This document shows, piece after piece, positions 1 to 64,000 of a stretch of DNA of 64,000 bases. Numbering within the stretch: the first letter of the stretch is position 1; each line of letters starts with the position of its first letter. Origin of the DNA: Salinirubrum litoreum (lineage in GTDB: Archaea > Halobacteriota > Halobacteria > Halobacteriales > Haloferacaceae); NCBI RefSeq assembly GCF_020567425.1, contig NZ_JAJCVJ010000001.1, positions 1,612,001 through 1,676,000 on the forward strand, written 5' to 3'. Both the position numbers and the translations under genes were made by a program. The notes beneath the pieces were generated by a model that did no database searches, was not told where the DNA came from, and worked only from the letters and a program-made list of their open reading frames with translations.

Positions 1-200
1 GGGAAGCGCGCACCGAGTGTCTCGTGAGGGAACCGAACGAGACTCAGCGAGAGCTTCGCTCTCGCCAGACGCGGCGGGTCGAGACGCCGGGGGCTTTCAC
101 CGCTTGTCGTCTGCAACTCACTCTACAGCAACCAGCTCGGCCGGGAGCTTTCACCTCCTGCCCTCTGCAACTCACTCGACCGAGTTCACCACGTAGCAAA
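1..200 (+). repeat. Dispersed hairpin-array element, copy A (3' part only)
   Basis: This is the right-hand end of a non-coding repeat whose left part lies outside the window. It has a hairpin GCGAGAGC-TTC-GCTCTCGC near 49-67. The 3' arm CGAGACGCCGG (80-90) is followed by GGG and CTTTCA (94-99), identical to the 3' arm of copy B at 17076-17095. The tail is duplicated: GCTTTCACC followed by CTGCAACTCACTC occurs near 93-123 and again near 147-175. The linker GAGGGAACCGAAC at 26-38 recurs in copy E. The element ends against the 3' end of tatC. No protein-coding reading is convincing. Confidence 0.7.
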
Positions 201-224
201 CAGAACCGACACACGAACCACAGT

Positions 225-1079
225 CTAGTTCCCGGTCCACCGAAGCAGGGCCAGGGTCCCCTCGAACAGACCGACCATCGTCGCCGCGACCAGAATCGGC
301 GACATCCCGGTCGGGTCCGGACTCACGAGGAACGCCAGCCCGAGGAACGCACCCCAGAACAGCAGGCGCTTGTCCTCCAGCCAGATCCGCGTGACGAGGT
401 TCATCATGATCGCCAGCATGATGAAGAGCGGAATCTGGAAGACGATGGCCATGTAGCCCATCAGGATGAGGATGAGGTTGAACGTCTCCTTCAGGCCGAA
501 CGCGATGATCGCGGTGCCGGTCGTGTAGGAGGTGAAGTACGCGAAGATGGCCGGCAGGATGATGAAGTGCGCGAAGGCCACGCCGACCAGCGCGAGGATC
601 AGACTCGTCGGGACGGCCGCGAGGTAGTACTTGCGCTCTTTCGGGTAGAGTCCAGGCCGCATGAACAGGTACGTCTGGTAGACGAAGACGGGAAGTCCGA
701 TCACCACGCCCGCGAGGCTGGCGACCTTCACCTCGGTCAAGATCAGTTCGAGCGGCGCGTACAGTCGGGGTCGTGTGTCCTGTGCCGGGAGATCCGGGAT
801 GTGCGTGTTCCAGAGGAAACTGATCGCGGAGTCCGCGACCGGAAACACCGCCAGCGTGACGACCATGGCGACGCCGACGACGACCGCCACACGGCGCACC
901 ATCTCCTCGATGTGCTCCGTGAGGGGCATCTCCTGGTCGCTCTCGGGACCGTCGCCGAACAGGCCGCCGTCGTCCTCGTCGGGAGCGGGGTAGTCCGGCT
1001 CTGCGGTGGGGGCGTCCGCCGTCGCCGTGTCTGCGGTCGCCTCGCTGAGTCCCGTGGTCGCGTTCGACTCCTCGGCCAT
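225..1079 (-). CDS. tatC: Sec-independent protein translocase TatC (single-domain)
   Basis: TatC is the core membrane subunit of the twin-arginine pathway, which exports folded proteins across the cytoplasmic membrane; haloarchaea rely on it heavily. The protein has 284 residues. An acidic tail of about 50 residues comes first, then the TatC entry motif MPLTEHIEEMVRRV (about 51-64) and six predicted membrane segments, including the conserved region around YLFMRPGLYPKERKYY. The start is the ATG just before a run of TatC-free acidic residues; no longer frame is plausible. It is divergent from the double TatC gene at 1190, the arrangement expected for the haloarchaeal tatC/tatCt pair. The family call is secure; the acidic tail is a halophile adaptation by inference. 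Confidence 0.95.
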   Translation of the reverse strand: MAEESNATTGLSEATADTATADAPTAEPDYPAPDEDDGGLFGDGPESDQEMPLTEHIEEMVRRVAVVVGVAMVVTLAVFPVADSAISFLWNTHIPDLPAQDTRPRLYAPLELILTEVKVASLAGVVIGLPVFVYQTYLFMRPGLYPKERKYYLAAVPTSLILALVGVAFAHFIILPAIFAYFTSYTTGTAIIAFGLKETFNLILILMGYMAIVFQIPLFIMLAIMMNLVTRIWLEDKRLLFWGAFLGLAFLVSPDPTGMSPILVAATMVGLFEGTLALLRWTGN

Positions 1080-1189
1080 TCATCGAATGGTGGCTTCCCA
1101 GTGCTTATAGGCCTTTTTCCATCCGGCGGCGACCGGGCGCGGTCGGGGTAAAAAGATTGATAACGCGAACTCGGCTTATGTCGGATAGT

Positions 1190-3433
1190 ATGTCCAGCGC
1201 GCTCGACGAGGACACTCGCCGCACTATCGACGAGGGTCGGCGAACAGCCGGCGCGATGTTGCGCGCCGCCCAGCAGGACCTCCAGAAGGTCTTCATCGTC
1301 TTCCTCGTCGGCTTCCTCGGCGCGTTCTACGCTCTGAGCTACGCGGTCTGGCCCTTCCTGAAGGACGTCACCAAGGCCCGGATGGAGGGTGTGCTCGGCG
1401 AGGAAGTGCAGATCATCGCACAGACCCCCTTCGACGTGATCCTCTTACAGGCGAAGATATCGCTCGTCGTCGGTGTCATCGTCTGTCTCCCGGCGTTCAT
1501 CTACTACTCCCGTGACGCGCTCCGGGTGCGCGGGATGTGGCCCTCGTCGCCCGTCGAGCCGTGGAAGGCGGTCCTGATCGGGGTGCTCTCCGTCCTGCTC
1601 TTCCTCGCCGGGTTGGCCTACGGCTACCTGTTCTTCTTCCCGGTGATGTTCGAGTTCCTCGCGGGCAACGCGCTGTCTGCGGGGTTCAAGCCGACCTACT
1701 CCATCGTGAAGTGGGCGCAGTTCATCTTCCTGCTCACGCTCTCGTTCGGACTCGCGGCACAGATGCCACTCGCGATCACCGGGTTGTCGTACTCCGGCAT
1801 CGTCCAGTACGAGACGTTCCGCGACAAGTGGCGGTACGCGGTCGTCCTCATCTTCGTCTTCGGCGCGCTGTTCTCGCCGCCGGACCCCTTCACACAGATC
1901 ATGTGGGCCGTGCCCCTCCTCTTCCTCTACGGCTTCAGTCTCTACCTCGCCAAGGTCGTCGTCACGGCGAAGCGCGGGAGCGAACAGATCGACGTCTGGG
2001 CGACGACCAGAGACCGGTGGAACCTCGTCGCCGGCAGTGGCGTCCTGGGCTTCGTCGTCGTCTACGCGTTCTACACGCGCGGTGGCGTCGAACTCGTCAA
2101 CTCGCTGCTGGCGTCGGTCAGCGACTATCGGGTCGTCGGGGCCGGCGGGACGCTCCCGCTGTCGGCGACGGCCGAGACGGCCGTCTTCGGCGTCGTCGGC
2201 GCACTCCTCTTCGCGCTCGGTGCCGTGATGTACTTCGTCTACAACGGGATCGTCGCCACCGACCAGGCGGAGACGGGCACGCCGGCCGGCATCGACATCT
2301 CGATCCTTGACGCCGCCGGCGTGCGGGCCGCCCCGCCGGAGGCGTTCGAGGAGATGACCGAACCGCAGGCACTCGAACTCGCCAACGAGGCGATGGACGA
2401 GGGCGACAAGGAGAAGGCCCGCGTCATCCTCGACCGCTTCGACGAGGCGGAGTCCGAACGCGAGGCCGGGGCGGACGCCGACGGGGCGGCAGCAGAGGCC
2501 GACTCCGACGCCGAGGGCGGCACCGCCGAGGAGATTCCCGGCGTCGCGGACGACATCGGCGACCGGGCCGGGCGGGCCGGCGAGTCGTTCTTCTCGGCAC
2601 TGTCGGACGACGACGAGGAGGACGAAGACGACATCGGGGGCTACTACACCGACATCCAGTTCATCCTCGACAGTCTCACCTCGCGGGCCTTCTGGCTGGT
2701 CGCCATCTTCATGGTGACGCTGGCGGTGACGTTCACGGGCCTCTACCTCGGCGGACTGGCGATCGTCTTCGACAACTTCACCAGCAGACTCCCACCACAA
2801 CTGCAGGACGGGCAGTTCCTGACGGTCGTCGCGCTCCACCCGGTCGAGGCGCTGATCTTCCAGGTGAAGTTCTCGACAGTCATCGCGGCCATCGCCACCG
2901 CGCCGTTCGTCGGTTACTTCGCGTGGCCCGCCCTGCGGGAGCGGAACATCGTCCGTGGCAACCGGAACGTCATCTTCGGCTGGATCGCGGCGCTCGCGGC
3001 CGGCCTGATCGGCGGCTTCGTGCTCGGCTACCTCTACATCGCGCCGACGGTCATCTCGTATCTCGTCGCCGACGCGGTGCAGGCGGACATGCTCATCCGG
3101 TACCGGATCACCAACTTCTTCTGGTTGATCTTCTTCATGACGGCCGGTATCGGCCTGCTCGCCGACATCCCGGTGCTGATGGTCCTCCTGAACACCGCCG
3201 GCGTCAGTTACCGGGCGATGCGCGGTCGGTGGCGCGAGGTGACGGTCGGCATCCTCACCTTCGCGGCGCTGTTCACGCCGGCCAGTATCTCGACGATGCT
3301 GCTCGCGACTATCCCGATGATGGCCGCCTACGGCACCGGACTGGGCATCCTGTGGCTCGTGACGTTCGGCGGCCGCCGGAACCTCGCCCCGAGTCGGACG
3401 GAGACCGGCGGCGAGGCGCAGGCGGCCGACTGA
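1190..3433 (+). CDS. tatC2: Double-domain TatC (TatCt) translocase
   Basis: This haloarchaeal-type TatC carries two TatC domains in one chain and presumably works with the neighbouring single TatC in Tat export. It has 747 residues. Domain 1 lies at about 25-275 (start region MSSALDEDTRRTIDEGRR). It is followed by extra membrane segments and a long acidic linker (about 375-495, rich in Asp/Glu with DDDEEDEDD). Domain 2 lies at about 500-735. I chose the ATG at 1190 because the protein then begins MSSALDED, as I recall for family members. An in-frame ATG at 1178 and a TTG at 1157 are alternatives. The double architecture is known from haloarchaea; the exact start is uncertain. Confidence 0.93.
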   Translation: MSSALDEDTRRTIDEGRRTAGAMLRAAQQDLQKVFIVFLVGFLGAFYALSYAVWPFLKDVTKARMEGVLGEEVQIIAQTPFDVILLQAKISLVVGVIVCLPAFIYYSRDALRVRGMWPSSPVEPWKAVLIGVLSVLLFLAGLAYGYLFFFPVMFEFLAGNALSAGFKPTYSIVKWAQFIFLLTLSFGLAAQMPLAITGLSYSGIVQYETFRDKWRYAVVLIFVFGALFSPPDPFTQIMWAVPLLFLYGFSLYLAKVVVTAKRGSEQIDVWATTRDRWNLVAGSGVLGFVVVYAFYTRGGVELVNSLLASVSDYRVVGAGGTLPLSATAETAVFGVVGALLFALGAVMYFVYNGIVATDQAETGTPAGIDISILDAAGVRAAPPEAFEEMTEPQALELANEAMDEGDKEKARVILDRFDEAESEREAGADADGAAAEADSDAEGGTAEEIPGVADDIGDRAGRAGESFFSALSDDDEEDEDDIGGYYTDIQFILDSLTSRAFWLVAIFMVTLAVTFTGLYLGGLAIVFDNFTSRLPPQLQDGQFLTVVALHPVEALIFQVKFSTVIAAIATAPFVGYFAWPALRERNIVRGNRNVIFGWIAALAAGLIGGFVLGYLYIAPTVISYLVADAVQADMLIRYRITNFFWLIFFMTAGIGLLADIPVLMVLLNTAGVSYRAMRGRWREVTVGILTFAALFTPASISTMLLATIPMMAAYGTGLGILWLVTFGGRRNLAPSRTETGGEAQAAD

Positions 3434-3517
3434 GTGCTGCTCGGCCGACCCTCGAACCGCGACGTGAGCGAGTGACCGCCGGCGCGTCTGCCGACGGCAG
3501 CGTCGGAACGCTGACGT

Positions 3518-3524
3518 TTTATAT
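3518..3524 (+). promoter_or_regulatory. TATA box of the ribbon-helix-helix gene
   Basis: TTTATAT lies 21-27 bases before the ATG at 3545, the archaeal TATA position for a transcript starting at or next to the start codon (leaderless). Confidence 0.6.
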
Positions 3525-3544
3525 TCCCACGAGAATCCTCGGGT

Positions 3545-3721
3545 ATGACCAAGATAAGCGTCGAGATCCCCGACGAACTGCTCGCCGACCTGGACGAGCA
3601 CGTCGGCGACGACAAGAAGTTCGTGAACCGGAGTGACGCGGTCCGGGCCTCGATCCGGAAGACGCTCGACATGCTGGACGACATCGACGCCCGCCACGGG
3701 CGACTGGACGACGATGAGTGA
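3545..3721 (+). CDS. Ribbon-helix-helix (CopG/Arc-type) DNA-binding protein
   Basis: A 58-residue protein with a classic ribbon-helix-helix fold. The N-terminal strand KISVEIPDELLADLDE is followed by a helix containing NRSDAVRASIRKTL and a short acidic tail. Such proteins bind DNA as dimers through the strand. The target is unknown; autoregulation or control of the downstream transporter is possible because the genes are coupled. The start is supported by a TATA box at 3518-3524. The 3' end overlaps a 29-codon ORF by 8 bases. Confidence 0.85.
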   Translation: MTKISVEIPDELLADLDEHVGDDKKFVNRSDAVRASIRKTLDMLDDIDARHGRLDDDE

Positions 3722-3803
3722 GGACACCGAGAGCCGGCCCGGCGACTCGACGCGGACGAGTGAGGCGACTGCCCCAGCCAGCCCGTCGGGTGATCCTCGA
3801 TGA
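3714..3803 (+). CDS. Possible 29-residue bridging ORF
   Basis: This short frame begins inside the stop region of the ribbon-helix-helix gene and ends with an ATGA overlap on the ATG of the transporter gene at 3800. The product would begin MSEDTESRPGDSTR and is hydrophilic and disordered-looking. I recognise no family. It may be a leader that couples translation of the two flanking genes, or chance, since the span is only 90 bases. Nothing but the two overlaps supports it. Confidence 0.3.
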   Translation: MSEDTESRPGDSTRTSEATAPASPSGDPR

Positions 3804-4528
3804 GCGGGACGGCGACCGGCGGCCGCGCCGGGACGGGCCAGATCGTCCTGATCGCGCTGTTCGTCACCGCCCTCGTCACCGCACAGTTGACGGCGGCGAA
3901 GGTGCTGGCGTTCTCGCTACCCTTCGCGGTCCCGCTGGCGGGGTCGACGCTGGCACTCCCCGGCGCGGCGCTGGCGTACGCCCTGACGTTCTTCGCGTCG
4001 GATTGCTACGCCGAACTGTACGGCAAGCGGTCGGCACAGACGCTCGTCAACGTCGCGTTCGCGATGAACTTCGTCATGCTGGCGCTGGTCTGGAGTACCA
4101 TCGTCGCCCCCGCGTCGCCGGCCAGCAGCGTCCCGCCGGGCGACTTCGCGGCCGTGTTGGGCGCGAGCACCAACATCGTGATCGGGAGTCTGCTCGCCTA
4201 CGTCGTCAGCCAGAACTGGGACGTGATCGTCTTCCACCGCCTGCGAGAGCTGACCGACGGTGACGCGCTGTGGCTCCGGAACCTCGGCTCGACTGCGACG
4301 AGCCAGGCCATCGACACCGCCATCTTCGTGACGGTCGGCTTCTGGGCCGCACCGCTGGTCCTGTCGGGCAGTCCGATCATCCCGCTCGCCGGACTGGTCC
4401 CCCTGCTCGTCGGCCAGTACGTCCTGAAACTGTTGATCGCGGTCGCCGACACCCCGTTCGTCTACGCCGTCGTCGGCGTGCTCGGCGGCCAGTCGGGCCG
4501 TGGTGGCGGCGTCTCGTCGCCGGACTGA
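3800..4528 (+). CDS. VUT-family (YhhQ/QueT-like) queuosine precursor transporter
   Basis: A 242-residue integral membrane protein of the VUT family (COG1738), whose bacterial member YhhQ imports queuosine precursors. In archaea the likely cargo is a 7-deazaguanine for archaeosine synthesis, by inference. About six membrane segments are visible, with the family motifs ASDCYAELYGKR (about 70-81) and NLGSTATSQAIDT (about 160-172), the latter near the conserved Asp-Thr. The start overlaps the preceding small ORF as ATGA. No biosynthetic gene for 7-deazaguanines is adjacent. Confidence 0.85.
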   Translation: MSGTATGGRAGTGQIVLIALFVTALVTAQLTAAKVLAFSLPFAVPLAGSTLALPGAALAYALTFFASDCYAELYGKRSAQTLVNVAFAMNFVMLALVWSTIVAPASPASSVPPGDFAAVLGASTNIVIGSLLAYVVSQNWDVIVFHRLRELTDGDALWLRNLGSTATSQAIDTAIFVTVGFWAAPLVLSGSPIIPLAGLVPLLVGQYVLKLLIAVADTPFVYAVVGVLGGQSGRGGGVSSPD

Positions 4529-4573
4529 GTCGGCAGAGACTGCCGGCAGAACCGGTCGGATCGCCAGCATACC

Positions 4574-4580
4574 GCTTTAT
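4574..4580 (+). promoter_or_regulatory. TATA box of the small zinc protein gene
   Basis: GCTTTAT ends 25 bases before the GTG at 4605. It fits a leaderless transcript and decides the GTG start over longer in-frame readings. Confidence 0.5.
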
Positions 4581-4604
4581 GCGATCTGCTACCGAACGTC
4601 ACTC

Positions 4605-4796
4605 GTGACGACACAGCGGCGCATCCGCCTCGCCGAGAGCGAGGCGATGGAGGGCGGCGTCCGGTGTCCGAAGTGCGGGAGCTACACCTCGTTCGGTGAC
4701 ATCGTGGCGGCCGGTGGTTGTGGCGGCGGGGAGTGGCGCGGCGGCGACTGCGACGCCAGTCTCTCGCTCGACCTAGTCCTCGAGAATCCAGAGTGA
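4605..4796 (+). CDS. Small putative zinc-binding protein
   Basis: A 63-residue protein starting at GTG, supported by a TATA box at 4574-4580. After a basic start comes CPKCGSYTSFGDIVAAGGC and then a fourth Cys in GGDC, giving four cysteines that could bind one zinc ion. The C-terminus is acidic. I know no function; small zinc-finger proteins of this size are common and poorly characterised in haloarchaea. It is convergent with rlmE. The in-frame reading extends upstream to 4500, but that part overlaps the transporter gene and lacks a promoter. Confidence 0.6.
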   Translation: MTTQRRIRLAESEAMEGGVRCPKCGSYTSFGDIVAAGGCGGGEWRGGDCDASLSLDLVLENPE

Positions 4797-4838
4797 GCGA
4801 ACGCAGAAGCCGACCGGGTCGGCGAGCAGTGCCGCCGA

Positions 4839-5606
4839 TCAGACCGGCGAGGCGAAGCCGAACCGCGGTTTCACGTCCTCGACGCGAACCGTCACCGTGT
4901 CGCCCTCCGCGACGCCGGAGACGAACAGCGTGAAGCCCTCGACGTGAGCGATGCCGTCGCCCTCGCTGCCGGTGTCGACGATGTCGACCTCCAGTTCGTC
5001 GCCGACCCGCACCGGCGCGGTCAGCAGGCCCTTCCCGACGAGGTAGAGTTCGGAGGACTCGTCGCGGGAGGCGTCGGGGTGGATCGCCCGGACGTACTCG
5101 AACTCGGTCTCCATATCGGCACGGAAGTCCGCGAGGTCCTGCCCGTCGAACACCTTCACCGCGAGGTCGCCGCCCGGCCCGAGCAGTTCGAGTGCGGTCT
5201 CGAAGGCCTGTCGCGCGAGGTGGATCGACCGGGCGTGGTCGAGGCCGTACTCGCCGGTCATGTTCGGTGCCATGTCGGAGATGACGAGGTCTGCTCCCTG
5301 CTCGCCGACGCGCTGGCGGAGTTTGGTCCGGGTGCGCTCCTCGGTCATGTCGCCCCGGAACGTCTCGACGTTCTCGTGGTCTACGTCGCGGATGCGCTGG
5401 AGGTCAACGCCGACGACCGTGCCGTGGTCGCCGACGCGCTCTGCGGCGACTTGGAGCCAGCCGCCGGGTGCGGCCCCGAGGTCGACGACCGTGTCGCCCT
5501 CGGCGATGAGGCCGGCGTCGTCGTCGAGTTGCTGGAGTTTGTACGCCGACCGACTGCGGTAGCCCTCCTGTTTCGCGCGGTTGTAGTACTCGTCTTTGCC
5601 GCTCAT
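4839..5606 (-). CDS. rlmE: 23S rRNA (uridine-2'-O)-methyltransferase RlmE/FtsJ with TRAM domain
   Basis: This enzyme uses S-adenosylmethionine to 2'-O-methylate a uridine in the 23S rRNA A-loop. It has 255 residues. The RrmJ/FtsJ domain occupies about 1-195, with YYNRAKQEGYRSRSAYKL, the SAM-binding VDLGAAPGGWLQVA (about 39-52) and SDMAPNMTG. The KDKE tetrad is consistent with Lys in RSAYKL, the Asp in SDMAP, AVKVF and the Glu in SSELYLV. A C-terminal TRAM domain (about 200-255) is typical of the haloarchaeal form and should bind RNA. The start is the MSGKDEYY methionine; upstream residues of the open frame are not family-like. Confidence 0.93.
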   Translation of the reverse strand: MSGKDEYYNRAKQEGYRSRSAYKLQQLDDDAGLIAEGDTVVDLGAAPGGWLQVAAERVGDHGTVVGVDLQRIRDVDHENVETFRGDMTEERTRTKLRQRVGEQGADLVISDMAPNMTGEYGLDHARSIHLARQAFETALELLGPGGDLAVKVFDGQDLADFRADMETEFEYVRAIHPDASRDESSELYLVGKGLLTAPVRVGDELEVDIVDTGSEGDGIAHVEGFTLFVSGVAEGDTVTVRVEDVKPRFGFASPV

Positions 5607-5856
5607 GGATTGCTCACCCCAGATCGTGGTCGAATCGCCGATGAATCCGTGGTCATACCTGTGCTGTCGCGGTCGATCCGGAAAGGTACGTCGGATAGTG
5701 ACTGTGCCTGCGAGGTGACGACCGTCGGTGCCGAAGCGTGTCACGTAGAGCCATCTGACGGTCCAGTGGACGGCAATCGGGGACACAGAGCTGACTCTGC
5801 TCGAAGTGTCGTGACCGGGATGGTCACCCAACTGACCGTCGCCGGTGATGTTCCAC

Positions 5857-6288
5857 CTACGCTCGTTCCCACAGCGTCTCGATGCGCTCCTCGATACGAC
5901 CGAAGACGAGTCGACCGACGTCACGATGGTCGCTCGGCCACTGAGCGTTCTCTGCGTCGGTTCGACTCGCAGTCGGTGGTGGATGGAAGTGGTCGCGTGC
6001 GTTGTGTGCGTTCGGGTGTCGATCCCAGCAGCACATCCACGTGTCGTCGCTTCGCTCCTCTCTGTAGTGGAAATTGAAGTCGTCGTTACGATACCAACGA
6101 ACCTCGAGCCGTGCGGTCGCCTCGTCCGGATAGTACTCACTGGACAGTTCGACGCGAAGGTGTAGTCGCTCCGCCTCGACGATCTCCGCCCGCTCGACCG
6201 TGCGACTGCCGGCGAACCGGGATCGCATCTGCTCCAACACAGCCCGATCTATCGGCGCAGGACTCGCGCCGTCGTCCACCGGAACCAT
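5857..6288 (-). CDS. Putative partner protein of a winged-helix gene (DUF6516-like)
   Basis: A 143-residue protein starting MVPVDDGASPAP, two bases after the stop of the winged-helix gene upstream. The recognisable part is RLEVRWYRNDDFNFHYRE followed by WMCCWDRHPNAHNARDHFHPP, with a His/Trp/Asp-rich patch and a C-terminal helix ending RIEERIETLWERA. The layout recalls small archaeal proteins of the DUF6516 type (a Tyr-rich strand pair, then a WDxxPH-like motif) that sit beside a DNA-binding partner and have been proposed as toxins. That assignment is from memory of the motif, not a search. The pairing and near-overlap argue for a joint function. Confidence 0.6.
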   Translation of the reverse strand: MVPVDDGASPAPIDRAVLEQMRSRFAGSRTVERAEIVEAERLHLRVELSSEYYPDEATARLEVRWYRNDDFNFHYREERSDDTWMCCWDRHPNAHNARDHFHPPPTASRTDAENAQWPSDHRDVGRLVFGRIEERIETLWERA

Positions 6289-6290
6289 CG

Positions 6291-6809
6291 TTAGCTGTGT
6301 GACGGAGCGGTCGAACCGGCGGCCTTCCGCCGAGCGCGTTCGTGGAACCGACGTTCCTCGACGGCGGTCGCCCAGTCGCCGAGATCGACGTACACGTCGT
6401 CGATTCGGTGCGCATCGAACCCGAGCACGTCGACTTCGGCAGGCGACTCGGCGTCGTACTCGTCGCGGTACGTCTCGATCCTGTCCGTGAGTTCCGAGAC
6501 GCGGGCTTGTAGTTCGTCGATGGTGTTCTCTCGCGCCAGTTCGTTCACTCGTCGCCACTCGAAGTAGTCGTCGTTGCGTTCGTACCGGACCGGTCGCCCC
6601 TCGTGGCGGACGACGATGCCGAGGTCGGCGTAAAACGAGAGATGTGTCCGGGCAGACTGCACCGAGCAGTCCGCCTGCTCTGCGATCTCGGCGGCGGACA
6701 TCGGCTCTCTGGCGTGGAGCACCGCGCCGTAGACGCGCTGTTTAGTGTCTTCGTCCCCGAAAGGTTGCTCGAACGGCGGGGGGTCGTCCTTCGGACTGTC
6801 GTCTACCAT
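6291..6809 (-). CDS. Winged-helix transcriptional regulator
   Basis: A 172-residue protein. The wing-helix domain (about 20-85) has EPMSAAEIAEQADCSVQSARTHL as helix-turn-helix, then a wing with VVRHEGRPVRYERNDDYFEW. A coiled segment (about 90-125) and a C-terminal domain follow. It is the first gene of a pair with the DUF6516-like gene, 2 bases apart. Its start is the ATG at 6809, with an AT-rich box at 6831-6840 that is also one arm of an inverted repeat, suggesting autoregulation. Function as an antitoxin or repressor is inference. Confidence 0.75.
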   Translation of the reverse strand: MVDDSPKDDPPPFEQPFGDEDTKQRVYGAVLHAREPMSAAEIAEQADCSVQSARTHLSFYADLGIVVRHEGRPVRYERNDDYFEWRRVNELARENTIDELQARVSELTDRIETYRDEYDAESPAEVDVLGFDAHRIDDVYVDLGDWATAVEERRFHERARRKAAGSTAPSHS

Positions 6810-6830
6810 GCCTCGACCGACGAGGGTGAC

Positions 6831-6863
6831 ACACATATTTCTTTCTCTGGCAAAAATATGTGT
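6831..6863. promoter_or_regulatory. Inverted-repeat promoter/operator of the winged-helix pair
   Basis: ACACATATTT (6831-6840) and AAATATGTGT (6854-6863) form a perfect 10-base inverted repeat with a 13-base spacer. The left arm, read on the minus strand, is a TATA-like box 22-31 bases before the start at 6809. A dimeric regulator bound here would block TBP, so negative autoregulation is plausible. Confidence 0.6.
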
Positions 6864-6985
6864 TTCGGGTTCGGTGTCACGAACCGTGGTTGCGGTACCG
6901 GAGTACACGGCTCCCTCACGGCTCCGGGCGCTGTCCCAACGTCCCGGTGCTGTCTCGGCGTGCCGGCGCTGTCTCCGACCGTCGC

Positions 6986-7465
6986 TCACTCCGACTCAGA
7001 GCCGGTCGTTTCGACGCCGAGATCGGCACAGGATTCGGTGAACGGTGTCAGCAGTCCTTCCTCGTTTATCAGATACCGGATGGAGTAGCAGTCCGCCTGC
7101 CCCTCTCTCAGGTCGGGACCGATAGCCGCCCAGTCGTTCTCGTCAACTCTGGCCGACAACACCCATGGCCCACGGTCACGCGGCCAATCGCCGGTGAACG
7201 CGGCACCGCCGACCTCGCCGTCCCGCATCGCGTCGAGTCGCACCGTCTCCTCGTAGACCATCTCGTCGCGGCGGTCGATCCGGAGCGTGAGGTCGTGTGG
7301 GTCGCGGTCGCGGTTGAACGCGCCGAGTGAGTGGATGCGGTACGTCGGTGTGAGCAGTGGACCGGCACAGCCAGCGAGCGAGGTGCTTCCAGCGAGTGCC
7401 GCAGTGCGAGCGAGCGTGCCGGTCCCGCCAGCGACGAGTCGGAGGGTGTGTCGTCTGTCGAGCAT
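6986..7465 (-). CDS. Predicted Tat-exported lipoprotein, unknown function
   Basis: A 159-residue protein with a twin-arginine signal (RRHTLRLVAGG, residues 4-14) and a lipobox LAGC at 30-33, so it should be exported folded and anchored outside by lipid. The mature part includes LSARVDENDW and GQADCYSIRYLINEEG. The AT-rich island lipoprotein at 54766-55236 has the matching SARVDDHQW and a Cys-containing segment at similar spacing, so the two appear to be one family. No known domain is recognised. It lies alone between the winged-helix gene and the PPC-domain gene. Confidence 0.7.
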   Translation of the reverse strand: MLDRRHTLRLVAGGTGTLARTAALAGSTSLAGCAGPLLTPTYRIHSLGAFNRDRDPHDLTLRIDRRDEMVYEETVRLDAMRDGEVGGAAFTGDWPRDRGPWVLSARVDENDWAAIGPDLREGQADCYSIRYLINEEGLLTPFTESCADLGVETTGSESE

Positions 7466-7553
7466 CGGAGGGCAGTCCGTCGGTGCTTCGGCCGCGACCG
7501 CCGAGTATCCACCGACCCAGTCGCTGGCTCACACGGACGCCCGGACAGCACAG

Positions 7554-7562
7554 ATTTTTCAT
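7554..7562 (+). promoter_or_regulatory. TATA-like box of the PPC-domain gene
   Basis: ATTTTTCAT is centred about 27 bases before the ATG at 7585, fitting a leaderless start. Confidence 0.45.
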
Positions 7563-7584
7563 CCCCCCGTCCATCCGTCAGGCT

Positions 7585-8004
7585 ATGAACTACCGGGAGG
7601 TCACGGGGAGCCGCGAGTTCCTCCTGCGACTCGACACGGACGCCGACTGGCGGCAGGAGATCGAGGAGTTCGCCGCGCGAGAGGACATCGACGCGGCGTG
7701 GTTCCTCGGGATGGGCGCGGTGCAGGACGCCGAGATCTGGTTCTACGACCAGTCCGACTACGAGTACCGGTCGGTGCGGTTCGACGAACCGCTGGAGGTC
7801 GCCAGTTGCGTGGGCAACGTCGCCCTGCTGGACGACGAACCCTTCGCGCACACCCACGTCGCGCTCTCCCGCCCGAGCGGCCAGACGCTCGCCGGCCACC
7901 TCAACGCCGCGACGGTCTTCGCCGGCGAGGTGTACCTCAAGACGTTCGAGGAACCGCTGGAACGCGAACACGACGACGTGACCGACCTCGACCTGTGGCT
8001 GTGA
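7585..8004 (+). CDS. PPC/DUF296-domain protein
   Basis: A 139-residue protein made of a single PPC (plant and prokaryote conserved, DUF296) domain. It shows FLLRLDTDADWRQEIEEFA, then AAWFLGMGAVQDAEIWFYD, SCVGNVALLDDEPFAHTHVALS and the GHLNAATVFAGEVYLKTF segment. The His pair in AHTHV and GHL is the putative metal site of the family. Members are trimeric; plant versions bind AT-rich DNA with an added AT-hook, which is absent here. The substrate or ligand of the prokaryotic form is unknown. It lies 42 bases before the DNA polymerase gene in the same direction and may be cotranscribed with it. Confidence 0.85.
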   Translation: MNYREVTGSREFLLRLDTDADWRQEIEEFAAREDIDAAWFLGMGAVQDAEIWFYDQSDYEYRSVRFDEPLEVASCVGNVALLDDEPFAHTHVALSRPSGQTLAGHLNAATVFAGEVYLKTFEEPLEREHDDVTDLDLWL

Positions 8005-8046
8005 GGTGTCGGTGATGGGCGCATCGACCGAGGGGAGGTGCTCGTG

Positions 8047-11000
8047 ATGCGCGAGGACGACGAACGCTACTTCGAGCGCATCGAGAGTCGGCTGGACGAG
8101 GCGTTCGACCGCGCCGAGGCCGCGAAGGCGCAGGGCCACGATCCGAAAGAGGCGGTCGAGATTCCGGTCGCGAAGGACATGGCCGACCGGGTGGAGAACA
8201 TCCTCGGCATCTCCGGCGTCGCGGAGCGCGTCCGCGAGTTAGAGGGCGAGATGTCCCGCGAGGAGGCCGCGCTGGCGCTCGCGGAGGACTTCGCCGAGGG
8301 GAAGGTCGGCGACTACGACAGCAGGGAGGGGAAGGTCGAAGGCGCGGTCCGGACCGCCGTCGCCCTGCTGACCGAGGGGGTCGTCGCCGCCCCCATCGAA
8401 GGGATCGACCGCGTCGAACTGCTGGAGAACGACGACGGGACCGAGTTCATCAACGTCTACTACGCCGGCCCGATCCGCTCTGCCGGCGGGACGGCGCAAG
8501 CGCTCTCGGTCCTCGTGGCCGACTACACCCGGACGCTGATCGGCGTCGAGGAGTACAGGGCCCGCGACGAGGAGATCGAACGCTACGCCGAGGAGGTCAA
8601 CCTCTACGACAAGGAGACCGGACTCCAGTACACGCCGAAAGACAAGGAGTCGACGTTCATCGCCGAGCACATGCCGATCATGCTGGACGGCGAGGCGACC
8701 GGCGACGAGGAGGTCTCGGGCTTCCGCGACCTCGAACGCGTTGACACCAACAACGCTCGCGGCGGGATGTGTCTCGTCCTCGCGGAGGGGATCGCACTGA
8801 AGGCCCCGAAGATTCAGCGGTACACCCGCCAACTCGACGAGGTCGACTGGCCGTGGCTCCAGGATCTCATCGACGGCACCATCGGCAAAGACGACTCGAA
8901 GGCGGCGGACGACGCCGAAAGCGAGTCCGAAGCCGACGAGGAGAGCGAGGGAGCCGACACAGGTGACGAGACCGACGAGGAGACGCCCGCAGACACACCG
9001 GCCGGCCCACTCCGCGTCGAGCCCTCCACGAAGTTCCTCCGAGACCTGATCGCCGGGCGACCCGTCTTCGGCCACCCCTCCGAGTCCGGCGGCTTCCGAC
9101 TCCGGTACGGCCGGTCGCGGAACCACGGCTTCGCCACGGCGGGCGTCCACCCCGCGACGATGCACCTCGTGGACGACTTCCTCGCCACCGGGACGCAGAT
9201 CAAGACCGAGCGCCCGGGGAAGGCGGCCGGCGTCGTCCCGGTCGACTCCATCGAGGGTCCGACGGTCAGACTCGCGAACGGCGACGTGCGCCGCATCGAC
9301 GACCCCGAGGAGGCACTCGAAGTCAGAAACGGCGTCGAGAAGATCCTCGACCTGGGCGAGTATCTCGTCAACTACGGCGAGTTCGTGGAGAACAACCACC
9401 CACTCGCGCCGGCGTCGTACACCGTCGAGTGGTGGGTCCAGGAGTTCGAGTCCGCCGGCGGGGACGTGCAGGCGATGGAAGACTCCCCGCACGTCGATCT
9501 GGACGACCCGACGCCCGAGGAGGCCCTGGAGTGGGCGACCGAGTACGACTGTCCGCTCCACCCGAAGTTCACCTACCTCTGGCACGACGTGTCGGTCGAG
9601 GCGTTCGAGACGCTGGCCGACGCGGTCGCGAGCGGCGAGGTCGTCGCCGGCGACGGCGGAGCGGTCGAAGGAGCGATCCCGGACGACCTCCGGTCGGAGG
9701 AGGCCGATCCGATCTCCGGCGACCTCCGAATCGAGCGAACCGACGAGTTGCAGACGACGCTCGAATCACTCCTCGTCGAACACACCCAGACCGAGGAGGC
9801 GATTCGGATTCCCGAGTGGCGACTGCTCGCCGCGTCGCTCGGCGTGACGCCGGAACTGGAGCAGACCTGGGACGACCTCTCGGCATCTGCCCGCGAGCAC
9901 GCGGTCGAAGACCCGGGCGACAACGCGGTCGCGGCGGTCAACGAGGTCGCGCCCTTCGAGGTCAGGGAACGCGCGCCGACCCGGATCGGCAACCGGATGG
10001 GCCGCCCCGAGAAGTCCGAGAGCCGCGACCTCTCGCCGGCGGTCCACACCCTCTTTCCCATCGGGGAGGCCGGCGGTACCCAGCGCAACGTCGCGGACGC
10101 GGCCCGCGCCCGCAACGAGGCCGGCCAGCGCGGCATCGTCGAGGTGCAGGTCGGCACCCGCCGGTGTCCCGACTGCGACGCGGAGACCTACCGGACGCTG
10201 TGTCCCGAGTGTGCGACCCACACCGAGGCGTACTACGAGTGCGAGGACTGTGAGATCGAAGCCGAACCGGACGAGTCCGGGCGCGTCGAGTGTCCGCGCT
10301 GTGACCGCGAGGTCTCCTCGGTCGACTGGCACGAGATCGACCTCGGGGCGGCCTTCCGCGATGCCCACGAGCGAGTCGGTGAACGCGAGGCCTCCTACGA
10401 CATCCTCAAGGGCGTGAAGGGACTCACCTCGGCGGACAAGACGCCCGAACCCATCGAGAAGGGCATCCTCCGGGCGAAGCGCGGCGTCTCGTCGTTCAAG
10501 GACGGCACGGTCCGGTACGACATGACCGACCTGCCGGTGACGTCGGTGCGACCCTCGGAACTGGACGTGACCGCCGAACACTTCCGGGAACTCGGCTACG
10601 ACACCGACATCGACGGCGAGCCACTGCGCTTCGACGACCAACTGGTCGAACTGAAGGTACAGGACATCGTTCTCTCGGACGGCGCGGCCGAGCACATGCT
10701 GAAGACGGCCGACTTCGTGGACGACCTGCTGACGCAGTTCTACGACCTGCCGGCGTTCTACGAGGTAGACGAGCGCGACGATCTGGTCGGTGAACTCGTC
10801 TTCGGAATGGCACCGCACACGTCGGCCGCCGTCGTCGGCCGAGTGGTCGGCTTTACGTCTGCTGCTGTCGGGTACGCGCATCCGTACTTCCACGCCGCGA
10901 AGCGACGCAACTGTGACGGCGACGAAGATTGCGTCATGCTCCTCATGGACGGCCTGCTGAACTTCTCGAAGCAGTACCTCCCGGACAAGCGTGGGGGTCG

Positions 11001-11664
11001 CATGGACGCGCCACTGGTGATGTCCTCGCGCATCGACCCCGCCGAGATCGACGACGAGGCGCACAACATGGACATCGTCAGGCAGTACCCCGAGGAGTTC
11101 TACGAGGCCACCTTAGAGATGGCCGACCCGAGCGACGTCGAGGAGTTGATCCAGATCGGCGAGGACACCCTCGGCACCGAGGACCAGTACCACGGCTTCG
11201 ACCACACCCACGACACCTCGAACATCCACCTCGGGCCGTCGCTGTCGGCGTACAAGACCCTCGGGTCGATGATGGACAAGATGGACGCCCAACTCGCACT
11301 GTCCAGAAAGCTCCGCGCGGTCGACGAGACCGACGTGGCGGAGCGCGTCATCGAGTACCACTTCCTGCCGGACCTGATCGGGAACCTCCGGGCGTTCTCG
11401 CGGCAGGAGACGCGCTGTCTCGACTGCGGGGAGAAGTACCGCCGGATGCCACTGACCGGCGACTGCCGGGAGTGTGGCGGCCGGGTGAACCTCACGGTGC
11501 ATCAGGGATCGGTGAACAAGTACATGGACACCGCCATCGAGGTGGCCGAGGAGTTCGGCTGTCGGGACTACACGAAACAGCGGTTAGAGGTGCTGGAGCG
11601 GTCGCTGGAGAGCGTCTTCGAGAACGACCACAACAAGCAGTCCGGTATCGCGGACTTCATGTGA
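8047..11664 (+). CDS. polC: DNA polymerase D large (catalytic) subunit DP2
   Basis: DP2 is the polymerising subunit of the archaeal family D replicative polymerase and pairs with the DP1 exonuclease subunit. It has 1205 residues. Conserved GGTAQALSVLVADY lies near 143-156, an acidic insertion at about 281-318, a four-cysteine-pair zinc region starting CPDCDAETYRTLCPEC near 705-775, the active-site region with NCDGDEDC (about 955-962) followed by LPDKRGGRMDAPLV, and a C-terminal zinc ribbon CLDCGEKY...CREC near 1122-1145. The ATG at 8047 is preferred over an in-frame GTG at 8038 because GGAGGTG lies just before it as a Shine-Dalgarno sequence. Many haloarchaeal copies carry inteins; this one has none. 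Confidence 0.97.
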   Translation: MREDDERYFERIESRLDEAFDRAEAAKAQGHDPKEAVEIPVAKDMADRVENILGISGVAERVRELEGEMSREEAALALAEDFAEGKVGDYDSREGKVEGAVRTAVALLTEGVVAAPIEGIDRVELLENDDGTEFINVYYAGPIRSAGGTAQALSVLVADYTRTLIGVEEYRARDEEIERYAEEVNLYDKETGLQYTPKDKESTFIAEHMPIMLDGEATGDEEVSGFRDLERVDTNNARGGMCLVLAEGIALKAPKIQRYTRQLDEVDWPWLQDLIDGTIGKDDSKAADDAESESEADEESEGADTGDETDEETPADTPAGPLRVEPSTKFLRDLIAGRPVFGHPSESGGFRLRYGRSRNHGFATAGVHPATMHLVDDFLATGTQIKTERPGKAAGVVPVDSIEGPTVRLANGDVRRIDDPEEALEVRNGVEKILDLGEYLVNYGEFVENNHPLAPASYTVEWWVQEFESAGGDVQAMEDSPHVDLDDPTPEEALEWATEYDCPLHPKFTYLWHDVSVEAFETLADAVASGEVVAGDGGAVEGAIPDDLRSEEADPISGDLRIERTDELQTTLESLLVEHTQTEEAIRIPEWRLLAASLGVTPELEQTWDDLSASAREHAVEDPGDNAVAAVNEVAPFEVRERAPTRIGNRMGRPEKSESRDLSPAVHTLFPIGEAGGTQRNVADAARARNEAGQRGIVEVQVGTRRCPDCDAETYRTLCPECATHTEAYYECEDCEIEAEPDESGRVECPRCDREVSSVDWHEIDLGAAFRDAHERVGEREASYDILKGVKGLTSADKTPEPIEKGILRAKRGVSSFKDGTVRYDMTDLPVTSVRPSELDVTAEHFRELGYDTDIDGEPLRFDDQLVELKVQDIVLSDGAAEHMLKTADFVDDLLTQFYDLPAFYEVDERDDLVGELVFGMAPHTSAAVVGRVVGFTSAAVGYAHPYFHAAKRRNCDGDEDCVMLLMDGLLNFSKQYLPDKRGGRMDAPLVMSSRIDPAEIDDEAHNMDIVRQYPEEFYEATLEMADPSDVEELIQIGEDTLGTEDQYHGFDHTHDTSNIHLGPSLSAYKTLGSMMDKMDAQLALSRKLRAVDETDVAERVIEYHFLPDLIGNLRAFSRQETRCLDCGEKYRRMPLTGDCRECGGRVNLTVHQGSVNKYMDTAIEVAEEFGCRDYTKQRLEVLERSLESVFENDHNKQSGIADFM

Positions 11665-11767
11665 ACTCTAGAATTCAGACCCCTGAATTGCTGTTGGACA
11701 ACCACTGAATCCTTCTTCGGTCAATTTGGGCAAAAGCGATATGTCAGTTAGTATGGTATGTGGGGAT
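11665..11767. other. AT-richer spacer after polC
   Basis: The stretch after polC is noticeably less GC-rich than its surroundings. It holds GATATG near 11738-11743, which could serve as a weak TATA element for the small membrane ORF. No hairpin or RNA gene is evident. Confidence 0.35.
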
Positions 11768-11896
11768 ATGCGTCTAATGCCTCCTCTTAGTGCACTCAGT
11801 GATTTGGTCAATCTGTTCCCCGGCGACCCAGCCGTCATCTTTGTCGCCGGTGTCGCACTCGCTATTTTGATTCTACTCGCACGCCTCATGGGCTGA
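11768..11896 (+). CDS. Small single-span membrane protein
   Basis: A 42-residue frame, MRLMPPLSALSDLVNLF..., ending in one hydrophobic segment with AVIFVAGVALAILILLARLM and a final Gly. The hydrophobic stretch has the length of one membrane span and its codons look haloarchaeal. In-frame ATGs at 11741 and 11753 would make it 51 or 47 residues, and one at 11777 would make it 39. I recognise no function. Evidence is composition and the orderly start region only. Confidence 0.45.
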   Translation: MRLMPPLSALSDLVNLFPGDPAVIFVAGVALAILILLARLMG

Positions 11897-11974
11897 ATTT
11901 TCAGACCCGTTGTGATAAGTGATAACTCTCGACTAGACGGGTCGCTCCGGCGTGAGACGACGCTCCCGTCCGCG

Positions 11975-11982
11975 CTTTTATT
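11975..11982 (+). promoter_or_regulatory. TATA box of the SDR gene
   Basis: CTTTTATT is centred 28 bases before the ATG at 12007. Confidence 0.55.
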
Positions 11983-12006
11983 CTGTTTGCGGACCTTCAC
12001 CACACC

Positions 12007-12717
12007 ATGACGGTCAACTTCGACTTCGACGGGAAGGTAGCACTCGTCACCGGCGCGTCGGGCGCACTCGGCAGTGCCGTGGCCCACGCCTTCCGAGATG
12101 CAGGAGCGACGGTCGCCGCCGCCGACATCGTCGAACCGGACGACGAGGACGCCCTGCTCGACCCGGCGGGGGACGTCCACTTCTATCAGGGCGACTTCAC
12201 CGACGAGGCCGACGTGGAGCGCGTGATCGACCAGATCGTCGCGGACCACGGTCGACTGGACTACGTGGCGAACATCGCCGGGACGTGGCGCGGGGGGACG
12301 CCAATCGACGAGACCGACGTGGACACCTTCGACTTCCTGTTCGACGTGAACCTGAAGACGATGTTCCTCACCTCGAAACACGCCGTCCCACACCTCCGGG
12401 AGACCGAAGGGGCCATCGTCTCTATCTCCGCGCGGTCCTCGCTGGAGGGCGGCGAGGGCGACGGCATCTACCGCGCCACGAAGGCGGGCGTCCGCCTCCT
12501 GACCGAGACCATCGCCGAGGAGAATCTCGGGACCGTCCGCGCGAACGCGGTCATGCCGAGCGTCATCGACACCCCGATGAACCGCGACATGATGTCCAGT
12601 TCCGACTTCTCGAATTGGGTGACACCAGAGCAGATCGCCTCCGTGATCATGTTCCTCTGCTCGGACGCCGCCGCGGTGACGAGCGGTGCGGCCGTCCCGG
12701 TGTACGGCGAAGCCTGA
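12007..12717 (+). CDS. Short-chain dehydrogenase/reductase (SDR)
   Basis: A 236-residue classical SDR oxidoreductase using NAD(P). The Rossmann motif TGASGALG is at about 15-22. ADIVEPDD follows strand 2, where an Asp suggests NAD preference. NIAGTW stands where family members have NNAG. The catalytic Ser lies in VSISARSS and the Tyr/Lys pair in YRATK (about 154-158). The C-terminus VTSGAAVPVYGEA matches the usual substrate-side end. Substrate cannot be told from sequence. It has its own promoter and is followed 81 bases later by rnp3, which has no obvious promoter, so readthrough is possible. Confidence 0.88.
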   Translation: MTVNFDFDGKVALVTGASGALGSAVAHAFRDAGATVAAADIVEPDDEDALLDPAGDVHFYQGDFTDEADVERVIDQIVADHGRLDYVANIAGTWRGGTPIDETDVDTFDFLFDVNLKTMFLTSKHAVPHLRETEGAIVSISARSSLEGGEGDGIYRATKAGVRLLTETIAEENLGTVRANAVMPSVIDTPMNRDMMSSSDFSNWVTPEQIASVIMFLCSDAAAVTSGAAVPVYGEA

Positions 12718-12798
12718 GCCACCGGTCGGACTGTTCTGCCGGCGACACTCCCCACACGAAGCGCAACACCGAAAGCCCCGCGCCGTCTCACCCCGACC

Positions 12799-13512
12799 GT
12801 GTACGAAGCCGTCGCGCCGTACCCGGAGGGCGAGTCCACCGCGAGTCGCTACGCGCTCACCGCGAGCGAGTACGGCTTCGACGGCGTCGTCTGCCGGCGG
12901 ACGCGACCGACCGACGCCCCCGAGTCGGAACCGGCCACTGCCGACATCCGGAGCGAGTTCGGTGTCGACGTAGTCGACGCAGTGGAGATCGACGCCGACG
13001 ACCCCCAATCCGCCAGCGGGAGCGTCGGCAACTACCGCCCGAAGACGACCCTGCTCTGTGTCCGTGGCGGCACCGACGCCGTGAACCGGTACGCCGTCGA
13101 GGCGGAGCGCGTCGACGTGTTGACTCGGCCGTTCGCCGACGGCGGCGACGTGAACCACGTGCTGGCGAAGGCTGCCGCGACCAACGGAGTCCGTATCGCG
13201 TTCGAGTTGGGCCCTGTGCTCCGTTCGGACGGCGGTCGGCGCGTCCAACACCTGAAGAAACTCCGGAAACTGCGCGAGTTGGTCCGGCAGTACGACACGC
13301 CGTTCGTCGTCACCGGATCGCCCCGGAGCCACCTCGAACTGCGCGCGCCGCGTGAACTCCGGGCAGTCGGCGAGACTATCGGGTTCGATCCCGAAGAGAT
13401 CGAGTCGGGGCTCGCGGAGTGGGGACGACTCGCGGACCGCAATCGAGAGCGAGCGTCCGAGGAGTTCATTGCCCCCGGCGTGAAACGAGGCAAGCATGAA
13501 GAGGACACTTGA
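12799..13512 (+). CDS. rnp3: Ribonuclease P protein component 3 (Rpp30)
   Basis: One of the archaeal RNase P proteins that support the catalytic RNA in trimming the 5' leader of tRNA precursors. It has 237 residues with the TIM-barrel-like Rpp30 fold: start MYEAVAPYPEGES (GTG start), NYRPKTTLLCVRGG near 75-88, VDVLTRPFADGGDVNHVLAKAA near 105-126, and the core FELGPVL, KKLRKLRELVRQY, PFVVTGSPRSHLELRAPREL. It pairs with Rnp2 in the holoenzyme, and rnp2 is two genes downstream. Its 3' end overlaps the methyltransferase gene by 17 bases, so the genes are cotranscribed. Confidence 0.92.
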   Translation: MYEAVAPYPEGESTASRYALTASEYGFDGVVCRRTRPTDAPESEPATADIRSEFGVDVVDAVEIDADDPQSASGSVGNYRPKTTLLCVRGGTDAVNRYAVEAERVDVLTRPFADGGDVNHVLAKAAATNGVRIAFELGPVLRSDGGRRVQHLKKLRKLRELVRQYDTPFVVTGSPRSHLELRAPRELRAVGETIGFDPEEIESGLAEWGRLADRNRERASEEFIAPGVKRGKHEEDT

Positions 13513-14155
13513 GGAACACGCCGACCGCTTCTCCGAGTGGGCCGACGACTACGACGAGAGTCAGGACAGTCCGGAGTACAAGGCCTGTGCGAACCTCGTC
13601 GTGGAGTACGCCGATCCCGCCTCGTCCGACACGGTTCTGGATCTCGGCACCGGCACGGGAGCCATCGCGCTGGCGCTCGCCGCCGACGCGAAGCGGGTGA
13701 TCGGTCGGGACATCAGCGAGGGGATGCTGGCGAAGGCCCGCGAGAAGGCCGACGCCGGCGGCCACGACAACGTCGAGTTCGGCGAGGGGAGCTTCCGCGA
13801 CCCGAACTACGACGGCCCGGTCGACGTCGTCGTCTCGAACTTCGCCATGCACCACCTCTCGGACGACGAGAAGCGGGAGGCGATCCAGGTGATCGCCGAC
13901 CTCGGTCCCCGACGCTTCGTCCTCGGGGACGTGATGTTCTTCGGCACGCCCGATCCGGAGGAGCCGTTCTACAGCCCCGAAGTCGACGATCCCTCGACGG
14001 TCGGTCTGCTCGCCGACGCGCTGACCGACGCCGGGTTCGCCCTCACCGCGGTCGAGATGGTCCACGAACAGGTCGGCGTGCTGGTCGCCGAGAACACCGT
14101 CTCGGCCGAGTCGGTCGCCGAGAGGAGTGACGACGCGACAGAGACGACCGAGTGA
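13496..14155 (+). CDS. Class I SAM-dependent methyltransferase
   Basis: A 219-residue methyltransferase with VLDLGTGTGAIALALA (motif I, about 47-62), GRDISEGMLAKAREKA (motif II) and VVVSNFAMHHLSDDEKREAI (about 109-128). The start MKRTLEEHADRFSEWADDYDES resembles ubiquinone/menaquinone-type and small-molecule methyltransferases. The substrate is unknown. Its place between rnp3 and rnp2, overlapping both (17 bases upstream, TGATG downstream), suggests a role in RNA or ribosome-linked metabolism, but this is only context. Confidence 0.85.
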   Translation: MKRTLEEHADRFSEWADDYDESQDSPEYKACANLVVEYADPASSDTVLDLGTGTGAIALALAADAKRVIGRDISEGMLAKAREKADAGGHDNVEFGEGSFRDPNYDGPVDVVVSNFAMHHLSDDEKREAIQVIADLGPRRFVLGDVMFFGTPDPEEPFYSPEVDDPSTVGLLADALTDAGFALTAVEMVHEQVGVLVAENTVSAESVAERSDDATETTE

Positions 14156-14634
14156 TGAAACACCTCCCGAAACACGTCCGGCCGCGCTGGCGCTACCTCG
14201 CGGTGGGCATCGAGACGTGGCCCGACGCCGACCTCTCGCGGGGCGCGTTCCAGCGGGCGCTGTGGTTCGCGGCCCAGAACCTCGTCGGCGACACGAAGAG
14301 CGCCGACGCCGACCTGACGGTCTTCGACTTCCACTTCGCAGGAGGTGCGGGCGAGACCATCGTCCGCGTCCGGCGCGGCGAGGTCGAGACGGCGCGGGCC
14401 GCACTCGCCTGTATCGGCACGGTCGCGGGCGCGCCGGTCGGCCTGCGCGTACGGGGTGTCTCGGGGACGGTACGTGCCTGTGAAGAAAGGTATTTAGGAC
14501 GCCGGGCCGGAGTTTCTCGGGAGAGAACCGTCGTGTTCGACGCCCAGACCCGGACCGTCTCAGACAGAGGACGGGCCTCCGACGTTCACCTGCCGGGCGG
14601 GTTCGCGGGCGCGACGGACCTCGATTTCGAGTGA
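14155..14634 (+). CDS. rnp2: Ribonuclease P protein component 2 (Pop5/Rpp14)
   Basis: This Pop5-family subunit of archaeal RNase P has 159 residues. The typical start MKHLPKHVRPRWRYLAVGIE is followed by DLSRGAFQRALWFAAQNLVGD and RVRRGEVETARAALACIGTV, an RRM-like fold. The C-terminal 50 residues are less conserved. The start ATG overlaps the previous stop as TGATG; a GTG one codon upstream is possible. A TATA-like TATTTAGG at 14491-14498 inside the gene may be an extra promoter for psmA. Confidence 0.9.
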   Translation: MKHLPKHVRPRWRYLAVGIETWPDADLSRGAFQRALWFAAQNLVGDTKSADADLTVFDFHFAGGAGETIVRVRRGEVETARAALACIGTVAGAPVGLRVRGVSGTVRACEERYLGRRAGVSRERTVVFDAQTRTVSDRGRASDVHLPGGFAGATDLDFE

Positions 14635-14638
14635 TACT

Positions 14639-15400
14639 ATGCAGGGACAAGCCCAACAGCAGGCCTACGACCGGGGAATCACCATCTTCTCGCCGGACGG
14701 CCGACTCTACCAGGTCGAGTACGCCCGCGAGGCGGTCAAGCGCGGGACGGCGAGCATCGGCATCCGGACGGCGGACGGCGTCGTCCTCGCGGCGGACAAG
14801 CGCTCCCGTTCGCCGCTCATGGAACCGACCAGCGTCGAGAAGATCCACAAGGCCGACGACCACATCGGCATCGCCAGCGCCGGCCACGTCGCCGACGCCC
14901 GGCAACTGATCGACTACGCCCGCCGGCAGACGCAGGTCAACCGCCTGCGCTACGGCGAGCAAATCGGCATCGAGACGCTGACGAAGGAGGTCACCGACTA
15001 CATCCAGCAGTACACGCAGGTCGGCGGCGCGCGCCCGTTCGGTGTCGCGCTGTTGATCGGCGGGATGGAGAACGGCGAACCGCGCCTCTACGAGACGGAC
15101 CCCTCGGGGACGCCCTACGAGTGGAAGGCCGTCGCCATCGGCGCAGAGCGGCGTGATCTGCAGGACTACCTCGAAGAGAACTACGTCGAGGGTGCAGACC
15201 TCGCGGGCGGCGTCAGTCTCGCACTGGAGACGCTCGCGTCGACCGACGACGAGGGCCTGGAACCGGACGGCGTCGGCGTCGGGACCGTGGACGCCGAGAC
15301 CGGCGAGTTCCACCGCCTGTCGAACGAGGAGATCGAGAGCTACCTGACGGAACACGACCTGCTGGCGTCCGAGGAACCGACCGACGACTCCGAGGAGTGA
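14639..15400 (+). CDS. psmA: Proteasome subunit alpha
   Basis: Alpha subunits form the outer rings and gate of the archaeal 20S proteasome and dock the PAN ATPase. It has 253 residues. The alpha-type gate region is [20 protein letters not shown] (about 6-25), followed by [18 protein letters not shown]; the core includes [21 protein letters not shown] and [15 protein letters not shown]. The acidic C-terminal tail (TDDSEE) is usual in haloarchaea. It follows rnp2 by 4 bases, the rnp-psmA linkage found in many archaea. The matching ATPase gene pan lies at 41375-42592; no beta subunit is in this window. Confidence 0.96.
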
Positions 15401-15543
15401 CACCCCACTCCCCGGTCGCCGTGTAGTATCGCGCGTCCCGACCCCGGTTTTCGGTTCTCAGTGTCCAGCGACAGCGATCCAGTGGTTCGGTGGCCACGGC
15501 GTCGCGACGCCACCGACGCGTCGGCCACGCCGGCGAACCGCCC

Positions 15544-15551
15544 GGTTTATG
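15544..15551 (+). promoter_or_regulatory. TATA box of pyrE
   Basis: GGTTTATG is centred 28 bases before the ATG at 15576 and supports that start over an in-frame ATG at 15549. Confidence 0.55.
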
Positions 15552-15575
15552 CCACCACGGCGACCGCACTCGGGT

Positions 15576-16100
15576 ATGACCGACGAGCTACGGGCCGCAC
15601 TGGAGGCGGCCGACGCAGTGCGGTTCGGCGAGTTCGAGTTGTCCCACGGCGGCACGAGCGACTACTACGTGGACAAGTACCTGTTCGAGACCGACCCCGA
15701 GTGTCTCCGCCTGATCGCCGAGGCGTTCGCCGAGCGTGTCGGCGACGCGAAACTCGCCGGCGTGGCACTCGGTGCGGTCCCGCTGGTGGCAGTCACGGCA
15801 GTCGAGACCGGGAGCCCCTACGTCATCGCCCGGAAGCAGGCGAAGGAGTACGGGACCGGCAACCGCATCGAGGGTCGGCTCACCGAGGGCGAGGAGGTCG
15901 TCGTCCTGGAGGACATCGCCACGACCGGCCAGAGCGCGCTGGACGCGGTGGAGGCCCTGCGCGAAGCCGGTGCGGTCGTGAACCGCGTGCTGGTGGTCGT
16001 GGATCGGGAGGAGGGTGCCTCGGAGTTACTGGCCGAGCACGGCGTCGAACTGGAGTCGCTACTGACGGCCTCGGAGCTGTTGGCCGAGAAAACGCGATAA
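15576..16100 (+). CDS. pyrE: Orotate phosphoribosyltransferase
   Basis: Converts orotate and PRPP to orotidine 5'-monophosphate in pyrimidine synthesis. It has 174 residues with the family elements [36 protein letters not shown] and the PRPP loop [17 protein letters not shown] (about 108-124). Haloarchaea also have a longer regulator (GfcR) with a similar C-terminal domain and an N-terminal helix-turn-helix; this protein lacks that extension, so it is the enzyme type (PyrE2). It is convergent with a glutaredoxin gene 6 bases away. Confidence 0.94.
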
Positions 16101-16106
16101 ACCGAG

Positions 16107-16361
16107 TTAGCTCGCGGAGCCGTAGGTCTCGTCGAGGTACTCGACGATGTCGTCGGACTCGGGCATCCCCTCGACGCCGTGCTCCTCGTCGATCAGCACC
16201 GGGACGCCGGTCTGGCCCGAGATCTCCTCGACCTCGGTGCGCTCGGAGTGAGAGCGCGGGACCGTCCGCGACTCGTACTCCAGTCCGAGGTCGGCCAGCT
16301 TGTTCTTCACCTTCGCACAGTAGGGACAGCCCTCTAACTCGTAGAGGATGAGGTTTGACAT
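16107..16361 (-). CDS. Glutaredoxin-like thiol protein
   Basis: An 84-residue thioredoxin-fold protein with the dithiol CPYC (residues 12-15), the cis-Pro segment TGVPVLIDEE and the helix SDDIVEYLDETYG. It could reduce disulfides or glutaredoxin-type adducts; haloarchaea use gamma-glutamylcysteine rather than glutathione, so the reductant is uncertain. It ends 6 bases from pyrE. Its promoter must lie at the left margin of repeat copy B. Confidence 0.88.
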   Translation of the reverse strand: MSNLILYELEGCPYCAKVKNKLADLGLEYESRTVPRSHSERTEVEEISGQTGVPVLIDEEHGVEGMPESDDIVEYLDETYGSAS

Positions 16362-16391
16362 CGGACCTATGTACGTGATCCACGCTAAAGA

Positions 16392-17210
16392 ACGCGGTGG
16401 GTTCGTGCGTTGAGTGGTCCGAACCGCGAGACTACGAGTCAGTTTTCGTGTGTCGTCGCGTGGACGTGTGGACCGCGAGAACGACTGCTGTCGATGGCGT
16501 CGGGGACTGCGACAGCAACCGCGACTGCGACAGCGACGACACCGCAGACCACAACAGCAACGCTACTCGTGCTAGCGCGAGGAACCGCCACAGCACCGCC
16601 ACAACACCGCCACAACACCGCAATCGAACGAGCCACAGCCTCCCCAACCGACTGCGTGACTCACGGGAGCGCGCCCACGAGGGGCGCGCTCGGTTGCGTT
16701 ACTCATCCCTCGCACGCGTCAAGTCGCGCGCGCCGACCGCACCGCGACAGCACTGCCGACCTTCCATCACAGCTCACGAAACACTTACCAGTCGCGTGGG
16801 CTGGCGCGACCTCGTGTCGCGCCGACGGTCGCAGGTAGGCCATCGCTGATCCGACTGGTCCACCGGGTGTTGCACGATGGGGCGCAAATTCCACCGGGTG
16901 GGACTGAAAGGGGCCGGCGTCTCGGTCCCGCCCCGACGACGTAAGCAGAGCGAGAGCGAAGCTCTCGCCAGCAGTCGGGCGACTCCCGTGTCGCCCGACA
17001 ACACTGGACTGAATGAGCGCGCGGAGCGAAGCGACGCGCGCTCGTGAAGGAAGCGCGCAACGAGTCGCGGCGGGTCGAGACGCCGGGGGCTTTCACCAGT
17101 CGTTGTCGCCGACAGATTCCACTGAGTTTGCATCGCCAACCGACTTCACCGAGTGCTCACCGACTGATCCGACCGAGTTCTCACCAACCGACTCCACCCA
17201 ACGATTCCAG
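16392..17210 (+). repeat. Dispersed hairpin-array element, copy B (full)
   Basis: A non-coding element of about 0.8 kb. It starts with a CACCGC/CGACAGC tract (16500-16640), then CTCCCCAACCG (16640-16650) and a hairpin GAGCGCGCC/GGCGCGCTC (16667-16691). A first long-range stem ACCAGTCG/CGACTGGT (16787-16794 with 16852-16859) encloses GGCGCGAC/GTCGCGCC. A second long-range stem pairs TGAAAG (16905-16910) with CTTTCA (17090-17095), and CCGGCGTCTCG (16914-16924) with CGAGACGCCGG (17076-17086), leaving a symmetric GGG/GGG loop. Inside are three hairpins: GCGAGAGC-GAA (16950-16968), GTCGGGCGAC (16974-16999) and GAGCGCGCG (17015-17043). ORFs here are incidental. The tail faces the 3' end of the permease gene. 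Confidence 0.8.
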
Positions 17211-17230
17211 CGAAAAACAGAGAGAACCGA

Positions 17231-18307
17231 TTACCCTTCGACGCCGCCGAACGACAGCCCACCTTCGATGTACCGCTGTGCGAAGAGGTACACCACCATG
17301 ATGGGCGAGGCGAACAGCAGCGCGAACGCCGAGAACCGCGCCCACGGCACCGAGTACTCCCCGACGAGCGAGAACAGCCCGACCGGCAGGGTGTAGTTCC
17401 CGCTGTTCAGCAGGGTCTGGGCGACGACGAACTCGGTCCACCCCGTCAGGAAGGTGAACACCGAGACCGTCGCCAGGCCGGCGGCCGACATCGGGAGGAT
17501 CACCTCCACGACGACCCGCCACGGCGGCGCGCCGTCGACGACCGCGGCCTCCTCGTAGGAGACCGGGATGCCGTCCATGTAGGTCTTCAACAGCCACGTG
17601 TTGAACGGGACCGCGGTCGCGGCGTAGTAGGCCGAAAGCGCGAGGCGATTGTTGTTCAGGCCGACCTGCACGAACATGGCGTACAGCGCGATCAGCGCCG
17701 CGATGCCGAGGCCGCCGCCGATCTGCGTAAAGAGGACGTAGCCGAACAGCAACTTCCGGCGGGCGATGAACTCCCGCCGGGAGAAGGCGTACGCCCCCGG
17801 GACGATCAGACACATCGAGAGGATCCACGTCGGGATGGCGACGAACATCGAGTTGCCGAGGAACTTCTGGAAGTCCGAGTACGACTCGACGCCGTAGTCC
17901 GACACGTCCAGAATCTCGATCCGTGGCGTCTGCAGGAACAACTCCTGTGCGCCCATGTCGATGGTGACCGTGTACGACTGGACGATGAGGTCGCCGATGA
18001 CCCACAGGAACGGCTGCAGCGAGAAGTCGTCCGGCCACAGGCGGATGCCCGACGAGGAGTAGATCGACCCGCCGCCGCCGGACAGCGCCGACATCAGGAT
18101 CCAGTAGATCGGAAACAGCAGCGCCGCGACGAAGATCGTCGCGCCGACGGTCGCCAGAATCGTCCGGGCGACACGCTTCGGCGAGACGGTCCCCTCGCGG
18201 AGTCCCTCGACCGTGTACCTGATCTCGCGGGCGAGTTCGGCGGGCTTGCCGAGGATCGTGCGCGCGTCGTCCCCGATGGAGCGCGCGATGGAGGCGAGCA
18301 GACTCAT
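17231..18307 (-). CDS. Carbohydrate ABC transporter permease (MalG family)
   Basis: Inner permease of a binding-protein-dependent sugar importer, 358 residues. A cytoplasmic N-terminus of about 60 residues and one span precede a long exterior segment (about 75-145). The permease core follows, with the EAA motif SYEEAAVVDGAPPWRVVVEVILPMS (about 255-279), which contacts the ATPase. It is longer than typical MalG because of the N-terminus and exterior segment. Its start ATG overlaps the stop of the upstream permease gene (ATGA), so the two are translated together. Substrate is likely maltodextrin or another glucan fragment because a glucoamylase is in the cluster. Confidence 0.9.
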   Translation of the reverse strand: MSLLASIARSIGDDARTILGKPAELAREIRYTVEGLREGTVSPKRVARTILATVGATIFVAALLFPIYWILMSALSGGGGSIYSSSGIRLWPDDFSLQPFLWVIGDLIVQSYTVTIDMGAQELFLQTPRIEILDVSDYGVESYSDFQKFLGNSMFVAIPTWILSMCLIVPGAYAFSRREFIARRKLLFGYVLFTQIGGGLGIAALIALYAMFVQVGLNNNRLALSAYYAATAVPFNTWLLKTYMDGIPVSYEEAAVVDGAPPWRVVVEVILPMSAAGLATVSVFTFLTGWTEFVVAQTLLNSGNYTLPVGLFSLVGEYSVPWARFSAFALLFASPIMVVYLFAQRYIEGGLSFGGVEG

Positions 18308-19242
18308 TCGTCGCCCGCCACCCCCTCGGCGAGTCGGCCCTTCTTCACGTTGAGCCACATGAAGACGCCGATGAACACGACCGCGACCAGCATGATCGTC
18401 GCACCCAGTCCGTACTGGTTGAACTCGAACGCCTCACGGTAGCCGTAGACGATCACGAGTTCGTTCTTCCGGGCCGGGCCCCCGTCGTTGAAGACGTAGG
18501 GGATCAGGAACTGCTGGAACGACGCCGCCGCCGTCAGGATCGTCGCGAAGAGGACGGGGCGCTTGATCGACGGGAGCGTCACGTGCCGGAACCGCGCGAG
18601 GAAGCCCGCGCCGTCGACCTTCGCCGCGTCGTGGAGCGCCTCCGGGACGTCCTGGAGCGCCGAGACCGTGATGATGACGATGAACGGGTACGCCAGCCAC
18701 ATCTCGGTGATGTTGTACGAGACGAACGCGAGCCAGCGTTCCTGGAACCACGCGACAGACTCGACCCCGAAGGTACCGAGCAGTTGGTTCGCCAGGCCGA
18801 ACTCCGCCGGCGAGAAGATGCCCCGCCAGACGGTGATCGTGAAGATGGCCGGCAGGCCCATCGGGACGATGATGAGCGAGCGCATGAACCGCTTGCCCCG
18901 CACCCAGTCGCTGGTGACGACCAGCGCGATGGTGATGCCGAGTGCGAGTTTCAACACGACGCTGGTGCCGACGAACAGCCACGTCGTCCAGATGGAGTTC
19001 CAGAACTGCGGATCGGACAGGACCTGCGTGTAGTTCGCGAGGCCGACCCACACCTCCTCTCCGGCGAACAGGTTCGACGGTCTGGCGTTGGTGAAAGAGA
19101 GGTACACCAGGTAGACCATCGGGTAGAACATGAACGCCGAGAAGAAGAACAGGCCGGGGAGGACCAACAGCAGCGACAGGTTCTCACTGTCGACTGGCGC
19201 GGCGTTTCGCAGGCGCTGTGCGACCGGGGTGGACGTGCTCAT
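18304..19242 (-). CDS. Carbohydrate ABC transporter permease (MalF family)
   Basis: Partner permease of the sugar importer, 312 residues and six spans. LPGLFFFSAFMFYPMVYLVYLS forms the first span, and the EAA loop is DVPEALHDAAKVDGAGFLARF (about 205-225). I start it at the ATG at 19242, which overlaps the stop of the binding-protein gene as ATGA; an in-frame ATG four codons earlier is possible. The order binding protein, MalF, MalG with 4-base overlaps shows one operon. Confidence 0.92.
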   Translation of the reverse strand: MSTSTPVAQRLRNAAPVDSENLSLLLVLPGLFFFSAFMFYPMVYLVYLSFTNARPSNLFAGEEVWVGLANYTQVLSDPQFWNSIWTTWLFVGTSVVLKLALGITIALVVTSDWVRGKRFMRSLIIVPMGLPAIFTITVWRGIFSPAEFGLANQLLGTFGVESVAWFQERWLAFVSYNITEMWLAYPFIVIITVSALQDVPEALHDAAKVDGAGFLARFRHVTLPSIKRPVLFATILTAAASFQQFLIPYVFNDGGPARKNELVIVYGYREAFEFNQYGLGATIMLVAVVFIGVFMWLNVKKGRLAEGVAGDE

Positions 19243-20534
19243 GACTGGTTCCACTTACTCCGGATCTCCTCCTCGGCGCTCGTCATCGCGGCTTCGAGCT
19301 CGGCGTCACCGTTGAGCGCGTTGGTGAAGGCGTTCTCCAGGGGCGTCCACACCTGGTTCATGCGCGGGTCGGCCGGGAGCATCCGGCCCTGCGAGACGGC
19401 CTGCGAGAAGCCCTGGACCTTCGACGGCAGGTCGCTGTCGTCGGCGATGGAGTCTAACACGGGGATGAACCCGTGTGTCTCCGCGAGGTCCAGGTGCAGG
19501 TCCTCGTTCGTGGTGTACCACTCCGCGAAGGAGCGGGCCGCCTCCGCGTTGGCCTCGTTCTCGTCCATCTGGCTGGTGAAGTACCACAGCGAGATGCCGG
19601 TGTACGGCTGGGGACTGCCGCCCTCGGGAGCCGGGAGAGCCGACACGCCGGCGTCGATGCCCTTGTCGGCGACCGTGCCGAGGTACCACGGGCCGTTGAT
19701 CGCGAACGGGGCGTTCCCGTCCGCGAACGCCGCCGCCTGTGGCCCGTAAGCCGGGTCGTTCGGCGAGTACGGGAACAGGTCCTCGATGATCAGCCGGAAG
19801 CCGTCGAGCGTCTCGGACATCGAGAGGCCGAGCGGTTCCTCGGCGCTCGGATCGAAGTAGTAGCCGCCGAAGGCGTGTGCCCACGCGCTCATGAAGTAGG
19901 CGTCCAGCGGGTAGCCCAGCCCGTACATGTTGTTGTCCGGGTCGTGGTACTCGTCCATGATGGACTTCATCTCCGAGAGCGTCTCGGGCGGTTCGTCGAC
20001 CATCTCCTTGTTGTACAGCAGGCCGACCGTCTCCGCCGAGAACGGGAGGCCGATGGTGTTGTCCTGGTACGTCGCGGCGGCCTGTGCCGTCTCGGTGAAG
20101 TTGTCGAGCGACACGTCGAGTTGGTCGCTCTGGTCCGAGAGGAAGCCGCGCTCGAAGTAGTCGCCCGCGAGGTCGTGTGCCCAGCCGAACGCCTGCGGTC
20201 CCTGTCCCGCCGGGACGGCCGACGTGAGCTTCTTCTGGAGGTCCGCGAGGTCCGACCCCTCCACGGCGTGGCGCGACTCCTCGTTGAACGCCGCGATGTT
20301 GTCCTTCAGGGTCTTCGCCTCCGCGTCGGAGCGCGCGTACCACAGCGTGGCCTCGCCTGCCGGTCCCGCAGGCGTGTCCGTCGCCGTCTCGTCGCCACCG
20401 GAGTCGGTGCTGTCCCCACCGTCACCGGATGTCTGCGTGCTGTCACTCTCCTGGACGCCGACACATCCCGCGAGTGCCGCGACCGTTGCCATTCCACCGA
20501 ACTTCTTGAGTGCCGATCTGCGATCCATTGTCAT
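19239..20534 (-). CDS. Sugar ABC transporter substrate-binding lipoprotein
   Basis: The extracellular receptor of the importer, 431 residues. A twin-arginine signal RRSALKKFGG is followed by lipobox LAGC, then a Ser/Thr/Asp/Gly-rich tether of about 35 residues. The mature protein is a cluster-B binding protein: TLWYARSDAEAKTLKDNIAAF, NTIGLPFSAETVGLLYNKEMV and FADGNAPFAINGPWYLGTV match the maltose/multi-sugar type. In-frame ATGs at 20534 and 20528 are both possible starts. An AT-rich ACTAATTATTC lies on the minus strand near 20549-20560. First gene of the binding protein-permease-permease operon. Confidence 0.92.
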   Translation of the reverse strand: MTMDRRSALKKFGGMATVAALAGCVGVQESDSTQTSGDGGDSTDSGGDETATDTPAGPAGEATLWYARSDAEAKTLKDNIAAFNEESRHAVEGSDLADLQKKLTSAVPAGQGPQAFGWAHDLAGDYFERGFLSDQSDQLDVSLDNFTETAQAAATYQDNTIGLPFSAETVGLLYNKEMVDEPPETLSEMKSIMDEYHDPDNNMYGLGYPLDAYFMSAWAHAFGGYYFDPSAEEPLGLSMSETLDGFRLIIEDLFPYSPNDPAYGPQAAAFADGNAPFAINGPWYLGTVADKGIDAGVSALPAPEGGSPQPYTGISLWYFTSQMDENEANAEAARSFAEWYTTNEDLHLDLAETHGFIPVLDSIADDSDLPSKVQGFSQAVSQGRMLPADPRMNQVWTPLENAFTNALNGDAELEAAMTSAEEEIRSKWNQS

Positions 20535-20705
20535 GGATGAATATGTGGTGAATAATTAGTTCACAACTTAAATCTTCGGGTCTCCGCGAGCCGTGATCGG
20601 CCGAATCGCAAGACAGCGCCGACTTCGGTCTGTCACGGTCGTTCGTCGGCTCACGCGCCACGCGGGGCGTCCGGGTCGTCGGGTCGCTCGTCGGCACCCG
20701 CCGGC

Positions 20706-23582
20706 TCACTCGTCCGGCGAGTACACCACGTCCGATCGCGCCACGGCAGTCGGTGTCGTCGTCGCGCGCCTCAGCCAGTCGGGGGTCTCTCCCCCGCCGT
20801 CGCTCCCACCGCCGTCACCGTCCGCGCCGCTCTCGCCACCGTCGTCTGCCGCCGCGAGCGAGCCGGCCGCGACCGTCAGCGTCGTCCGCCCGCGCGACAG
20901 CGAGAGCCCGACGGAGAACGCTCCGTCCCGAATCGCCGGCTCCCACGTCTCGCCGCCGGCGCGGACGACGACGCGATCCGCGTCGGTCTCGCCCGCGACC
21001 TCGATCGCGTCCTCCCCGACGGTCGCGTCCGGGAACGACACCGACAGCGCGGGTCGAGACGGCGGCCCGCCCGCGTACCGGTCGGCGACGGCGCGGGGCG
21101 TCTCGACCGGGTCGCCGGCGTCGATCCCGTGTGCGAGTCTGACGAACTGCGCCATCGACCACGAGAGCGGCGTGGCCGAACCGGTTCCCTCCCCCCGTTC
21201 CCAGCCGTAGTCGGTCGGGTCGTCGCGGTCCCACACCTGCTCGGGGAGCATCCGGCCCGCGTTGCCGAAGTCCGCCAGCGACCGGAGGAGGCTCGCGGGT
21301 GCGAGGTCTCTCTCGCTCGTTTCTTCTTCGCTCGTCTCTTCTTCTCCCGTCTCTCCCTCCCTCGTCTCTTCTTCGCTCGTCTCTTCCTCCCTCGTCCCTT
21401 CTTCGCTCGTCTCGTCCTCGGATCCGCGTGCGAGTTCGTACTCGGCGCGCTCGCCGGAGAAGATCGGCCACAGTCGCCCGCGCGTCTCGGTGGCGACCGG
21501 GAAGGGTGCACCAGACTCGCCCTCGCCGTAACCGTCGCCGACGTACCGGTACCAGCCGGGCCCGTTCGGCGTCTCGACGCGGATGGTGTCGTCGACCACC
21601 TCGACCGAGGTTCGGATCAGGTCGTCGTCTGCGGGGTAGATACCGAGTCGGACGAGTTCGAGGAACCCCGCGTCGGCGATCTCCCGTTCGTCGAGCGTCG
21701 GGCCGCCGTTCGCCAGCGCGCGCGTCGAGTCGTCGTCCGGCACGCCGTCACCGACGATCCGGACGTAGTACGGCTCGTCGGCCAGCGAACCGGTCTCCGT
21801 GGCGGTCCACTCCGGAACCTGCTGTCGCCAGTGATCCGCCACACCGAGATACAGCAGGGCATCCGTCTCCGCGCCGACCGACAGTGCGAGTGCGCCGGCC
21901 GAGACGAGACCGGCGATCTCCGCGGCGATCGTCGACGGCGAGTAGCCGCCCTCCTCCTCCCAGCGTTCCTGCTCGGTCGAGGGGCCGTTTCTGACGAGGT
22001 AGTCGGCCGACTGCCGGACATGGGCGTAGTCGTAGGCGAGGTCGGCGAACGCGAGGTCGTGCCGGACCGCGAGTTGCCCGGCCATGACGAGGGGGAAGGC
22101 GACGTTGTCGAGTTGCTCGCCGCCCCAGCGCGTCCGACCGTCGAGGTAGGTGTTCTGCGGGAGGAAGCCGGTGTCGTCCTGCTGTGTGGTGAACAGGTAC
22201 TCGGTCGCGTCGCGCGCCTCCTCGACGGTGCCCATCGCGTCCAGCGCGCTGAACGACTGGTAGAGGTCCCGCGACCAGACGAAGTTGTAGCCGTAGTCGC
22301 GCGGTTCGCGGGCGAGGACGCCGTCGCCCCACGGGACCGAGGGGCTGGCGATGCCCGCGCCGGTGAACGTCTTGTCCTCGACTGCCTTCAGCGTCGCCGC
22401 CGCGGTCCGGTAGGTGGCGAGCAGGTCGGCGGCCGACTCGCTGGTCCCGCCACCTGTCTCGCGCACCGAGTCGGGCACGGAGACGCGTTCCTGAAACGCG
22501 TCCCACGACGCGACGTACCCTTGCTCGGCAGACTCGTACCCACGGGAGAGTGCGCCCTCCGCGACCGACCGGGCCGCCTCCGGGTCGCCGTCCGCGAAGC
22601 CGAGCGCGAGGGTCGTCGACGCCTCGCTCACGGCGGCACCGAGTTGGCCCGCGAGGACGAGGTTACCGGACGCCTCCGTCGTCGCCTCGGGGCGGATGCC
22701 GCCGCGGACGAGTAGTTTCGCGGCGTCCGCGTCGGCCGACTCGCAGGTCGCCCAGTCGAAGCCGGGGTCGGCGGCGAGTGCGGTCGAGACGGGGTAGGGG
22801 TCGCCCGCGGGCGACAGCACCGCGCCCCCGTCGGGGTCGGCCGACGCGGTCAGTGCCGGGGTGGCCGTGTCCGAACCCAGTACCGCACCCGCGTCGCCGA
22901 CCGCACCCGAGACGGCCGGTCGACCGAGGACGTACAGGTCGTACTCGTCGCTCGCCTCGAACGTCACGTCGACGAGGACCGCGTCCGACTCCGGGTCGGC
23001 GACGTACTCGGCGGTCAGTTCCCAGTCGTGCGTGTCGGTGTCGTCGGTGTCGTCGTCGTCGTCGCTGTCGCGCGGCGTGAACTCGTGGCAGAACGTGAGC
23101 GTGCCGGGGTCGCCGGTCGGGACGACCCGGCGCTCGACCGGGTCGCTCGCGCCACCCCGTCTGTTCGACTCACCGGGCAGGGGGTCGTCACGGCGCGACT
23201 CGTTTTTCGTCCGGGCGCTGTACCCCTCGCCGTCGGCGACGAGAAAGGAGAGCGACCGGTAGTTCAGCAGGTCGATTCGCGGGTAGCGGAGTTGCGTCAG
23301 CGCCCCCTCGGTCAGCGTGAACCACACGTCCGAGGCGTCGTCGGCGTGGTGGTCGGCGACCGTGCCGACGCCGTACTGCTCGCCGGTCGTCCAGAACGGA
23401 GCCAGTTCGACCGGGTCGAGGTCTTCGGGCGCGGGCGTGGCGTCGTCGGTCGCCGACGACCCGTCTGTCGAGGGGGTCGCCGAATCGCCTGTCGTCCCGT
23501 CGTCGGACTCGCCGCCACAGCCTGCCAGCCCCGCGCTCGCGGCCGTCGCCAGCGCCGCGAGCAGGTCGCGTCGTCCTGTCAT
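20706..23582 (-). CDS. Secreted glucoamylase-like glycoside hydrolase (GH15)
   Basis: Predicted to release glucose from the non-reducing ends of starch-like glucans outside the cell. It has 958 residues: Tat signal RRDLLAAL, lipobox LAGC (19-22), disordered linker, an N-terminal beta domain with TGEQYGVGTVADHHADDASD (about 75-94), and an alpha/alpha-barrel domain with DYGYNFVWSRDLYQSFSAL (about 425-445) and GGYSPSTIAAEIAGLV. A Glu/Thr/Ser acidic repeat (about 719-757) is inserted in the barrel domain. After the barrel is a beta-rich end domain. It lies upstream of the importer in the same direction and divergent from the ATPase gene. Confidence 0.88.
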   Translation of the reverse strand: MTGRRDLLAALATAASAGLAGCGGESDDGTTGDSATPSTDGSSATDDATPAPEDLDPVELAPFWTTGEQYGVGTVADHHADDASDVWFTLTEGALTQLRYPRIDLLNYRSLSFLVADGEGYSARTKNESRRDDPLPGESNRRGGASDPVERRVVPTGDPGTLTFCHEFTPRDSDDDDDTDDTDTHDWELTAEYVADPESDAVLVDVTFEASDEYDLYVLGRPAVSGAVGDAGAVLGSDTATPALTASADPDGGAVLSPAGDPYPVSTALAADPGFDWATCESADADAAKLLVRGGIRPEATTEASGNLVLAGQLGAAVSEASTTLALGFADGDPEAARSVAEGALSRGYESAEQGYVASWDAFQERVSVPDSVRETGGGTSESAADLLATYRTAAATLKAVEDKTFTGAGIASPSVPWGDGVLAREPRDYGYNFVWSRDLYQSFSALDAMGTVEEARDATEYLFTTQQDDTGFLPQNTYLDGRTRWGGEQLDNVAFPLVMAGQLAVRHDLAFADLAYDYAHVRQSADYLVRNGPSTEQERWEEEGGYSPSTIAAEIAGLVSAGALALSVGAETDALLYLGVADHWRQQVPEWTATETGSLADEPYYVRIVGDGVPDDDSTRALANGGPTLDEREIADAGFLELVRLGIYPADDDLIRTSVEVVDDTIRVETPNGPGWYRYVGDGYGEGESGAPFPVATETRGRLWPIFSGERAEYELARGSEDETSEEGTREEETSEEETREGETGEEETSEEETSERDLAPASLLRSLADFGNAGRMLPEQVWDRDDPTDYGWERGEGTGSATPLSWSMAQFVRLAHGIDAGDPVETPRAVADRYAGGPPSRPALSVSFPDATVGEDAIEVAGETDADRVVVRAGGETWEPAIRDGAFSVGLSLSRGRTTLTVAAGSLAAADDGGESGADGDGGGSDGGGETPDWLRRATTTPTAVARSDVVYSPDE
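21310..21424 (-). repeat. Internal acidic tandem repeat in the glucoamylase gene
   Basis: A degenerate tandem repeat of about 15-18 bases (TCTTCTTCGCTCG-like on the plus strand). It encodes units such as EETSEE, REEETSEE and REGETGEE, about seven copies. It interrupts the catalytic region and probably forms a flexible surface loop. Copy number is expected to vary. Confidence 0.7.
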
Positions 23583-23605
23583 GGCACCTCGTGGGAACGA
23601 GTGGC

Positions 23606-23664
23606 ACAAAAGAACTACGAAATACTACCTCAGGAATTCTGCAAATAGGGCAAGAACTATAATG
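23606..23664. promoter_or_regulatory. Divergent promoters between glucoamylase and ATPase genes
   Basis: CTATAATG (23657-23664) is 23-30 bases before the ATPase ATG at 23687. On the other strand CTTTTG (about 23607-23612) sits at the matching distance from the glucoamylase start at 23582. The 104-base space is AT-rich for this genome and is the natural site for a sugar-responsive regulator such as a TrmB protein, but I see no clear operator. Confidence 0.5.
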
Positions 23665-23686
23665 TGGGATACCCCACCACGGTTCA

Positions 23687-24814
23687 ATGGCAACCGTAAC
23701 GCTCGATACACTCCGGAAGGAGTTCGACAACGGTCGGGTCGTCGCCGTCGAGGGGTTAGACCTCGACATCGAGGACGGGGAGTTCGTGACGGTCGTCGGC
23801 CCCTCCGGCTGTGGGAAGACGACGACACTCCGGATGATCGCCGGACTCGAACGTCCTACCTCGGGGACCATCCGCATCGGCGGGGAGGACGTGACCGACA
23901 TCGGCGCGCGCCAGCGCGACGTGGCGATGGTGTTCCAGAACTACGCGCTGTACCCACACAAGACCGTCTTCCAGAACATGGAGTTCGGCCTCCGGATGTC
24001 CACCGACCTCGGGAAGGGTGAACGCCGCGAGAAGGTCGAGTGGGCCGCCGAGATGATGGGCATCGAGAACCTGCTTGAGGACAAGCCCGACGAACTCTCC
24101 GGCGGGCAGAAACAGCGCGTCGCGCTCGGGCGCGCCATCGTCCGGGAACCGGAGGTGTTCCTGTTCGACGAACCCCTGTCGAATCTGGACGCGAAACTCC
24201 GAACGACGATGCGGACCGAGATCCAGCGCCTCCAGAACGAACTGGACATCACCGCCGTCTACGTCACCCACGACCAGGAGGAGGCGATGACGATGTGTGA
24301 CCGCCTCGTCATCCTGAAGGACGGCGAACTCCAGCAGGTCGGCGCGCCGAAGGACACCTACGACCACCCCGAAAACGAGTTCGTCGGCGGCTTCATCGGC
24401 TCTCCCTCGATGAACTTCCTCGACGTCGCGGCGGAGGACGACGGCACCCGCATCACGCTCACGGACGGCGAGGGCGTCTCGTACCAGCTTTCGCCGGAGT
24501 ACTCGGCGGCACTCCGAGAGGCATCGACCAGCGACCAGTTCCGCCTCGGCATCCGACCCGAGGACGTGTACACGACCGACACCGGCGGGACGCAGACGAC
24601 CGTGGACGTGATCGAACCGGTCGGCTCGGACAACTATCTCTATCTCGACCTGCGGCCCGACTTCATCGCGCGGGTCGACGCCGACGTGGAACCGTCGCCG
24701 GGCGACACGGTTCGGATCACCTTCGACGAGTCGAAGATCCGGCTGTTCGAGCGCGAGACGGGCGACGCCGTGGACGTCGCCGAGAGCCGAACCGTCGAGC
24801 AACTCGCGGACTGA
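23687..24814 (+). CDS. Sugar ABC transporter ATP-binding protein (MalK/MsmX family)
   Basis: The ATPase that drives the sugar importer, 375 residues. It has Walker A GPSGCGKTTTLRM (about 38-50), the Q-loop VFQNYALYPHKTV, the signature LSGGQKQRVALGRAI (about 137-151), Walker B VFLFDEPLSNLDAKL and the switch His in VYVTHDQEEAMTM. The C-terminal TOBE/OB region (about 235-375) is the MalK-type regulatory domain. It is divergent from the glucoamylase gene, with its own TATA box. With two permeases and the lipoprotein it makes a complete importer. Confidence 0.93.
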   Translation: MATVTLDTLRKEFDNGRVVAVEGLDLDIEDGEFVTVVGPSGCGKTTTLRMIAGLERPTSGTIRIGGEDVTDIGARQRDVAMVFQNYALYPHKTVFQNMEFGLRMSTDLGKGERREKVEWAAEMMGIENLLEDKPDELSGGQKQRVALGRAIVREPEVFLFDEPLSNLDAKLRTTMRTEIQRLQNELDITAVYVTHDQEEAMTMCDRLVILKDGELQQVGAPKDTYDHPENEFVGGFIGSPSMNFLDVAAEDDGTRITLTDGEGVSYQLSPEYSAALREASTSDQFRLGIRPEDVYTTDTGGTQTTVDVIEPVGSDNYLYLDLRPDFIARVDADVEPSPGDTVRITFDESKIRLFERETGDAVDVAESRTVEQLAD

Positions 24815-24913
24815 CTCGACTCGCCCGCCGTCCGTCTCCCTCGCTGCGGTCTCCCACCCGCCACAACGACCGGTTCCCGAACTCCTTTCGACCCCCCGCC
24901 CGACCCACGTGCC

Positions 24914-27064
24914 ATGCAGACGGTCAGTGCCACCGACTACCACGACATCGTGAAACCGACACACCCGCGCGTCTCGCCGGACGGCGAGCGCGTGGCGTTC
25001 GTCCGGAAGACACCCGACGACGAGGAGTCGTACGAGGCGACCGTCTACGTCGTCTCGCTGGGCGGCGGCGACGCCCAGCAGTTCACCGTCAGCGAGGGCG
25101 TCGACACCACCCCGCGCTGGAGTCCCTCCGGCGACCGCCTCGCGTTCGTCTCGACGCGCGGGGCGGACGACGACCGACCCCAACTGTGGGTCCTGCCGAC
25201 GACCGGCGGCGAGGCACGGCAGGTGACGGACGTACCCGGGGGCGTCTCCGGTATCGCGTGGTCGCCCGACGGGAGCCGAATCGTCTTCACCCAGCAGACG
25301 CGCCCCGAGGAACGGGAGCAGGGCATCGACTGCTCGGTCGACGCCGCGGAGGCGGAGGCGTACGAACGCGAGGACCCGGACCCCCGCGTGATCGACCGGC
25401 TGATCTACCGCGCCGGCAAGCAGTACTTCGACGGCGGCCGGAGTCACGTCTACCTCGCGCACCTCGACGTCGACGCCGAGGGGAGCGGTGGCGACGGCGA
25501 CGCGGACACCGGCGCAGTGACTCGCGTGACGGCCGGCGACTACGACTTCCTGAACCCGGTGTGGGGCGACAGCGAGACGCTGTACTACGCCGTGAAACGC
25601 ACCGGCGACCCGGACGACAACCCGGTGTTCGACGTGTTCTGCAACGACCTCGGTGGGACGCCGGGCGACAGCGACGACGGAGACGGAACCGGGGACGCCC
25701 AACTGACAGCGACCGGCGTCGCCGAGACGCTGTTCCAGACGACCGGCTGGATTCCCGACCTGGCGGCGACCAGCGACGGCCGGGTGGCCTACCGCCGAAC
25801 GCCCGAGGAGGGGCTGTCGATGCGCCAGACCGACATCGAGGTGTACGACCGCGAGACCGGCGAGACGACCGTCCTGACAGACGAGTTGGACCGCGACGTG
25901 GAGGGGCCCGGCGGCGTGAACGACGACCTCGGGATGGCGTGGGACCCCGCCGAGGAACGCGTCTACTTCGCCACGCCCGACGAGGGGCACGTCGTCCTCC
26001 GGCGGGTGGCGGGTGACGGGAGTTCGGCCCCCGAAGCTGTCGTCCGCTCGGGCCACCTGACGGGCTTCTCGGTCGGGCGGGACGCGGTGGCGTACAGCAC
26101 CAGCGAGTGGGACCACCCCGGCGACGTGTTCGTCTCGACGCCCGGCGGTGCGGAGACGAACCGCCTGACGCGGGTGAACGCCGACTACCTCGACGGACGG
26201 GCCGTGCGCGAACCGGAGGACCTCTGGTTCGAGTCCGACGGCGAGCAGATCCAGGGGTGGCTGTTGACACCGCCGGACTTCGACCCCGACGAGCAGTACC
26301 CGCTGGCGGTCGAGATCCACGGCGGGCCACACGCGATGTGGTCGACTGCGGGGACGATGTGGCACGAGTTCCAGACGCTCGCGGCGCGCGGCTACGTCGT
26401 CTTCTGGTCGAACCCGCGCGGGTCGACGGGCTACGGCGAGGATCACGCGACCGCCATCGAGGCCAACTGGGGCGAGATCACGGCGCGTGACGTGCTGGCC
26501 GGCGCAGACACGGTCTGTGAGCGCGACTACGTGGACGAGTCCCAGCAGTTCGTCACCGGCGGCTCCTTCGGGGGCTACATGGCCGGCTGGCTGGTCGGGC
26601 AGACCGACCGCTTCGCGGGCGCGGTCGCCCAGCGCGGCGTCTACGATCTGGCGTCCTTCTACGGGTCGACGGACGCGTTCAAACTGATCGAGGGCGACTA
26701 CGGGACGACCCCGTGGGAGTCGCCCGACGAACTGTGGGCCGACTCGCCGGTCGCGCACGCCGACGACGTGGAGACGCCGACGCTCGTGATCCACGCCGAC
26801 CTCGACTTCCGCGTCCCGGTGAACAACGGCGAGATGTTCTACCTGTTCATGAAGAAGAACGGCGTCGAGACGCGACTGGTCCGGTACCCCCGCGAGGGCC
26901 ACGAACTCTCCCGGAGCGGGGAACCGGGCCACGTCGTGGACCGGATCGAACGTCTCGCGCGCTGGTTCGACGGCTACTCCGAGTACCACGACGCGCCGCG
27001 CGCGCTGGACCGGGGCGACGACGGGTTGTCGGCCGGAACCGACGAGACCGACGCCGACGAGTAG
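24914..27064 (+). CDS. S9 family serine peptidase (acylaminoacyl-peptidase type)
   Basis: A 716-residue cytosolic peptidase: an N-terminal beta-propeller (about 1-440, repeats such as PRWSPSGDRLAFVS and IAWSPDGSRIVFT) and a C-terminal alpha/beta hydrolase domain. The nucleophile Ser is in GGSFGGYM (about 551-558), the Asp in DLDFRVPV and the His in REGHEL. The propeller gate restricts substrates to short peptides, so it likely finishes peptide degradation by removing dipeptides or blocked N-terminal residues. Acidic insertions occur near 190 and 250. It is the last gene before repeat copy C and follows the transporter ATPase by 99 bases. Confidence 0.92.
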   Translation: MQTVSATDYHDIVKPTHPRVSPDGERVAFVRKTPDDEESYEATVYVVSLGGGDAQQFTVSEGVDTTPRWSPSGDRLAFVSTRGADDDRPQLWVLPTTGGEARQVTDVPGGVSGIAWSPDGSRIVFTQQTRPEEREQGIDCSVDAAEAEAYEREDPDPRVIDRLIYRAGKQYFDGGRSHVYLAHLDVDAEGSGGDGDADTGAVTRVTAGDYDFLNPVWGDSETLYYAVKRTGDPDDNPVFDVFCNDLGGTPGDSDDGDGTGDAQLTATGVAETLFQTTGWIPDLAATSDGRVAYRRTPEEGLSMRQTDIEVYDRETGETTVLTDELDRDVEGPGGVNDDLGMAWDPAEERVYFATPDEGHVVLRRVAGDGSSAPEAVVRSGHLTGFSVGRDAVAYSTSEWDHPGDVFVSTPGGAETNRLTRVNADYLDGRAVREPEDLWFESDGEQIQGWLLTPPDFDPDEQYPLAVEIHGGPHAMWSTAGTMWHEFQTLAARGYVVFWSNPRGSTGYGEDHATAIEANWGEITARDVLAGADTVCERDYVDESQQFVTGGSFGGYMAGWLVGQTDRFAGAVAQRGVYDLASFYGSTDAFKLIEGDYGTTPWESPDELWADSPVAHADDVETPTLVIHADLDFRVPVNNGEMFYLFMKKNGVETRLVRYPREGHELSRSGEPGHVVDRIERLARWFDGYSEYHDAPRALDRGDDGLSAGTDETDADE

Positions 27065-27119
27065 TCGGCAGACGTCTCACCCGTCGAATCGGGATCGGGT
27101 GTCTCTGGATCGCTGCTAG

Positions 27120-28022
27120 GTGATATCGGAGACCGGGACCGCGTTCCGGACTGTGACAGCTACTGCAACCGCACCACAGACCGCGACTGCACCAGCACCG
27201 CTACTCGATCCGGTACACACGGACTATTCGACCGCGACAGCGACAGCACCGCGAACCGCAACCGCGACAGCACGGCACAGCACCGCACCTCGGTCCTCCC
27301 CAGCCTCGGGGCGCGCCTGAACGCGCGCCCCTCCCTCGCGCGTTTCTCGCGCGAGGGAGTTCGGGCCGAATCGCACGCAACTCGGAGTTTATAAGCAATC
27401 TCGGTCATTTTTATACCCCTCACAGACGGCAGGTTAGTCACCCGCTATCGTCGAATTTGGAACCCGCACAGGACGCGATCTGGTGGCGACCGGAACCGAG
27501 CAGTGTCCGAACACCGTGAGGACCTGCTCGCAGTTCGGTCGCCAGCAGTCGGGGAGGAGTGGGGAGTACTGCGACTGCCGGGTTCCAGACCGGCAGACGG
27601 CTCACCGGGTGACGACCAGTAGCGACACGATGGGACGCACATCTCGGGTGGGACTGAAAGGGGCCGACCGCTCGACCCGGCCCCGACGCCGGTAGCCGGG
27701 CGGGACCGGAGGTCCCGCTGGAAACCGGCGCGTCGCGCCGGTGGCAGAGCGAGACCAGAGGTCTCGCCAGCAGTCGGGCGACTCCCGTGTCGCCCGACGA
27801 CACGGGACTGAACGAGAGCGCGGAGCGAAGCGACGCGCTCTCGTGAAGGAAGCGCGTGGTTCGAGAGACACCAAGGACGTCTCTCGTCATCACGAGAGAG
27901 CTTCGCTCTCTCGAACGACACCAAGTCGCGGCCGGTCGAGCGGTCGGGGGCTTTCACCACCTCGTTGTCCGCGACCGATTCAGCAACGTACTCCGCGACC
28001 GATTCGACTGAGTTCACGTCCG
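27120..28022 (+). repeat. Dispersed hairpin-array element, copy C (full)
   Basis: A non-coding element of about 0.9 kb. The CACCGC tract (27150-27290) runs into CTCCCCAGCCTCG (27296-27308), then hairpins GGGGCGCGC (27308-27331) and CTCCCTCGCGCG (27331-27359). Two TATA-like boxes follow near 27388 and 27408. A first long-range stem pairs GGAACCCG (27459-27466) with CGGGTTCC (27579-27586). The second pairs TGAAAG (27655-27660) with CTTTCA (27951-27956) and CCGACCGCTCG (27664-27674) with CGAGCGGTCGG (27937-27947), again with a GGG/GGG loop. It encloses seven hairpins between 27700 and 27913. The tail faces the 3' end of the SpoIIM-domain gene. No convincing protein frame exists. Confidence 0.8.
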
Positions 28023-28057
28023 AATCCGCTCCACCCGAGTCTGCGAGAGGAACGGTC

Positions 28058-29899
28058 TCACCCGAGAATCCACGCCGCGAGCGCGGGCGTCAGGTACGCC
28101 TCGATGCCGGCGGCGACGACGAACACGACCGCCAGACCGACCAGTACGTCGAAGCCACGACGGAGTTCGTCGGCCACCGCGTCGACCGAGACGCGTCCGC
28201 GAAGCCCGCGGTAGCCGACGCGACCGAGGTGGAGTCCCAGGCCACCCGAGACGGCCAGCGCCGGAATCTCGATCACGCCGTGGGGCGCGACCAGCGCGAG
28301 GAACGTCAGGCGGTCGAAGACACCCCCGAGCGCACCGATCAGTACGCCGTTGAACAGCAGACTGACGGCCGTCGGTACGCCGAAGCCGAGGCCCCCGAAA
28401 CTGGCGGTCGCGGCGACGAGCCAGTTGTTCGCGGCGATGTTGCCGAACACCGCCGTCGCTTCCAGTGGCGTCTCGCCGAACACCGTGGCCACGTTCGCCG
28501 GGCCGCCGAGTCGCGTCCCGACGCCGGCGGTCAACTGCCACCCCGCGCCGATGCCGAGCGCGAACAGCAGGACGCCCGCGAGGTTCGCCAGTGGGTGCTC
28601 GACGAGGAAGCGACCCAGTTCGGTAAGTCCACGGCGGAACCCGCCGACGAACCGCGAGCCGACACCGGGTCGGGAGTGGGTTCCGGGGTCTGCGAACGCC
28701 TCGGCGTCGGGCAGTGGCTCGTCGGTGCCGGCGGACTCGGCGGTCTGTGACGTCGTGTCGGCCTCGACCGACTCGGCGTCGTCGGTCGGTGGTTCTGCGT
28801 CGGTCGCGTGCTCACCATCGTCGGTCGACGGGTCGGCGTCGTCGGTCGTCGGGCCCCAGACGAACCCGTCGTCTGTCTCGGGTCGACTCGGTTCGTGCTC
28901 CTCGGTGGCCTCGACACGAGTCTCGTCCGCCTCGGAGTCGTCCGACTCGCGGCCGTCGTCGGCTCGAACACCGGTCGCGCCGAGCGAGCGACCACCGACC
29001 GGCGGGAGCGACCGACCCGCGTACAGCGCGGTCTTGAACCCGTCGACCACCGGCGGGACGGCGAGGAGCGCGATCAGTGCGGCCAGTCGCGGGACGCCGA
29101 GCGCGCTCGACAACAGCGAGAGGACGCCAGCGCCGCCGTAGGCGACGACCGCGAGGACGACGTAGACGACGAAGCCGAACGGTTCCCGGACCGGGAAGGC
29201 CACGCTTGCTTTCACCGCGCCGGCGACGCCGACCTCGTCGACCGCGAGTGCCTGCCCTGCGAACGCGAGCAGGGCGAGCACGAACAGGACCGCGAGGAGC
29301 CAGACGAACGCAGTGACCAGTCCGAGCAGTGCGCCGACAGGCCCGAGAGACGCGCCGACGCCGCCGACCACCAGCGCGATACCGGTGACGACCGCCAGGA
29401 GCGCGAAGCGGACGAACCAGACGCCGAGGTAGCTCGCGGTCCGCGAGAGTCCCGACAGACCCGCGGAGACCGGGTCCTCGTCGTCCAGCGCGCCCGCGAT
29501 GCCACAGAGCGTGACCGCAGTGCCGACCGCCTGGGCGACGACCGCCGCAAGCAGTGTCAGCAGGACGCCGAGCAGGAACAGCACGGTCGTCGTCGGCGTG
29601 ACGAGGCCGGCGATGGCCTGCTCTAACGCGGGTGGGAGTTCCGGCGTCGCGCCGGGGGTGGTCGGGTCGCCGGCGAGGCCACCCTCGCCCAGCTGTGAGT
29701 CGAGTTCGCCGAGCTGTTCGACCACGGGTTCGATACGCCCCTGCGAGGCGAGGACGGCGACGGCGACGCCGAGCGCGACCAGCAGGGGGACGCGCGCGGC
29801 GAGGACCGCTCCCGCAGCGAGGAGGTACAGTGTCAGCGTGTCGCGGGTCCGACCGCCCAGCAGGGCGAAACCGGACCGGAGGGCGTCGGTCGGTGTCAC
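28058..29899 (-). CDS. SpoIIM-domain membrane protein with N-terminal membrane domain
   Basis: A 613-residue membrane protein starting at GTG. The N-terminal 285 residues hold about six hydrophobic segments of the kind seen in haloarchaeal DUF7847-like proteins. The middle (about 295-420) is a disordered Asp/Glu/Thr-rich linker. The last 190 residues are a stage II sporulation protein M (SpoIIM, COG1300) domain, with FLVEHPLANLAGVLLFALG, FGNIAANNWLVA and LVAPHGVIEIPALAVSGGLG. In archaea SpoIIM-like proteins are not linked to sporulation; roles in membrane or envelope organisation are only suggested. The fusion of two membrane domains is the notable point. Confidence 0.75.
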   Translation of the reverse strand: MTPTDALRSGFALLGGRTRDTLTLYLLAAGAVLAARVPLLVALGVAVAVLASQGRIEPVVEQLGELDSQLGEGGLAGDPTTPGATPELPPALEQAIAGLVTPTTTVLFLLGVLLTLLAAVVAQAVGTAVTLCGIAGALDDEDPVSAGLSGLSRTASYLGVWFVRFALLAVVTGIALVVGGVGASLGPVGALLGLVTAFVWLLAVLFVLALLAFAGQALAVDEVGVAGAVKASVAFPVREPFGFVVYVVLAVVAYGGAGVLSLLSSALGVPRLAALIALLAVPPVVDGFKTALYAGRSLPPVGGRSLGATGVRADDGRESDDSEADETRVEATEEHEPSRPETDDGFVWGPTTDDADPSTDDGEHATDAEPPTDDAESVEADTTSQTAESAGTDEPLPDAEAFADPGTHSRPGVGSRFVGGFRRGLTELGRFLVEHPLANLAGVLLFALGIGAGWQLTAGVGTRLGGPANVATVFGETPLEATAVFGNIAANNWLVAATASFGGLGFGVPTAVSLLFNGVLIGALGGVFDRLTFLALVAPHGVIEIPALAVSGGLGLHLGRVGYRGLRGRVSVDAVADELRRGFDVLVGLAVVFVVAAGIEAYLTPALAAWILG

Positions 29900-29969
29900 G
29901 CCGGCACCGACGGCCGGGTGGGACGTAGTTCTGTCTCTCCCGGAGCACGAGCGACCGGGGAGTCGCCGG

Positions 29970-30626
29970 TCAGAAGTCGTCGAGTGCGGACTGGTCGGCC
30001 GCCGTCAGTACGTCGGCACAGGTCTGCCACGACCGACGCGCACAGTCCGGCAGGTCGCCGGTGTCGGCGACGTACTGCCGCAGGAACTCGCGGGTCGTCG
30101 GGTCGCTCGGGTAGCCACTGCCGATCGCACCGTACGCGCCGTACGCCGCCGCGAGGTCGGCGACCGCCCGGTCGCGGTCGACCTTCGCCACGATGCTCGC
30201 CGCGCCGACGACCACGTCCGACTCGTCGGCCCCGTGGCGCGATTCGACATCGATCGCGATCCCCGCCTCACCGACTGCTTCTCGGACCCGTCGGCCGAAC
30301 CGTGCCTCGTCGACGTCGCCGGCGTCGACGACAACCCGGTCGCCGTCCGCCGCGACCGCCGCGACCGCCTCGGCCTGCCCCGCGACCGTCAGTCGGTTCA
30401 TGTCGGTCGCCGGGTCGTCGATCCGGTCGGTCCCGATCCGGACGACGCCGACCGAGACCGCCGACCGCTCGTGAATCTCGCTCGCCAGCGCCTCCCGGCG
30501 CGACGGCGAGAGTCGCTTCGAGTCGTCGATACCGTCCGGCAGGTCGGCGGGGTCGGCCCGCACCGCCGCCGTCACCATCGGTCCAAGCACCGGTCCCTTC
30601 CCGGCTTCGTCCGCCCCGACGTACAT
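29970..30626 (-). CDS. rnhB: Ribonuclease HII
   Basis: Removes RNA from RNA-DNA hybrids, including Okazaki primers and misincorporated ribonucleotides. It has 218 residues. The start MYVGADEAGKGPVLGPMV carries the catalytic Asp-Glu (about 6-7). KRLSPSRREAL, VVDAGDVD and ESRHGADESDVVVGAASIVAKV hold further active-site acids, and SGYPSDPTTREFL is the conserved end motif. The family Gly-Arg-Gly is Gly-Lys-Gly here, as in many archaeal forms. Neighbours are unrelated membrane-protein genes on the same strand. Confidence 0.95.
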   Translation of the reverse strand: MYVGADEAGKGPVLGPMVTAAVRADPADLPDGIDDSKRLSPSRREALASEIHERSAVSVGVVRIGTDRIDDPATDMNRLTVAGQAEAVAAVAADGDRVVVDAGDVDEARFGRRVREAVGEAGIAIDVESRHGADESDVVVGAASIVAKVDRDRAVADLAAAYGAYGAIGSGYPSDPTTREFLRQYVADTGDLPDCARRSWQTCADVLTAADQSALDDF

Positions 30627-30731
30627 GGCCGTGGCTGTCGCTCGCGGGCGGCAAGTCGTTTCGGATTCGGGCGACTCGCGGGGAACGTTCGAGGGGAAGC
30701 GAGGAGAGACCGAGCGTCGAACTCCGGGAGA

Positions 30732-31910
30732 CTACCGGTCGGCGTCGTCGTCTGCGGTACTCGACTCCGCCGCGTCGACACCGAAGTCGAACTGGGAGTC
30801 GTCGTCGCTCGGGTCGCCGTGAGCGTCTGCGGTCGGGTCGTCGTAGACGTCTGCGGTGCGGGTGACGGTGCCGTCGCTGCCACCGGTGTCGTCGTGGTAG
30901 ACGTACAGCGTCGTCCCCGAGAGCACACCGTACAGACCCCGCGAGTCGTCGTGGACGACACGCTCGTTCGAGTCGATGGCGAGGTCGACCAGGTCGGCCA
31001 ACGTCGCCAACTCGACGCGACGTTCGCCGGTAGACGGCGCGAGGCGTCCCGCCGAAATCCACTCGTCGTACCGGACGTGCCGCAGTTCCTCGCGGAGCGT
31101 CTCGGAGTCCCGGTCGGGACCGACCGCCGGGCCGATGTCCTCGCGCGTGGTGACGACGAGCAGTCCCGCGCCGATCAGCGAGCAGAGTCCGAGCAGACCG
31201 AAGCCGCCGTACACCAGCGGGTTGGGCGGCACCGTCTCCTCGTGCATCTCGGTCGTCGACCGGGAGTGACCGTCGGCCATCGACTCCGTCATCCCGTAGC
31301 CACGGTCGGTGAACTCGACCCGACTACTCGCGTTGAGGTCGCCGGTGTACGCCGTCGACTCGTAACTGGTCTCGACGCGCAGGTGGACCTGCACGTCCCC
31401 GGCCCGACCGAACTCCTGCTGGTAGTTCGAGGCGCGTTCCCGGACCCGATCCGTGTCGAGCGTCGTGGTCGTCAGGGCGGTGCCGTTCGTCACGGTCACC
31501 TCTCGGTCGGCCAGCGTGACGGTGCGCTCCCAGACCGTCTCGCCGTCCGCCGTCGCCCGGTAGCGCAGGCTGATCCGGGTCTCGACCGTCACCTGTTCGT
31601 CGGCGGGGACGGTCGTGTTCGCGTGCAGATCGAGAGTCGGTGTCGCCGCAGAGACGTACACCGGCTTGTCCCAGAGTCGGGTGCCGGCCGGCCACAGCGT
31701 CGTGTTGCCGGTGACGACCGCGCTGGTGTTCAGCGCCGTGGCGAACTGCTGTTCGTTCTCGTCGACCGGTGACGCGGTCGTCTCGGGGGTCGCCACGACG
31801 ACGCCAGCGATCGCCAGCGAACAAACCCCGACGACTGCCAGCAGGACGGCGAGTTGCTGTCCGCGCTCCGTGAACAGGAGCGACAGCTTCAGTCGTGCCG
31901 TCTCCAGCAT
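30732..31910 (-). CDS. DUF5305-like membrane-anchored exterior protein
   Basis: A 392-residue protein. A span at about 19-40 (VLLAVVGVCSLAIAGVVVA) is followed by an exterior domain (about 45-225) with DKPVYVSAATPTLDLHANTTV and YQQEFGRAGDVQVHLRVETSY, and a second span at about 235-255. A cytoplasmic part contains WISAGRLAP and VYHDD and ends in an acidic tail. The layout fits haloarchaeal DUF5305 proteins found beside SipW-like signal peptidases; the family name is from memory. Its start overlaps the stop of the 62-residue ORF as TGATG, so it is the last gene of the surface operon. Function unknown; assembly or anchoring of the secreted protein is a guess. Confidence 0.65.
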   Translation of the reverse strand: MLETARLKLSLLFTERGQQLAVLLAVVGVCSLAIAGVVVATPETTASPVDENEQQFATALNTSAVVTGNTTLWPAGTRLWDKPVYVSAATPTLDLHANTTVPADEQVTVETRISLRYRATADGETVWERTVTLADREVTVTNGTALTTTTLDTDRVRERASNYQQEFGRAGDVQVHLRVETSYESTAYTGDLNASSRVEFTDRGYGMTESMADGHSRSTTEMHEETVPPNPLVYGGFGLLGLCSLIGAGLLVVTTREDIGPAVGPDRDSETLREELRHVRYDEWISAGRLAPSTGERRVELATLADLVDLAIDSNERVVHDDSRGLYGVLSGTTLYVYHDDTGGSDGTVTRTADVYDDPTADAHGDPSDDDSQFDFGVDAAESSTADDDADR

Positions 31911-32098
31911 CAGACACTCCTCCCTGTCGGCCGCGGCTCGGTCGTCGCTCCGTCGGGTCGGGAGCCCGCCGCTCGAGTCTCTCGATCGTCCGACCTGTCG
32001 GTCTCCGTCGCATCCGTCGCCCGGACCGTCGCGGTCATCTCGTCGACCGGCCGGGCCGTCGTGCTCGCCTCGTTCGCCGCCCGGACGGACACGCTCAT
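31910..32098 (-). CDS. 62-residue hydrophilic protein in surface operon
   Basis: A small frame starting MSVSVRAANEASTTARPVDE. The start ATG overlaps the peptidase stop (ATGA) and its stop overlaps the next ATG (TGATG). The product has no hydrophobic segment and is rich in Thr, Arg, Asp and Ala, so it is probably disordered. I recognise no family. Two exact coupling overlaps make it more likely translated than chance, possibly only as a bridge for ribosomes. Confidence 0.45.
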   Translation of the reverse strand: MSVSVRAANEASTTARPVDEMTATVRATDATETDRSDDRETRAAGSRPDGATTEPRPTGRSV

Positions 32099-33081
32099 CT
32101 CGCCCACCGCCCGAACGTCGTCCCGAGTCGAAGCGGCGACCGGGCGTCGAACAACAGGAGGTACGCGGCCGCGAACGGCGTCGTCAGTGCGCCGACACTC
32201 GCCAGTCGCGCGACGAGTGGGTGGACCGCGTGGAGGTCGGCGAGCACTCCCGCCGGGAGCGTCGTCGGGTACACCGAAGTCGTGAGCGTCACCCGGCGCG
32301 GCCCGGTCGTCTCGTGGCCTGGCAGCGACAGCGTCAGATCGAGTCCGGCGTCGGTCGCCGACTGCGCGACGATCTGTGCGCCGGTACTCTCGGCCAGTAC
32401 CGTGGTGAAGGGGAGTTGGGTCGCGCTCGCCGTCACCTCGCGTGTGACCGTCTCGCCGACCGGGATCGTCCGGCCGCCCGGCGTGGCAGTCTCCGTGGCG
32501 ACGTAGACGAGTTCGTTCGGACTCGCCGCGATCGTCAACGCGAGGACGCCCGCGAGGGTGAAGCCGACGAGCAGTGGCGGCACCACGTCGCCGACCGTCG
32601 TCACCGGTCGAGTCGGGTCGCGAGCGGTCTCCTCGCGGACGAGCAAGTCGAGACTCAGAAGCGCGATGATGCCGCCCAGCAGTTCGAGTCGGAAGCGGTC
32701 GACGAACTCGAACAGCGGGCCGACCCCGGGGACGGTGACGGGACTCCCGCCGAGGGTCACGACCCGACCGACGATCCGGTCGTCGGTGACCGGCGGCGCG
32801 CCGGCCGTCTGATCCGTCGAGGGGTTCGCGTCGCCCTGCGTCAGGTAGCCCGCGTCCGTCTCGCCGACGACGCGGTGGGTGACGTACGCGCCGTCCGTCG
32901 CGCGGTAGGTGACGACGTCGCCGGTCTCCACCGCCGCGTCGAGAAGGAGGTAGCCGTCGCCAGCGTGGATCGTCGGCTCCATGCTGTCAGAGGTGACGTA
33001 AGAGACGTTGAGAGGCGTCGGCGGCGGTGCTACCACGACCGCGATCGTGAGTACCGCCAACAGTGCGACGACCCGCTTCAT
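32095..33081 (-). CDS. SipW/SEC11-like signal peptidase I with extra membrane domain
   Basis: A 328-residue membrane peptidase. The signal peptidase core (about 1-140) starts with a span and has SYVTSDSMEPTIHAGDGYLL, with the catalytic Ser in SDSMEPT. It also has GDVVTYRATDGAYVTHRVVG, whose His replaces the bacterial Lys as in the ER/SipW type. The next span is followed by about 185 residues with one to two further spans and an exterior beta-rich part. It lies 7 bases after the secreted-protein gene, which it probably processes, as SipW does for TasA in Bacillus. The C-terminal extension is unusual. Confidence 0.85.
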   Translation of the reverse strand: MKRVVALLAVLTIAVVVAPPPTPLNVSYVTSDSMEPTIHAGDGYLLLDAAVETGDVVTYRATDGAYVTHRVVGETDAGYLTQGDANPSTDQTAGAPPVTDDRIVGRVVTLGGSPVTVPGVGPLFEFVDRFRLELLGGIIALLSLDLLVREETARDPTRPVTTVGDVVPPLLVGFTLAGVLALTIAASPNELVYVATETATPGGRTIPVGETVTREVTASATQLPFTTVLAESTGAQIVAQSATDAGLDLTLSLPGHETTGPRRVTLTTSVYPTTLPAGVLADLHAVHPLVARLASVGALTTPFAAAYLLLFDARSPLRLGTTFGRWAR

Positions 33082-33088
33082 GTGGTGA

Positions 33089-33637
33089 TTACGAACTGGT
33101 GATCGTCAGCGTCCCGCTGAGGTCGTCGCCGGTCGCCGACCCCGTGGTGTCGACGACGAGGACGACTTCGAACGTGTCACCGCTCGGCATCGTGAACGTC
33201 CCGTCGCTGTTCTCGCTGATCGACGCCTCGCGGTCGCCGGTCTCGTCGAAGACGGCGAACTCGACGTTCGGCGCGGTGTCACTGTCGCTGTTGAGACTCC
33301 CGTAGCTGAGTGTGAACGAGTGGGACGACTCATCGTTGTTGGTGATCGTGAACGCGTTCGTCGTGGGTGAGGTCGCGTTCTCACCGATCTCCAGCGTCGA
33401 GTTGACGTTCGTCCCGCTCGCCCCGCCGTTCGTCACGTCGATGGCGAGCTGGCCGTTGTCGAGCGTCACGAAGTCCGAACTGCCGGCCGACAACTGGACG
33501 ATACCGGTGTCGTCGGCCACCACGTCGATGTTCGCGTTCCGCTGGAGCGTGATACTCGTGAACGCAGTCGCACTGACCGCCGAAGTAGCCAACAGCAGAC
33601 AGACTGCCAGCGCCGCGATCTTCGTTGTTCGTGTCAT
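33089..33637 (-). CDS. Secreted TasA/DUF1102-like surface protein
   Basis: A 182-residue secreted protein. The signal peptide is MTRTTKIAALAVCLLLATSAVSA, of Sec type and cut probably after SATA. The mature protein is Ser/Thr/Asn/Asp-rich and beta-strand-like: FTSITLQRNANIDVVADD, AFTITNNDESSHSFTLSYG, GDTFEVVLVVDTTG. This pattern and the adjacent SipW-like peptidase match fibre-forming TasA/DUF1102-type proteins of archaea. Whether it forms filaments is inference. First gene of a four-gene operon. A box rc GTTATATGAA near 33678-33687 is the likely TATA element, giving a short leader. Confidence 0.7.
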   Translation of the reverse strand: MTRTTKIAALAVCLLLATSAVSATAFTSITLQRNANIDVVADDTGIVQLSAGSSDFVTLDNGQLAIDVTNGGASGTNVNSTLEIGENATSPTTNAFTITNNDESSHSFTLSYGSLNSDSDTAPNVEFAVFDETGDREASISENSDGTFTMPSGDTFEVVLVVDTTGSATGDDLSGTLTITSS

Positions 33638-34070
33638 GGATTGTGTATGTGACTCCTATCAACACAGTTACCTCCCATTCATATAACCACCGGTGCCCAG
33701 TTTCTGTCTCTGATAATACCGTTTTTACGTTGCAGAGCCGCCTGTACGAAGTAGTACGACCGAGTTGTCGTCGGAGACAGCGTTACTGTCTTTCGATTAT
33801 GTGAATGAGTGTGAGAGTCTATTGTTGTCCACTCGCCGTTGTTTCTACTGTCTAATTTCCGATACAATCGGAGAAATAAACGCATCGAGTCGAGTTCGAA
33901 TCGGAGAGGCGTACGGCGAACTCTCTGTGAGATGAGAGGATCGAGAGCGTGGCGGGTGGGTTGCGTCTCTCGCGTCGTTCCCCGGCCGCTCCGGCGGCGA
34001 GCAGTCGACTCCCGCGCTCGTTCCCCGGATCGGTGCATCTATCGGTCGCCACGCCCTACCGAGGGTACAG
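33638..34070. other. 433-base intergenic region
   Basis: This space separates the surface operon and the CPBP protease, which diverge. It holds the operon promoter near 33678-33687 and AT-rich TTTTTACGTTGC near 33721. A short dyad CCGAT-ACA-ATCGG lies around 33860. No RNA gene or further ORF is convincing, and it does not share modules with the hairpin-array elements. Confidence 0.4.
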
Positions 34071-34823
34071 ATGTCACTCGAATCGTCGCGGTTCCCGCCG
34101 CTCGCAGACCAGGCCGAGAGTCTCGGTCGAGCGGTCCTCGTGGTCTTTCTCGCGTTCGCGGGTGCGCTGGTCGTCACCGGTCTCGTCGGGCAGGCGTTGA
34201 TCGAGACCGGCCTCCTCGTCCGGGAGGAACTCTCCGGACGTGTCGGTCTCAGCGTCCTCCAGTTCGTCGGCTTCGGCATCGGCGTCGCCGCCTACCTCGG
34301 CTTCGCCGACGACTGGCGACTGATCCGTGCCCACCTGCCGGGGCTCCGTGACCTCGGCGCGATCGGGGCCGGTATCTTCGTCATCCTGCTGTCTGCGGCC
34401 GGTGTCGGCCAACTGCTGGCCGCCCTCGGCGTCGACGTCGCGCAGAATCAGGTCATCGCGGTGGGGCAGTCGAACCCGGAGTACTTTCTCTACATGATCC
34501 CGGTCTCGCTGCTGTTCGTCGGTCCCTTCGAGGAACTCGTCTTCCGGGGCGGTGTGCAGGGTCTGCTCCGGCGGACCTACGGGCCTTGGATCGCGGTCGC
34601 ACTGGCGACGACGCTGTTCGGCGCGATGCACACGGTCGCGCTGATCGGCGGCAGTGGGAGCGTCCTGGCGTACGTCGCGGTCGCGGCGGTGCTGGGACTC
34701 GTGTTGGGCGTCGCCTACGAACTGACGGAGAATCTGGTCGTACCGGCCGTGATCCACGGGGCCTACAACTCGGTACTGTTCGCGGTGCAGTACGCCGTGG
34801 CGACCGGCGCGGTGCCGGCCTGA
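34071..34823 (+). CDS. CPBP family intramembrane metalloprotease
   Basis: A 250-residue membrane protein of the CPBP/ABI (Rce1-like) family. About eight spans are visible, with the motif-1 glutamates in PFEELVFRGGVQGLL (about 155-169), the motif-2 His in TLFGAMHTVALIGG and the motif-3 segment LVVPAVIHGAYNSVLFA near the end. These residues form an intramembrane active site in the family. The substrate is unknown; haloarchaeal genomes carry many members. It is not obviously linked to neighbours. Confidence 0.9.
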   Translation: MSLESSRFPPLADQAESLGRAVLVVFLAFAGALVVTGLVGQALIETGLLVREELSGRVGLSVLQFVGFGIGVAAYLGFADDWRLIRAHLPGLRDLGAIGAGIFVILLSAAGVGQLLAALGVDVAQNQVIAVGQSNPEYFLYMIPVSLLFVGPFEELVFRGGVQGLLRRTYGPWIAVALATTLFGAMHTVALIGGSGSVLAYVAVAAVLGLVLGVAYELTENLVVPAVIHGAYNSVLFAVQYAVATGAVPA

Positions 34824-34906
34824 TCGGCGCGGTTCCGACCCGACCGGCGGCGTGACTCTCGGAGCGCGGCGTCGGCGAAGACGGCGAGTCCGACCGAGTC
34901 GTCGAC

Positions 34907-35365
34907 TCAGGCCGGGTTCTTCCGGCTCAGGTCGCTCCCGCAGATCGGACAGCGGTCGCGGTTCTCGTCGAACTCCCGGCCACACCCGGCACACTGGAAG
35001 GTCCAGTTGCGCTGTTCGGTGATCCCCTCCTGTGCGATCACGTCGACCGTGACGCCGAGTTTGTCGGCGACGTTCTGCATCGCGTAGTCGTCTGTGACGA
35101 GGACACCGTCGAGTTCGAAGGCGGCCGCGAGCAGGCGGATGTCGGTGTCGGACAGTTCCGCGCGGTCGCCGGTCTCGCCGGCCGCACGGCGGACCTTCTC
35201 CACGGTCCCCTCGGCGGGGATGTGGATGTGCATCCCCGACCCCTCCATCGCGTCGAAGCGGAAGGCACTCTCGTCTTCGAGTTCCTCGCGGACGAGCGGG
35301 ATCGAAGCCGTGTCTCTGTCGGTGTGATACTCGTTGATGAACGCGGACGAATCGAGAACGTGCAT
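34907..35365 (-). CDS. nob1: rRNA maturation endonuclease Nob1
   Basis: A 152-residue PIN-domain nuclease that cuts at the 3' end of pre-16S rRNA during small-subunit maturation. The PIN part shows LDSSAFI (Asp 5), DTDIRLLAAAFEL and VLVTDDYAMQNVA with the acidic residues of the active site. The C-terminal zinc ribbon is CAGCGREF followed by CPICGSDL. It follows the PRC-barrel gene directly (stop and start adjacent), in opposite direction to infB, forming a translation-linked neighbourhood. Confidence 0.92.
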   Translation of the reverse strand: MHVLDSSAFINEYHTDRDTASIPLVREELEDESAFRFDAMEGSGMHIHIPAEGTVEKVRRAAGETGDRAELSDTDIRLLAAAFELDGVLVTDDYAMQNVADKLGVTVDVIAQEGITEQRNWTFQCAGCGREFDENRDRCPICGSDLSRKNPA

Positions 35366-35611
35366 CTACCGCTGGACGACGATGTAGTCTTTCACTGCCT
35401 GCACCCGGGAGACGGGGACACGGAGTCGACCGGCCGAATCTTGCTCGAAGGAGAGGTCACGGGTCGAGATCTCCTCGTGTGGATCGACGAGGAGGTCCGA
35501 GAGCGACCCCGACTTCAGGTCCATCGTGATGTTGTACAACATTCCCAGTTCGGCGCCGTCGGTACCCATGACGGCCTTCCCCGAGAGGTTCTCGGCGAGT
35601 ACGTCTGCCAT
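35366..35611 (-). CDS. PRC-barrel domain protein
   Basis: An 81-residue single PRC-barrel: LSGKAVMGTDGAELGMLYNI, LKSGSLSDLLVDP, VPVSRVQAVKDYIVV. PRC barrels bind proteins or RNA. In haloarchaea, small PRC-barrel proteins (CdpB1, CdpB2) act in cell division with SepF; whether this is one of them cannot be judged here. I use the ATG at 35611, with a TATA-like box rc of ACCATAAAAACC at 35634-35645 upstream; longer starts would begin upstream of the likely transcription start. It precedes nob1 with no gap. Confidence 0.85.
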   Translation of the reverse strand: MADVLAENLSGKAVMGTDGAELGMLYNITMDLKSGSLSDLLVDPHEEISTRDLSFEQDSAGRLRVPVSRVQAVKDYIVVQR

Positions 35612-35778
35612 AACGGCTTCTATCGGACGCGATACCATAAAAACCACGGGCCGCGTCCGACGCTCGGCGGACGACTCGCGGCGGCCGAGTCCGCGTCACG
35701 CTGTCGGCCCCGAGTTGAAACACTTAACTTGAGCGCCGCACTTCCGTCGAACAAGAGACCTTCTCCGGGGTGATCTCC

Positions 35779-37581
35779 ATGTCTGATTCCGACACACAGA
35801 ACGCGACCGACGCGCTCCGAACCCCCATCGTCGCCGTGTTAGGCCACGTCGACCACGGGAAGACGAGCCTACTCGACAAGATTCGTGGGTCCGCCGTCTC
35901 CGAGGGGGAGGCCGGCGCGATCACACAGCACATCGGGGCGACCGCCGTCCCGTTAGAGACCGTCTCCACGATGGCCGGGAGCCTCGTCGATCCCGACGAC
36001 TTCGACCTGCCGGGCCTGCTCTTCATCGACACGCCTGGTCACCACTCCTTCACGACGCTCCGCTCGCGTGGCGGGGCCTTGGCGGACATCGCCATCCTCG
36101 TCGTGGACGTGAACGACGGCTTCCAGCCACAGACCGAGGAGGCCATCGACATCCTCAAGCGGACCGGGACGCCGTTCGTCGTCGCCGCGAACAAGATCGA
36201 CACGACGCCCGGGTGGAACCCGCAGGACGGCGCGCCGATCCAGCAGACCTACGAGGCACAGAGCCAGCGCGCCCGGTCGATGTTAGACGAGCGCCTCTAC
36301 GAGATCATCGGCCAACTGTCCGACTCGGGCTTCTCTGCGGACCTCTACTGGCGCGTCCAGAACTTCCAGAAGAACGTCGGCGTCGTCCCCCTCTCGGCGC
36401 TGACGAGCGAGGGCATCCCGGACCTGCTGGCCGTGCTGATGGGCCTGTCCCAGCGGTACATGAAAGACGAGATGGCCATCGACGTGTCGGGGCCGGGCGC
36501 GGGGACGGTCCTCGAAGTCAAAGACGAGAAGGGGTTCGGCGCGACACTGGACGTGGTGCTGTACGACGGCGTCATCCGCGCGGGCGATCAGATCGTCGTC
36601 GGCGGGACGAACGAACCGATCGTCACCGAGGTCCGGGCGCTGCTCCAGCCGCGACCGAACGCCGAGATCCGAACCGAAAAACGGTTCGACAAGGTGGAGC
36701 AGGTCGGCGCGGCCGCCGGGGTGAAGATCGCCGCCCCCGACCTGGACGACGCGATGGCCGGCGCGCCGGTGCGCGTGGTCCGGGACCGCCCCCTCGACGA
36801 CGTGGTCGAGGAGGTCCGGAAGGAACTCGCGCAGATCTCCGTGGAGACCGAGGAAGACGGCGTCGTCGTCAAGGCCGACACCCTCGGGAGTCTGGAGGCG
36901 ATGGCGAACGCCCTGAAAGAGGCGGAGATCCCGATCCTGCGGGCGGAGGTCGGCGACATCGCGCCGCGAGACGTGGCGGTCGCCAGTACGGCCGGCGAGG
37001 ACGTCCACCAGGTGATCCTCGGCTTCAACGTCGAGGTCCTGCCGGACGCCCGCCGGGAACTGGAGGAGTCGGACGTGAAACTGTTCTCGAACGACGTGAT
37101 CTACCAACTCGTCCAGGACTACGACGAGTACGTCGAGGAGATCCAGCGCGCCCAGCAGGAGACGGTGCTGGACAAGATCGTCCGACCCGCCCGCTTCCAG
37201 ATTCTGGCGGACCACACCTTCCGGCAGTCGAACCCGGCGGTCGTCGGCGTCGAGATCATGTCCGGGACGGTGAAGAACAACCAGCGCGTGGTCAAGTGGG
37301 AGGGCGACTCCCCGACGCGGGTCGGCGAACTCTCCGGCATCCAAGAGCAGGGCGAGGACGTCTCGGAGGCCCGCGCCGGCAAGCGCGTCTCTATCGCTAT
37401 CGACGGGCCCACGGTGGGCCGACAGATCGAGGAGGGCGACGAACTGTGGATCGAACTCCCCGAGAAGCACGCGAAGATTCTGGAACAGGAGTTGTCGACG
37501 GAGATTCCGGCCGACGAGTTGGAGGCGTTGCAGGCGTATCTGGACAAACACCGGCGGCGTGACCCCTTCTGGGGGAAGTAG
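35779..37581 (+). CDS. infB: Translation initiation factor aIF5B
   Basis: The archaeal IF2/eIF5B-type GTPase that promotes subunit joining, 600 residues. G1 is GHVDHGKTS (about 20-28), G3 DTPGH, G4 NKID and the switch region near AITQHIGAT. Domains II-IV follow: EVKDEKGFGATLDVVLYDG, the alpha/beta domain near DGVVVKADTLGSLEAMANAL (about 360-379), and the C-terminal domain with FRQSNPAVVGVEIMSGTVK. The ATG at 35779 is chosen over a GTG three codons earlier because GGGGTGAT lies before it. TATA-like AAACACTTAACTT near 35718 gives a short leader. No intein. Confidence 0.96.
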   Translation: MSDSDTQNATDALRTPIVAVLGHVDHGKTSLLDKIRGSAVSEGEAGAITQHIGATAVPLETVSTMAGSLVDPDDFDLPGLLFIDTPGHHSFTTLRSRGGALADIAILVVDVNDGFQPQTEEAIDILKRTGTPFVVAANKIDTTPGWNPQDGAPIQQTYEAQSQRARSMLDERLYEIIGQLSDSGFSADLYWRVQNFQKNVGVVPLSALTSEGIPDLLAVLMGLSQRYMKDEMAIDVSGPGAGTVLEVKDEKGFGATLDVVLYDGVIRAGDQIVVGGTNEPIVTEVRALLQPRPNAEIRTEKRFDKVEQVGAAAGVKIAAPDLDDAMAGAPVRVVRDRPLDDVVEEVRKELAQISVETEEDGVVVKADTLGSLEAMANALKEAEIPILRAEVGDIAPRDVAVASTAGEDVHQVILGFNVEVLPDARRELEESDVKLFSNDVIYQLVQDYDEYVEEIQRAQQETVLDKIVRPARFQILADHTFRQSNPAVVGVEIMSGTVKNNQRVVKWEGDSPTRVGELSGIQEQGEDVSEARAGKRVSIAIDGPTVGRQIEEGDELWIELPEKHAKILEQELSTEIPADELEALQAYLDKHRRRDPFWGK

Positions 37582-37672
37582 AAGCTCAATTATACCAGAT
37601 TTCTATAAACGCATTTTGAGTGGCTACTGGTGTTCCACGATCCCAGATCAACATCAAGGTCGACTCAGAAAC

Positions 37673-38716
37673 CTAACTGGTTAATTTGGAGTCGTCGTTT
37701 TCTTCTCGTGGGTCAGAGTGACGGATTGCTGACTCATCGTCCTCGAATACTTTGAGGCCGTGTCCGCTCGGTGTGAAGAATTTGACTGGGATTGTGTCTA
37801 CTACTTCAGCACCGTCCAGACGAGTCAGTAACATCTCGATGGTGACTGTATATCCTCGGACTGTGTCGATGGCGATTGGACTGTGTTTGTAGTCGTGCCG
37901 TACATCGTGGATGTTGAATTGTTTCTTGTCCGCTTCTTCATCGTATGAAACGAGTTCCACAGAGACAGCTGTATTAGGTGAATTGTTGAGTACGAGGAGA
38001 TAGTGAGTTCCCTTCCTGAACTTCTCTAGGCGGTCTTTCGAGAGTTTGCTCTGCAGTTGTTTGTGTATCTCGTATGGGAGCGGTTTCGAGCGGAGATTGT
38101 AGAGTGTACGTCGTACTCGTTCGATGGTGTCTTTTATTCTCGTCGCGCTCGTGTTGAGAAGTCGCTGTGGAAGCGATTGACGCTCTATCTCTAGTAGTTC
38201 TTTCAGTCGGTCAGCTTCTTCTTCGATATACAACGCACGCATCGTGTAGTAGTTAGAGAACGGTGCTGAAGCGATGAAGTCTTGACAGTCTCGCCAATCA
38301 GAGATGATCTCACTCATAGCGTCTTCCATCTCTTCCGTGGCGTACTGGTGGTTTCTGTACCTCTCTAACTCTTCAACACGTTCTTCCATCTTCTCAACGG
38401 TCCTCTTTCGGTCATCAGAATCAGGGTGATTACCTGTGTACTCCCAAGCGTTCTGAACGCCGTTTGCAGTCCACCCCACTTTGTTCAGCCAATCTTTCTT
38501 ATCCTGTGAGGGAAACAACTCTTCTTGTAGTGCAACTCTCGACACGAGGAATATGAAAACAACGATGCCTACGATTCGCATCAGACCGAGTACTGAGTTG
38601 TCGAAGATCTGTTCAGCAAATCCTGCTAAGAGTGGTGGGTAAAACTCGGCGGCAGTTGGGATACCGATGAGAAGAACCGTTGCGAGGGCAGAGAGCTTTG
38701 TCCACTTGTCCGCCAT
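37673..38716 (-). CDS. AT-rich membrane protein with coiled coil, unknown
   Basis: A 347-residue protein. Two N-terminal spans (about 7-25 and 45-62) begin LSALATVLLIGIPTAAEFYP. A predicted coiled coil (about 95-190) and a soluble C-terminal half with LVLNNSPNTAVSVELVSYDE and VTIEMLLTRLDGAEVV follow. The first span resembles that of the upstream gene (VFLIGIPTAATTLYP), so the two share an N-terminal hairpin. Codon use is much more AT-rich and Lys/Ile-rich than the core genome, a sign of recent transfer. The spacing of 2 bases to the upstream gene shows one operon. No known domain is recognised. Confidence 0.75.
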   Translation of the reverse strand: MADKWTKLSALATVLLIGIPTAAEFYPPLLAGFAEQIFDNSVLGLMRIVGIVVFIFLVSRVALQEELFPSQDKKDWLNKVGWTANGVQNAWEYTGNHPDSDDRKRTVEKMEERVEELERYRNHQYATEEMEDAMSEIISDWRDCQDFIASAPFSNYYTMRALYIEEEADRLKELLEIERQSLPQRLLNTSATRIKDTIERVRRTLYNLRSKPLPYEIHKQLQSKLSKDRLEKFRKGTHYLLVLNNSPNTAVSVELVSYDEEADKKQFNIHDVRHDYKHSPIAIDTVRGYTVTIEMLLTRLDGAEVVDTIPVKFFTPSGHGLKVFEDDESAIRHSDPREENDDSKLTS

Positions 38717-38718
38717 CG

Positions 38719-39405
38719 TTAGTGGAAGCAGTTTGTACTGACTTGTTCGTCGTCTACAACCTCAGCGTACTCTTCCCAAATTCGGCGTGGCGTTACATCT
38801 TCATCTTCACCGATTCGGTTGAGAAGAGTTTGGAGCGAGTACTCCTTTTCGTTACTCTCGACTATCCGCCCGATATGGCGTTCAAACAAATTCTCCGCTT
38901 CATCGTGTTGTCCTGAGTTACGAGTTGCTACATGTCCACATCCGCTACTGGGACACTTCCAAATATACCGAGTTGTGTTTGAACTACCATATCTCGGATT
39001 CCCTTGCTGCCTCCCTCTGGACGGTGTATATTTCTCGTCTTTCATGGGAGTCTGGCAATTTGGACAAATTTGCTTATATTCTACATCGGTATCTACGAGA
39101 TCTCCACGAGAGAGTTTAGCTTTCGCTTTCCAAGCGATATCGTCTTTCTCGATACATCCTTCGATGACATCCACTCGTTCAGCGTCTGTGGTTTCAAATT
39201 CTCCTCGGAGATACCAGCCGATGAGAAAACCGAATAAAAGAATTCCGAATTGAGGCATCCAGGTGAATATGAAGTCAAGCGGTAGCCATCCTAATACACT
39301 CTCGAAGAATGACGGATAGAGTGTAGTCGCCGCAGTCGGAATTCCGATAAGGAATACAGTCACAAGAAGAGATAGTAGAGAGATTGCTGTGCTTCGGTTC
39401 ATCAT
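38719..39405 (-). CDS. AT-rich membrane protein with zinc ribbon, unknown
   Basis: A 228-residue protein. Two N-terminal spans (about 5-28 and 48-66) include LLVTVFLIGIPTAATTLYP. The soluble part carries CPNCQTP followed about 36 residues on by CPSSGCGH, a likely zinc ribbon, and a C-terminal helical region. The start ATG at 39405 is decided by rc TACATAAT at 39426-39433; a GTG at 39420 would add five residues. It shares the span-one motif with the downstream partner. Family unknown; a two-component membrane-linked system of an accessory island is the best description. Confidence 0.72.
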   Translation of the reverse strand: MMNRSTAISLLSLLVTVFLIGIPTAATTLYPSFFESVLGWLPLDFIFTWMPQFGILLFGFLIGWYLRGEFETTDAERVDVIEGCIEKDDIAWKAKAKLSRGDLVDTDVEYKQICPNCQTPMKDEKYTPSRGRQQGNPRYGSSNTTRYIWKCPSSGCGHVATRNSGQHDEAENLFERHIGRIVESNEKEYSLQTLLNRIGEDEDVTPRRIWEEYAEVVDDEQVSTNCFH

Positions 39406-40051
39406 CTGATAGATATCCACCGAGTATTATGTAACTACTGGACGCACTGACCGCCACGCCTCTAACCCTACCGTGCGTACATCCTATTGATCAGTCTCCA
39501 ATATTATATTAAGAAGTCAGAATTCATGTTCAAACAGCCACGCAACAACGGACCCGATGAGTTCGCTGATGTAATCGTAGAAGTCGGAATGTAGGACGAC
39601 CAGACCGACTACGACTTTGTGGATGTGAAACAAAAAACGGCGGAGATAGTTACGGCAATGTTCAGAACAAAAAACCAACTGGAGTAAGAGAAGCCCGTAG
39701 TTGTTGACTAATCGCAGGCTCATCTCAATCGTCTACCCCGGAAAGAGTAGAGTGGAGATTTCGCTTTTCGAGTTGTTGGTACTAGCCGACAAGTGCGCCT
39801 CGGCGAATTTGCTCGTGTTCGTCGGAAGCAAACTCGGCGACTTCCTCGAAGGAAGCGTCGTGGCTTTCGACTTCTACGACGAGAGTCGGAAAAGTGTGAT
39901 TTCAATATTATTTGCAGATGCTACGAGATGCCGGCAACGAACCAACCATCACATTCTATAAACCAACAAAGTGGTTCCTCGTCACACACTTCGACTCCGG
40001 AGTAACGTTTTAGTTCGATGCATCCGTACAAACGAATGAGGTGTTACGAGG
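39406..40051. other. AT-rich region with gene remnants
   Basis: About 650 bases between the AT-rich pair and the next core gene. It has the promoter of the pair (39426-39433), a broken small frame at 39526-39687 and a minus-strand fragment at 39782-39901 reading FPTLVVEVESHDASFEEVAE, with stops on both sides. The fragment looks protein-like but has no start. These may be relics of the island's insertion or of a former third gene. No IS ends are visible. Confidence 0.4.
39526..39687 (+). pseudogene. Possible small gene broken by one stop codon
   Basis: An AT-rich TATA-like stretch (ATATTATATT, 39501-39510) precedes ATG at 39526. The frame reads MFKQPRNNGPDEFADVIVEV, then GM and a TAG, and continues in the same frame as DDQTDYDFVDVKQKTAEIV up to a TAA at 39685. 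The text on both sides of the TAG looks like one acidic protein of 53 codons. It could equally be a 22-residue peptide or chance; no homologue is recalled. Confidence 0.3.
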
Positions 40052-40264
40052 ATGAGTGTCAAAACCACCCCGAGCGACAGCGTTCTCGAACTGCCGGACG
40101 TATCGCGGTACGATCTGTTCCTCTGTCTCCTGCCCCTGCCACTGCTCTCGGGAGCGACCGCCAGCCTTCTCGCCGCGATTCCCTCGACAGTCGGCATCGC
40201 ACTCGGGTCGCTCCCCTCGTTGCTCCTGCTACTGTACGGCCTGTTCGTCGATGCACCTGCCTGA
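40052..40264 (+). CDS. Small two-span membrane protein
   Basis: A 70-residue protein, MSVKTTPSDSVLELPDVSRYD followed by two hydrophobic segments: LFLCLLPLPLLSGATASLLA and a second with GIALGSLPSLLLLLYGLFV. GC content returns to core levels here, marking the right edge of the AT-rich island. GAGGTG at 40039-40044 could be a Shine-Dalgarno site. Function unknown; small hairpin membrane proteins of this kind are frequent in haloarchaea. It converges with the next gene. Confidence 0.65.
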   Translation: MSVKTTPSDSVLELPDVSRYDLFLCLLPLPLLSGATASLLAAIPSTVGIALGSLPSLLLLLYGLFVDAPA

Positions 40265-40289
40265 CGAGACGAGAAGGAGAACCGACCGC

Positions 40290-40670
40290 CTATCGACCGG
40301 TCGGCGTGATCTTGCCATCCATCGCGGTCATGACCTGCAGTGCCGCACTCGCGGCGAGACCGCGAGCGACCTCGTCGCGGTCGGACTGGTCGAGACCGGT
40401 CTCCAGGTCGTCGGCGTCCGGCGTGAAGCCGGCACTGACCGGGTTGCCGACCGGTGGCTGGACGGCGACGGTGGCCTGCGGGCCGTTGACGCCGGTCGAG
40501 AGTTCCGACCCGACGGTGTAGCCTTCCGGGAGATACGTGCGCGTCTGTGAGACGATTCCCGCGACGGCGGTGCGGAGCGACTCCTTCTGTGCAGCGGAGA
40601 GTTCGGCCGCCTCGGGCCGGCCCGCGTCCACGACGCCGGGGGCACCCGCGTAGGGGTTGTTTCCGTTCAT
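40290..40670 (-). CDS. Conserved haloarchaeal protein (DUF5811-like)
   Basis: A 126-residue soluble protein: MNGNNPYAGAPGVVDAGRPE, then a helical region AELSAAQKESLRTAVAGIVS, YLPEGYTVGSEL, and VAVQPPVGNPVSAGFTPD. The name DUF5811 is from memory. No catalytic motif is visible. The N-terminus is disordered and the remainder looks like one small alpha/beta domain. It lies close to pdaD on the same strand. Confidence 0.6.
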   Translation of the reverse strand: MNGNNPYAGAPGVVDAGRPEAAELSAAQKESLRTAVAGIVSQTRTYLPEGYTVGSELSTGVNGPQATVAVQPPVGNPVSAGFTPDADDLETGLDQSDRDEVARGLAASAALQVMTAMDGKITPTGR

Positions 40671-40782
40671 GACGGGAGTTCGAGTGTGATAGGGTGTCCC
40701 GTACTAAAAAGCCGTCGGCACGGGCAACCGTCCACGCCGGGACACTGTCGCGGCGAGGGCGTCCCACCGCCGGCGCGAGGGC

Positions 40783-41268
40783 TCAGATCGGGGCGCTCTC
40801 GCCGTATATCGCCAGTGCGACGACCGTGGTCCACTCGTCGGCACCGGGCCCGAGTTCACCCGGTGCGACCGACGCGACCGCCATCGACTGATCGGTGAAC
40901 TCCCAGTCCCGCAGGTCCTTCCCCGCCGACAACCCGCGTTCGACCTCGGCGCGGAGCGTCTCGGGCGCGTCGGGGCCACCGGCCTCGTAGAACAGCCCCG
41001 GTCCCGGGCCGGTCGCCCACCCGAGGACCGCGCTGGCCGGGTCGCCGGTGGGCACCGTCGCCCGTGCTTCGACGACCGTCAGTCGGTTCCCCGCCGGGCC
41101 GAGGTCCGGCGCGGTCCCGACCCGTTCGACGGTCGCGTCGGCGGGGACCACCGACGAGACGGTCACGAGGTTGTAGTTGTGGACGTTCGCCTCGGCGAGG
41201 GCGGCGTCGTACGAAGCGATCTCGGTCGGTCCGGTCCCGACACCCGTCACGACCCGGATTCTGCTCAT
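40783..41268 (-). CDS. pdaD: Pyruvoyl-dependent arginine decarboxylase
   Basis: Produces agmatine from arginine. In archaea agmatine is needed for agmatidine modification of tRNA-Ile2 by TiaS and for polyamine synthesis. It has 161 residues. The self-cleavage site is in NYNLVTVSSVVPADATVE (about 33-50), where Ser-Ser is cut to give the pyruvoyl group. LGWATGPGPGLFYEAGG and WEFTDQSMAVASV are other conserved segments. The size and motif match PdaD. It is the upstream neighbour of the DUF5811-like gene on the same strand. Confidence 0.93.
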   Translation of the reverse strand: MSRIRVVTGVGTGPTEIASYDAALAEANVHNYNLVTVSSVVPADATVERVGTAPDLGPAGNRLTVVEARATVPTGDPASAVLGWATGPGPGLFYEAGGPDAPETLRAEVERGLSAGKDLRDWEFTDQSMAVASVAPGELGPGADEWTTVVALAIYGESAPI

Positions 41269-41374
41269 CGTCGGAGGGTGGCGGGGGAGACCGTAGTGGG
41301 TTTCGGTCCGGCGGCGACGAGTCTGAGACGTCGCCGGCGACTGAGAGTGAAGAAAGTCGGAGTCCGGGCGCGTC

Positions 41375-42592
41375 TCAGTAGTGGTAGACGGTCTGCGGGT
41401 CGGCGTCGGTCTGTTCGATCTTCGCCATCGCGTCGGTGAAGTCGGTCATCGCCACCTCGTCGCGCCCGTCGCGGATGGCGAACATCCCCGCCTCGGTCGT
41501 GAGGCTGGCGAGGTCCGCGCCGCTCATCCCCTCGGTCTCCTCGGCGAGGTCTGCGAAGTCGAGCGTCTCCGCGAGGTTCATCTCGCTGGTGTGGATCCGG
41601 AGGATGCGCTCGCGGCCCTCGGCGTTCGGCTTCGGCACCTCGATGAGGCGGTCGAAGCGACCGGGGCGGAGGATGGCCCCGTCGAGCATGTCGAAGCGGT
41701 TCGTCGCGGCCATGATGCGGATGTCGCCGCGGTCGTCGAAGCCGTCCATCTCCGAGAGCAGTTGCATCATCGTCCGCTGGACCTCGGCGTCGCCGGAGGT
41801 CTTCGAGTCGGTCCGCTTCGCGGCCACGGCGTCGATCTCGTCGATGAAGATGACGGCCGGTTCGCGCTCTGCGGCGAGGTCGAACAGGTCACGGACGAGT
41901 CGAGAGCCCTCGCCGATGAACTTGCGCACGAGTTCGGAGCCGGCCATCTTGATGAAGGTCGCGTCGGTCTGGTTGGCGACGGCCTTCGCCAGCATCGTCT
42001 TCCCGGTGCCCGGCGGCCCGTGGAGCAGGACGCCGGACGGCGGTTCGACGCCCACGGTGTCGAACTTCTCGGGGTTGAGCAGTGGGTCCTCGACTGCCTC
42101 GCGGACCTCGCGGATCTGCTCGTCGATGCCGCCGATGTCGTCGTAGGTGACTTCGGGCGACTCGTCGACCTCCATCGCCTGTGCGCGGGCGTCGGTCTCG
42201 TCGTCCAGCAACTGCTGGACCGCGAAGGAGTCGTTGACCGCGACGCGGTCGCCCGCGTCGAGTTCGTTCTCCAGTCGCGGGTTGACCTCGGTGAGCACCT
42301 CCTGGTTGTTGCCGTGCTGTTTGATGACGACGCCGTCTTCGGTGAGTTCCTCGACGGTGGCGATGTACAGCGAGGACGTCTTGAGCATCTCGTTGCGCCG
42401 CTGGAGTTGGTCGACCTCCTCGCGGAGTTCCTGGCGGCGCTCGTTCGCGTCGTCGAGTCGGTCGTCCAACTCGTCGTGTACCTGTACGATGCGTTCGTAG
42501 TGCTGTTTGATCGCTGCCAACCGCTCTGCGTCGGACATCTCCGGGTCGAGATCCAAGCGAGGACGGTCCGGAAGCGACGGACTCCGTGACAT
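41375..42592 (-). CDS. pan: Proteasome-activating nucleotidase PAN
   Basis: The hexameric AAA+ ATPase that unfolds substrates for the 20S proteasome. It has 405 residues. An N-terminal coiled coil (about 20-75) is followed by an OB domain (about 78-140) and the AAA+ domain with Walker A GPPGTGKT, Walker [10 protein letters not shown], the arginine-finger region [20 protein letters not shown] and sensor-2 MSGADLASL. The C-terminus is TVYHY, close to the HbYX docking motif but one residue longer. Start at 42592, with rc CATTTAC near 42619-42625 as TATA. Upstream in-frame residues are not family-like. Confidence 0.95.
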
Positions 42593-42720
42593 CAGATGTC
42601 CCTCGGTAAGTGGTGGGCGTAAATGTGCCTTTGGGTCGCGGGGACCCACAGGGACACCGCCCGGAGAAGTGACGTCGTTCCGTCGAGCCGAACCCCGAGT
42701 CGTCGGGGCGGACCCGGCGC

Positions 42721-44526
42721 TCAGTTCGGGTCGAGGTCCATCAGGTCGGCCATCTCGTCGAGGTAGTCGCCGTAGGTCGCCAGCGCGTCCTCGATCGGTT
42801 CGGGCGAAGTCATGTCCACGCCGGCCGTCTCTAACGTCTCCAGCGGGTACTTCCCGCCGCCGGTCTGGAGTGCCTCGCGGTAGTCGGCGGCCGCCGGTTC
42901 ACCCTCGTCGAGGATACGCTGGACGATGGACACCGCCGCGCTGATGCCCGTGCTGTACTGGTAGACGTAGTAGTTGTAGTAGAAGTGCGGGATGCGCATC
43001 CACTCCTTGGCGATCAGGTCGTCGGTCTCGGCGGGTTCGTAGTAGTCGGCCTTCAGGCCGCCGTAGATCTCGTCGAACGTCGCGGGCGTGAGTGGCTCGC
43101 CGTCCTCGGCGCGCTGGTGGATCTGGAGTTCGAAGTCCGCGAACATCGTCTGGCGGTACAGCGTCGACCGGACGCGTTCGAGGTACTCGTCCAGCACGTG
43201 CGCGCGGAACTCGGGGTCCTCGACCGTCTCCAGCAGGTGGTGGGTCAGCAGGGTCTCGTTGACCGTGCTGGCGACCTCCGCGACGAAGATGTCGTACTGG
43301 TAGTCGATCCACGGCTGTTCCTCGCTGGCCAGCAGCGAGTGCATCGAGTGGCCGAGTTCGTGTGCCAGCGTGAACATCGAGGCGATGTCGTCCTGGTAGT
43401 TCATCATGATGAACGGCTGGGTGTCGTAGGTGCCGCCGGAGTACGCCCCGGCGCGCTTGCCGCGATTCTCGTAGACGTCCACCCAGCGGTCCTCCAGGCC
43501 CTCGGCGAGTCGCGACTGGTACTCCTCGCCAAGCGGTGCGACCGCCTCGACGATGTGGTCCTTCGCCTCCTCGTAGGACACCTCTGGCCCCTCGTCGCCC
43601 GTCAACGACATGTAGAGGTCCCACATCCGGAGTTCGTCGACGTCGAGGGCCTCCCGTTTCAGTTCGGCGTGGCGGTGGAGGCGGTCGAGGTTGTCACGGA
43701 CCGTCTCCAGCAGGGTGTCGTACACCTCGACCGGGACGTTGGGGCCGTCGAGTGCCGACTCGCGGGCGGTGTCGTAGTTCCGGGCGCGAGCGAGTTTCAC
43801 GTCGGACTTGATGCTGTTCTTCAGCGTCGTCCCGACCGTGTTGTGGACCGCGTCCCACTCGCCGTGGAACTGCTCGTACACCTCCTTCCGGAACTCGCGG
43901 TTCGGGTGCTTCTGGAGTTTCGTGAAGTTGCCCTGGCTGATCTCGACCGCCTCGCCGTCGGGCTTCTCGACGGTCGGGAACGTCAGGTCGGCGTTCGACA
44001 GCATGTTGTAGATGTCGCCGGGCGACCCCGTGACCTCGCTCAGGTCGGCGAGCAGTTCCTCGACCTCCGCAGAGCGGGTGTGCGGCTTCATCCGGAGCGT
44101 GTCGTCGAAGAAGTGCTCGTACTCCGCGAGCGCCGGTTCCGCCTCGACGAACGCTTCCACGTCGGACTCGTCGAGTTCCTGCAGTTCCGGTTCGACGAAG
44201 CTCCCGGCGCTGGACAGTTCCGAGGAGAGCGTCTGTGCGCGACCCGACATCGCCTGGTACTCCTGGTCGCGGGTGTCCTCGTGGCTCCGCATCCGGGCGT
44301 ACGAGACCACCTGCGATGCTTCACGCGAGACCTCCTCGTAGAGTTCGAGCAGTTCGAGCAGTGTCTCCGCGCTCTCCGTCGTGCGTCCCTCGTAGGCCGC
44401 CAGTTCTTCGACGCGTTCGCTGACGCGCTCGAAGGCCGCCTCCCAGTCTTCGTCTGTCGCGTAGATAGAGTCGAGACTCCACTTGTACTGCTGGTCGATC
44501 TCTCCGCGTTCGGGAACCGTACTCAT
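42721..44526 (-). CDS. pepF: Oligoendopeptidase F (M3 metallopeptidase)
   Basis: A cytosolic zinc peptidase that cuts oligopeptides of roughly 7-17 residues in its family. It has 601 residues: an N-terminal helical lobe, then the zinc motif [15 protein letters not shown], with His-Glu-x-x-His in HELGH (about 386-390) and the third ligand in [33 protein letters not shown] matches the substrate-binding C-terminal region. It starts at MSTVPERG (44526). It could take up where the proteasome leaves off, alongside the M28 and S9 peptidases in this window. Confidence 0.94.
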
Positions 44527-44674
44527 GCTAAGAGGGTAGTGTGTCGGCGTGGTAAGAGTTACTTCTTCGGCGGGGGCGTCCGGGTCCGAGACAGCGTCGC
44601 TGTCCCTGACATCCGGTGAGTTCGGCCGGGACCGTCGGCGACGCATCTTTGCCGGGTGCCCGCGAAGCCGGTGC

Positions 44675-46021
44675 ATGGACGAGGACACGGATCACGGAGG
44701 AGCAACGACAGACGCCCTCGCGGGGGCACTCGGCCGCACGTGGACGGAGGACCGGCCGTGGTCCTTTCTGACGCGACTGACCGCGATCGGCGACCGGATG
44801 GGCGGCGGTCCGGGCGAACGCGAGGCGGCCGACCTGGTCGAGACGACGCTCGCCGAGGCGGGCGTCCGCAACCTGACCCAGCAGTCGTTCCCGATGGAAC
44901 GCTGGGAGCGCGGCGAGGCGAGTCTGGCTCTGCTGGAGCCACACGCCCGGACGTTCGAGACGATCGCGCTTCCGTACTCTCCGGCCGGCGAGGTCGAGGG
45001 TGAACTGGTCGACGTGGGCTACGGGATGCCCGAGGAGGTCGACGAGGCGGACGTCGACGGGAAGATCGCGGTCGCGTCGACCAGCACCCCGCCGGGGACG
45101 CGGTTCGTCCACCGGATGGAGAAGTTCGGCCACGCGGTCGAGGCGGGCGCGTCGGCGTTCGTCTTCGTCAACCACGTCGAGGGGCAACTCCCGCCGACCG
45201 GCGCGCTGAAGTTCGGGTCGGAGGCCTCGGCCCCGGCGGTCGGCGTCAGCAAGGAGACGGGGGCGTGGCTCACCGAGTACGCCGAGCAGGGCGGCACAGT
45301 TCGACTGTCGGTCGACGCGAGCACGACGCCCGGCGAGAGTCAGAACGTCCTCGGCGACCTCGGCCCGGACACCGACGAGCACCTGCTCCTCTTGGCCCAC
45401 TACGACGCCCACGACATCGCGGAGGGCGCACTCGACAACGGCTGTGGTATCGCGGTCGTGACGGCGGCGGCGCGCGTCCTCGCCGAAGCCGACCTGCCGA
45501 TCCGGGTGCGGGTCGGCGCGGTCGGCTGTGAGGAGATCGGGTTGCTCGGCTCTGAGCATCTGGCGAGTGTGACCGACCTCGACTCCGTACGGGGCGTCGT
45601 GAACGTCGACGGCGCGGGCCGGTTCCGCGATCTGGTTGCGATGACGCACCACTCCGAGGCCACGCGTGCGGCCGTCGAGTCGGTCGCGAGCGAGACCCGC
45701 CAGCCGATCCACGTCGAACACGAGCCACACCCCTTCAGCGACCAGTGGCCCTTCGTCCGCGCGGGCGTGCCGGCGGTGCAACTCCACAGCGACAGCGGCG
45801 AACGCGGCCGTGGCTGGGGCCACACCCACGCCGACACGCGGGACAAGGTGGACGACCGTGACGTCCGGGAACACGCGATGCTGACCGCGCTGGTGGTCCG
45901 TGAGGTCGCCGGGCGGGACCTCGGTCGGCTGGATCGGGAGTCGCTCGCCGAGGCCTTTCGTGACGCCGAGTTCGAGCGCGGGATGCAGGCGGCCGATCTG
46001 TGGCCCGATAGCTGGGACTGA
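44675..46021 (+). CDS. M28 family zinc aminopeptidase
   Basis: A 448-residue metallopeptidase. A PA-like insertion (about 90-210) lies within the N-terminal half. The M28 core has HYDAHDIAEGALDNGCGIAV (His and Asp ligands), the catalytic pair CEEIGLLGSEH, VNVDGAGR and the last His in GWGHTHADTRDKVDD. It has no signal peptide, so it is cytosolic. It probably removes N-terminal residues from peptides. It is divergent from pepF, and repeat copy D follows its stop. Confidence 0.9.
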   Translation: MDEDTDHGGATTDALAGALGRTWTEDRPWSFLTRLTAIGDRMGGGPGEREAADLVETTLAEAGVRNLTQQSFPMERWERGEASLALLEPHARTFETIALPYSPAGEVEGELVDVGYGMPEEVDEADVDGKIAVASTSTPPGTRFVHRMEKFGHAVEAGASAFVFVNHVEGQLPPTGALKFGSEASAPAVGVSKETGAWLTEYAEQGGTVRLSVDASTTPGESQNVLGDLGPDTDEHLLLLAHYDAHDIAEGALDNGCGIAVVTAAARVLAEADLPIRVRVGAVGCEEIGLLGSEHLASVTDLDSVRGVVNVDGAGRFRDLVAMTHHSEATRAAVESVASETRQPIHVEHEPHPFSDQWPFVRAGVPAVQLHSDSGERGRGWGHTHADTRDKVDDRDVREHAMLTALVVREVAGRDLGRLDRESLAEAFRDAEFERGMQAADLWPDSWD

Positions 46022-46074
46022 ACTGGGAGCAGTAGGTGAACGACTGGGGTTGTCGCCGAGACAGGCTCGTTGGT

Positions 46075-46230
46075 CGTGGTTGTGACTGTGATCGTGACCC
46101 GCAACCCGCGACAGCACCGCTACTCGATCCGGTGCAACCGGAATATTCGACCGCGACCGCCACAGCACAGTAACTGCGACCGCACCGCAGACAGCACTGC
46201 ACCGCACCTCGGCCTCCCCAGCCTCGCACA
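46075..46230 (+). repeat. Dispersed element, copy D (tract and box only)
   Basis: This short copy has GACAGCACCGCTACTCGATC (about 46113-46132), shared almost exactly with copy C near 27191, followed by a CCGGTGCAACCGG-type dyad and ATTCGACCGCGACC. It then has CTCCCCAGCCTCG at 46214-46226, identical to copies C and E. The hairpin array and the long-range stems are missing, and the adjoining gene's 3' end follows directly. It lies downstream of the M28 gene and faces the convergent hydrolase gene. Confidence 0.65.
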
Positions 46231-46251
46231 ATGTATCCAACCGAGTCCACG

Positions 46252-46743
46252 TCACACACCGAGCGAGGCACGAATCCCGGCCCCGAGTCCGGAGTCCAGC
46301 GAGAGGACGAAGTAGTGGACCGCGGCGAACGCCGCCAGTTCCACCAGCGTCACCACCACCGTCACCGCGTCGGCCCACTTGCTCGACGTGGCGACGCCGA
46401 TGGGGAGGCCGAACTCCTTCGGCCACGGGTAGAACAGCGCGATGCCGCGCTTCGACCCCATCACGTCCAGCAGGTAGTGCGTGACGACGCCGACCCAGAC
46501 GAACTCCAGGTTCCCGAAGAAGTACGGGTACGCGAGAAAGACCGCCAGCACCGGGAGGTTGTGGAGGGTCTTCCGGTGTTTCCCGAAGGCGGTGTCCACG
46601 TCCGGGAACAGCGCCCCGAGTGTCACCGGAACGATCATCTCGGCGATCTGGACGAACGTCTCCACGTCGCCGCTCGGCTGGAGGATGTACCCCAACCCGA
46701 TACTCAACAGAATCGCGTTCAGCACGTGCCCTTTCTTGTTCAT
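46252..46743 (-). CDS. Membrane-bound metal-dependent hydrolase (YdjM/DUF457 family)
   Basis: A 163-residue membrane protein with four to five spans. MNKKGHVLNAILLSIGLG opens the protein and carries the first His of the family motif. VTLGALFPDVDTAFGKHRKTLHNLPVL (about 41-67) has Asp, Asp, His, Arg and His in the characteristic spacing, and GVVTHYLLDVMG the last His/Asp. The family is proposed to be hydrolases on lipid-like substrates, with little experimental proof. It starts at the ATG 46743. Confidence 0.87.
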   Translation of the reverse strand: MNKKGHVLNAILLSIGLGYILQPSGDVETFVQIAEMIVPVTLGALFPDVDTAFGKHRKTLHNLPVLAVFLAYPYFFGNLEFVWVGVVTHYLLDVMGSKRGIALFYPWPKEFGLPIGVATSSKWADAVTVVVTLVELAAFAAVHYFVLSLDSGLGAGIRASLGV

Positions 46744-46813
46744 CGACTGGACACACCTGCACAGCGAGTACGTAAACCGGTTTCTGCCGACGACGCGACA
46801 CGACAGGTACGTG

Positions 46814-47335
46814 TCACTCCAGGCGGGACTCGACGGCCGCCAGCAGATCACGCAGTCCCTGCCGGGCGATCTGTTCTTTCACCGCCAGGCGGTCGCCGTC
46901 GAACTCGTAGCGGGACACCTCGGCGAACGACTCCCCGGTGCCCCACGCACCGGCGTAGGCGACCCCGACGAAGACGGTGCCGACCGGCTTCTCCGCGCTC
47001 CCGCCCGAGGGCCCGGCGATGCCGGTCGTGGAGAGGCCCCACGTCGTCCCCGCGCGGTCCCGGACCCCGCGTGCCATCGCGCGGGCCACCGGTTCCGAGA
47101 CGGCCCCGTGTTCGTCCAGCGTCTCGCGGGCGACGCCCAGTTGTTCCAGTTTCGCGTCGTAGGAGTAGGTGACGAGCGCCCGGTCGAAGTAGTCCGACGA
47201 CCCCGGCACGTCGGTCAGGAGGGAGCCGAGCAGTCCGCCGGTACAGGACTCGGCGGTCGCCACGGTCGCGTCTGCGTCCCGGAGTGGCTCGGCGATGCGT
47301 TCCTCGACCGGCGGGTCGTCCGCGTAGTCGCGCAT
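46814..47335 (-). CDS. cinA: CinA-family nicotinamide-nucleotide amidohydrolase
   Basis: A 173-residue protein formed only by the CinA C-terminal (PncC-type) domain, which deamidates nicotinamide mononucleotide in NAD recycling. It has TVATAESCTGGLLGSLLTDV (about 25-44), YFDRALVTYSYDAKLEQLGV, LSTTGIAGPSGGSAEKPVGT and FVGVAYAG, all typical. The start is the MRDYADDPP methionine. Full-length bacterial CinA has an extra N-terminal domain that is absent here. Confidence 0.9.
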   Translation of the reverse strand: MRDYADDPPVEERIAEPLRDADATVATAESCTGGLLGSLLTDVPGSSDYFDRALVTYSYDAKLEQLGVARETLDEHGAVSEPVARAMARGVRDRAGTTWGLSTTGIAGPSGGSAEKPVGTVFVGVAYAGAWGTGESFAEVSRYEFDGDRLAVKEQIARQGLRDLLAAVESRLE

Positions 47336-47406
47336 GGTTCGTGACTGGTGGGCCGGCGACGTAAATCTCAGTGGGAACGTGCGTGGTGTGAGAGCGAACG
47401 TGTGTA

Positions 47407-47814
47407 TCAGTCGGCCGGTGTCGCAGTCGGAGTCCGACCCACCTCGTCGCTCGCGGTGATCGTCCCCCACGCCACGATGGCCATCGAGAGTGTGAGCGAC
47501 GCCCCCCACAGGGAGGCCGTGAGGAGGAGCGGCGGCGCGACCAGTTCCATGAGAATCGTCGCGGGCAACAGCCACTGGCCGGCGACGAAGCCCCAGACTG
47601 CGACCGACCGGAGCGTCCCGGTGAGTGCCGTCCGCTCGATCGCGAACCCGGTCACGACGGCCAGTATCGAGAGCATCCCGAAGTGTGCGTGCGCGCCGAC
47701 CGACACCGGCGGCAGTCCCGGACCGGCCGGCGAGATGGCGAACACCTGCACCAGCCCCCAGAGCATCTGAATCGTCAGTGCGACGTACCCCGACGCGCGA
47801 AGTGTTCGAGACAT
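47407..47814 (-). CDS. Small membrane protein with His-rich span, unknown
   Basis: A 135-residue protein with four hydrophobic segments. Span two starts VGAHAHFGMLSILAVVTGFAI with two histidines, a pattern seen in haem-binding or NorB/cbb3-like small membrane proteins, but that is only resemblance. Start chosen at MSRTLRASGYV (47814). An in-frame start 20 residues earlier exists but gives an unlikely charged N-terminus. About 210 bases upstream lies one copy of the 32-base repeat (48024-48055). Confidence 0.65.
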   Translation of the reverse strand: MSRTLRASGYVALTIQMLWGLVQVFAISPAGPGLPPVSVGAHAHFGMLSILAVVTGFAIERTALTGTLRSVAVWGFVAGQWLLPATILMELVAPPLLLTASLWGASLTLSMAIVAWGTITASDEVGRTPTATPAD

Positions 47815-48116
47815 CTCAGCAGCCGTCACCTCCTGTACGCCCACCGGAGACCTGCGTCCTGCCACCAGCAGCACACGCGACGGTCTCGTCGTGGGTCCGG
47901 GTCGTTCGTCCCGCTGTACGATCTCTCTGGACTGTCCGGGTTATGGTAGGAGACTGGCCGTTCCGAGTCGACGTCGTTCGACGCCGTTGCACAGCCAGTA
48001 CCGGAGACGTTGCGCAGAGACGCCGATAAGTGTTAGCTATACGAAATTATAGTGGCCGGCGTGAGACGATCACCGACGGGGGGCGGCCGCGAGCGACTCT
48101 GCTCGGGACCGCGATC
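47815..48116. other. 302-base intergenic region with 32-base repeat
   Basis: Between two minus-strand genes. It contains repeat copy R1 (48024-48055) plus about 28 further bases of weaker similarity to the region before the monooxygenase start. TTATGG near 47940 could be a TATA element for the gene at 47814. No additional ORF is convincing; a plus-strand frame starting in the repeat (MLAIRNYSGR) is produced by the repeat itself. Confidence 0.45.
48024..48055. repeat. 32-base repeat with dyad, copy R1
   Basis: Identical at 31 of 32 positions to 49993-50024. It contains CTATA (48037-48041) and TATAG (48048-48052) as an inverted repeat around a 6-base centre, preceded by CGATAAGTGTTAG. It is located downstream of the SnoaL-like gene. 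It may be a regulator site or a duplicated promoter. Confidence 0.75.
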
Positions 48117-48590
48117 TCAGCCGATGGTCTCGAGTTTCCGCCACACGAGTTTCGGGAGGTGGCCGAGTATCTCCGGGAACGTCACGCCGAGTTGGGTCGC
48201 CATCTCCCGTGAGTCGTAGTACAGATAACAGGCGTCGACCGTCCCGTCGTCGACCACGAACTTGCCCATCCCTCGGATGTCTACGGACCGGCCGGTCGGC
48301 GGGAGACCGTCGAGTGGCCCCTCGTGGGTGCCCGTTATCCGGACTTCTGCCATCGCAATCTCCCCGGCGGTGACGATCTCTTCGACCGTGATCTCCATGT
48401 CCGGAAAGGCCGACCGACCCGCTTCGAGATACGCGGCGTAGCTCTCGCGGTCGTGGACTGCTCCACCGTCTACCCCTGGGTTGTGTGCGTCGAGCGACTC
48501 CGAGACGACGTCTCGCTTCGAGGCGTCCCCGTTCTCCCAGGCGACGAACTCACGGACGATTCGTTCGGTTCGGGTGTCAGTATCGGTCAT
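48117..48590 (-). CDS. SnoaL-like ester cyclase family protein
   Basis: A 157-residue protein of the SnoaL-like polyketide cyclase fold (NTF2-like). RIVREFVAWENGDASKRDVV opens the helix pair, then YLEAGRSAFPDMEITVEEIV, EVRITGTHEGPLDGLPPTGR and RGMGKFVVDDGTVDACYLYYD. SnoaL and its relatives close rings or bind aromatic polyketide intermediates; small monomeric relatives act on many substrates. The start overlaps the monooxygenase stop by 4 bases (ATGA), so the two work in one pathway, probably oxidation of a hydrophobic small molecule. Confidence 0.82.
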   Translation of the reverse strand: MTDTDTRTERIVREFVAWENGDASKRDVVSESLDAHNPGVDGGAVHDRESYAAYLEAGRSAFPDMEITVEEIVTAGEIAMAEVRITGTHEGPLDGLPPTGRSVDIRGMGKFVVDDGTVDACYLYYDSREMATQLGVTFPEILGHLPKLVWRKLETIG

Positions 48591-49957
48591 GCGTTCGTGT
48601 GGTGCGGAGACGGCAGCGAGGGTTTGAACACTCGTCCGATCACACCGGGGTGCAGGAGCGAGGTCGGTGGTCGCTCCATCAGGATGACGCGCAAGAGGCG
48701 CTCGGCCAACACCCTGTCGGAGTGAGCTTTTCTCGTCAGTCGAGACAGGTACCAGCCCATGAGGCCGGCGCCTCGTGGCTTGGGACCAGTCGTCTGGGGG
48801 AACTGAAAGTCGGCACCGACGGCCATCAGCCACGCGGTGTCGATAACGTGTTCGGCGTCGTCGAAGAACCGGAGGGCGAGGTTGCCGAGACCGTCGTCCG
48901 CGAGCGTGTGATGGAGCACGAGGGCGTGGAGCGCGGCGACCGACATCCCCTGCCCGTAGACCGGATTGTAGCTCGCAATCGCGTCGCCGACGACGAGCAA
49001 CCCGTCGGGGAATCGGTCGAGTCGTTCGTAGTACCGCCGCAGATTCGACGGGAACGGGTAGTACGCGATCTCGTCGGAGAGTATCTCGTGGCGCTCCAGG
49101 ATCTCCACCAACTCGGTGATCTGGAGTGTCGACGCGAACGCACGGAACTCGTCGGCGTCTCTCGGTGGCTCGTCGCCGTGGACACCGGTGAGGACCATCT
49201 GGCGTCGGCCGCCTTCGACCGGCACCGTCCCGCCGCCACGAGTGTACGGCGGGGACGCCGGTGCCCAGAAGGCCCGCCTGTCGTCGCTGTCGCGGTCGAC
49301 GGTGACGGTGCTGTACGCGAGATCGACGGTGACCTCGGCGACCTCGGGCGGTGTGTAGCCCTGTCGTTCGAGCCATCTCGGTGTCCGACTCGCGCGTCCG
49401 GTCGCATCGACGGTCAGATCGGCCGACAGCGTCGTCTCACGCTCCCCCCTGATCTGCACGCCGGTCACCGTCCGTCCGCTGTCGTCGACCCGGTAGTCCG
49501 TGACGTGGCAGCCGTCGAGTATCCGCACCCCGTCGAGAGCCGAGACGCGCCGTCGAACGACGTACTCCAGCAAGGGTCGACTGCCGGCGTACAGCGGGAT
49601 CCGGGTCGGCGGGTGCGCCACGTAGCCGTCCTCGTCGTAAAAGTTGAAATCCGACGCCGCATCGATCACCAACCCACCCGTGGCGACGAACTCGTCACCG
49701 AACTCCGGGAACAGGTCGTCGAGTATCGCCCGCCCGCTCCCCTGGAGGAGGTGCGGGTGCTGCGACTGCGGTGCCCCGTCACGAACCACCGGTCCGTCGG
49801 GGAGTTCGTTGCGTTCGACGACGGTCACCCGGTCGAACGCGTCGGCGAGGATCCGCGCCGTCAGGAGGCCCGAGACGCTCGCCCCGACGACGACCGCACA
49901 CTCCCCGACCCGCTCGACGGCCTCGGCACGGTACGCGGGGACACTCTCTAAGCTCAT
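48587..49957 (-). CDS. FAD-dependent monooxygenase/oxidoreductase
   Basis: A 456-residue flavoprotein of the PHBH-like group. The FAD Rossmann motif is in CAVVVGASVSGLLTARILAD (about 19-38), the substrate/FAD channel near PQSQHPHLLQGSG, the DG-like motif in LTVDATGRASRTPRWLE and the second FAD motif GDAIASYNPVYGQGMSVAAL (about 330-349). It is followed in a 4-base overlap by the SnoaL-like gene. Upstream is copy R2 of the 32-base repeat, whose CTTATC on the minus strand is a possible TATA element about 36-42 bases before the start. The substrate is unknown; epoxidation or hydroxylation of a lipid or aromatic compound is typical of the family. Confidence 0.88.
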   Translation of the reverse strand: MSLESVPAYRAEAVERVGECAVVVGASVSGLLTARILADAFDRVTVVERNELPDGPVVRDGAPQSQHPHLLQGSGRAILDDLFPEFGDEFVATGGLVIDAASDFNFYDEDGYVAHPPTRIPLYAGSRPLLEYVVRRRVSALDGVRILDGCHVTDYRVDDSGRTVTGVQIRGERETTLSADLTVDATGRASRTPRWLERQGYTPPEVAEVTVDLAYSTVTVDRDSDDRRAFWAPASPPYTRGGGTVPVEGGRRQMVLTGVHGDEPPRDADEFRAFASTLQITELVEILERHEILSDEIAYYPFPSNLRRYYERLDRFPDGLLVVGDAIASYNPVYGQGMSVAALHALVLHHTLADDGLGNLALRFFDDAEHVIDTAWLMAVGADFQFPQTTGPKPRGAGLMGWYLSRLTRKAHSDRVLAERLLRVILMERPPTSLLHPGVIGRVFKPSLPSPHHTNA

Positions 49958-49992
49958 TGTTCACCCAGTACCGAGAACACGTGTGGAGACGG

Positions 49993-50024
49993 CGATAAGT
50001 GTTAGCTATACGAGATTATAGTGG
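49993..50024. promoter_or_regulatory. 32-base repeat with dyad, copy R2, upstream of monooxygenase
   Basis: Second copy of the sequence at 48024-48055, one mismatch. It begins 36 bases upstream of the monooxygenase start, so it is in promoter position. The CTATA/TATAG dyad lies at about 50006-50021. A regulator of the monooxygenase operon is expected to bind here. Confidence 0.65.
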
Positions 50025-50085
50025 TCGAACTGAGAGACCGGGCGACTGCGGTGTGAGAGTGACCCCACGGCTTCGACACGAACCA

Positions 50086-50099
50086 GCCCCGAACGGGGC
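50086..50099 (-). terminator. Hairpin after the zinc-ribbon regulator gene
   Basis: GCCCCG-AA-CGGGGC is a perfect 6-base stem just beyond the stop of the minus-strand regulator gene at 50116. No T run follows, so its termination role is uncertain. Confidence 0.3.
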
Positions 50100-50115
50100 A
50101 CGAGGCCCCCGTCTC

Positions 50116-51099
50116 TCAGTCTTCGACCGCGACGATCCGCATCGACTCGTCGACGATCACGCGCAGTCGGTCGCCCGCGTACCGGATCGTGACACCAACC
50201 CGGATCGGATCGGTCGAGACGACCTCCTGCTCGTGGTTCGACATCGCCGTGAGCATCTGCACGACCGACTCGAAGTCGTTCGTGACGTAGCCGACGTCGA
50301 GTCCCCGCTCCGCGTAGAACGCCACCACTCGGGGGTGCAACACGAGGTTCGGTCCCGGCGGTCCGTGTCCGGTGTTCTTACACGTCGTACAGACCCAGCG
50401 TGCCTGGATCTCGTCCCGGCGACCACAGTTCCGACAGATACCGTCCGGGGCGTGCGCCTCACAGACGTGGATCGAGGCCTCGACCGGTCCGGAACAGTCC
50501 GGACAGAGCCCACCCATCTGCATCGTGAACTTCCCCACCGCACGCAGGACCGAGGCCGCGAAGATGTCCTCGGGAGACGAGCGCGACAGCCCGGCCGGAT
50601 CGAACGCGAACTGCATGATCGCGCCGGGCGGCGTCTCGCCGTCCGACGTGAACCGTCCCTCGCACTCGGTACAGACCGTGTACAGCTGCTCGTTCTCGTA
50701 GGTGACCGCCAGCGGTCCACCGCAGAGTTGGCAGTCCAGGTCGATCTCGGTCGGTGCGAGCCTGTCGTCGGTGAGACCCCGCCCGGCGATAACCGCGCGG
50801 ACGAGCCTGTGGCCCGCCTGTTTCAGCCGGTATCCGTCGGCGGTCGATTCCACGAAGTGGCCCTCCAGCTTCTGGAGGTGGTAGCTGAAGTTCCCGGACG
50901 TCTCGTACCCGACCTGATCGAGCAACGCCGAAAAGGACAGCACGTTCTCGTCGGCGAACGGTTCGTAGGCTTCCCACAGCGCCAGCAGGATGGCGAGGCG
51001 CGTCTCGTCGCCGACTCGCTCGAAGGCGTCGACCGCACCGGGACCGGCCGCACCGACGGCCGATTCGAGCGGTGAGTCGGTCGTGTTCCGGTCGTTCAT
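50116..51099 (-). CDS. Winged-helix protein with zinc ribbons (DUF7351-like)
   Basis: A 327-residue regulator. The N-terminal winged helix (about 25-100) shows FERVGDETRLAILLALWEAY, LLDQVGYETSGNFSYHLQKLE and the wing GHFVESTADGYRL. The remainder has Cys pairs in DCQLCGGP, TVCTECEGRF, GLCPDCSGP and NCGRRDEIQARWVCTTCKN, up to about four zinc sites, ending in a C-terminal alpha/beta segment. This matches a haloarchaeal family of ArsR-like proteins with a C-terminal DUF; the DUF number is from memory. The ligand is unknown. Confidence 0.78.
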   Translation of the reverse strand: MNDRNTTDSPLESAVGAAGPGAVDAFERVGDETRLAILLALWEAYEPFADENVLSFSALLDQVGYETSGNFSYHLQKLEGHFVESTADGYRLKQAGHRLVRAVIAGRGLTDDRLAPTEIDLDCQLCGGPLAVTYENEQLYTVCTECEGRFTSDGETPPGAIMQFAFDPAGLSRSSPEDIFAASVLRAVGKFTMQMGGLCPDCSGPVEASIHVCEAHAPDGICRNCGRRDEIQARWVCTTCKNTGHGPPGPNLVLHPRVVAFYAERGLDVGYVTNDFESVVQMLTAMSNHEQEVVSTDPIRVGVTIRYAGDRLRVIVDESMRIVAVED

Positions 51100-51261
51100 G
51101 GTAGACGGTACCACGCGTCGACGCAAAAGCGGTAGGGCGAGCGCCGGACACACGCCCCGCACGCGGCACGGTTCTCGACACCCGCCACCGACTACACTCT
51201 CGACAGCAGGGGACCGCCCGCGTGACACAAGACACAACTCCCACCACACCGAGCGACGGGT

Positions 51262-52362
51262 ATGGACTACGACAGACCCCTGTTCTACCGGGTCATGCGG
51301 TACGCGGCGGAGGCGGAGCGTGACACCATCGACATGGTGTCCGGGAGTCCCGACTGGGAGGCCCCCGAGTCGCTCCGGCGCGGCCTCCGGGAGTACGCCG
51401 ACGGCGACGCCGACTCCTTCCAGTACCCGCCGAGCGCCGGCCTGCGCGAACTCCGGACCGAGATCGCCGAGCGCCGGAACGTCGACCGCCGGCAGGTGAT
51501 CGTCACCAACGGGACCGGCGAGGCGAACTACCTCGGGATGGCCGCCGCGCTCGACCGCGACCGTGGCGAGGAAGTGATCCTGACCGATCCGGTCTACCCC
51601 TACTACCCCGGCAAGACCGACCTGCTCGGCGGGACTGCCTCGTTCGTCCCGACCGAACGCGACGGCCAACTGGACCCGGAGAAGGTCCGCGAGGCCGCGA
51701 GCGAGGACACGGGACTCATCGTCGTCAACACACCGAACAACCCGACCGGCGCGGTGTACCCCCGCGAGACGATGGAAGCGCTGGTCGAGGTCGCCGAGGC
51801 GAACGACGCGGTCCTGCTGGCCGACGAGGTGTACGACCACTTCGACTTCTCCGGCCGGTTCGAGAGCGCGCTGACCATCGACTCCGACCACCGGATCGTC
51901 ACCTCCGGCTTCTCGAAGTCGCTGGCGATCACGGGGTTCCGGGTCGGCTACGTCATCCTGCCCGAGGAACTGGTCGACCCCGCCCGGACCCGGCACATGC
52001 TCGTCAACGTCGCCACCTCCCGGCCCGCGCAGGCGGCCGTCCTCACCGCCCTACGGGAGACCTCCCCGGAGTACTACGCCGAGGTGCGCGACCTGCTCCG
52101 GGATCGGATCGAGACGTTCACCGACGCGCTGGACGCGGCGGGTGCGGAGTACACGACCCCCGAGGGAGCCTTCTACGTCCTCGCGCGCTTCGAGGACTTC
52201 CCCGGCACGCTGTCGAACGTCGAGCGCCTGATCGACGAGGCCGGCGTCGCGGGGATGCCCGGCGAGGCGTTCGGTAGCGCCCGCGAGGACTGGTTCCGGT
52301 TCGCGCTGGTGACGCCCCGCGCCGAGGAGGCGGCCGACCGACTCGCGGCCTTCTTCGACTGA
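51262..52362 (+). CDS. Class I/II pyridoxal-phosphate aminotransferase
   Basis: A 366-residue fold-type I enzyme. VTNGTGEANYLGMAAALD near 83-100 matches the cofactor-phosphate region, NTPNNPTGAVYPRETM (about 157-172) the Asn contact, LADEVYDHFDF the Asp/Tyr contacts and SGFSKSLAITGFRVGY (about 214-229) the Schiff-base Lys and Arg. The C-terminal Arg in WFRFALVTPR binds the substrate carboxylate. The amino acid substrate cannot be told from sequence; aspartate or aromatic types are common. It has its own upstream region and precedes the ArsA gene. Confidence 0.9.
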   Translation: MDYDRPLFYRVMRYAAEAERDTIDMVSGSPDWEAPESLRRGLREYADGDADSFQYPPSAGLRELRTEIAERRNVDRRQVIVTNGTGEANYLGMAAALDRDRGEEVILTDPVYPYYPGKTDLLGGTASFVPTERDGQLDPEKVREAASEDTGLIVVNTPNNPTGAVYPRETMEALVEVAEANDAVLLADEVYDHFDFSGRFESALTIDSDHRIVTSGFSKSLAITGFRVGYVILPEELVDPARTRHMLVNVATSRPAQAAVLTALRETSPEYYAEVRDLLRDRIETFTDALDAAGAEYTTPEGAFYVLARFEDFPGTLSNVERLIDEAGVAGMPGEAFGSAREDWFRFALVTPRAEEAADRLAAFFD

Positions 52363-52437
52363 CGCCGCCGCCCGCGTTGCTGCCGTGCTGTTCGACGCGA
52401 CCGACGAGTACACAAGTCAGCGCGCGGAACGCCCGGT

Positions 52438-53628
52438 ATGGCCGAACTCGACGTAGAGCCGGTGGACGACGCGGACGCCGAGAGCGACGCGGGCGACGGC
52501 GCGCCGGCGGAGCACGGACACGGCACAGCGGCAGCGGACGACACGACGGTCGAGGTCGAGGCGACGAGCACCGACGCGACACTCCCGGAGGGCGTGGACG
52601 CCCCGGAGTACGTCCTCTACGGCGGGAAAGGCGGCGTCGGCAAGACGACGATGGCCGCCAGCACCGCGCTGGCGAGCGCGGCTGGCGGCGTGCCCACGCT
52701 GGTCGTCTCGACCGATCCGGCACACTCGCTGTCGGACACGCTGGCGACCGAGATTCCCGCTCATCCCTCGCGCATCCGTGAGGATATTCCCCTCTTCGCG
52801 GCCGAGATCGATCCCGAGGAGGCGATGGAGGAGGGCGTCTTCGGTGCCGACGGCGACCCACTCGGCGGGATGGGTGGCATGGGTGCCGGCGGTGACACGG
52901 ACGCCAGCGGCGCGGGCGCGGGACCGATGGGCGCGATGGCCGGCGCACTCGGCGACGAGGGGTTCGACCCGACGATGGCCGGGTCGATGCCCGGCGCGGA
53001 CGAGGCCGCGGCGATGCGCCAACTGCTCGAATATCTCGACGACCCGCGCTTCGACCGCGTGGTCGTCGACACCGCCCCGACCGGCCACACCCTGCGACTG
53101 CTCGAACTGCCGGAGATGCTCGACTCGATGATGGGCCGGATGATGAAGCTCCGCCAGCAGTTCTCGGGGATGATGGAGGGCGTGAAGGGGATGTTCGGCG
53201 GGGGCGAGAACGCCGACCCCTCGGCCGACCTGGACGAACTCCAGGATCGGATCGAGCGCCTGCGGGCGGTCCTGCGCGACCCGGCACGCACCGACTTCCG
53301 GGTCGTGATGGTGCCCGAGGAGATGAGCGTCGTCGAGTCACAGCGACTCATCAAGCGACTGGACGGCTTCGGCATCCCGGTCCAGACGCTGGTCGTCAAT
53401 CGCGTGATGGAACCCCTGTCGGACGTGGCCGACGTGGACCCCGACTGGCTCGTCTCGGCGAACGTCGAGGAGTGTGAGTTCTGTAGTCGTCGGTGGGACG
53501 TCCAGCAGACAGCGCTCCAGCGGGCGATGGACCTGTTCCGGGGTCGGGACGTGAAGCGCGTGCCGCTGCTGGCCGACGAGGTGCGCGGCGAGGAGGCGCT
53601 TCGGATCGTGGCGGCTTGTTTACACTAG
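52438..53628 (+). CDS. ArsA/Get3-type ATPase
   Basis: A 396-residue P-loop ATPase of the ArsA/TRC40 family. An acidic N-terminal tail (about 1-55) is followed by the deviant Walker A GGKGGVGKTTMAAS (about 62-75), switch I STDPAHSLSDTLAT and the A-loop Asp in VVDTAPTGHTLRLLE. A Met/Gly-rich segment lies near 140-200 and a CxxC-like pair in VEECEFCSRRW near the end. In archaea Get3-like proteins may insert tail-anchored proteins; there is no arsenite gene nearby, so arsenic efflux is unlikely. The Met-rich insert resembles the hydrophobic-groove region of Get3, but this is inference. Confidence 0.88.
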   Translation: MAELDVEPVDDADAESDAGDGAPAEHGHGTAAADDTTVEVEATSTDATLPEGVDAPEYVLYGGKGGVGKTTMAASTALASAAGGVPTLVVSTDPAHSLSDTLATEIPAHPSRIREDIPLFAAEIDPEEAMEEGVFGADGDPLGGMGGMGAGGDTDASGAGAGPMGAMAGALGDEGFDPTMAGSMPGADEAAAMRQLLEYLDDPRFDRVVVDTAPTGHTLRLLELPEMLDSMMGRMMKLRQQFSGMMEGVKGMFGGGENADPSADLDELQDRIERLRAVLRDPARTDFRVVMVPEEMSVVESQRLIKRLDGFGIPVQTLVVNRVMEPLSDVADVDPDWLVSANVEECEFCSRRWDVQQTALQRAMDLFRGRDVKRVPLLADEVRGEEALRIVAACLH

Positions 53629-53684
53629 AATATAAGAGTTTTAATCTGAATCGAAGGACTGGCGTGATAATTTATAGACTTACT

Positions 53685-54704
53685 TTATACCCGATTTTGG
53701 CGACGCTTGGCTCTCTTCTTTTCGAGTTCGTCTAGCGTCTCGGCGTGGAGGGTGTCAGTCGATGTTTCGACGCGCGCTTCAACCGGTGCGAGAACCACGT
53801 CTTCATCGGGCCCAATGTCGCTCGGGTCCTCAATCCCAACCTTCGACGCCTCCCGCTGTGTCTTGATATCACTACCTGAGAGGGTTTTGATACCCCTCGA
53901 CTGCCGTTCTGACGTACTCATCGAGAGTACTTCTTCAGGAGAACTGGATGGCGCGAGGAACGTTGCGTCGAATGTGTTGTACACTTGGAAGAAGTTACCG
54001 TCGAACCCTGTTGCACTGTCTTCCTGAATAACGTCGACCTCATCACTAGGGTCGGCTTGTGCGACGAATCGATTAAATGTCGCCCCTTGTTTCACGTCTC
54101 TGTCTGAGACCAGTCCATAATCTGAGCCCCAGTTGAAGTAGTGAGTGTAGACATCATCTGCTGAGTCGTCAAAGATTGCTAATAGGTTACCCAGAATCTC
54201 GACTGCTGTCATAAATGTTCCATAGTACGGTAGGAGGCCCAATACCTCGTTGGCTATCGCTTCTGCGTGCGTGAAGTCTTCTCCGTCTGTTTTTGGTGTC
54301 CCTCCTCCGACGAAGAATTTATTATCTCCGACTGACCAGTATGGAAAGTTTGACCTTGCAGTTGATTGGTTTCCTTGTAGACCTGCATAGGTCTGACTAC
54401 CATCGTGTGTATAACTGTTAGAGAATACTTCAAAATCAATTTCCCAGTATGGACTATAATTACCTTCGGCAGACGCCGCGTACTGGGTCAGTGCTGTTGC
54501 GAGTTCGACATTGCCTCCGCTCGCTCCGCTTGCGGACCCTGTCGTACTGAAATTATTTTCGGGTCCAGCAGTGTATATAACATCTCCACCATAATCACCA
54601 CTCGTTCCGACCTCAGGGTCAGCTCGAGTAATTACGGGGAGGGTAGTTAGCCCAGCCATCGTTGCACCTGATTTTGATATGAACTTTCTACGGTCCGTAT
54701 CCAA
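53685..54704 (-). CDS. AT-rich Tat-exported protein, unknown
   Basis: A 339-residue protein with a twin-arginine signal RRKFISKSGATMAGLTTLP. The mature part has GNVELATALTQYAASAEGNY, YWEIDFEVFSNSYTHDGSQ, EAIANEVLGLLPYYGTFMT (a hydrophobic helix) and a Lys/Arg-rich C-terminus KKRAKRRQNRV. Codon use and base composition are clearly AT-richer than flanking arsA and hemB. The start is TTG at 54704. AT boxes rc TTTATTA and TAATATAAT lie within 30 bases upstream. No family recognised; a secreted surface or antimicrobial-type protein is possible but unsupported. Confidence 0.68.
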   Translation of the reverse strand: MDTDRRKFISKSGATMAGLTTLPVITRADPEVGTSGDYGGDVIYTAGPENNFSTTGSASGASGGNVELATALTQYAASAEGNYSPYWEIDFEVFSNSYTHDGSQTYAGLQGNQSTARSNFPYWSVGDNKFFVGGGTPKTDGEDFTHAEAIANEVLGLLPYYGTFMTAVEILGNLLAIFDDSADDVYTHYFNWGSDYGLVSDRDVKQGATFNRFVAQADPSDEVDVIQEDSATGFDGNFFQVYNTFDATFLAPSSSPEEVLSMSTSERQSRGIKTLSGSDIKTQREASKVGIEDPSDIGPDEDVVLAPVEARVETSTDTLHAETLDELEKKRAKRRQNRV

Positions 54705-54765
54705 ATATTATATTAGAGGGTAATAAATGCTTTGTTGTAACAAACGTTCCAAATTTCCAAATTTG

Positions 54766-55236
54766 CTACTCAACACACCCTCCAACAAATCGATCAGAGT
54801 TGGAACAGTCACCTTTGACCGTAAGTACAAGCGGATCATCCTCATCGATCCACGACCGACTACCATACTCAATGTCAGCAGCAATACATTCTAGCGACCC
54901 GGTATCTTTATTTGCAAGATTCCAAGTATTCCATTGGTGGTCATCAACGCGCGCCGAGATAGCATAAGTTGCCTTCGTATAGTCCCACGTGCATTCGATT
55001 ATCGTCGATGGAATAAATCGATCTGTCGCTCGGTCCAGTTCGTGTTTTGACCTATGAACTTCATTTTTGTTTTTATCTACGACAATTTCAAATGTGTGCT
55101 TATTTTCTTGATCGTAGCTTCGTATTCCAAGCCGTCCTAACTTCGATTTCTGTGAAATCGGTAAAGAAACGCTACATCCAGCCAACGGAATTGTTGCAGA
55201 TGCTCCAAGTTTTTGGAGTATTGATCGGCGTCTCAT
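54766..55236 (-). CDS. AT-rich lipoprotein related to 6986-7465
   Basis: A 156-residue predicted lipoprotein: [10 protein letters not shown] signal, lipobox LAGC (18-21). The mature part includes [40 protein letters not shown] and [19 protein letters not shown]. The SARVD-x3-W segment and the following Cys match the lipoprotein at 6986-7465, indicating one family in core and island versions. It lies upstream of the AT-rich Tat protein on the same strand, 61 bases apart, and may be in the same transcript. Function unknown. Confidence 0.7.
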
Positions 55237-55322
55237 ACGATGAATCTCTCCCTTGTAGGTATGAATTTTTTGGAGGAGTTCTGTTTCCGTTCATAGTACA
55301 CTATCTGTCCCCGACCGATTCC

Positions 55323-55328
55323 GTTTTG
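55323..55328 (+). promoter_or_regulatory. Possible TATA element of hemB
   Basis: GTTTTG lies 25-30 bases before the hemB ATG. It sits where the sequence changes from AT-rich island to core composition. Confidence 0.35.
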
Positions 55329-55352
55329 CCCCCGAGAGCCGAACCGCCGGGC

Positions 55353-56333
55353 ATGAACCCCACCGACCGCCCGCGCAGGCTCCGCGCAGACGGTGTCCGG
55401 TCGCTCGTCAGCGAGACCAGCCTCTCGGCGTCGGACCTGATCGCTCCGGTGTTCGTGGACGCGACGACCGACGAGCGCGTGCCCATCCCCTCGATGCCGG
55501 GCCACGAGCGCGTCCCAGTGTCGGAGGCGGTCGCCCGCGTCGAGGAGATTCTCGACACCGGCGTCGAGTCGGTCGTCGTCTTCGGCATCCCCGAGTCGAA
55601 AGACAGCGACGGCTCGCGGGCCTACGCCGAGGACGGTGTCGTCCAGCGTGCGATCCGCGACATCTCGGCCGAGACCGACGCCTACGTCATCGCGGACACC
55701 TGCTTCTGTGAGTACACCGACCACGGCCACTGCGGGGTCCTCGCGCCGGACGCCCGCGCCGGCGAGGGGCTGACCGTGGACAACGACCCGACGCTCGACC
55801 TGCTGGCGAAGACCGCAATCTCGCAGGCCGACGCGGGCGCGGACATGATCGCGCCGAGTAGCATGACCGACGGGATGGTCGGCGCGATCCGGGAGGGGCT
55901 GGATTCGGCGGGCCACGAAGATATCCCCATCATGAGCTACGCGGTGAAGTACGAGTCGGCCTTCTACGGCCCGTTCCGCGACGCGGCCGACGGCGCGCCC
56001 TCCTTCGGCGACCGGCGACACTACCAGATGGACCCCGCGAACCGCCGGGAAGCGCTCCGGGAGGCCCGACTGGACGTGGAACAGGGTGCGGACGCACTGA
56101 TGGTCAAGCCGGCCCTGCCCTATCTCGACATCGTGCGCGAGGTGCGCGACAGTTTCGAACACCCGGTGGCGGCGTACAACGTCTCCGGCGAGTACGCGAT
56201 GCTCCACGCCGCCAGCGAGAAGGGCTGGCTCGATCTGGAGGCGACCGCACTGGAGTCGCTGGTGTCGATCAAGCGCGCCGGAGCCGATCTGATCCTGACG
56301 TACTTCGCCGAAAGCGTGGCCGAGCGGTTGTAG
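55353..56333 (+). CDS. hemB: Delta-aminolevulinic acid dehydratase
   Basis: Joins two 5-aminolevulinate molecules to porphobilinogen in haem and cobalamin synthesis. It has 326 residues. The zinc-type metal site is [19 protein letters not shown] (Cys triad, about 112-130). The two active-site lysines lie in [18 protein letters not shown] and [35 protein letters not shown] and [13 protein letters not shown] complete the pattern. The start [14 protein letters not shown] is chosen; the open frame upstream runs into the AT-rich island and is not family-like. Confidence 0.96.
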
Positions 56334-56429
56334 AATTTCGGAGCGAGTGCTGTGAGACCGCTCCGGGGGAACGAGAGGCGAGTGCTCGCGTCTGGAGTGA
56401 ATTCTGTCGAGTGAGTCGTGGATGACGAG

Positions 56430-57150
56430 GGGTGAAACTCCCACCCGACTCTGTGACCCATCACGCAGTTACTGCCCGTCACCCATCCTGTCGTCGTAGA
56501 ATCGGAGCCCGGCAGTCGCGGTATTCTCCCCTCGCGGCCCCGACTGCTGTCGATCGAACGACGAGGAGGGCACTCGCTGTCGCTCGGACACTGCTCTGTC
56601 GGGTCGCCAGCAGATCGCGTCCAGCGCGGGTTCCGAGCCTGTCGTCGTGTGAGTGAGGAGTGGTGCCTGCGCGTTCACCTCTGAACGTAGCGCGCGCGAC
56701 TGACGCGCGCGAGGTCTTCCCGAGGGAACCGAACAGGGCGAGACCGAGGGTCTCGCTGGCAGTCGGCGCGGCGCGCCGACGACAGAGCGAGAGCGAAGCT
56801 CTCGTCAGCAACCGGCGCGGAGCGCCGGTGACGAAGGCTCCTCAGAGCGTGCCGCTGACGGTGGAGAATCGCGGGCGGTGCCGAGAGCGATTCGAGGCTG
56901 GGGAGGGTGAGGTGCGGTCGCGGTGCTGTCTGCGGTGCGGTTTCTCGCGCTACGATAGTCGCGGTCGCGGTGGCGGTCGCAGTCGCGGTTGCGGTGGCTG
57001 TGCAGTCACGGTCGCAGTCTGCGGTAGTGTCGCAGTCGCGGGTCACCGCACTCTCACTGTCGCACAGCAGTCGCTCACGAATGTAGTTCGGGGGAAAGGG
57101 GGAATGCGGGCGCGTGTGACGCCCACCAGGTGGTCCATCTGCTAGGTACA
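56430..57150 (-). repeat. Dispersed element, copy E (rearranged)
   Basis: On the minus strand the order is: CACCGC-rich tract (about 57070-56910), CTCCCCAGCCTCG (56905-56893), a hairpin array, then GGAACCCG (56634-56627) with its near-complement CGGGCTCC (56511-56504), and GTTTCACC near 56440. The array (56691-56829) has CGCGCGCG, GCGAGACC-GAG, GTCGGCGC, CGAGAGC-GAA and ACCGGCGC-GGA hairpins, spaced by short CAG-containing linkers. Its loops are purine-rich on the plus strand, opposite to the tract, so the array is inverted and displaced relative to copy C. The 56586-56634 block matches 27459-27510 of copy C. It faces the 3' end of hemB. Confidence 0.72.
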
Positions 57151-57235
57151 TAAACGTCCGGAAGGCGGAGTGAAAGTGAAAGTGCACGACTGCACCGGGA
57201 TGAACCGCCTGTCAGACGGTTGTCGGTCGGTCGTC

Positions 57236-57649
57236 TCACGAGTCGGGGATCGGCCGAATCGACACCTCGTGCTCGGCCAGGTAGCGAGTCACCCGCTCCC
57301 GCAGTGGCCCCTCACCGGGCCACGTGACCGACTCCGCCACGTCGAGTCGTGCCGGGTCACCGACGTACACCTCGACCGACTCGGGCGCGGCCGGCACGTC
57401 CCCGCCGGTCACCGGCACCGACACCCGAACGTACAACCCCGAGTCGACCCCCTCGTAGGCGTCCATCGCCGCGACAGCGTCGGTCCGGAGGAGTCGCCCG
57501 GCGACCTGCCCGCCCGGTGCGAGCGTCGGATACCGCCCCTCGACCGCGTGGAGGCCCTCCAGTACCGCCGGGCCGACGAAGACGTAGGCGTCCACCACCG
57601 CCGCGACCTGCGCCGGGTTCGTCAGCGTCCCGTAGACGAACACGTCCAT
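57236..57649 (-). CDS. Gamma-glutamylcyclotransferase-like (GGCT/AIG2) protein
   Basis: A 137-residue protein with the BtrG/GGCT fold: MDVFVYGTLTNPAQVAAVVD carries the substrate loop YGTL, then LEGLHAVEGRYPTLAPG, VAGRLLRTDAVAAMDAYEGVD with the catalytic Glu, and LYVRVSVPV. In haloarchaea the enzyme could act on gamma-glutamylcysteine or related compounds, which is inference. Size is standard for the family. Confidence 0.85.
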   Translation of the reverse strand: MDVFVYGTLTNPAQVAAVVDAYVFVGPAVLEGLHAVEGRYPTLAPGGQVAGRLLRTDAVAAMDAYEGVDSGLYVRVSVPVTGGDVPAAPESVEVYVGDPARLDVAESVTWPGEGPLRERVTRYLAEHEVSIRPIPDS

Positions 57650-57712
57650 GCTCCGTGGTGGCGTGTCGCGTACTTCCGTGTTGTGGCGTGGTCGCCCGGA
57701 GCGCCCGTCCGG

Positions 57713-58333
57713 TCAGGAGACGAACTTCAGCAGGTCGTCCCGCTTCGCGTCGTGGAAGTGGGTCCGGAGCGCCTCCTTCAGCGGGCCGATGGACCCACGC
57801 TTCGCGGAGATGGGCGCGATCGTCTCCTGCCACTGTTGCCACGGGGGGTAGAGGCCGAGTCGGTCACAGAGGTCGTCTAATCGCTCGTCGCGGTCGTCGA
57901 CCTTGTCCATCTTGTTGACGGCGACGATAGCCGGGACGTCGATGTCGTCGAGGAAGTAGAACATCTCCACGTCGTGTGGCACCTCGTCGGGGCCGGAGTG
58001 CCGGTCGATGATGTCGATGACGCTCTTGCCGTCCACGACCAGCACACCCGCGAGGATGTCGTCGGCGTTCGACTCGACGTATCTGACGACGTCCGTCTTG
58101 ATTTGCTCGCGCTGACTCTCGGGGACGCCCTTCATGAACCCGAAGCCCGGCAGGTCGGTGAACATGAAACTCTCGGGTGCCCAGTCGAAGTGGTTCGGCG
58201 ACCGGGTGACGCCGGGCTTCCGGCCGGTGGTGAAGTCGTGGCCGGTCAACTCCCGCATCAGTGTGGACTTGCCGACGTTCGAGCGACCGAGGAAGACGAC
58301 CTCCGCGTCCCTGTCCGGGCGTCCTTCGAACAT
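57713..58333 (-). CDS. engB: EngB/YsxC family GTP-binding protein
   Basis: A 206-residue GTPase: G1 GRSNVGKST (about 17-25), G2 region [12 protein letters not shown]3 DLPGFGFM, G4 NKMD and G5 ISAKRG. EngB in bacteria acts in large ribosomal subunit assembly; the archaeal version is assumed to do so. It starts at [14 protein letters not shown]. It shares a divergent region with the 5-formyltetrahydrofolate gene. Confidence 0.92.
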
Positions 58334-58450
58334 ACCGGCCGTAGACGGCCGGCGTGGATAAACGGCGCGGGACGTGGGTAGCGAAGGAATCACGACAGCC
58401 GACTTCCGGCGACCCGCGGGATTCACGACGACTCGGGCCGAGTCGCGAGT

Positions 58451-59182
58451 ATGGACAAGCAGTCGCTCCGCGACCGCATCTGGGACAGCCTCGAAGAGAC
58501 CGGCGAGGCCAGATTCCCGTTCCCGCCGCACGGGCGCATCCCGAACTTCGCCGACGCGTCGGACGCCGCCGATCGCCTCGCCGCGACCGAGGCGTGGCAG
58601 TCGGCCGACGCGATCAAGGCGAATCCCGACGCGCCACAACTCCCCGTGCGCCGGGCCGCGATGCGTGCCGGAAAGACGGTCTACATGGCGGTCCCGCGCC
58701 TGCGCGAGGCGGACTGTTTCCTCGAACTCGATCCGGCCGAAGTGGCCGACATCGACCACGCGACCACGGTCGGCGGGTCCAGCGAGGCCGGCGTCCCGGT
58801 CGGTCCCGAGGAGATGCCGGAGATCGACCTGATCGTCTCCGGCTCTGTCGCGGTGACCGAGCAGGGTGACCGCATCGGGAAAGGCGAAGGCTACAGCGAT
58901 CTGGAGTTCGCGGTCCTCCGGGAGTTCGGACTGGTCGGCGACGACACGCCGGTCGCCACGACGGTCCACGAGTTGCAGGTCGTCGACGACGAGTGGGAGT
59001 CGAGCGACTACGACGTGCCACTCGATCTGGTCGTGACACCGGAGCGTGTCGTGGAGACCGGTGCTGGTGCTGCTGCCGATGAGTCCGGGTCGGGACGGCA
59101 GAAACCGACAGGGATCGACTGGTCGGTGCTGTCGGAGGAGCGACTCGCGGAGATTCCGATCCTAGAGCGACTGCGGGAGTGA
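58451..59182 (+). CDS. 5-formyltetrahydrofolate cyclo-ligase family protein
   Basis: A 243-residue protein of the MTHFS-like family: [20 protein letters not shown], then [31 protein letters not shown] and the nucleotide-binding [20 protein letters not shown] with [16 protein letters not shown]. The family enzyme converts 5-formyl- to 5,10-methenyl-tetrahydrofolate with ATP. Archaeal relatives are longer and their exact substrate is not settled. The C-terminal 40 residues are variable. Confidence 0.85.
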
Positions 59183-59313
59183 GGCTGTCGGAACTCCGAG
59201 TGTGAAGCTGTCGAGAGTCGGGAAGTGACGGTCGAGACCCGGAGAGTGGCGGCGTCGGGGCTGGGCAGGGTCGGTCGACGAGAGAGAACGGCAGAAGGAC
59301 GCGGGCGTGTCGC

Positions 59314-60006
59314 TCAGTCGTCGGCCGTGACGGGTTCGGCTTCGGCGGCTTCCTTCTCAGCTTCCGCCTCGGCCTTCTCCTCGGCTTCCTTCTTGTTCTT
59401 GATCTTCTTCAGGCGGAAGATCTCCTCACGCTCCTGCTCTTCGAGTTTCTGCTCGATGTACTCCTGGTTCTCGTAGAGGTCGGGCAGGAGTTTGAACTCC
59501 AGTGCGTTCACGCGGCGCTTCGTGGTCTCGATCTCTTCGAGCATCTTCTTCATCGCCGTCTCGACCTCGGCGGCGAGGATGATCGTCTCCAGCAGTTCCT
59601 CGTAGGCGTCTGCGGCCTCGTCGATACGCGCCGAGGAGCCGAGCAGACCGTAGCCGCGCTGGTCGAGACTCTTCTTCACGCGCGAAGACTCGATCTGGGG
59701 GACGACGACACCCATGATGTTCTTCGACTGCGTGGTGATCTCGGGGTGTTCCTTCAGGGCGGCGGCCGCACCGCGGACCGCCACGTCGCCCTCCATGGCA
59801 CGGGCCATGTTGATCTTGCGCTGAGCGCGCTGGTAGTCGTCCGACAGGTCGGAGCGCACGTCCTGTGCCTGGTCGAGGATGTCCATGAACTCCATGATCA
59901 GCCCGTCACGCTTCTGTTCGAGCGTGTCGTGGCCCCGCTCGGAGAGTTCGATCCGGTCCTCGATGGCCATGAGGTTCTTTCGGGTGGGTTTGACGTCTTC
60001 GGCCAT
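59314..60006 (-). CDS. atpD: A-type ATP synthase subunit D
   Basis: The central rotor stalk subunit of the archaeal A1Ao ATP synthase. It has 230 residues and is almost entirely helical: [20 protein letters not shown] at the N-terminus, [32 protein letters not shown] and [20 protein letters not shown] at the C-terminal helix pair. It ends in an acidic Ala/Glu tail. It is the last atp gene on this strand, separated from atpB by two other genes. A TATA-like element rc of TTAACCTTT near 60037-60045 is about 35 bases from the start. Confidence 0.95.
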
Positions 60007-60391
60007 TCGTTGCCGCCACCTTGACGGCGGAGGCTGTTAACCTTTTTCAGTCGATGCGCGCTCGGTTCGGCCGACTGGTCGACGGACACCGTGAACGGAC
60101 CAGTGTGAGTCTTTCCGTGTGTAGACGGTACTCGAACCGCCGCGCAAGTCGCTGACGGAGGCGGAGCGACACACTGGCGCGGTGGGGTGCAGGGGGCCGC
60201 CTCGCGCCACGCATTCAGCACGGCTGCTGGAACTCCTCGCTGTGTGAGGAACTCGACACAACCGTCCGGGGCGAACGGTGGTGCTCGGTCGGTACGAGGA
60301 CCGTAGTTTCGCGTCGACGGTCGGTCTGTGCGTGGTAAAATCGCCACTCGAATTGAACTGCGCTGGACGTCTCGGGACCGTCGAGGGTACC
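60007..60391. other. 385-base intergenic region between atpD and WD40 gene
   Basis: It contains the atpD promoter near 60037-60045 and GGTAAAATCG near 60338, a weak TATA for the WD40 gene with a leader of about 25 bases. An 8-base dyad near 60229-60249 (CTCCTCGC...GTGAGGA) is imperfect. No gene or RNA is evident. Confidence 0.4.
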
Positions 60392-61258
60392 ATGTCCGAC
60401 GCGACCGCGACCGTCCACGCTCACGAGAGATACGCGCTGCCACTCGCATTCGCCGCCGACGGCGAGCGACTCTACACTGGCGGATTCGACGGAACCGTCT
60501 CAGTCTGGGACACTGACGACTGGACGGAGGCTGTGACCGTTCAGGCACACGAACAGAATGTCAACTGTGGGGCCATCACCACCGACGACCGCCTGGTGAC
60601 TGGGTCGACGGACACGTCACTCCGGGTGTGGTCGTCTGACCTCGCCGACCGCGTGACGTCGCTCGACGGGCACGCGAAGACCGTCGCCGGGGTGGCCAGT
60701 CGTCCGTCGACCCCGCTCGTCGCCTCGGCGTCCTACGACACGACCGTTCGTGTGTGGAACCTCGCGAACGACGTGTCGCCACTCGTCTTGGAGGGCCACT
60801 CCGGTAACGTGACCGAGGTCGCGTTCGTCGACGAGTCGACGCTCGTCTCCGGTGGCGTCGGCGACGAGTTCGTGGTCTGGTCGCTCGACTCGGGAGCGGA
60901 AGTGGCGCGAGTCGACGGCCACGGGCAGGCGGTCTCCGGTCTCGCCGCCCGGGGAGAGACGGAGGTGTGGTCGGTCGGATACAACGGGCGTGTCCGTCGC
61001 TGGTCCACCGACGATTGGACCGCGAGTACGACGGTCGAGTTAGCGGGAGCCCAGAAGCCGTCTGGCATCGCCGTCAATCAGCAGACGGGCGACGTTGCAG
61101 TAACTCGTGACGGTGGTGTCGTCGTCCTCGACTCGGCCGGCGACTCGCGACAGGTGCACTCCGCGCCCATCAAGGGTATCACCGACCCCCTCTGGTCGAA
61201 CGACGGGGAGACACTGTACGTCGGCGGCGCAGACGGGAAGATTCGGACGTATCACTGA
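60392..61258 (+). CDS. Seven-bladed WD40 repeat protein
   Basis: A 288-residue beta-propeller. Seven repeat units are seen, each starting near AHE/GH: YALPLAFAADGERLYTGGFD, NCGAITTDDRLVTGSTD, GVASRPSTPLVASASYD, TEVAFVDESTLVSGGVGD, SGLAARGETEVWSVGY, then two more divergent units. Blades end in VWD/VWS/VWN, typical WD40. There is no signal, so it is cytosolic and likely a protein-binding scaffold. WD40 proteins are much less common in archaea than in eukaryotes. It is inserted between atp genes on the opposite strand. Confidence 0.88.
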   Translation: MSDATATVHAHERYALPLAFAADGERLYTGGFDGTVSVWDTDDWTEAVTVQAHEQNVNCGAITTDDRLVTGSTDTSLRVWSSDLADRVTSLDGHAKTVAGVASRPSTPLVASASYDTTVRVWNLANDVSPLVLEGHSGNVTEVAFVDESTLVSGGVGDEFVVWSLDSGAEVARVDGHGQAVSGLAARGETEVWSVGYNGRVRRWSTDDWTASTTVELAGAQKPSGIAVNQQTGDVAVTRDGGVVVLDSAGDSRQVHSAPIKGITDPLWSNDGETLYVGGADGKIRTYH

Positions 61259-61339
61259 GAGCGAGAAGGTCTCTCCCGTATCGGTCGCTCGGGGTCTCGC
61301 CAGTGGTCCAGACCCGATTCGGGCAGCGTGACGGCCCGG

Positions 61340-61924
61340 TCAGTTCCCCTGGATCGCGTCGATGACCATCGCGGCGGCGATGACGGGTTCCTTCGGCACG
61401 TCGCTCGCGTCGTCGATGGTGATCTCGTAGCGATCCCGCAGCGAGAACTGGCCGTCGATGTTGCCGACGTGGTCGCCGCTGGCGTCGGTGATCTCGTACT
61501 TGTGCGGGATCAACTGGCCGAACGGGAGGACGTTCCGGGCGATGGTCGTCGCGGCACCACGGGAGTCGATCTGGGCGATCTTCGCTTCGGTCTCGGCGTC
61601 GCGGATCGTCCAGGTGTCCTGCAGGATGGAGTAGTCGTTGTCGAGGATGACGAGGTCCTCGCCGGTCTGGCTGTCGGTCAACACGTAGTTGCCGGCCACG
61701 TCGACGATGCCGCCGGCGTTCACCTCGAAGACCTCGGTCCCGTCGGCGTCGACGAAGGGGAACTGCTCTTTCAGCTTGAACATCTTCTGTTTCCCCCGCA
61801 GGACGACGTTGCCCGCCTCGTCCATCGCCTTGTACTTGTTCCGGATGAAGCTCTGCTCGACGGTGTAGGCGTCGTCTGTCAGTTCGATGCCCGCGATGTC
61901 GTACTTGCTACTCGTATCGCTCAT
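61340..61924 (-). CDS. LURP-one-related (YxjI/Tubby-like) protein
   Basis: A 194-residue protein of the LOR family, related to the Tubby C-terminal fold. It has YTVEQSFIRNKYKAMDEAGN, LRGKQKMFKLKEQFPFVDAD, LTDSQTGEDLVILDNDYSIL and AKIAQIDSRGAATTIARN, then YEITDASGDHVGNIDGQFS and ending VIAAAMVIDAIQGN. These proteins bind lipids in some cases, but archaeal function is unknown. Start at 61924 with rc ATTTGAAATG near 61948-61957 as the TATA region. It is in the same direction as the atp genes and lies just downstream of atpB, so it may be cotranscribed, though it has its own promoter signal. Confidence 0.85.
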   Translation of the reverse strand: MSDTSSKYDIAGIELTDDAYTVEQSFIRNKYKAMDEAGNVVLRGKQKMFKLKEQFPFVDADGTEVFEVNAGGIVDVAGNYVLTDSQTGEDLVILDNDYSILQDTWTIRDAETEAKIAQIDSRGAATTIARNVLPFGQLIPHKYEITDASGDHVGNIDGQFSLRDRYEITIDDASDVPKEPVIAAAMVIDAIQGN

Positions 61925-62033
61925 ACCACGGCAGTCAGAACGCGGACATTTCAAATTGCCGGAGCGTGACCCGGAGAGAAGTCGTGACTGGACGGGACTG
62001 TGGCGCAGAAAAGGGTCGTCGCGAGTGTGCCGA

Positions 62034-63452
62034 TCAGTCGGCGGCGACTTCTTCGACTTCCTCGTCGCGGTAGTGCTCCTCGATGAGCTCCTCGTCGATC
62101 CGGTTGAGCTCGGCCTTCGGGAGCATCGACAGCAGGTCCCAGCCGATCTCGATGGTGTCGTCGATCGAGCGGTTCGTGTCGAAGCCCTGGTCGACGAACT
62201 CCGCCTCGAACCGGTCGGCGAAGTCGAGGTACTTGTTGTCACGCTCCGAGAGCGCCTCGCGGCCGACGATGTTCACGAGGTCGCGCAGGTCCTCACCCTC
62301 CGCGTACGCCGCGTACATCTGGTCGGACACGTCGGCGTGGTCGGCGCGGGTCAGGCCCTCGCCGATGCCGTCGTCCATCAGCCGTGACAGACTCGGGAGC
62401 ACCTGGATCGGCGGCTGGACGCCCTGACTGTTGAGCGGGCGATCCACGTAGATCTGCCCCTCGGTGATGTAGCCGGTCAGGTCCGGGATCGGGTGGGTGT
62501 CGTCGTCACCCGGCATCGTCAGGATCGGGATCTGCGTCACCGACCCCTCACGACCCTTGATCCGGCCGGCACGCTCGTACAGCGTCGCCAGGTCGGTGTA
62601 CATGTAGCCGGGGTAGCCACGGCGACCCGGCACCTCCTCGCGGGCGGCACCGATCTCACGCAGGGCCTCACAGTAGTTGGTCATGTCCGTCAGGATGACC
62701 AGCACGTGGTAGCCCTTGTCGAAGGCGAGGTACTCGGCCGTCGTGAGCGCGAGTCGCGGCGTGACCGTCCGCTCGACGGCGGGGTCGTCCGCGAGGTTCA
62801 TGAAGACGACAGAGCGTTCGAGTGCGCCCGTGCGCTCGAAGTCTTCCATGAACTCGTTGGCCTCTTCCTGGGTGATCCCCATCGCGCCGAAGATCACGGC
62901 GAACTCGGAGCCGTCCTCGTCGTCGCCCTCGCCCTCGCTCTCCTCCGGCACGGTCGCCTGCCGGGCGACCTGCAGTGCCAGGTCGTTGTGCGGCAGGCCG
63001 GACCCGGAGAAGATCGGGAGCTTCTGGCCCCGGACGAGCGTGTTCATCCCGTCGATGGCGGAGACGCCCGTCTGGATGAACTCCTCGGGGTACTCACGCG
63101 AGTAGGGGTTGATCGCCTCGCCGACGATGTCGCGTTTCTCCTCGGGGACGATCTCCGGGCCGCCGTCGATCGGCTGGCCGGAGCCGTCGAGGACGCGCCC
63201 GAGCAGATCCTCGGTGAGGTCCATCTTCAGCGTCTCGCCGAGGAAGCGGACGGACGCGTTGCGGTCGATGCCGGTGGTACCCTCGAACACCTGGATGGCG
63301 ACGAGGCCGTCCTCGCTCTCGAGGACCTGGCCGCGCTTGGTCTCGCCGTCCGGCGTCTCGATCTCGACCATCTCGTCGTAGCCGATCGGTTGGTCGACCT
63401 CGGCGAACACCAGTGGGCCGCTGATCTCTGTGATCGTCTTGTACTCTTTCAT
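62034..63452 (-). CDS. atpB: A-type ATP synthase subunit B
   Basis: The non-catalytic nucleotide-binding subunit of the A1 head, 472 residues. It has [20 protein letters not shown] at the N-terminal barrel, then [20 protein letters not shown], where the P-loop is degenerate as expected for B. Also typical are [60 protein letters not shown] and the C-terminal helical domain. It overlaps the stop of atpA by one base (TGATG), giving coupled translation. The acidic insert [12 protein letters not shown] near 175 is a halophile feature. Confidence 0.97.
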
Positions 63453-64000
63453 CAGTAGAGCTCCCGGAGTTCTTCCGCGATGTCGTCTTTCAGTTCGTCG
63501 ATGAACTCCTCGTAGTCTTCCTGCACGCCGATCCGGTTGATCTGGGGAGCCGACTCGATGTCGGTGATCTCCTCGACCGGGACACCCGCGTCGAGTGCGT
63601 CGAACGCCTCGTCGTTGAGTTTCTTGATCGCCGTCAGCGTCAGGTAGGTCTTCTCCGGCGGACAGAAGGTGTCGACCGGGTGGAAGGCGTTCTGCTGGAG
63701 GTACGCCTCACGCAGGTAGCGGGCGATCTCCAGGGTCAGCTGCTGGTCTTCGGGCAGGGCGTCCTTCCCGACGAGCTGGACGATCTCGCGGAGTTCGTCC
63801 TCCTCGTCTAAGGTGTCGACGGCCCACTGCCGGATCTCCGGCCAGTCCTCGGAGACGTTCTCCTGGAACCACGGATCGAGCTGTTCCCGGTACAGCGAGT
63901 ACGACTCGTTCCAGTTGATCGCCGGGAAGTGCCGACGCTCGGCGAGGTCGGCGTCCAGCGCCCAGAACGTCTTCACGATACGCAGGGTGTTCTGCGTGAC
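63452..64000 (-). CDS. atpA: A-type ATP synthase subunit A, C-terminal part (partial)
   Basis: The last 182 residues of the catalytic subunit; the gene starts beyond the right edge. The visible part begins [20 protein letters not shown] and has [16 protein letters not shown] (conserved near the catalytic interface), [20 protein letters not shown] and [20 protein letters not shown], with the helical C-terminal domain ending AEELRELY. It overlaps atpB by one base. The P-loop and the rest of the protein are not in the window. Confidence 0.96.

Follow-up and report, generated by a model that had tools for sequence, protein, structure and literature searches.

Related repeats of haloarchaea

MITEs of the IS6 family are non-coding, measure a few hundred bp and have terminal repeats of the form GG ... 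CTGTT with 8-bp duplications. IS6 elements share the 8-bp duplications, the GG tips and a cTGTt motif (PMC7986276), and the family membership of the archaeal ones is disputed (PMC6807381). MITEHarch3 is a haloarchaeal IS6-family MITE of ISfinder (PMC6807381), and two IS6 MITEs of 227 and 336 bp have also been reported (PMC7986276). The repeated units that we found in two relatives, G059 and G071, fit this description, and MITEHarch3 may be the same vehicle, a possibility not backed by any sequence comparison. The element presented here has a conserved core which, unlike IS6 MITEs, reaches high copy number also in genomes without such ends or transposase, the genome of our window included, and the relevant passages of both papers (PMC6807381, PMC7986276) mention no conserved internal fold.

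The SMR-A repeats of Haloquadratum (HqIRS42, 43 and 55) are about 110 bp long and lack a transposase; their inverted ends are prominent, and a genome can have as many as 54 copies (PMC3119063). They resemble the core in size, inverted ends, copy number and lack of transposase, without a sequence comparison having been made, but they insert into palindromes of IS605-type elements without target duplication (PMC3119063), which would set them apart from the core units. For R1, no match was obtained in genome G163, which we take to be Haloquadratum (suspected, not shown). REP, REPIN and BIME sequences and the Haloquadratum PATEs are likewise short, intergenic, palindromic, abundant and often arranged as inverted pairs; the core, however, is several times longer than a REP, and two of the genomes richest in it have no Y1 transposase. 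BOX elements of Streptococcus pneumoniae are modular interspersed repeats with two fixed ends and variable inner modules. Their modular plan is like that of the core only by analogy, in an unrelated organism and without sequence comparison. In our literature search on the sequence and on haloarchaeal repeats, the Haloquadratum and IS6 papers were the only near leads, and the fold was not described in the catalogues or literature searched. The haloarchaeal IS6-type MITEs and the SMR-A repeats are the nearest known systems, and the element is unlikely to represent a new category.

Three copies of the element in the window

The window is a stretch of 64,000 nucleotides from Salinirubrum litoreum (contig NZ_JAJCVJ010000001.1, positions 1,612,001 to 1,676,000). 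Copies A, B and C of the element lie in it with the following features:

1-101, + strand: copy A, 3' part of the core (full copy, L029)
16788-16859, + strand: copy B, type I upstream domain, stem CCAGTCG ... CGACTGGT
16895-17097, + strand: copy B, core element, CGGGTGGGACTGAAAGGGG ... GGGGGCTTTCACC (copy L030 of the genome)
16905-16910, + strand: copy B, helix 1, 5' side TGAAAG (partner 17090-17095; compensatory change in other genomes)
16911-16913 opposite 17087-17089: copy B, symmetric loop GGG/GGG
16914-16924, + strand: copy B, variable arm CCGGCGTCTCG (pairs with 17076-17086)
16948-16968, + strand: copy B, inner hairpin GAGCGAGAGCGAAGCTCTCGC
16974-16999, + strand: copy B, inner hairpin GTCGGGCGAC...GTCGCCCGAC
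17015-17043, + strand: copy B, inner hairpin with a GA/GA step and a GAA triloop
17076-17086, + strand: copy B, partner arm CGAGACGCCGG
17090-17095, + strand: copy B, helix 1, 3' side CTTTCA
27388-27395, + strand: copy C, TATA-like box TTTATAAG, upstream of the type II domain
27408-27417, + strand: copy C, second TATA-like box TTTTTATACC
27459-27586, + strand: copy C, type II upstream domain, GGAACCC ... GGGTTCC (covaries among 31 copies of the genome)
27645-27958, + strand: copy C, core element with seven inner hairpin arms (copy L061 of the genome)
27664-27674, + strand: copy C, variable arm CCGACCGCTCG (pairs with 27937-27947)
27937-27947, + strand: copy C, partner arm CGAGCGGTCGG

A preliminary description of the window, made from sequence alone, had claimed a long-range stem in copies B and C, and this held, with the pairings, the outer stem and the GGG/GGG loop all present and the latter two the same in both copies. 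It had also counted five arm positions differing between B and C; only three do (G/A, G/C and T/G), and each of the three is matched by a change on the opposite arm, as had been proposed. Copy A begins 148 bases to the left of the window (G000:C1:1611853), and its 3' arm is that of copy B, again as claimed, with CGAGACGCCGG at 80-90 and GGGGGCTTTCACC at 89-101.

Copy number and architecture

Copies B and C are two among about 90 in their genome. The 17-mer GGGACTGAAAGGGGCCG of the 5' end occurs at 92 places with at most two mismatches in 4.06 Mb, while its reversed control occurs at none. Whole-genome statistics for this genome are based on fetched loci. The copies have constant ends, CGGGTGGGACTGAAAGGGGCCG on the 5' side and CGGGGGCTTTCACC on the 3' side, and a variable arm together with its partner; the number of hairpins between the ends varies. 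Of the 53 copies in which 10 or more of 12 arm bases can pair, 35 show perfect Watson-Crick pairing, and 16 different 5' arms are represented. The core extends from GGGTGGGACTGAAAGGGGC to GGGGCTTTC and takes about 105-140 nt in its compact form, more where hairpins have been added; recurrent short forms such as GGGACTGAAAGGGGCCGGGGGCTTTCA have no interior. In six loci (L127, L136, L172, L174, L190 and L211) a second type of interior, ending in GATATGTCGG..GAGCGACC, was seen between the same core ends.

The repeated unit of this genome is longer than the core, reaching about -550 and +400 around the anchor, and combines a structured domain, of type I or type II, with the core and a tail made of imperfect 24-base repeats. 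Two TATA-like boxes lie upstream in 8 of 31 type II copies, copy C among them. Some stretches of high identity between copies start at GGGTGGG, a hint at modular exchange of the core through transposition or through gene conversion, between which we could not distinguish.

The fold and its covariation

On one defined strand the core forms a long stem, made up of short helices and internal loops, with a small hairpin at its end. In the class alignment 94.4% of the cells are paired and 22 of 30 pairs show changes on both sides. Covariation, which we scored against shuffled and slid controls without R-scape, amounted to 0.501, vs 0.146 +/- 0.008 for shuffled partners and 0.060-0.081 for slid ones, and none of 500 shuffles reached the observed values. 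Helix 1 is nearly invariant in this alignment; in G105 it has been compensated from TGAAAG/CTTTC to TCAAAG/CTTTG in 15 of 15 copies, a change that arose independently. A swap from C-G to G-C in the inner helix divides 54 from 11 sequences. The fold is kept by compensatory change while the arms vary, and the internal loops and unpaired motifs (CGACGYAAGCAC, GAGGAGCGCAGCGAG) are themselves conserved class-wide.

G·U pairs outnumber A·C mismatches three- to five-fold, with 66:20 across the class alignment and 45:9 within the type II upstream domain as found in the window's genome; these counts are not independent events, and sign tests by column (13:4 and 16:4) are weaker and point in the same direction. 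G·U accounts for only 3-4% of pairs. A process acting on double-stranded DNA would treat both strands equally, hence the G·U excess likely reflects selection on one strand while it is single, with strand-biased mutation remaining as a caveat. Judged by RNA energies, the + strand is more stable than its complement in 88% of 109 elements, and the mean strand difference is -4.2 kcal/mol, vs -1.8 with DNA energies. Most terminal loops are triloops with a C-G closing pair, frequently GNA, and no GNRA or UNCG loop was present among 86 of them. Within the class set the G-tracts (GGGTGGG...GGGG...GGGG) show almost no variation, and in some G172 copies the second tract is reduced to GG.

Distribution

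A covariance model built from 66 sequences matched 245 of 292 Halobacteria genomes, and the number per genome rises to about 94 (94 matches in G105, 92 in G059). In a phylum-wide sample the same model was positive in 21 of 24 Halobacteria and in none of 124 genomes outside the class. An exact 15-mer was present in 71 of 170 genomes of the family. Hosts recovered by the genome-wide scan belong to many genera of Halobacteria, including Haloarcula, Halobaculum, Haloparvum, Natrinema, Halorussus and Haladaptatus, and the single Prevotella match is evidently due to chance. The element is also found on haloarchaeal plasmids. An origin from viruses was rejected, with no exact match in viral contigs and none among phages.

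Rfam 15 gave no match above the gathering cut-off in the window, and relaxed thresholds still brought nothing above it. Matches below threshold were limited to copy C (CRISPR-DR20) and to five other loci; a CRISPR repeat was rejected, the score in copy C being 30 bits vs a cut-off of 42 and no array being seen.

The preliminary description had further proposed a conserved structured RNA or DNA of no known family, and this is supported by the class-wide covariation and the lack of Rfam matches at the cut-offs. The collection of copies by covariance model that it called for was run, with the outcome given above. Two results obtainable from sequence would have refuted the claim, namely loss of covariation once more copies were aligned and conservation in a single strain only; neither was met, because the element is conserved far outside one strain and its covariation is strong. 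What could not be seen at that stage was that the element is a dispersed repeat, whose copies move as DNA in relatives.

Genomic context

Gene context was judged with a simple gene finder. All 67 judged copies of the window's genome are intergenic, as are 113 of 115 judged class copies. In the former, the orientation classes are even (16 convergent, 17 divergent, 18 and 16 codirectional), while among class copies convergent gaps are fewer (14 of 113); the copies have little or no orientation preference relative to genes. Close neighbours are arranged head to head in 18 of 18 cases, mostly 23-35 bp apart, and a constant short gap recurs in G059, G172 and G177. No conserved promoter was found directly upstream of the class-wide core, where strong conservation ends at GGGTGGG. 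A terminator or leader role, also considered, is unsupported by this context.

Mobility in relatives

G071 contains three copies that share 99.1-99.7% identity along about 350-377 bp and lie in unrelated surrounding sequence. In each of them two cores stand head to head, enclosed by terminal repeats, GGTACTGTTTAGATTAGCG on one side and the related AGTAGTGTTTAGATAAGCC on the other. More generally, the units of G059 and G071 measure roughly 320-490 bp and comprise a core pair within IS6-type terminal repeats, which in some class-wide copies lie at a fixed distance of about 46 nt. Among 20 units bounded by terminal repeats in these two genomes, 8-bp target duplications are perfect in 7 and match at 7 or more of 8 positions in 11, vs 0% and 2.4%, respectively, of 380 control pairings; locus L224, for instance, has the duplication GTCCGGCC. 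The IS6-type transposase domain PF13610 was detected once in G059 and seven times in G071, and two IS elements (L297 and L299) have ends matching those of the units. Given the terminal repeats, the 8-bp duplications and a resident IS6-type transposase with matching ends, the units of G059 and G071 spread as DNA and are most likely moved in trans. Only these two vehicle genomes were studied closely.

PF13610 was found neither in the window's genome (G000) nor in G172, and none of 68 copies in the window's genome has IS6-type ends; the vehicle of the relatives is therefore not the vehicle there. A search for partner arms at distances of up to several kb revealed no autonomous version with core ends around a gene. 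Neither G105 (94 copies) nor G059 (92 copies) has a Y1 transposase, which is present in three genomes with zero copies.

Interpretation and alternative explanations

Taken together, the element is most likely a mobile repeat, non-autonomous and class-wide, with a conserved core that folds as RNA or as single-stranded DNA. The core would be the functional heart, riding on different vehicles, and would work as a single strand; if RNA, it would be made by transcriptional read-through or, in copies such as C, from a TATA promoter, all of which is inferred without transcript data. Since the copies move as DNA in relatives and no transcript data exist, the choice between RNA and single-stranded DNA is undecided. 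We lean slightly toward RNA, with single-stranded DNA as a close alternative and, again, no transcripts to rely on. Pointing toward RNA are the tolerance of G·U, the larger strand difference with RNA energies and the TATA-like boxes upstream of some type II copies (8 of 31); C-G-closed triloops and the lack of GNRA or UNCG are unusual for RNA and would suit DNA mini-hairpins.

The core may alternatively act as single-stranded DNA; the folded strand would arise while the DNA replicates or transposes and would be recognised by a protein of the host or the transposon. In a variant of this reading a G-quadruplex (GGGTGGG...GGGG...GGGG) is joined to the hairpin, which is conceivable, the quadruplex not having been modelled. 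The haloarchaeal cytoplasm is rich in potassium. Single-stranded DNA would accord with the absence of a conserved promoter or gene context, with the C-G-closed triloops, frequent GA/GA steps and missing GNRA loops, with the near invariance of the G-tracts, with solo deletion forms GGGTGGGACTGAAAGGGGCCGGGGGCTTTC that retain all four tracts, and with the movement of the element as DNA. The TATA boxes upstream of some copies of the window's genome and the absence of Y1 transposase from two of the richest genomes speak against it, however, and the G172 copies with only GG in the second tract against the quadruplex. It may also be argued that only the DNA ends matter and that template switching or gene conversion maintains the inner palindromes, producing compensatory-looking changes without selection on structure. 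The perfect inner hairpins, the mosaic copies and the recurrent internal deletions typical of palindromic DNA would agree with this, but we consider it unlikely, as loops and unpaired motifs are conserved class-wide, a symmetric DNA process does not predict more G·U than A·C, and the slid and shuffled controls score far lower.

A cis-acting element of the mRNAs of neighbouring genes (terminator, leader or 3' stabiliser) could be expected to be structured and intergenic, as the core is; against this, orientation is near random in the window's genome (16/16/17/18), divergent gaps there are as common as convergent ones, and the copies are numerous and paired head to head, so that this explanation is very unlikely. 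If the element were REP/RAYT-like or derived from IS605 (PATE) and mobilised by a Y1 transposase, its high copy number, palindromes and inverted pairs would fit, but the two copy-rich genomes without Y1 and the three zero-copy genomes with it all but exclude this reading, and such an origin is largely refuted as a general mechanism.

Returning to the mobile repeat with a folding core, a bolder version would hold that it is a selfish class-wide element in which selection acts on the conserved single-stranded fold rather than on the DNA ends, with different vehicles per genus and often head-to-head pairs. We regard this version as possible but less likely than not. Its fold could be that of an RNA or of single-stranded DNA, perhaps a hybrid of quadruplex and hairpin.

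In ordinary MITEs only the ends are conserved, whereas here an internal fold is kept class-wide by compensatory change while arms and vehicles change. As RNA, the core would constitute an abundant unannotated RNA family of Halobacteria; as single-stranded DNA, it would be a rare case of covariation reporting DNA structure. Either reading can be tested in genetically tractable haloarchaea. In the genome of the window, moreover, the repeat accounts for a large part of the long intergenic regions.

Other repeated modules in the window

Parts of the unit also occur on their own. At 56400-56660 (- strand) a type II upstream domain and linker are followed directly by the tail (GGGTGGGAGTTTCACCCC) without a core, and this coreless unit is probably a deletion product. 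At 56700-56870 (+ strand) inner hairpin modules stand in an array (repeat family D2) with the core ends missing. A 57-base repeat with 89% identity, CTACTCGATCCGGTACAMACGG..TATTCGACCGCGACAGC, is located at 27193-27249 and 46112-46168 and also upstream of copy L024; it might be a further module or a promoter. Another repeat, of 50 bases and 88% identity (GCGATAAGTGTTAGCTATACGARATTATAGTGG), lies at 48017-48066 and 49986-50035 in an upstream-like position and perhaps resembles a common regulatory region. Finally, the module CCTCCCCAGCCTCG / CGAGGCTGGGGAGG is found at 27285-27360 and at many loci (L309, L127, L131, L141), near the core in several genera and in both orientations relative to it.

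Follow-up and report, generated by a model that had tools for sequence, protein, structure and literature searches.

A 64,000-nt stretch of the Salinirubrum litoreum genome (contig NZ_JAJCVJ010000001.1, positions 1,612,001 to 1,676,000; hereafter the window) carries copies of a repeat in which short, widely spaced complementary segments lie upstream of a hairpin array. The initial annotation read these segments in copies B, C and E as one long-range stem that is re-paired between copies, which raises the question of whether they form a genuine helix and whether that helix is the same one in all copies. On re-reading the sequence, all six segments were found exactly as described (Table 1): ACCAGTCG pairs with CGACTGGT in copy B, GGAACCCG pairs with CGGGTTCC in copy C, and in copy E, on the minus strand, GGAACCCG pairs with CGGGCTCC with one A.C mismatch. 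A single 8-bp pair of this kind carries little weight, because perfect 8-bp inverted repeats with loops of 40-130 nt number 377 in the GC-rich window (mean 280, range 250-330, in 20 dinucleotide shuffles). The stem is significant because its pairing is kept across the copies of the family.

Table 1. Features of the repeat copies, in positions of the window
Feature	Position	Strand	Evidence
Copy B, divergent upstream block with GGTTGGGGAGG ('type III')	16500..16720	-	
Copy B, type I clamp 5′ arm ACCAGTCG	16787..16794	+	kept in 45/46 type I copies
Copy B, hairpin inside type I module GGCGCGAC/GTCGCGCC	16803..16823	+	all cells paired, exchanges
Copy B, type I clamp 3′ arm CGACTGGT	16852..16859	+	clamp count
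Copy B, linker CACGATGGGTCGCA..CGG, partly common to types I and II	16860..16897	+	alignments
Copy B, near-invariant core GTGGGACTGAAAGGGGC	16898..16914	+	58 exact GTGGGACTGAAAG in genome
Copy B, P1 5′ strand CGGCGTCTCG	16915..16924	+	P1 covariation
Copy B, hairpin array	16925..17075	+	sequence; fold
Copy B, P1 3′ strand CGAGACGCCG	17076..17085	+	P1 covariation
Copy B, right end GGGGCTTTCACC	17086..17097	+	right-end count, 286 cores
Copy B, degenerate 3′ tail	17098..17200	+	
Copy C, divergent type III block	27125..27375	-	
Copy C, type II clamp 5′ arm GGAACCCG	27459..27466	+	clamp count
Copy C, P2 5′ strand	27480..27491	+	helix 1
Copy C, P3/P4 5′ strands	27497..27508	+	helix 2
Copy C, P4/P3 3′ strands	27520..27530	+	helix 2, 7/11 pairs with double changes
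Copy C, P2 3′ strand	27537..27548	+	helix 1, 4/12 pairs with double changes
Copy C, type II clamp 3′ arm CGGGTTCC	27579..27586	+	clamp count
Copy C, core GTGGGACTGAAAGGGGC	27648..27664	+	
Copy C, P1 5′ strand CGACCGCTCG	27665..27674	+	P1 covariation
Copy C, hairpin array	27675..27936	+	fold, z -11
Copy C, P1 3′ strand CGAGCGGTCG	27937..27946	+	P1 covariation
Copy C, right end GGGGCTTTCACC	27947..27958	+	sequence
Copy E, type II clamp 5′ arm	56627..56634	-	
Copy E, clamp 3′ arm, one mismatch	56504..56511	-	
Copy E, core collapsed to CGGGTGGGAGTTTCACC, array lost	56431..56447	-	sequence
Copy A, P1 3′ strand and right end; core about 150 nt before the window (C1:1611851)	72..101	+	

Two alternative 5′ modules, each closed by its own clamp

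Seventy-four copies are readable together with 330 nt of upstream sequence; 46 carry a type I 5′ module, as copy B does, 26 a type II module, as do copies C and E, and 2 were left unassigned by the filter; one of these two, L083, is a type II in disturbed form. The two modules do not align with each other, and apart from the core and the linker around CACGATGGGTCGCA they have nothing in common. The assumption that the segments of B and C are homologous in position was overturned by the alignment of more copies, which places B in type I and both C and E in type II. Because these are two different, non-alignable 5′ modules, the difference between B and C is not covariation at homologous positions, and we reject it as evidence: the stems are alternative modules at the same place, not one re-paired helix. 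What survives of the earlier reading, that the sequences differ and the pairing is kept, is a modest re-pairing inside each type.

In the S. litoreum genome, both arms of the type I clamp, ACCAGTCG/CGACTGGT, are readable and kept in 45 of 46 copies, and both arms of the type II clamp are readable in 25 of 27. Clamp cells were counted by script, MAFFT having placed the type II 5′ arm one column off in several rows, and L053, L047 and L062 were dropped from the counts. For type I, 350 of 360 cells are paired, compared with a mean of 345.6 when the 3′ arms are shuffled among copies (1 of 2000 shuffles as high; this count and the following ones are optimistic in that they ignore the relatedness of copies), and 3 cells carry double changes (12/2000 shuffles). 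Pair 1 occurs as A-U 39 times, C-G twice, G-C once and G.U three times; pair 8, with seven A.C cells, is probably no true pair. The type II clamp, GGAACCC/GGGTTCC, has 172 of 175 cells paired (shuffled mean 168.3; 14/2000 as high) and 6 compensatory double-change cells (1/2000 shuffles), with pair 5 found as C-G 16 times, U-A 6 times and U.G 3 times. The re-pairing inside each clamp type is real but modest.

Inside the type II clamp, two helices have 93.0% of their cells paired (86.2% when shuffled) and 41 double-change cells (11.0 when shuffled), and their pairing falls to 25-51% when they are slid out of register. The type I module is 98.4% paired with 14 double-change cells, compared with 5.0 in shuffles, and its internal hairpin is paired in 100% of cells, two of its pairs covarying by C-G/G-C and A-U/G-C exchanges. 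The type I clamp encloses 44-223 nt, a range that stems from added hairpin units of the kind CACCTCGGCGGCGTGGGGCCGCCTCGGGCA. The folds of copies C and B are far more stable than those of their shuffles (z -11.05 and -6.22, respectively); the clamp is present in the minimum-energy fold of copy C and open in that of copy B. The paired segments of copies B, C and E are real helices and form the closing stem of the first domain in this folded, non-coding repeat, and the earlier proposal that a further domain, closed independently, precedes the hairpin array holds in that its closing helix is maintained in nearly all copies of both types.

In a module-model search of the 148 genomes of the family, type I and type II modules occur in S. 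litoreum only, and a single model of the 'second stem' fails outside this genome, neither module being convincingly found in the other 147. Weak matches in G367 and G416 were judged spurious; one consists of hairpins beside a tRNA-like sequence and the other of an apparent coding stretch, with no core at either locus. We read the 5′ clamp modules as genus-specific. The genomes G104 and G322 have a different 5′ module, with GGCTGGGGAGG directly before the core; in the window, such a block lies upstream and faces away. The motif GGYTGGGGAGG, the hallmark of another repeat block situated divergently upstream of the copies, has four matches in the window (0.01 expected), at 16639-16649, 27295-27305, 46213-46223 (-) and 56896-56906 (+). 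One upstream block (46080-46226) stands alone, without clamp module or core; over 57 nt it has 89% identity with the copy C block, and it is possibly the copy D of the initial annotation. The window also contains a 50-nt direct repeat (48017-48066 and 49986-50035; 88% identical, 1969 bp apart).

The conserved core and the P1 domain

The order-wide core GTGGGACTGAAAGGGGC...GGGGCTTTC lies 3′ of the 5′ module and consists, from 5′ to 3′, of the core, the P1 stem enclosing a variable hairpin array, and GGGGCTTTC. In the 4.06-Mb S. litoreum genome, GTGGGACTGAAAG has 58 exact occurrences (29 on C1, 27 on C2 and one each on C3 and C4) and 93 with at most one mismatch, compared with 4 for the reversed-string control. 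Contigs C3-C5, about 0.87 Mb of the 4.06 Mb, hold just 2 of the 58 exact cores.

P1 is the best-proven helix of the repeat. In the S. litoreum copies, 535 of 580 cells are paired (shuffled mean 444), and in 200 copies of other genomes 1816 of 2000 (1123 when shuffled), with 654 double-change cells and 108 distinct 5′ strands among 177 well-formed helices; sliding P1 by one base lowers the pairing to 757 or 660 cells. The two-module structure therefore stands, the stem noted initially being the clamp of module one and P1 closing the second module. A right end lies within 700 nt of 286 distinct cores, the insert between core and right end measures 3-557 nt, and the array is wholly lost in some copies (L074, L082 and copy E). 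No Rfam family matched the window at gathering score; the only matches were weak and sub-threshold.

The hairpins of the array are almost perfect and show rapid turnover, as would fit an origin of the arm complementarity by mutation, in which template switching or gene conversion repairs quasi-palindromes and compensatory changes need no function. However, the two arms of the clamp are separated by 44-223 nt that contain other hairpins, the clamp stays while the interior changes, and G.U intermediates occur at covarying pairs. We regard such a purely mutational origin as very unlikely.

Distribution, genomic placement and two-armed forms

Of the 392 genomes of the order, 185 contain the 16-base core, as do 62 of 95 genera, 33 being without it, and a genome has up to 68 copies; named hosts include Haladaptatus, Halorussus, Haloarcula, Halonotius and Halomarina. 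No core was found in viral contigs, and the whole copy-B query matched nothing in phage records and, among plasmid sequences, gave only short matches, to two plasmids. Copies are intergenic, with no fixed orientation relative to their neighbours. Between S. litoreum and G104, we found no two-sided conservation of neighbours; about 10 one-sided neighbour pairs were seen (by eye, 21 rows, >55% identity), with about 4 expected by rough estimate.

In genus g37, G074 carries a copy of about 350 bp at a site where G114 has 2 bp and G066, G124 and G017 have 32-38 bp; all 7 relatives whose fetched locus includes both flanks lack the core, and the G074 site shows no evident target duplication. In two other genomes, at L366 (G041) and L372 (G130), the flanks of this site are separated from each other in the genome, as though rearranged at the repeat, and these rearrangements beside two copies suggest that the repeat may also shape genome order. 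A locus of genus g39, read by eye in 14 genomes, is filled in G233, G162, G241, G131, G330, G177 and G201; these copies have one or two arms, and some are decayed. Only ends remain in G218, G157 and G083, and the site is empty in G091, G274, G125 and G230. The filled sites are flanked by ACAGYCAGAAAGCC repeats, which may be part of the element itself; as 3 of the 4 empty sites have one such repeat, a deletion between the repeats is just as possible as an insertion that brought a duplication, and the empty sites could partly be losses.

Two-armed forms, in which divergent cores lie 24-33 bp apart, comprise 31 of the 158 cores sampled from sets other than those of S. litoreum, G104 and G322. Their outer ends match as terminal inverted repeats; in L138 and L204 the match is perfect for 18 bp, and in 30 two-armed forms from other genera 5-9 of the 9 bases beyond GAAAGCCCC agree. 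The S. litoreum copies showed no terminal inverted repeat at their left edge, and no autonomous version with the same ends was found in 1.47 Mb of fetched loci. Beside a two-armed element of Haloarcula rara, the left end AACAGCCAGAAAGCCCC occurs five times at 45-bp spacing (L202, 1486-1694).

The near-terminal palindromes, the lack of a clear target duplication and the presence of Y1 genes would be compatible with a derivative of IS200/IS605 (PATE) that is moved by a Y1 transposase via hairpins in single-stranded DNA, and PATEs are known in haloarchaea (PMC3119063). We nevertheless consider a PATE origin highly unlikely: none of the 15 TnpB and 3 Y1 genes of the S. litoreum genome lies beside a copy, and the terminal inverted repeats of the two-armed forms are no PATE trait. 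The idea of a TnpB guide RNA was rejected on the same lack of adjacency.

Nature of the repeat

We propose that the repeat is probably a MITE- and BOX-like foldback element, non-autonomous and mobile or amplifying, whose clamp closes its self-contained 5′ domain. The part of this explanation that was observed directly consists of the helices, the number of copies, their modularity, and the orthologous sites found filled or empty. The repeat is built from a 5′ module (here type I or II), the near-invariant core GTGGGACTGAAAGGGGC, the strongly covarying P1 with its variable hairpin array and the right end GGGGCTTTC; as such an element it would spread between genes, gaining and losing hairpin units inside the clamps and keeping the clamps themselves. 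Selection would keep the fold, needed either for spread or for being tolerated, and a compact single-stranded or RNA fold may be recognised by a trans-acting factor.

Alternatively, the copies could represent a host RNA gene, that is, a large multicopy family of structured, trans-acting non-coding RNAs with two paralogous 5′ domains, spread by ordinary gene duplication. The helices covary on several levels, the core is near-invariant, and 10 of the 27 type II copies have a TATA-like box 20-75 nt before the clamp (for example, window 27384-27420), whereas neither of two control windows yielded one. Among 145 distinct P1 helices, G.U exceeds A.C (35 vs 20), although this asymmetry is not significant (p 0.058) and the same measure gives no strand bias in the hairpins of the array. 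Moreover, none of 45 type I copies has a TATA-like box, positions differ between genera, 33 of the 95 genera do without the repeat, and many copies are decayed or collapsed. A host RNA gene is unlikely in our judgement. For the foldback element that we favour, action as RNA is hinted at by the G.U excess of P1 and the TATA-like boxes of type II, set against boxless type I copies and unbiased array hairpins. We also consider it quite improbable that the copies belong to an order-wide mobile family of structured RNAs, in which a putative trans-acting protein would bind the core, genus-specific 5′ clamps would be interchangeable, and the fold of the transcript would be mobilised or protected.

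Almost half of the haloarchaeal genomes sampled contain the repeat, and our motif and topic searches of one open-access library found no description of it. Its hundreds of natural variants can be used to ask if such repeats are kept for their RNA fold, their DNA fold or neither.

Comparison with known repeat systems

The ACTGAAAG end resembles a crRNA handle; a CRISPR array or CRISPR-like repeat was ruled out, as the 58 exact motifs are dispersed and form no arrays. REP/BIME and other MITE families are intergenic and feature head-to-head pairs and terminal inverted repeats. The repeat described here is likewise intergenic, with head-to-head pairs and, in its two-armed forms, terminal inverted repeats, but it is larger and has expandable hairpin arrays, and no dedicated RAYT-like gene was identified for it.

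The PATEs and SMRs of Haloquadratum are transposase-free and present in many copies (PMC3119063). The repeat shares with them the haloarchaeal host, the missing transposase and the high copy number, together with the lack of a clear target duplication at one site, and no partner is known for SMRs. In contrast, the S. litoreum copies lack a prominent terminal inverted repeat and lie outside IS605 elements, and their internal stems vary by compensatory change. SMR-A, of about 110 bp with prominent inverted ends and inserted in PATE/IS605 palindromes (PMC3119063), was ruled out; the haloarchaeal repeat is longer, intergenic and not beside TnpB. PATEs and SMRs are the nearest described archaeal repeats, and the ends and location of the repeat fall outside their definitions as far as tested.

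BOX of Streptococcus pneumoniae is a modular intergenic repeat with about 125 copies per genome and a strong RNA-like fold, in which a variable number of internal modules lies between fixed end modules, and in related species other end modules surround the same inner BOX module (PMC3049150, which also mentions BIMEs). The haloarchaeal repeat resembles BOX in having end modules and a variable inner part, seen in its clamp loops (44-223 nt) and core-to-right-end insert (3-557 nt). It differs from BOX in being archaeal and GC-rich, with a core conserved over an order and a P1 stem that covaries rather than being fixed in sequence, and neither a target duplication nor a partner insertion sequence was found for it. 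The likeness is one of organisation, and in this sense the repeat is an archaeal counterpart to the bacterial BOX elements, with a greater diversity of modules.
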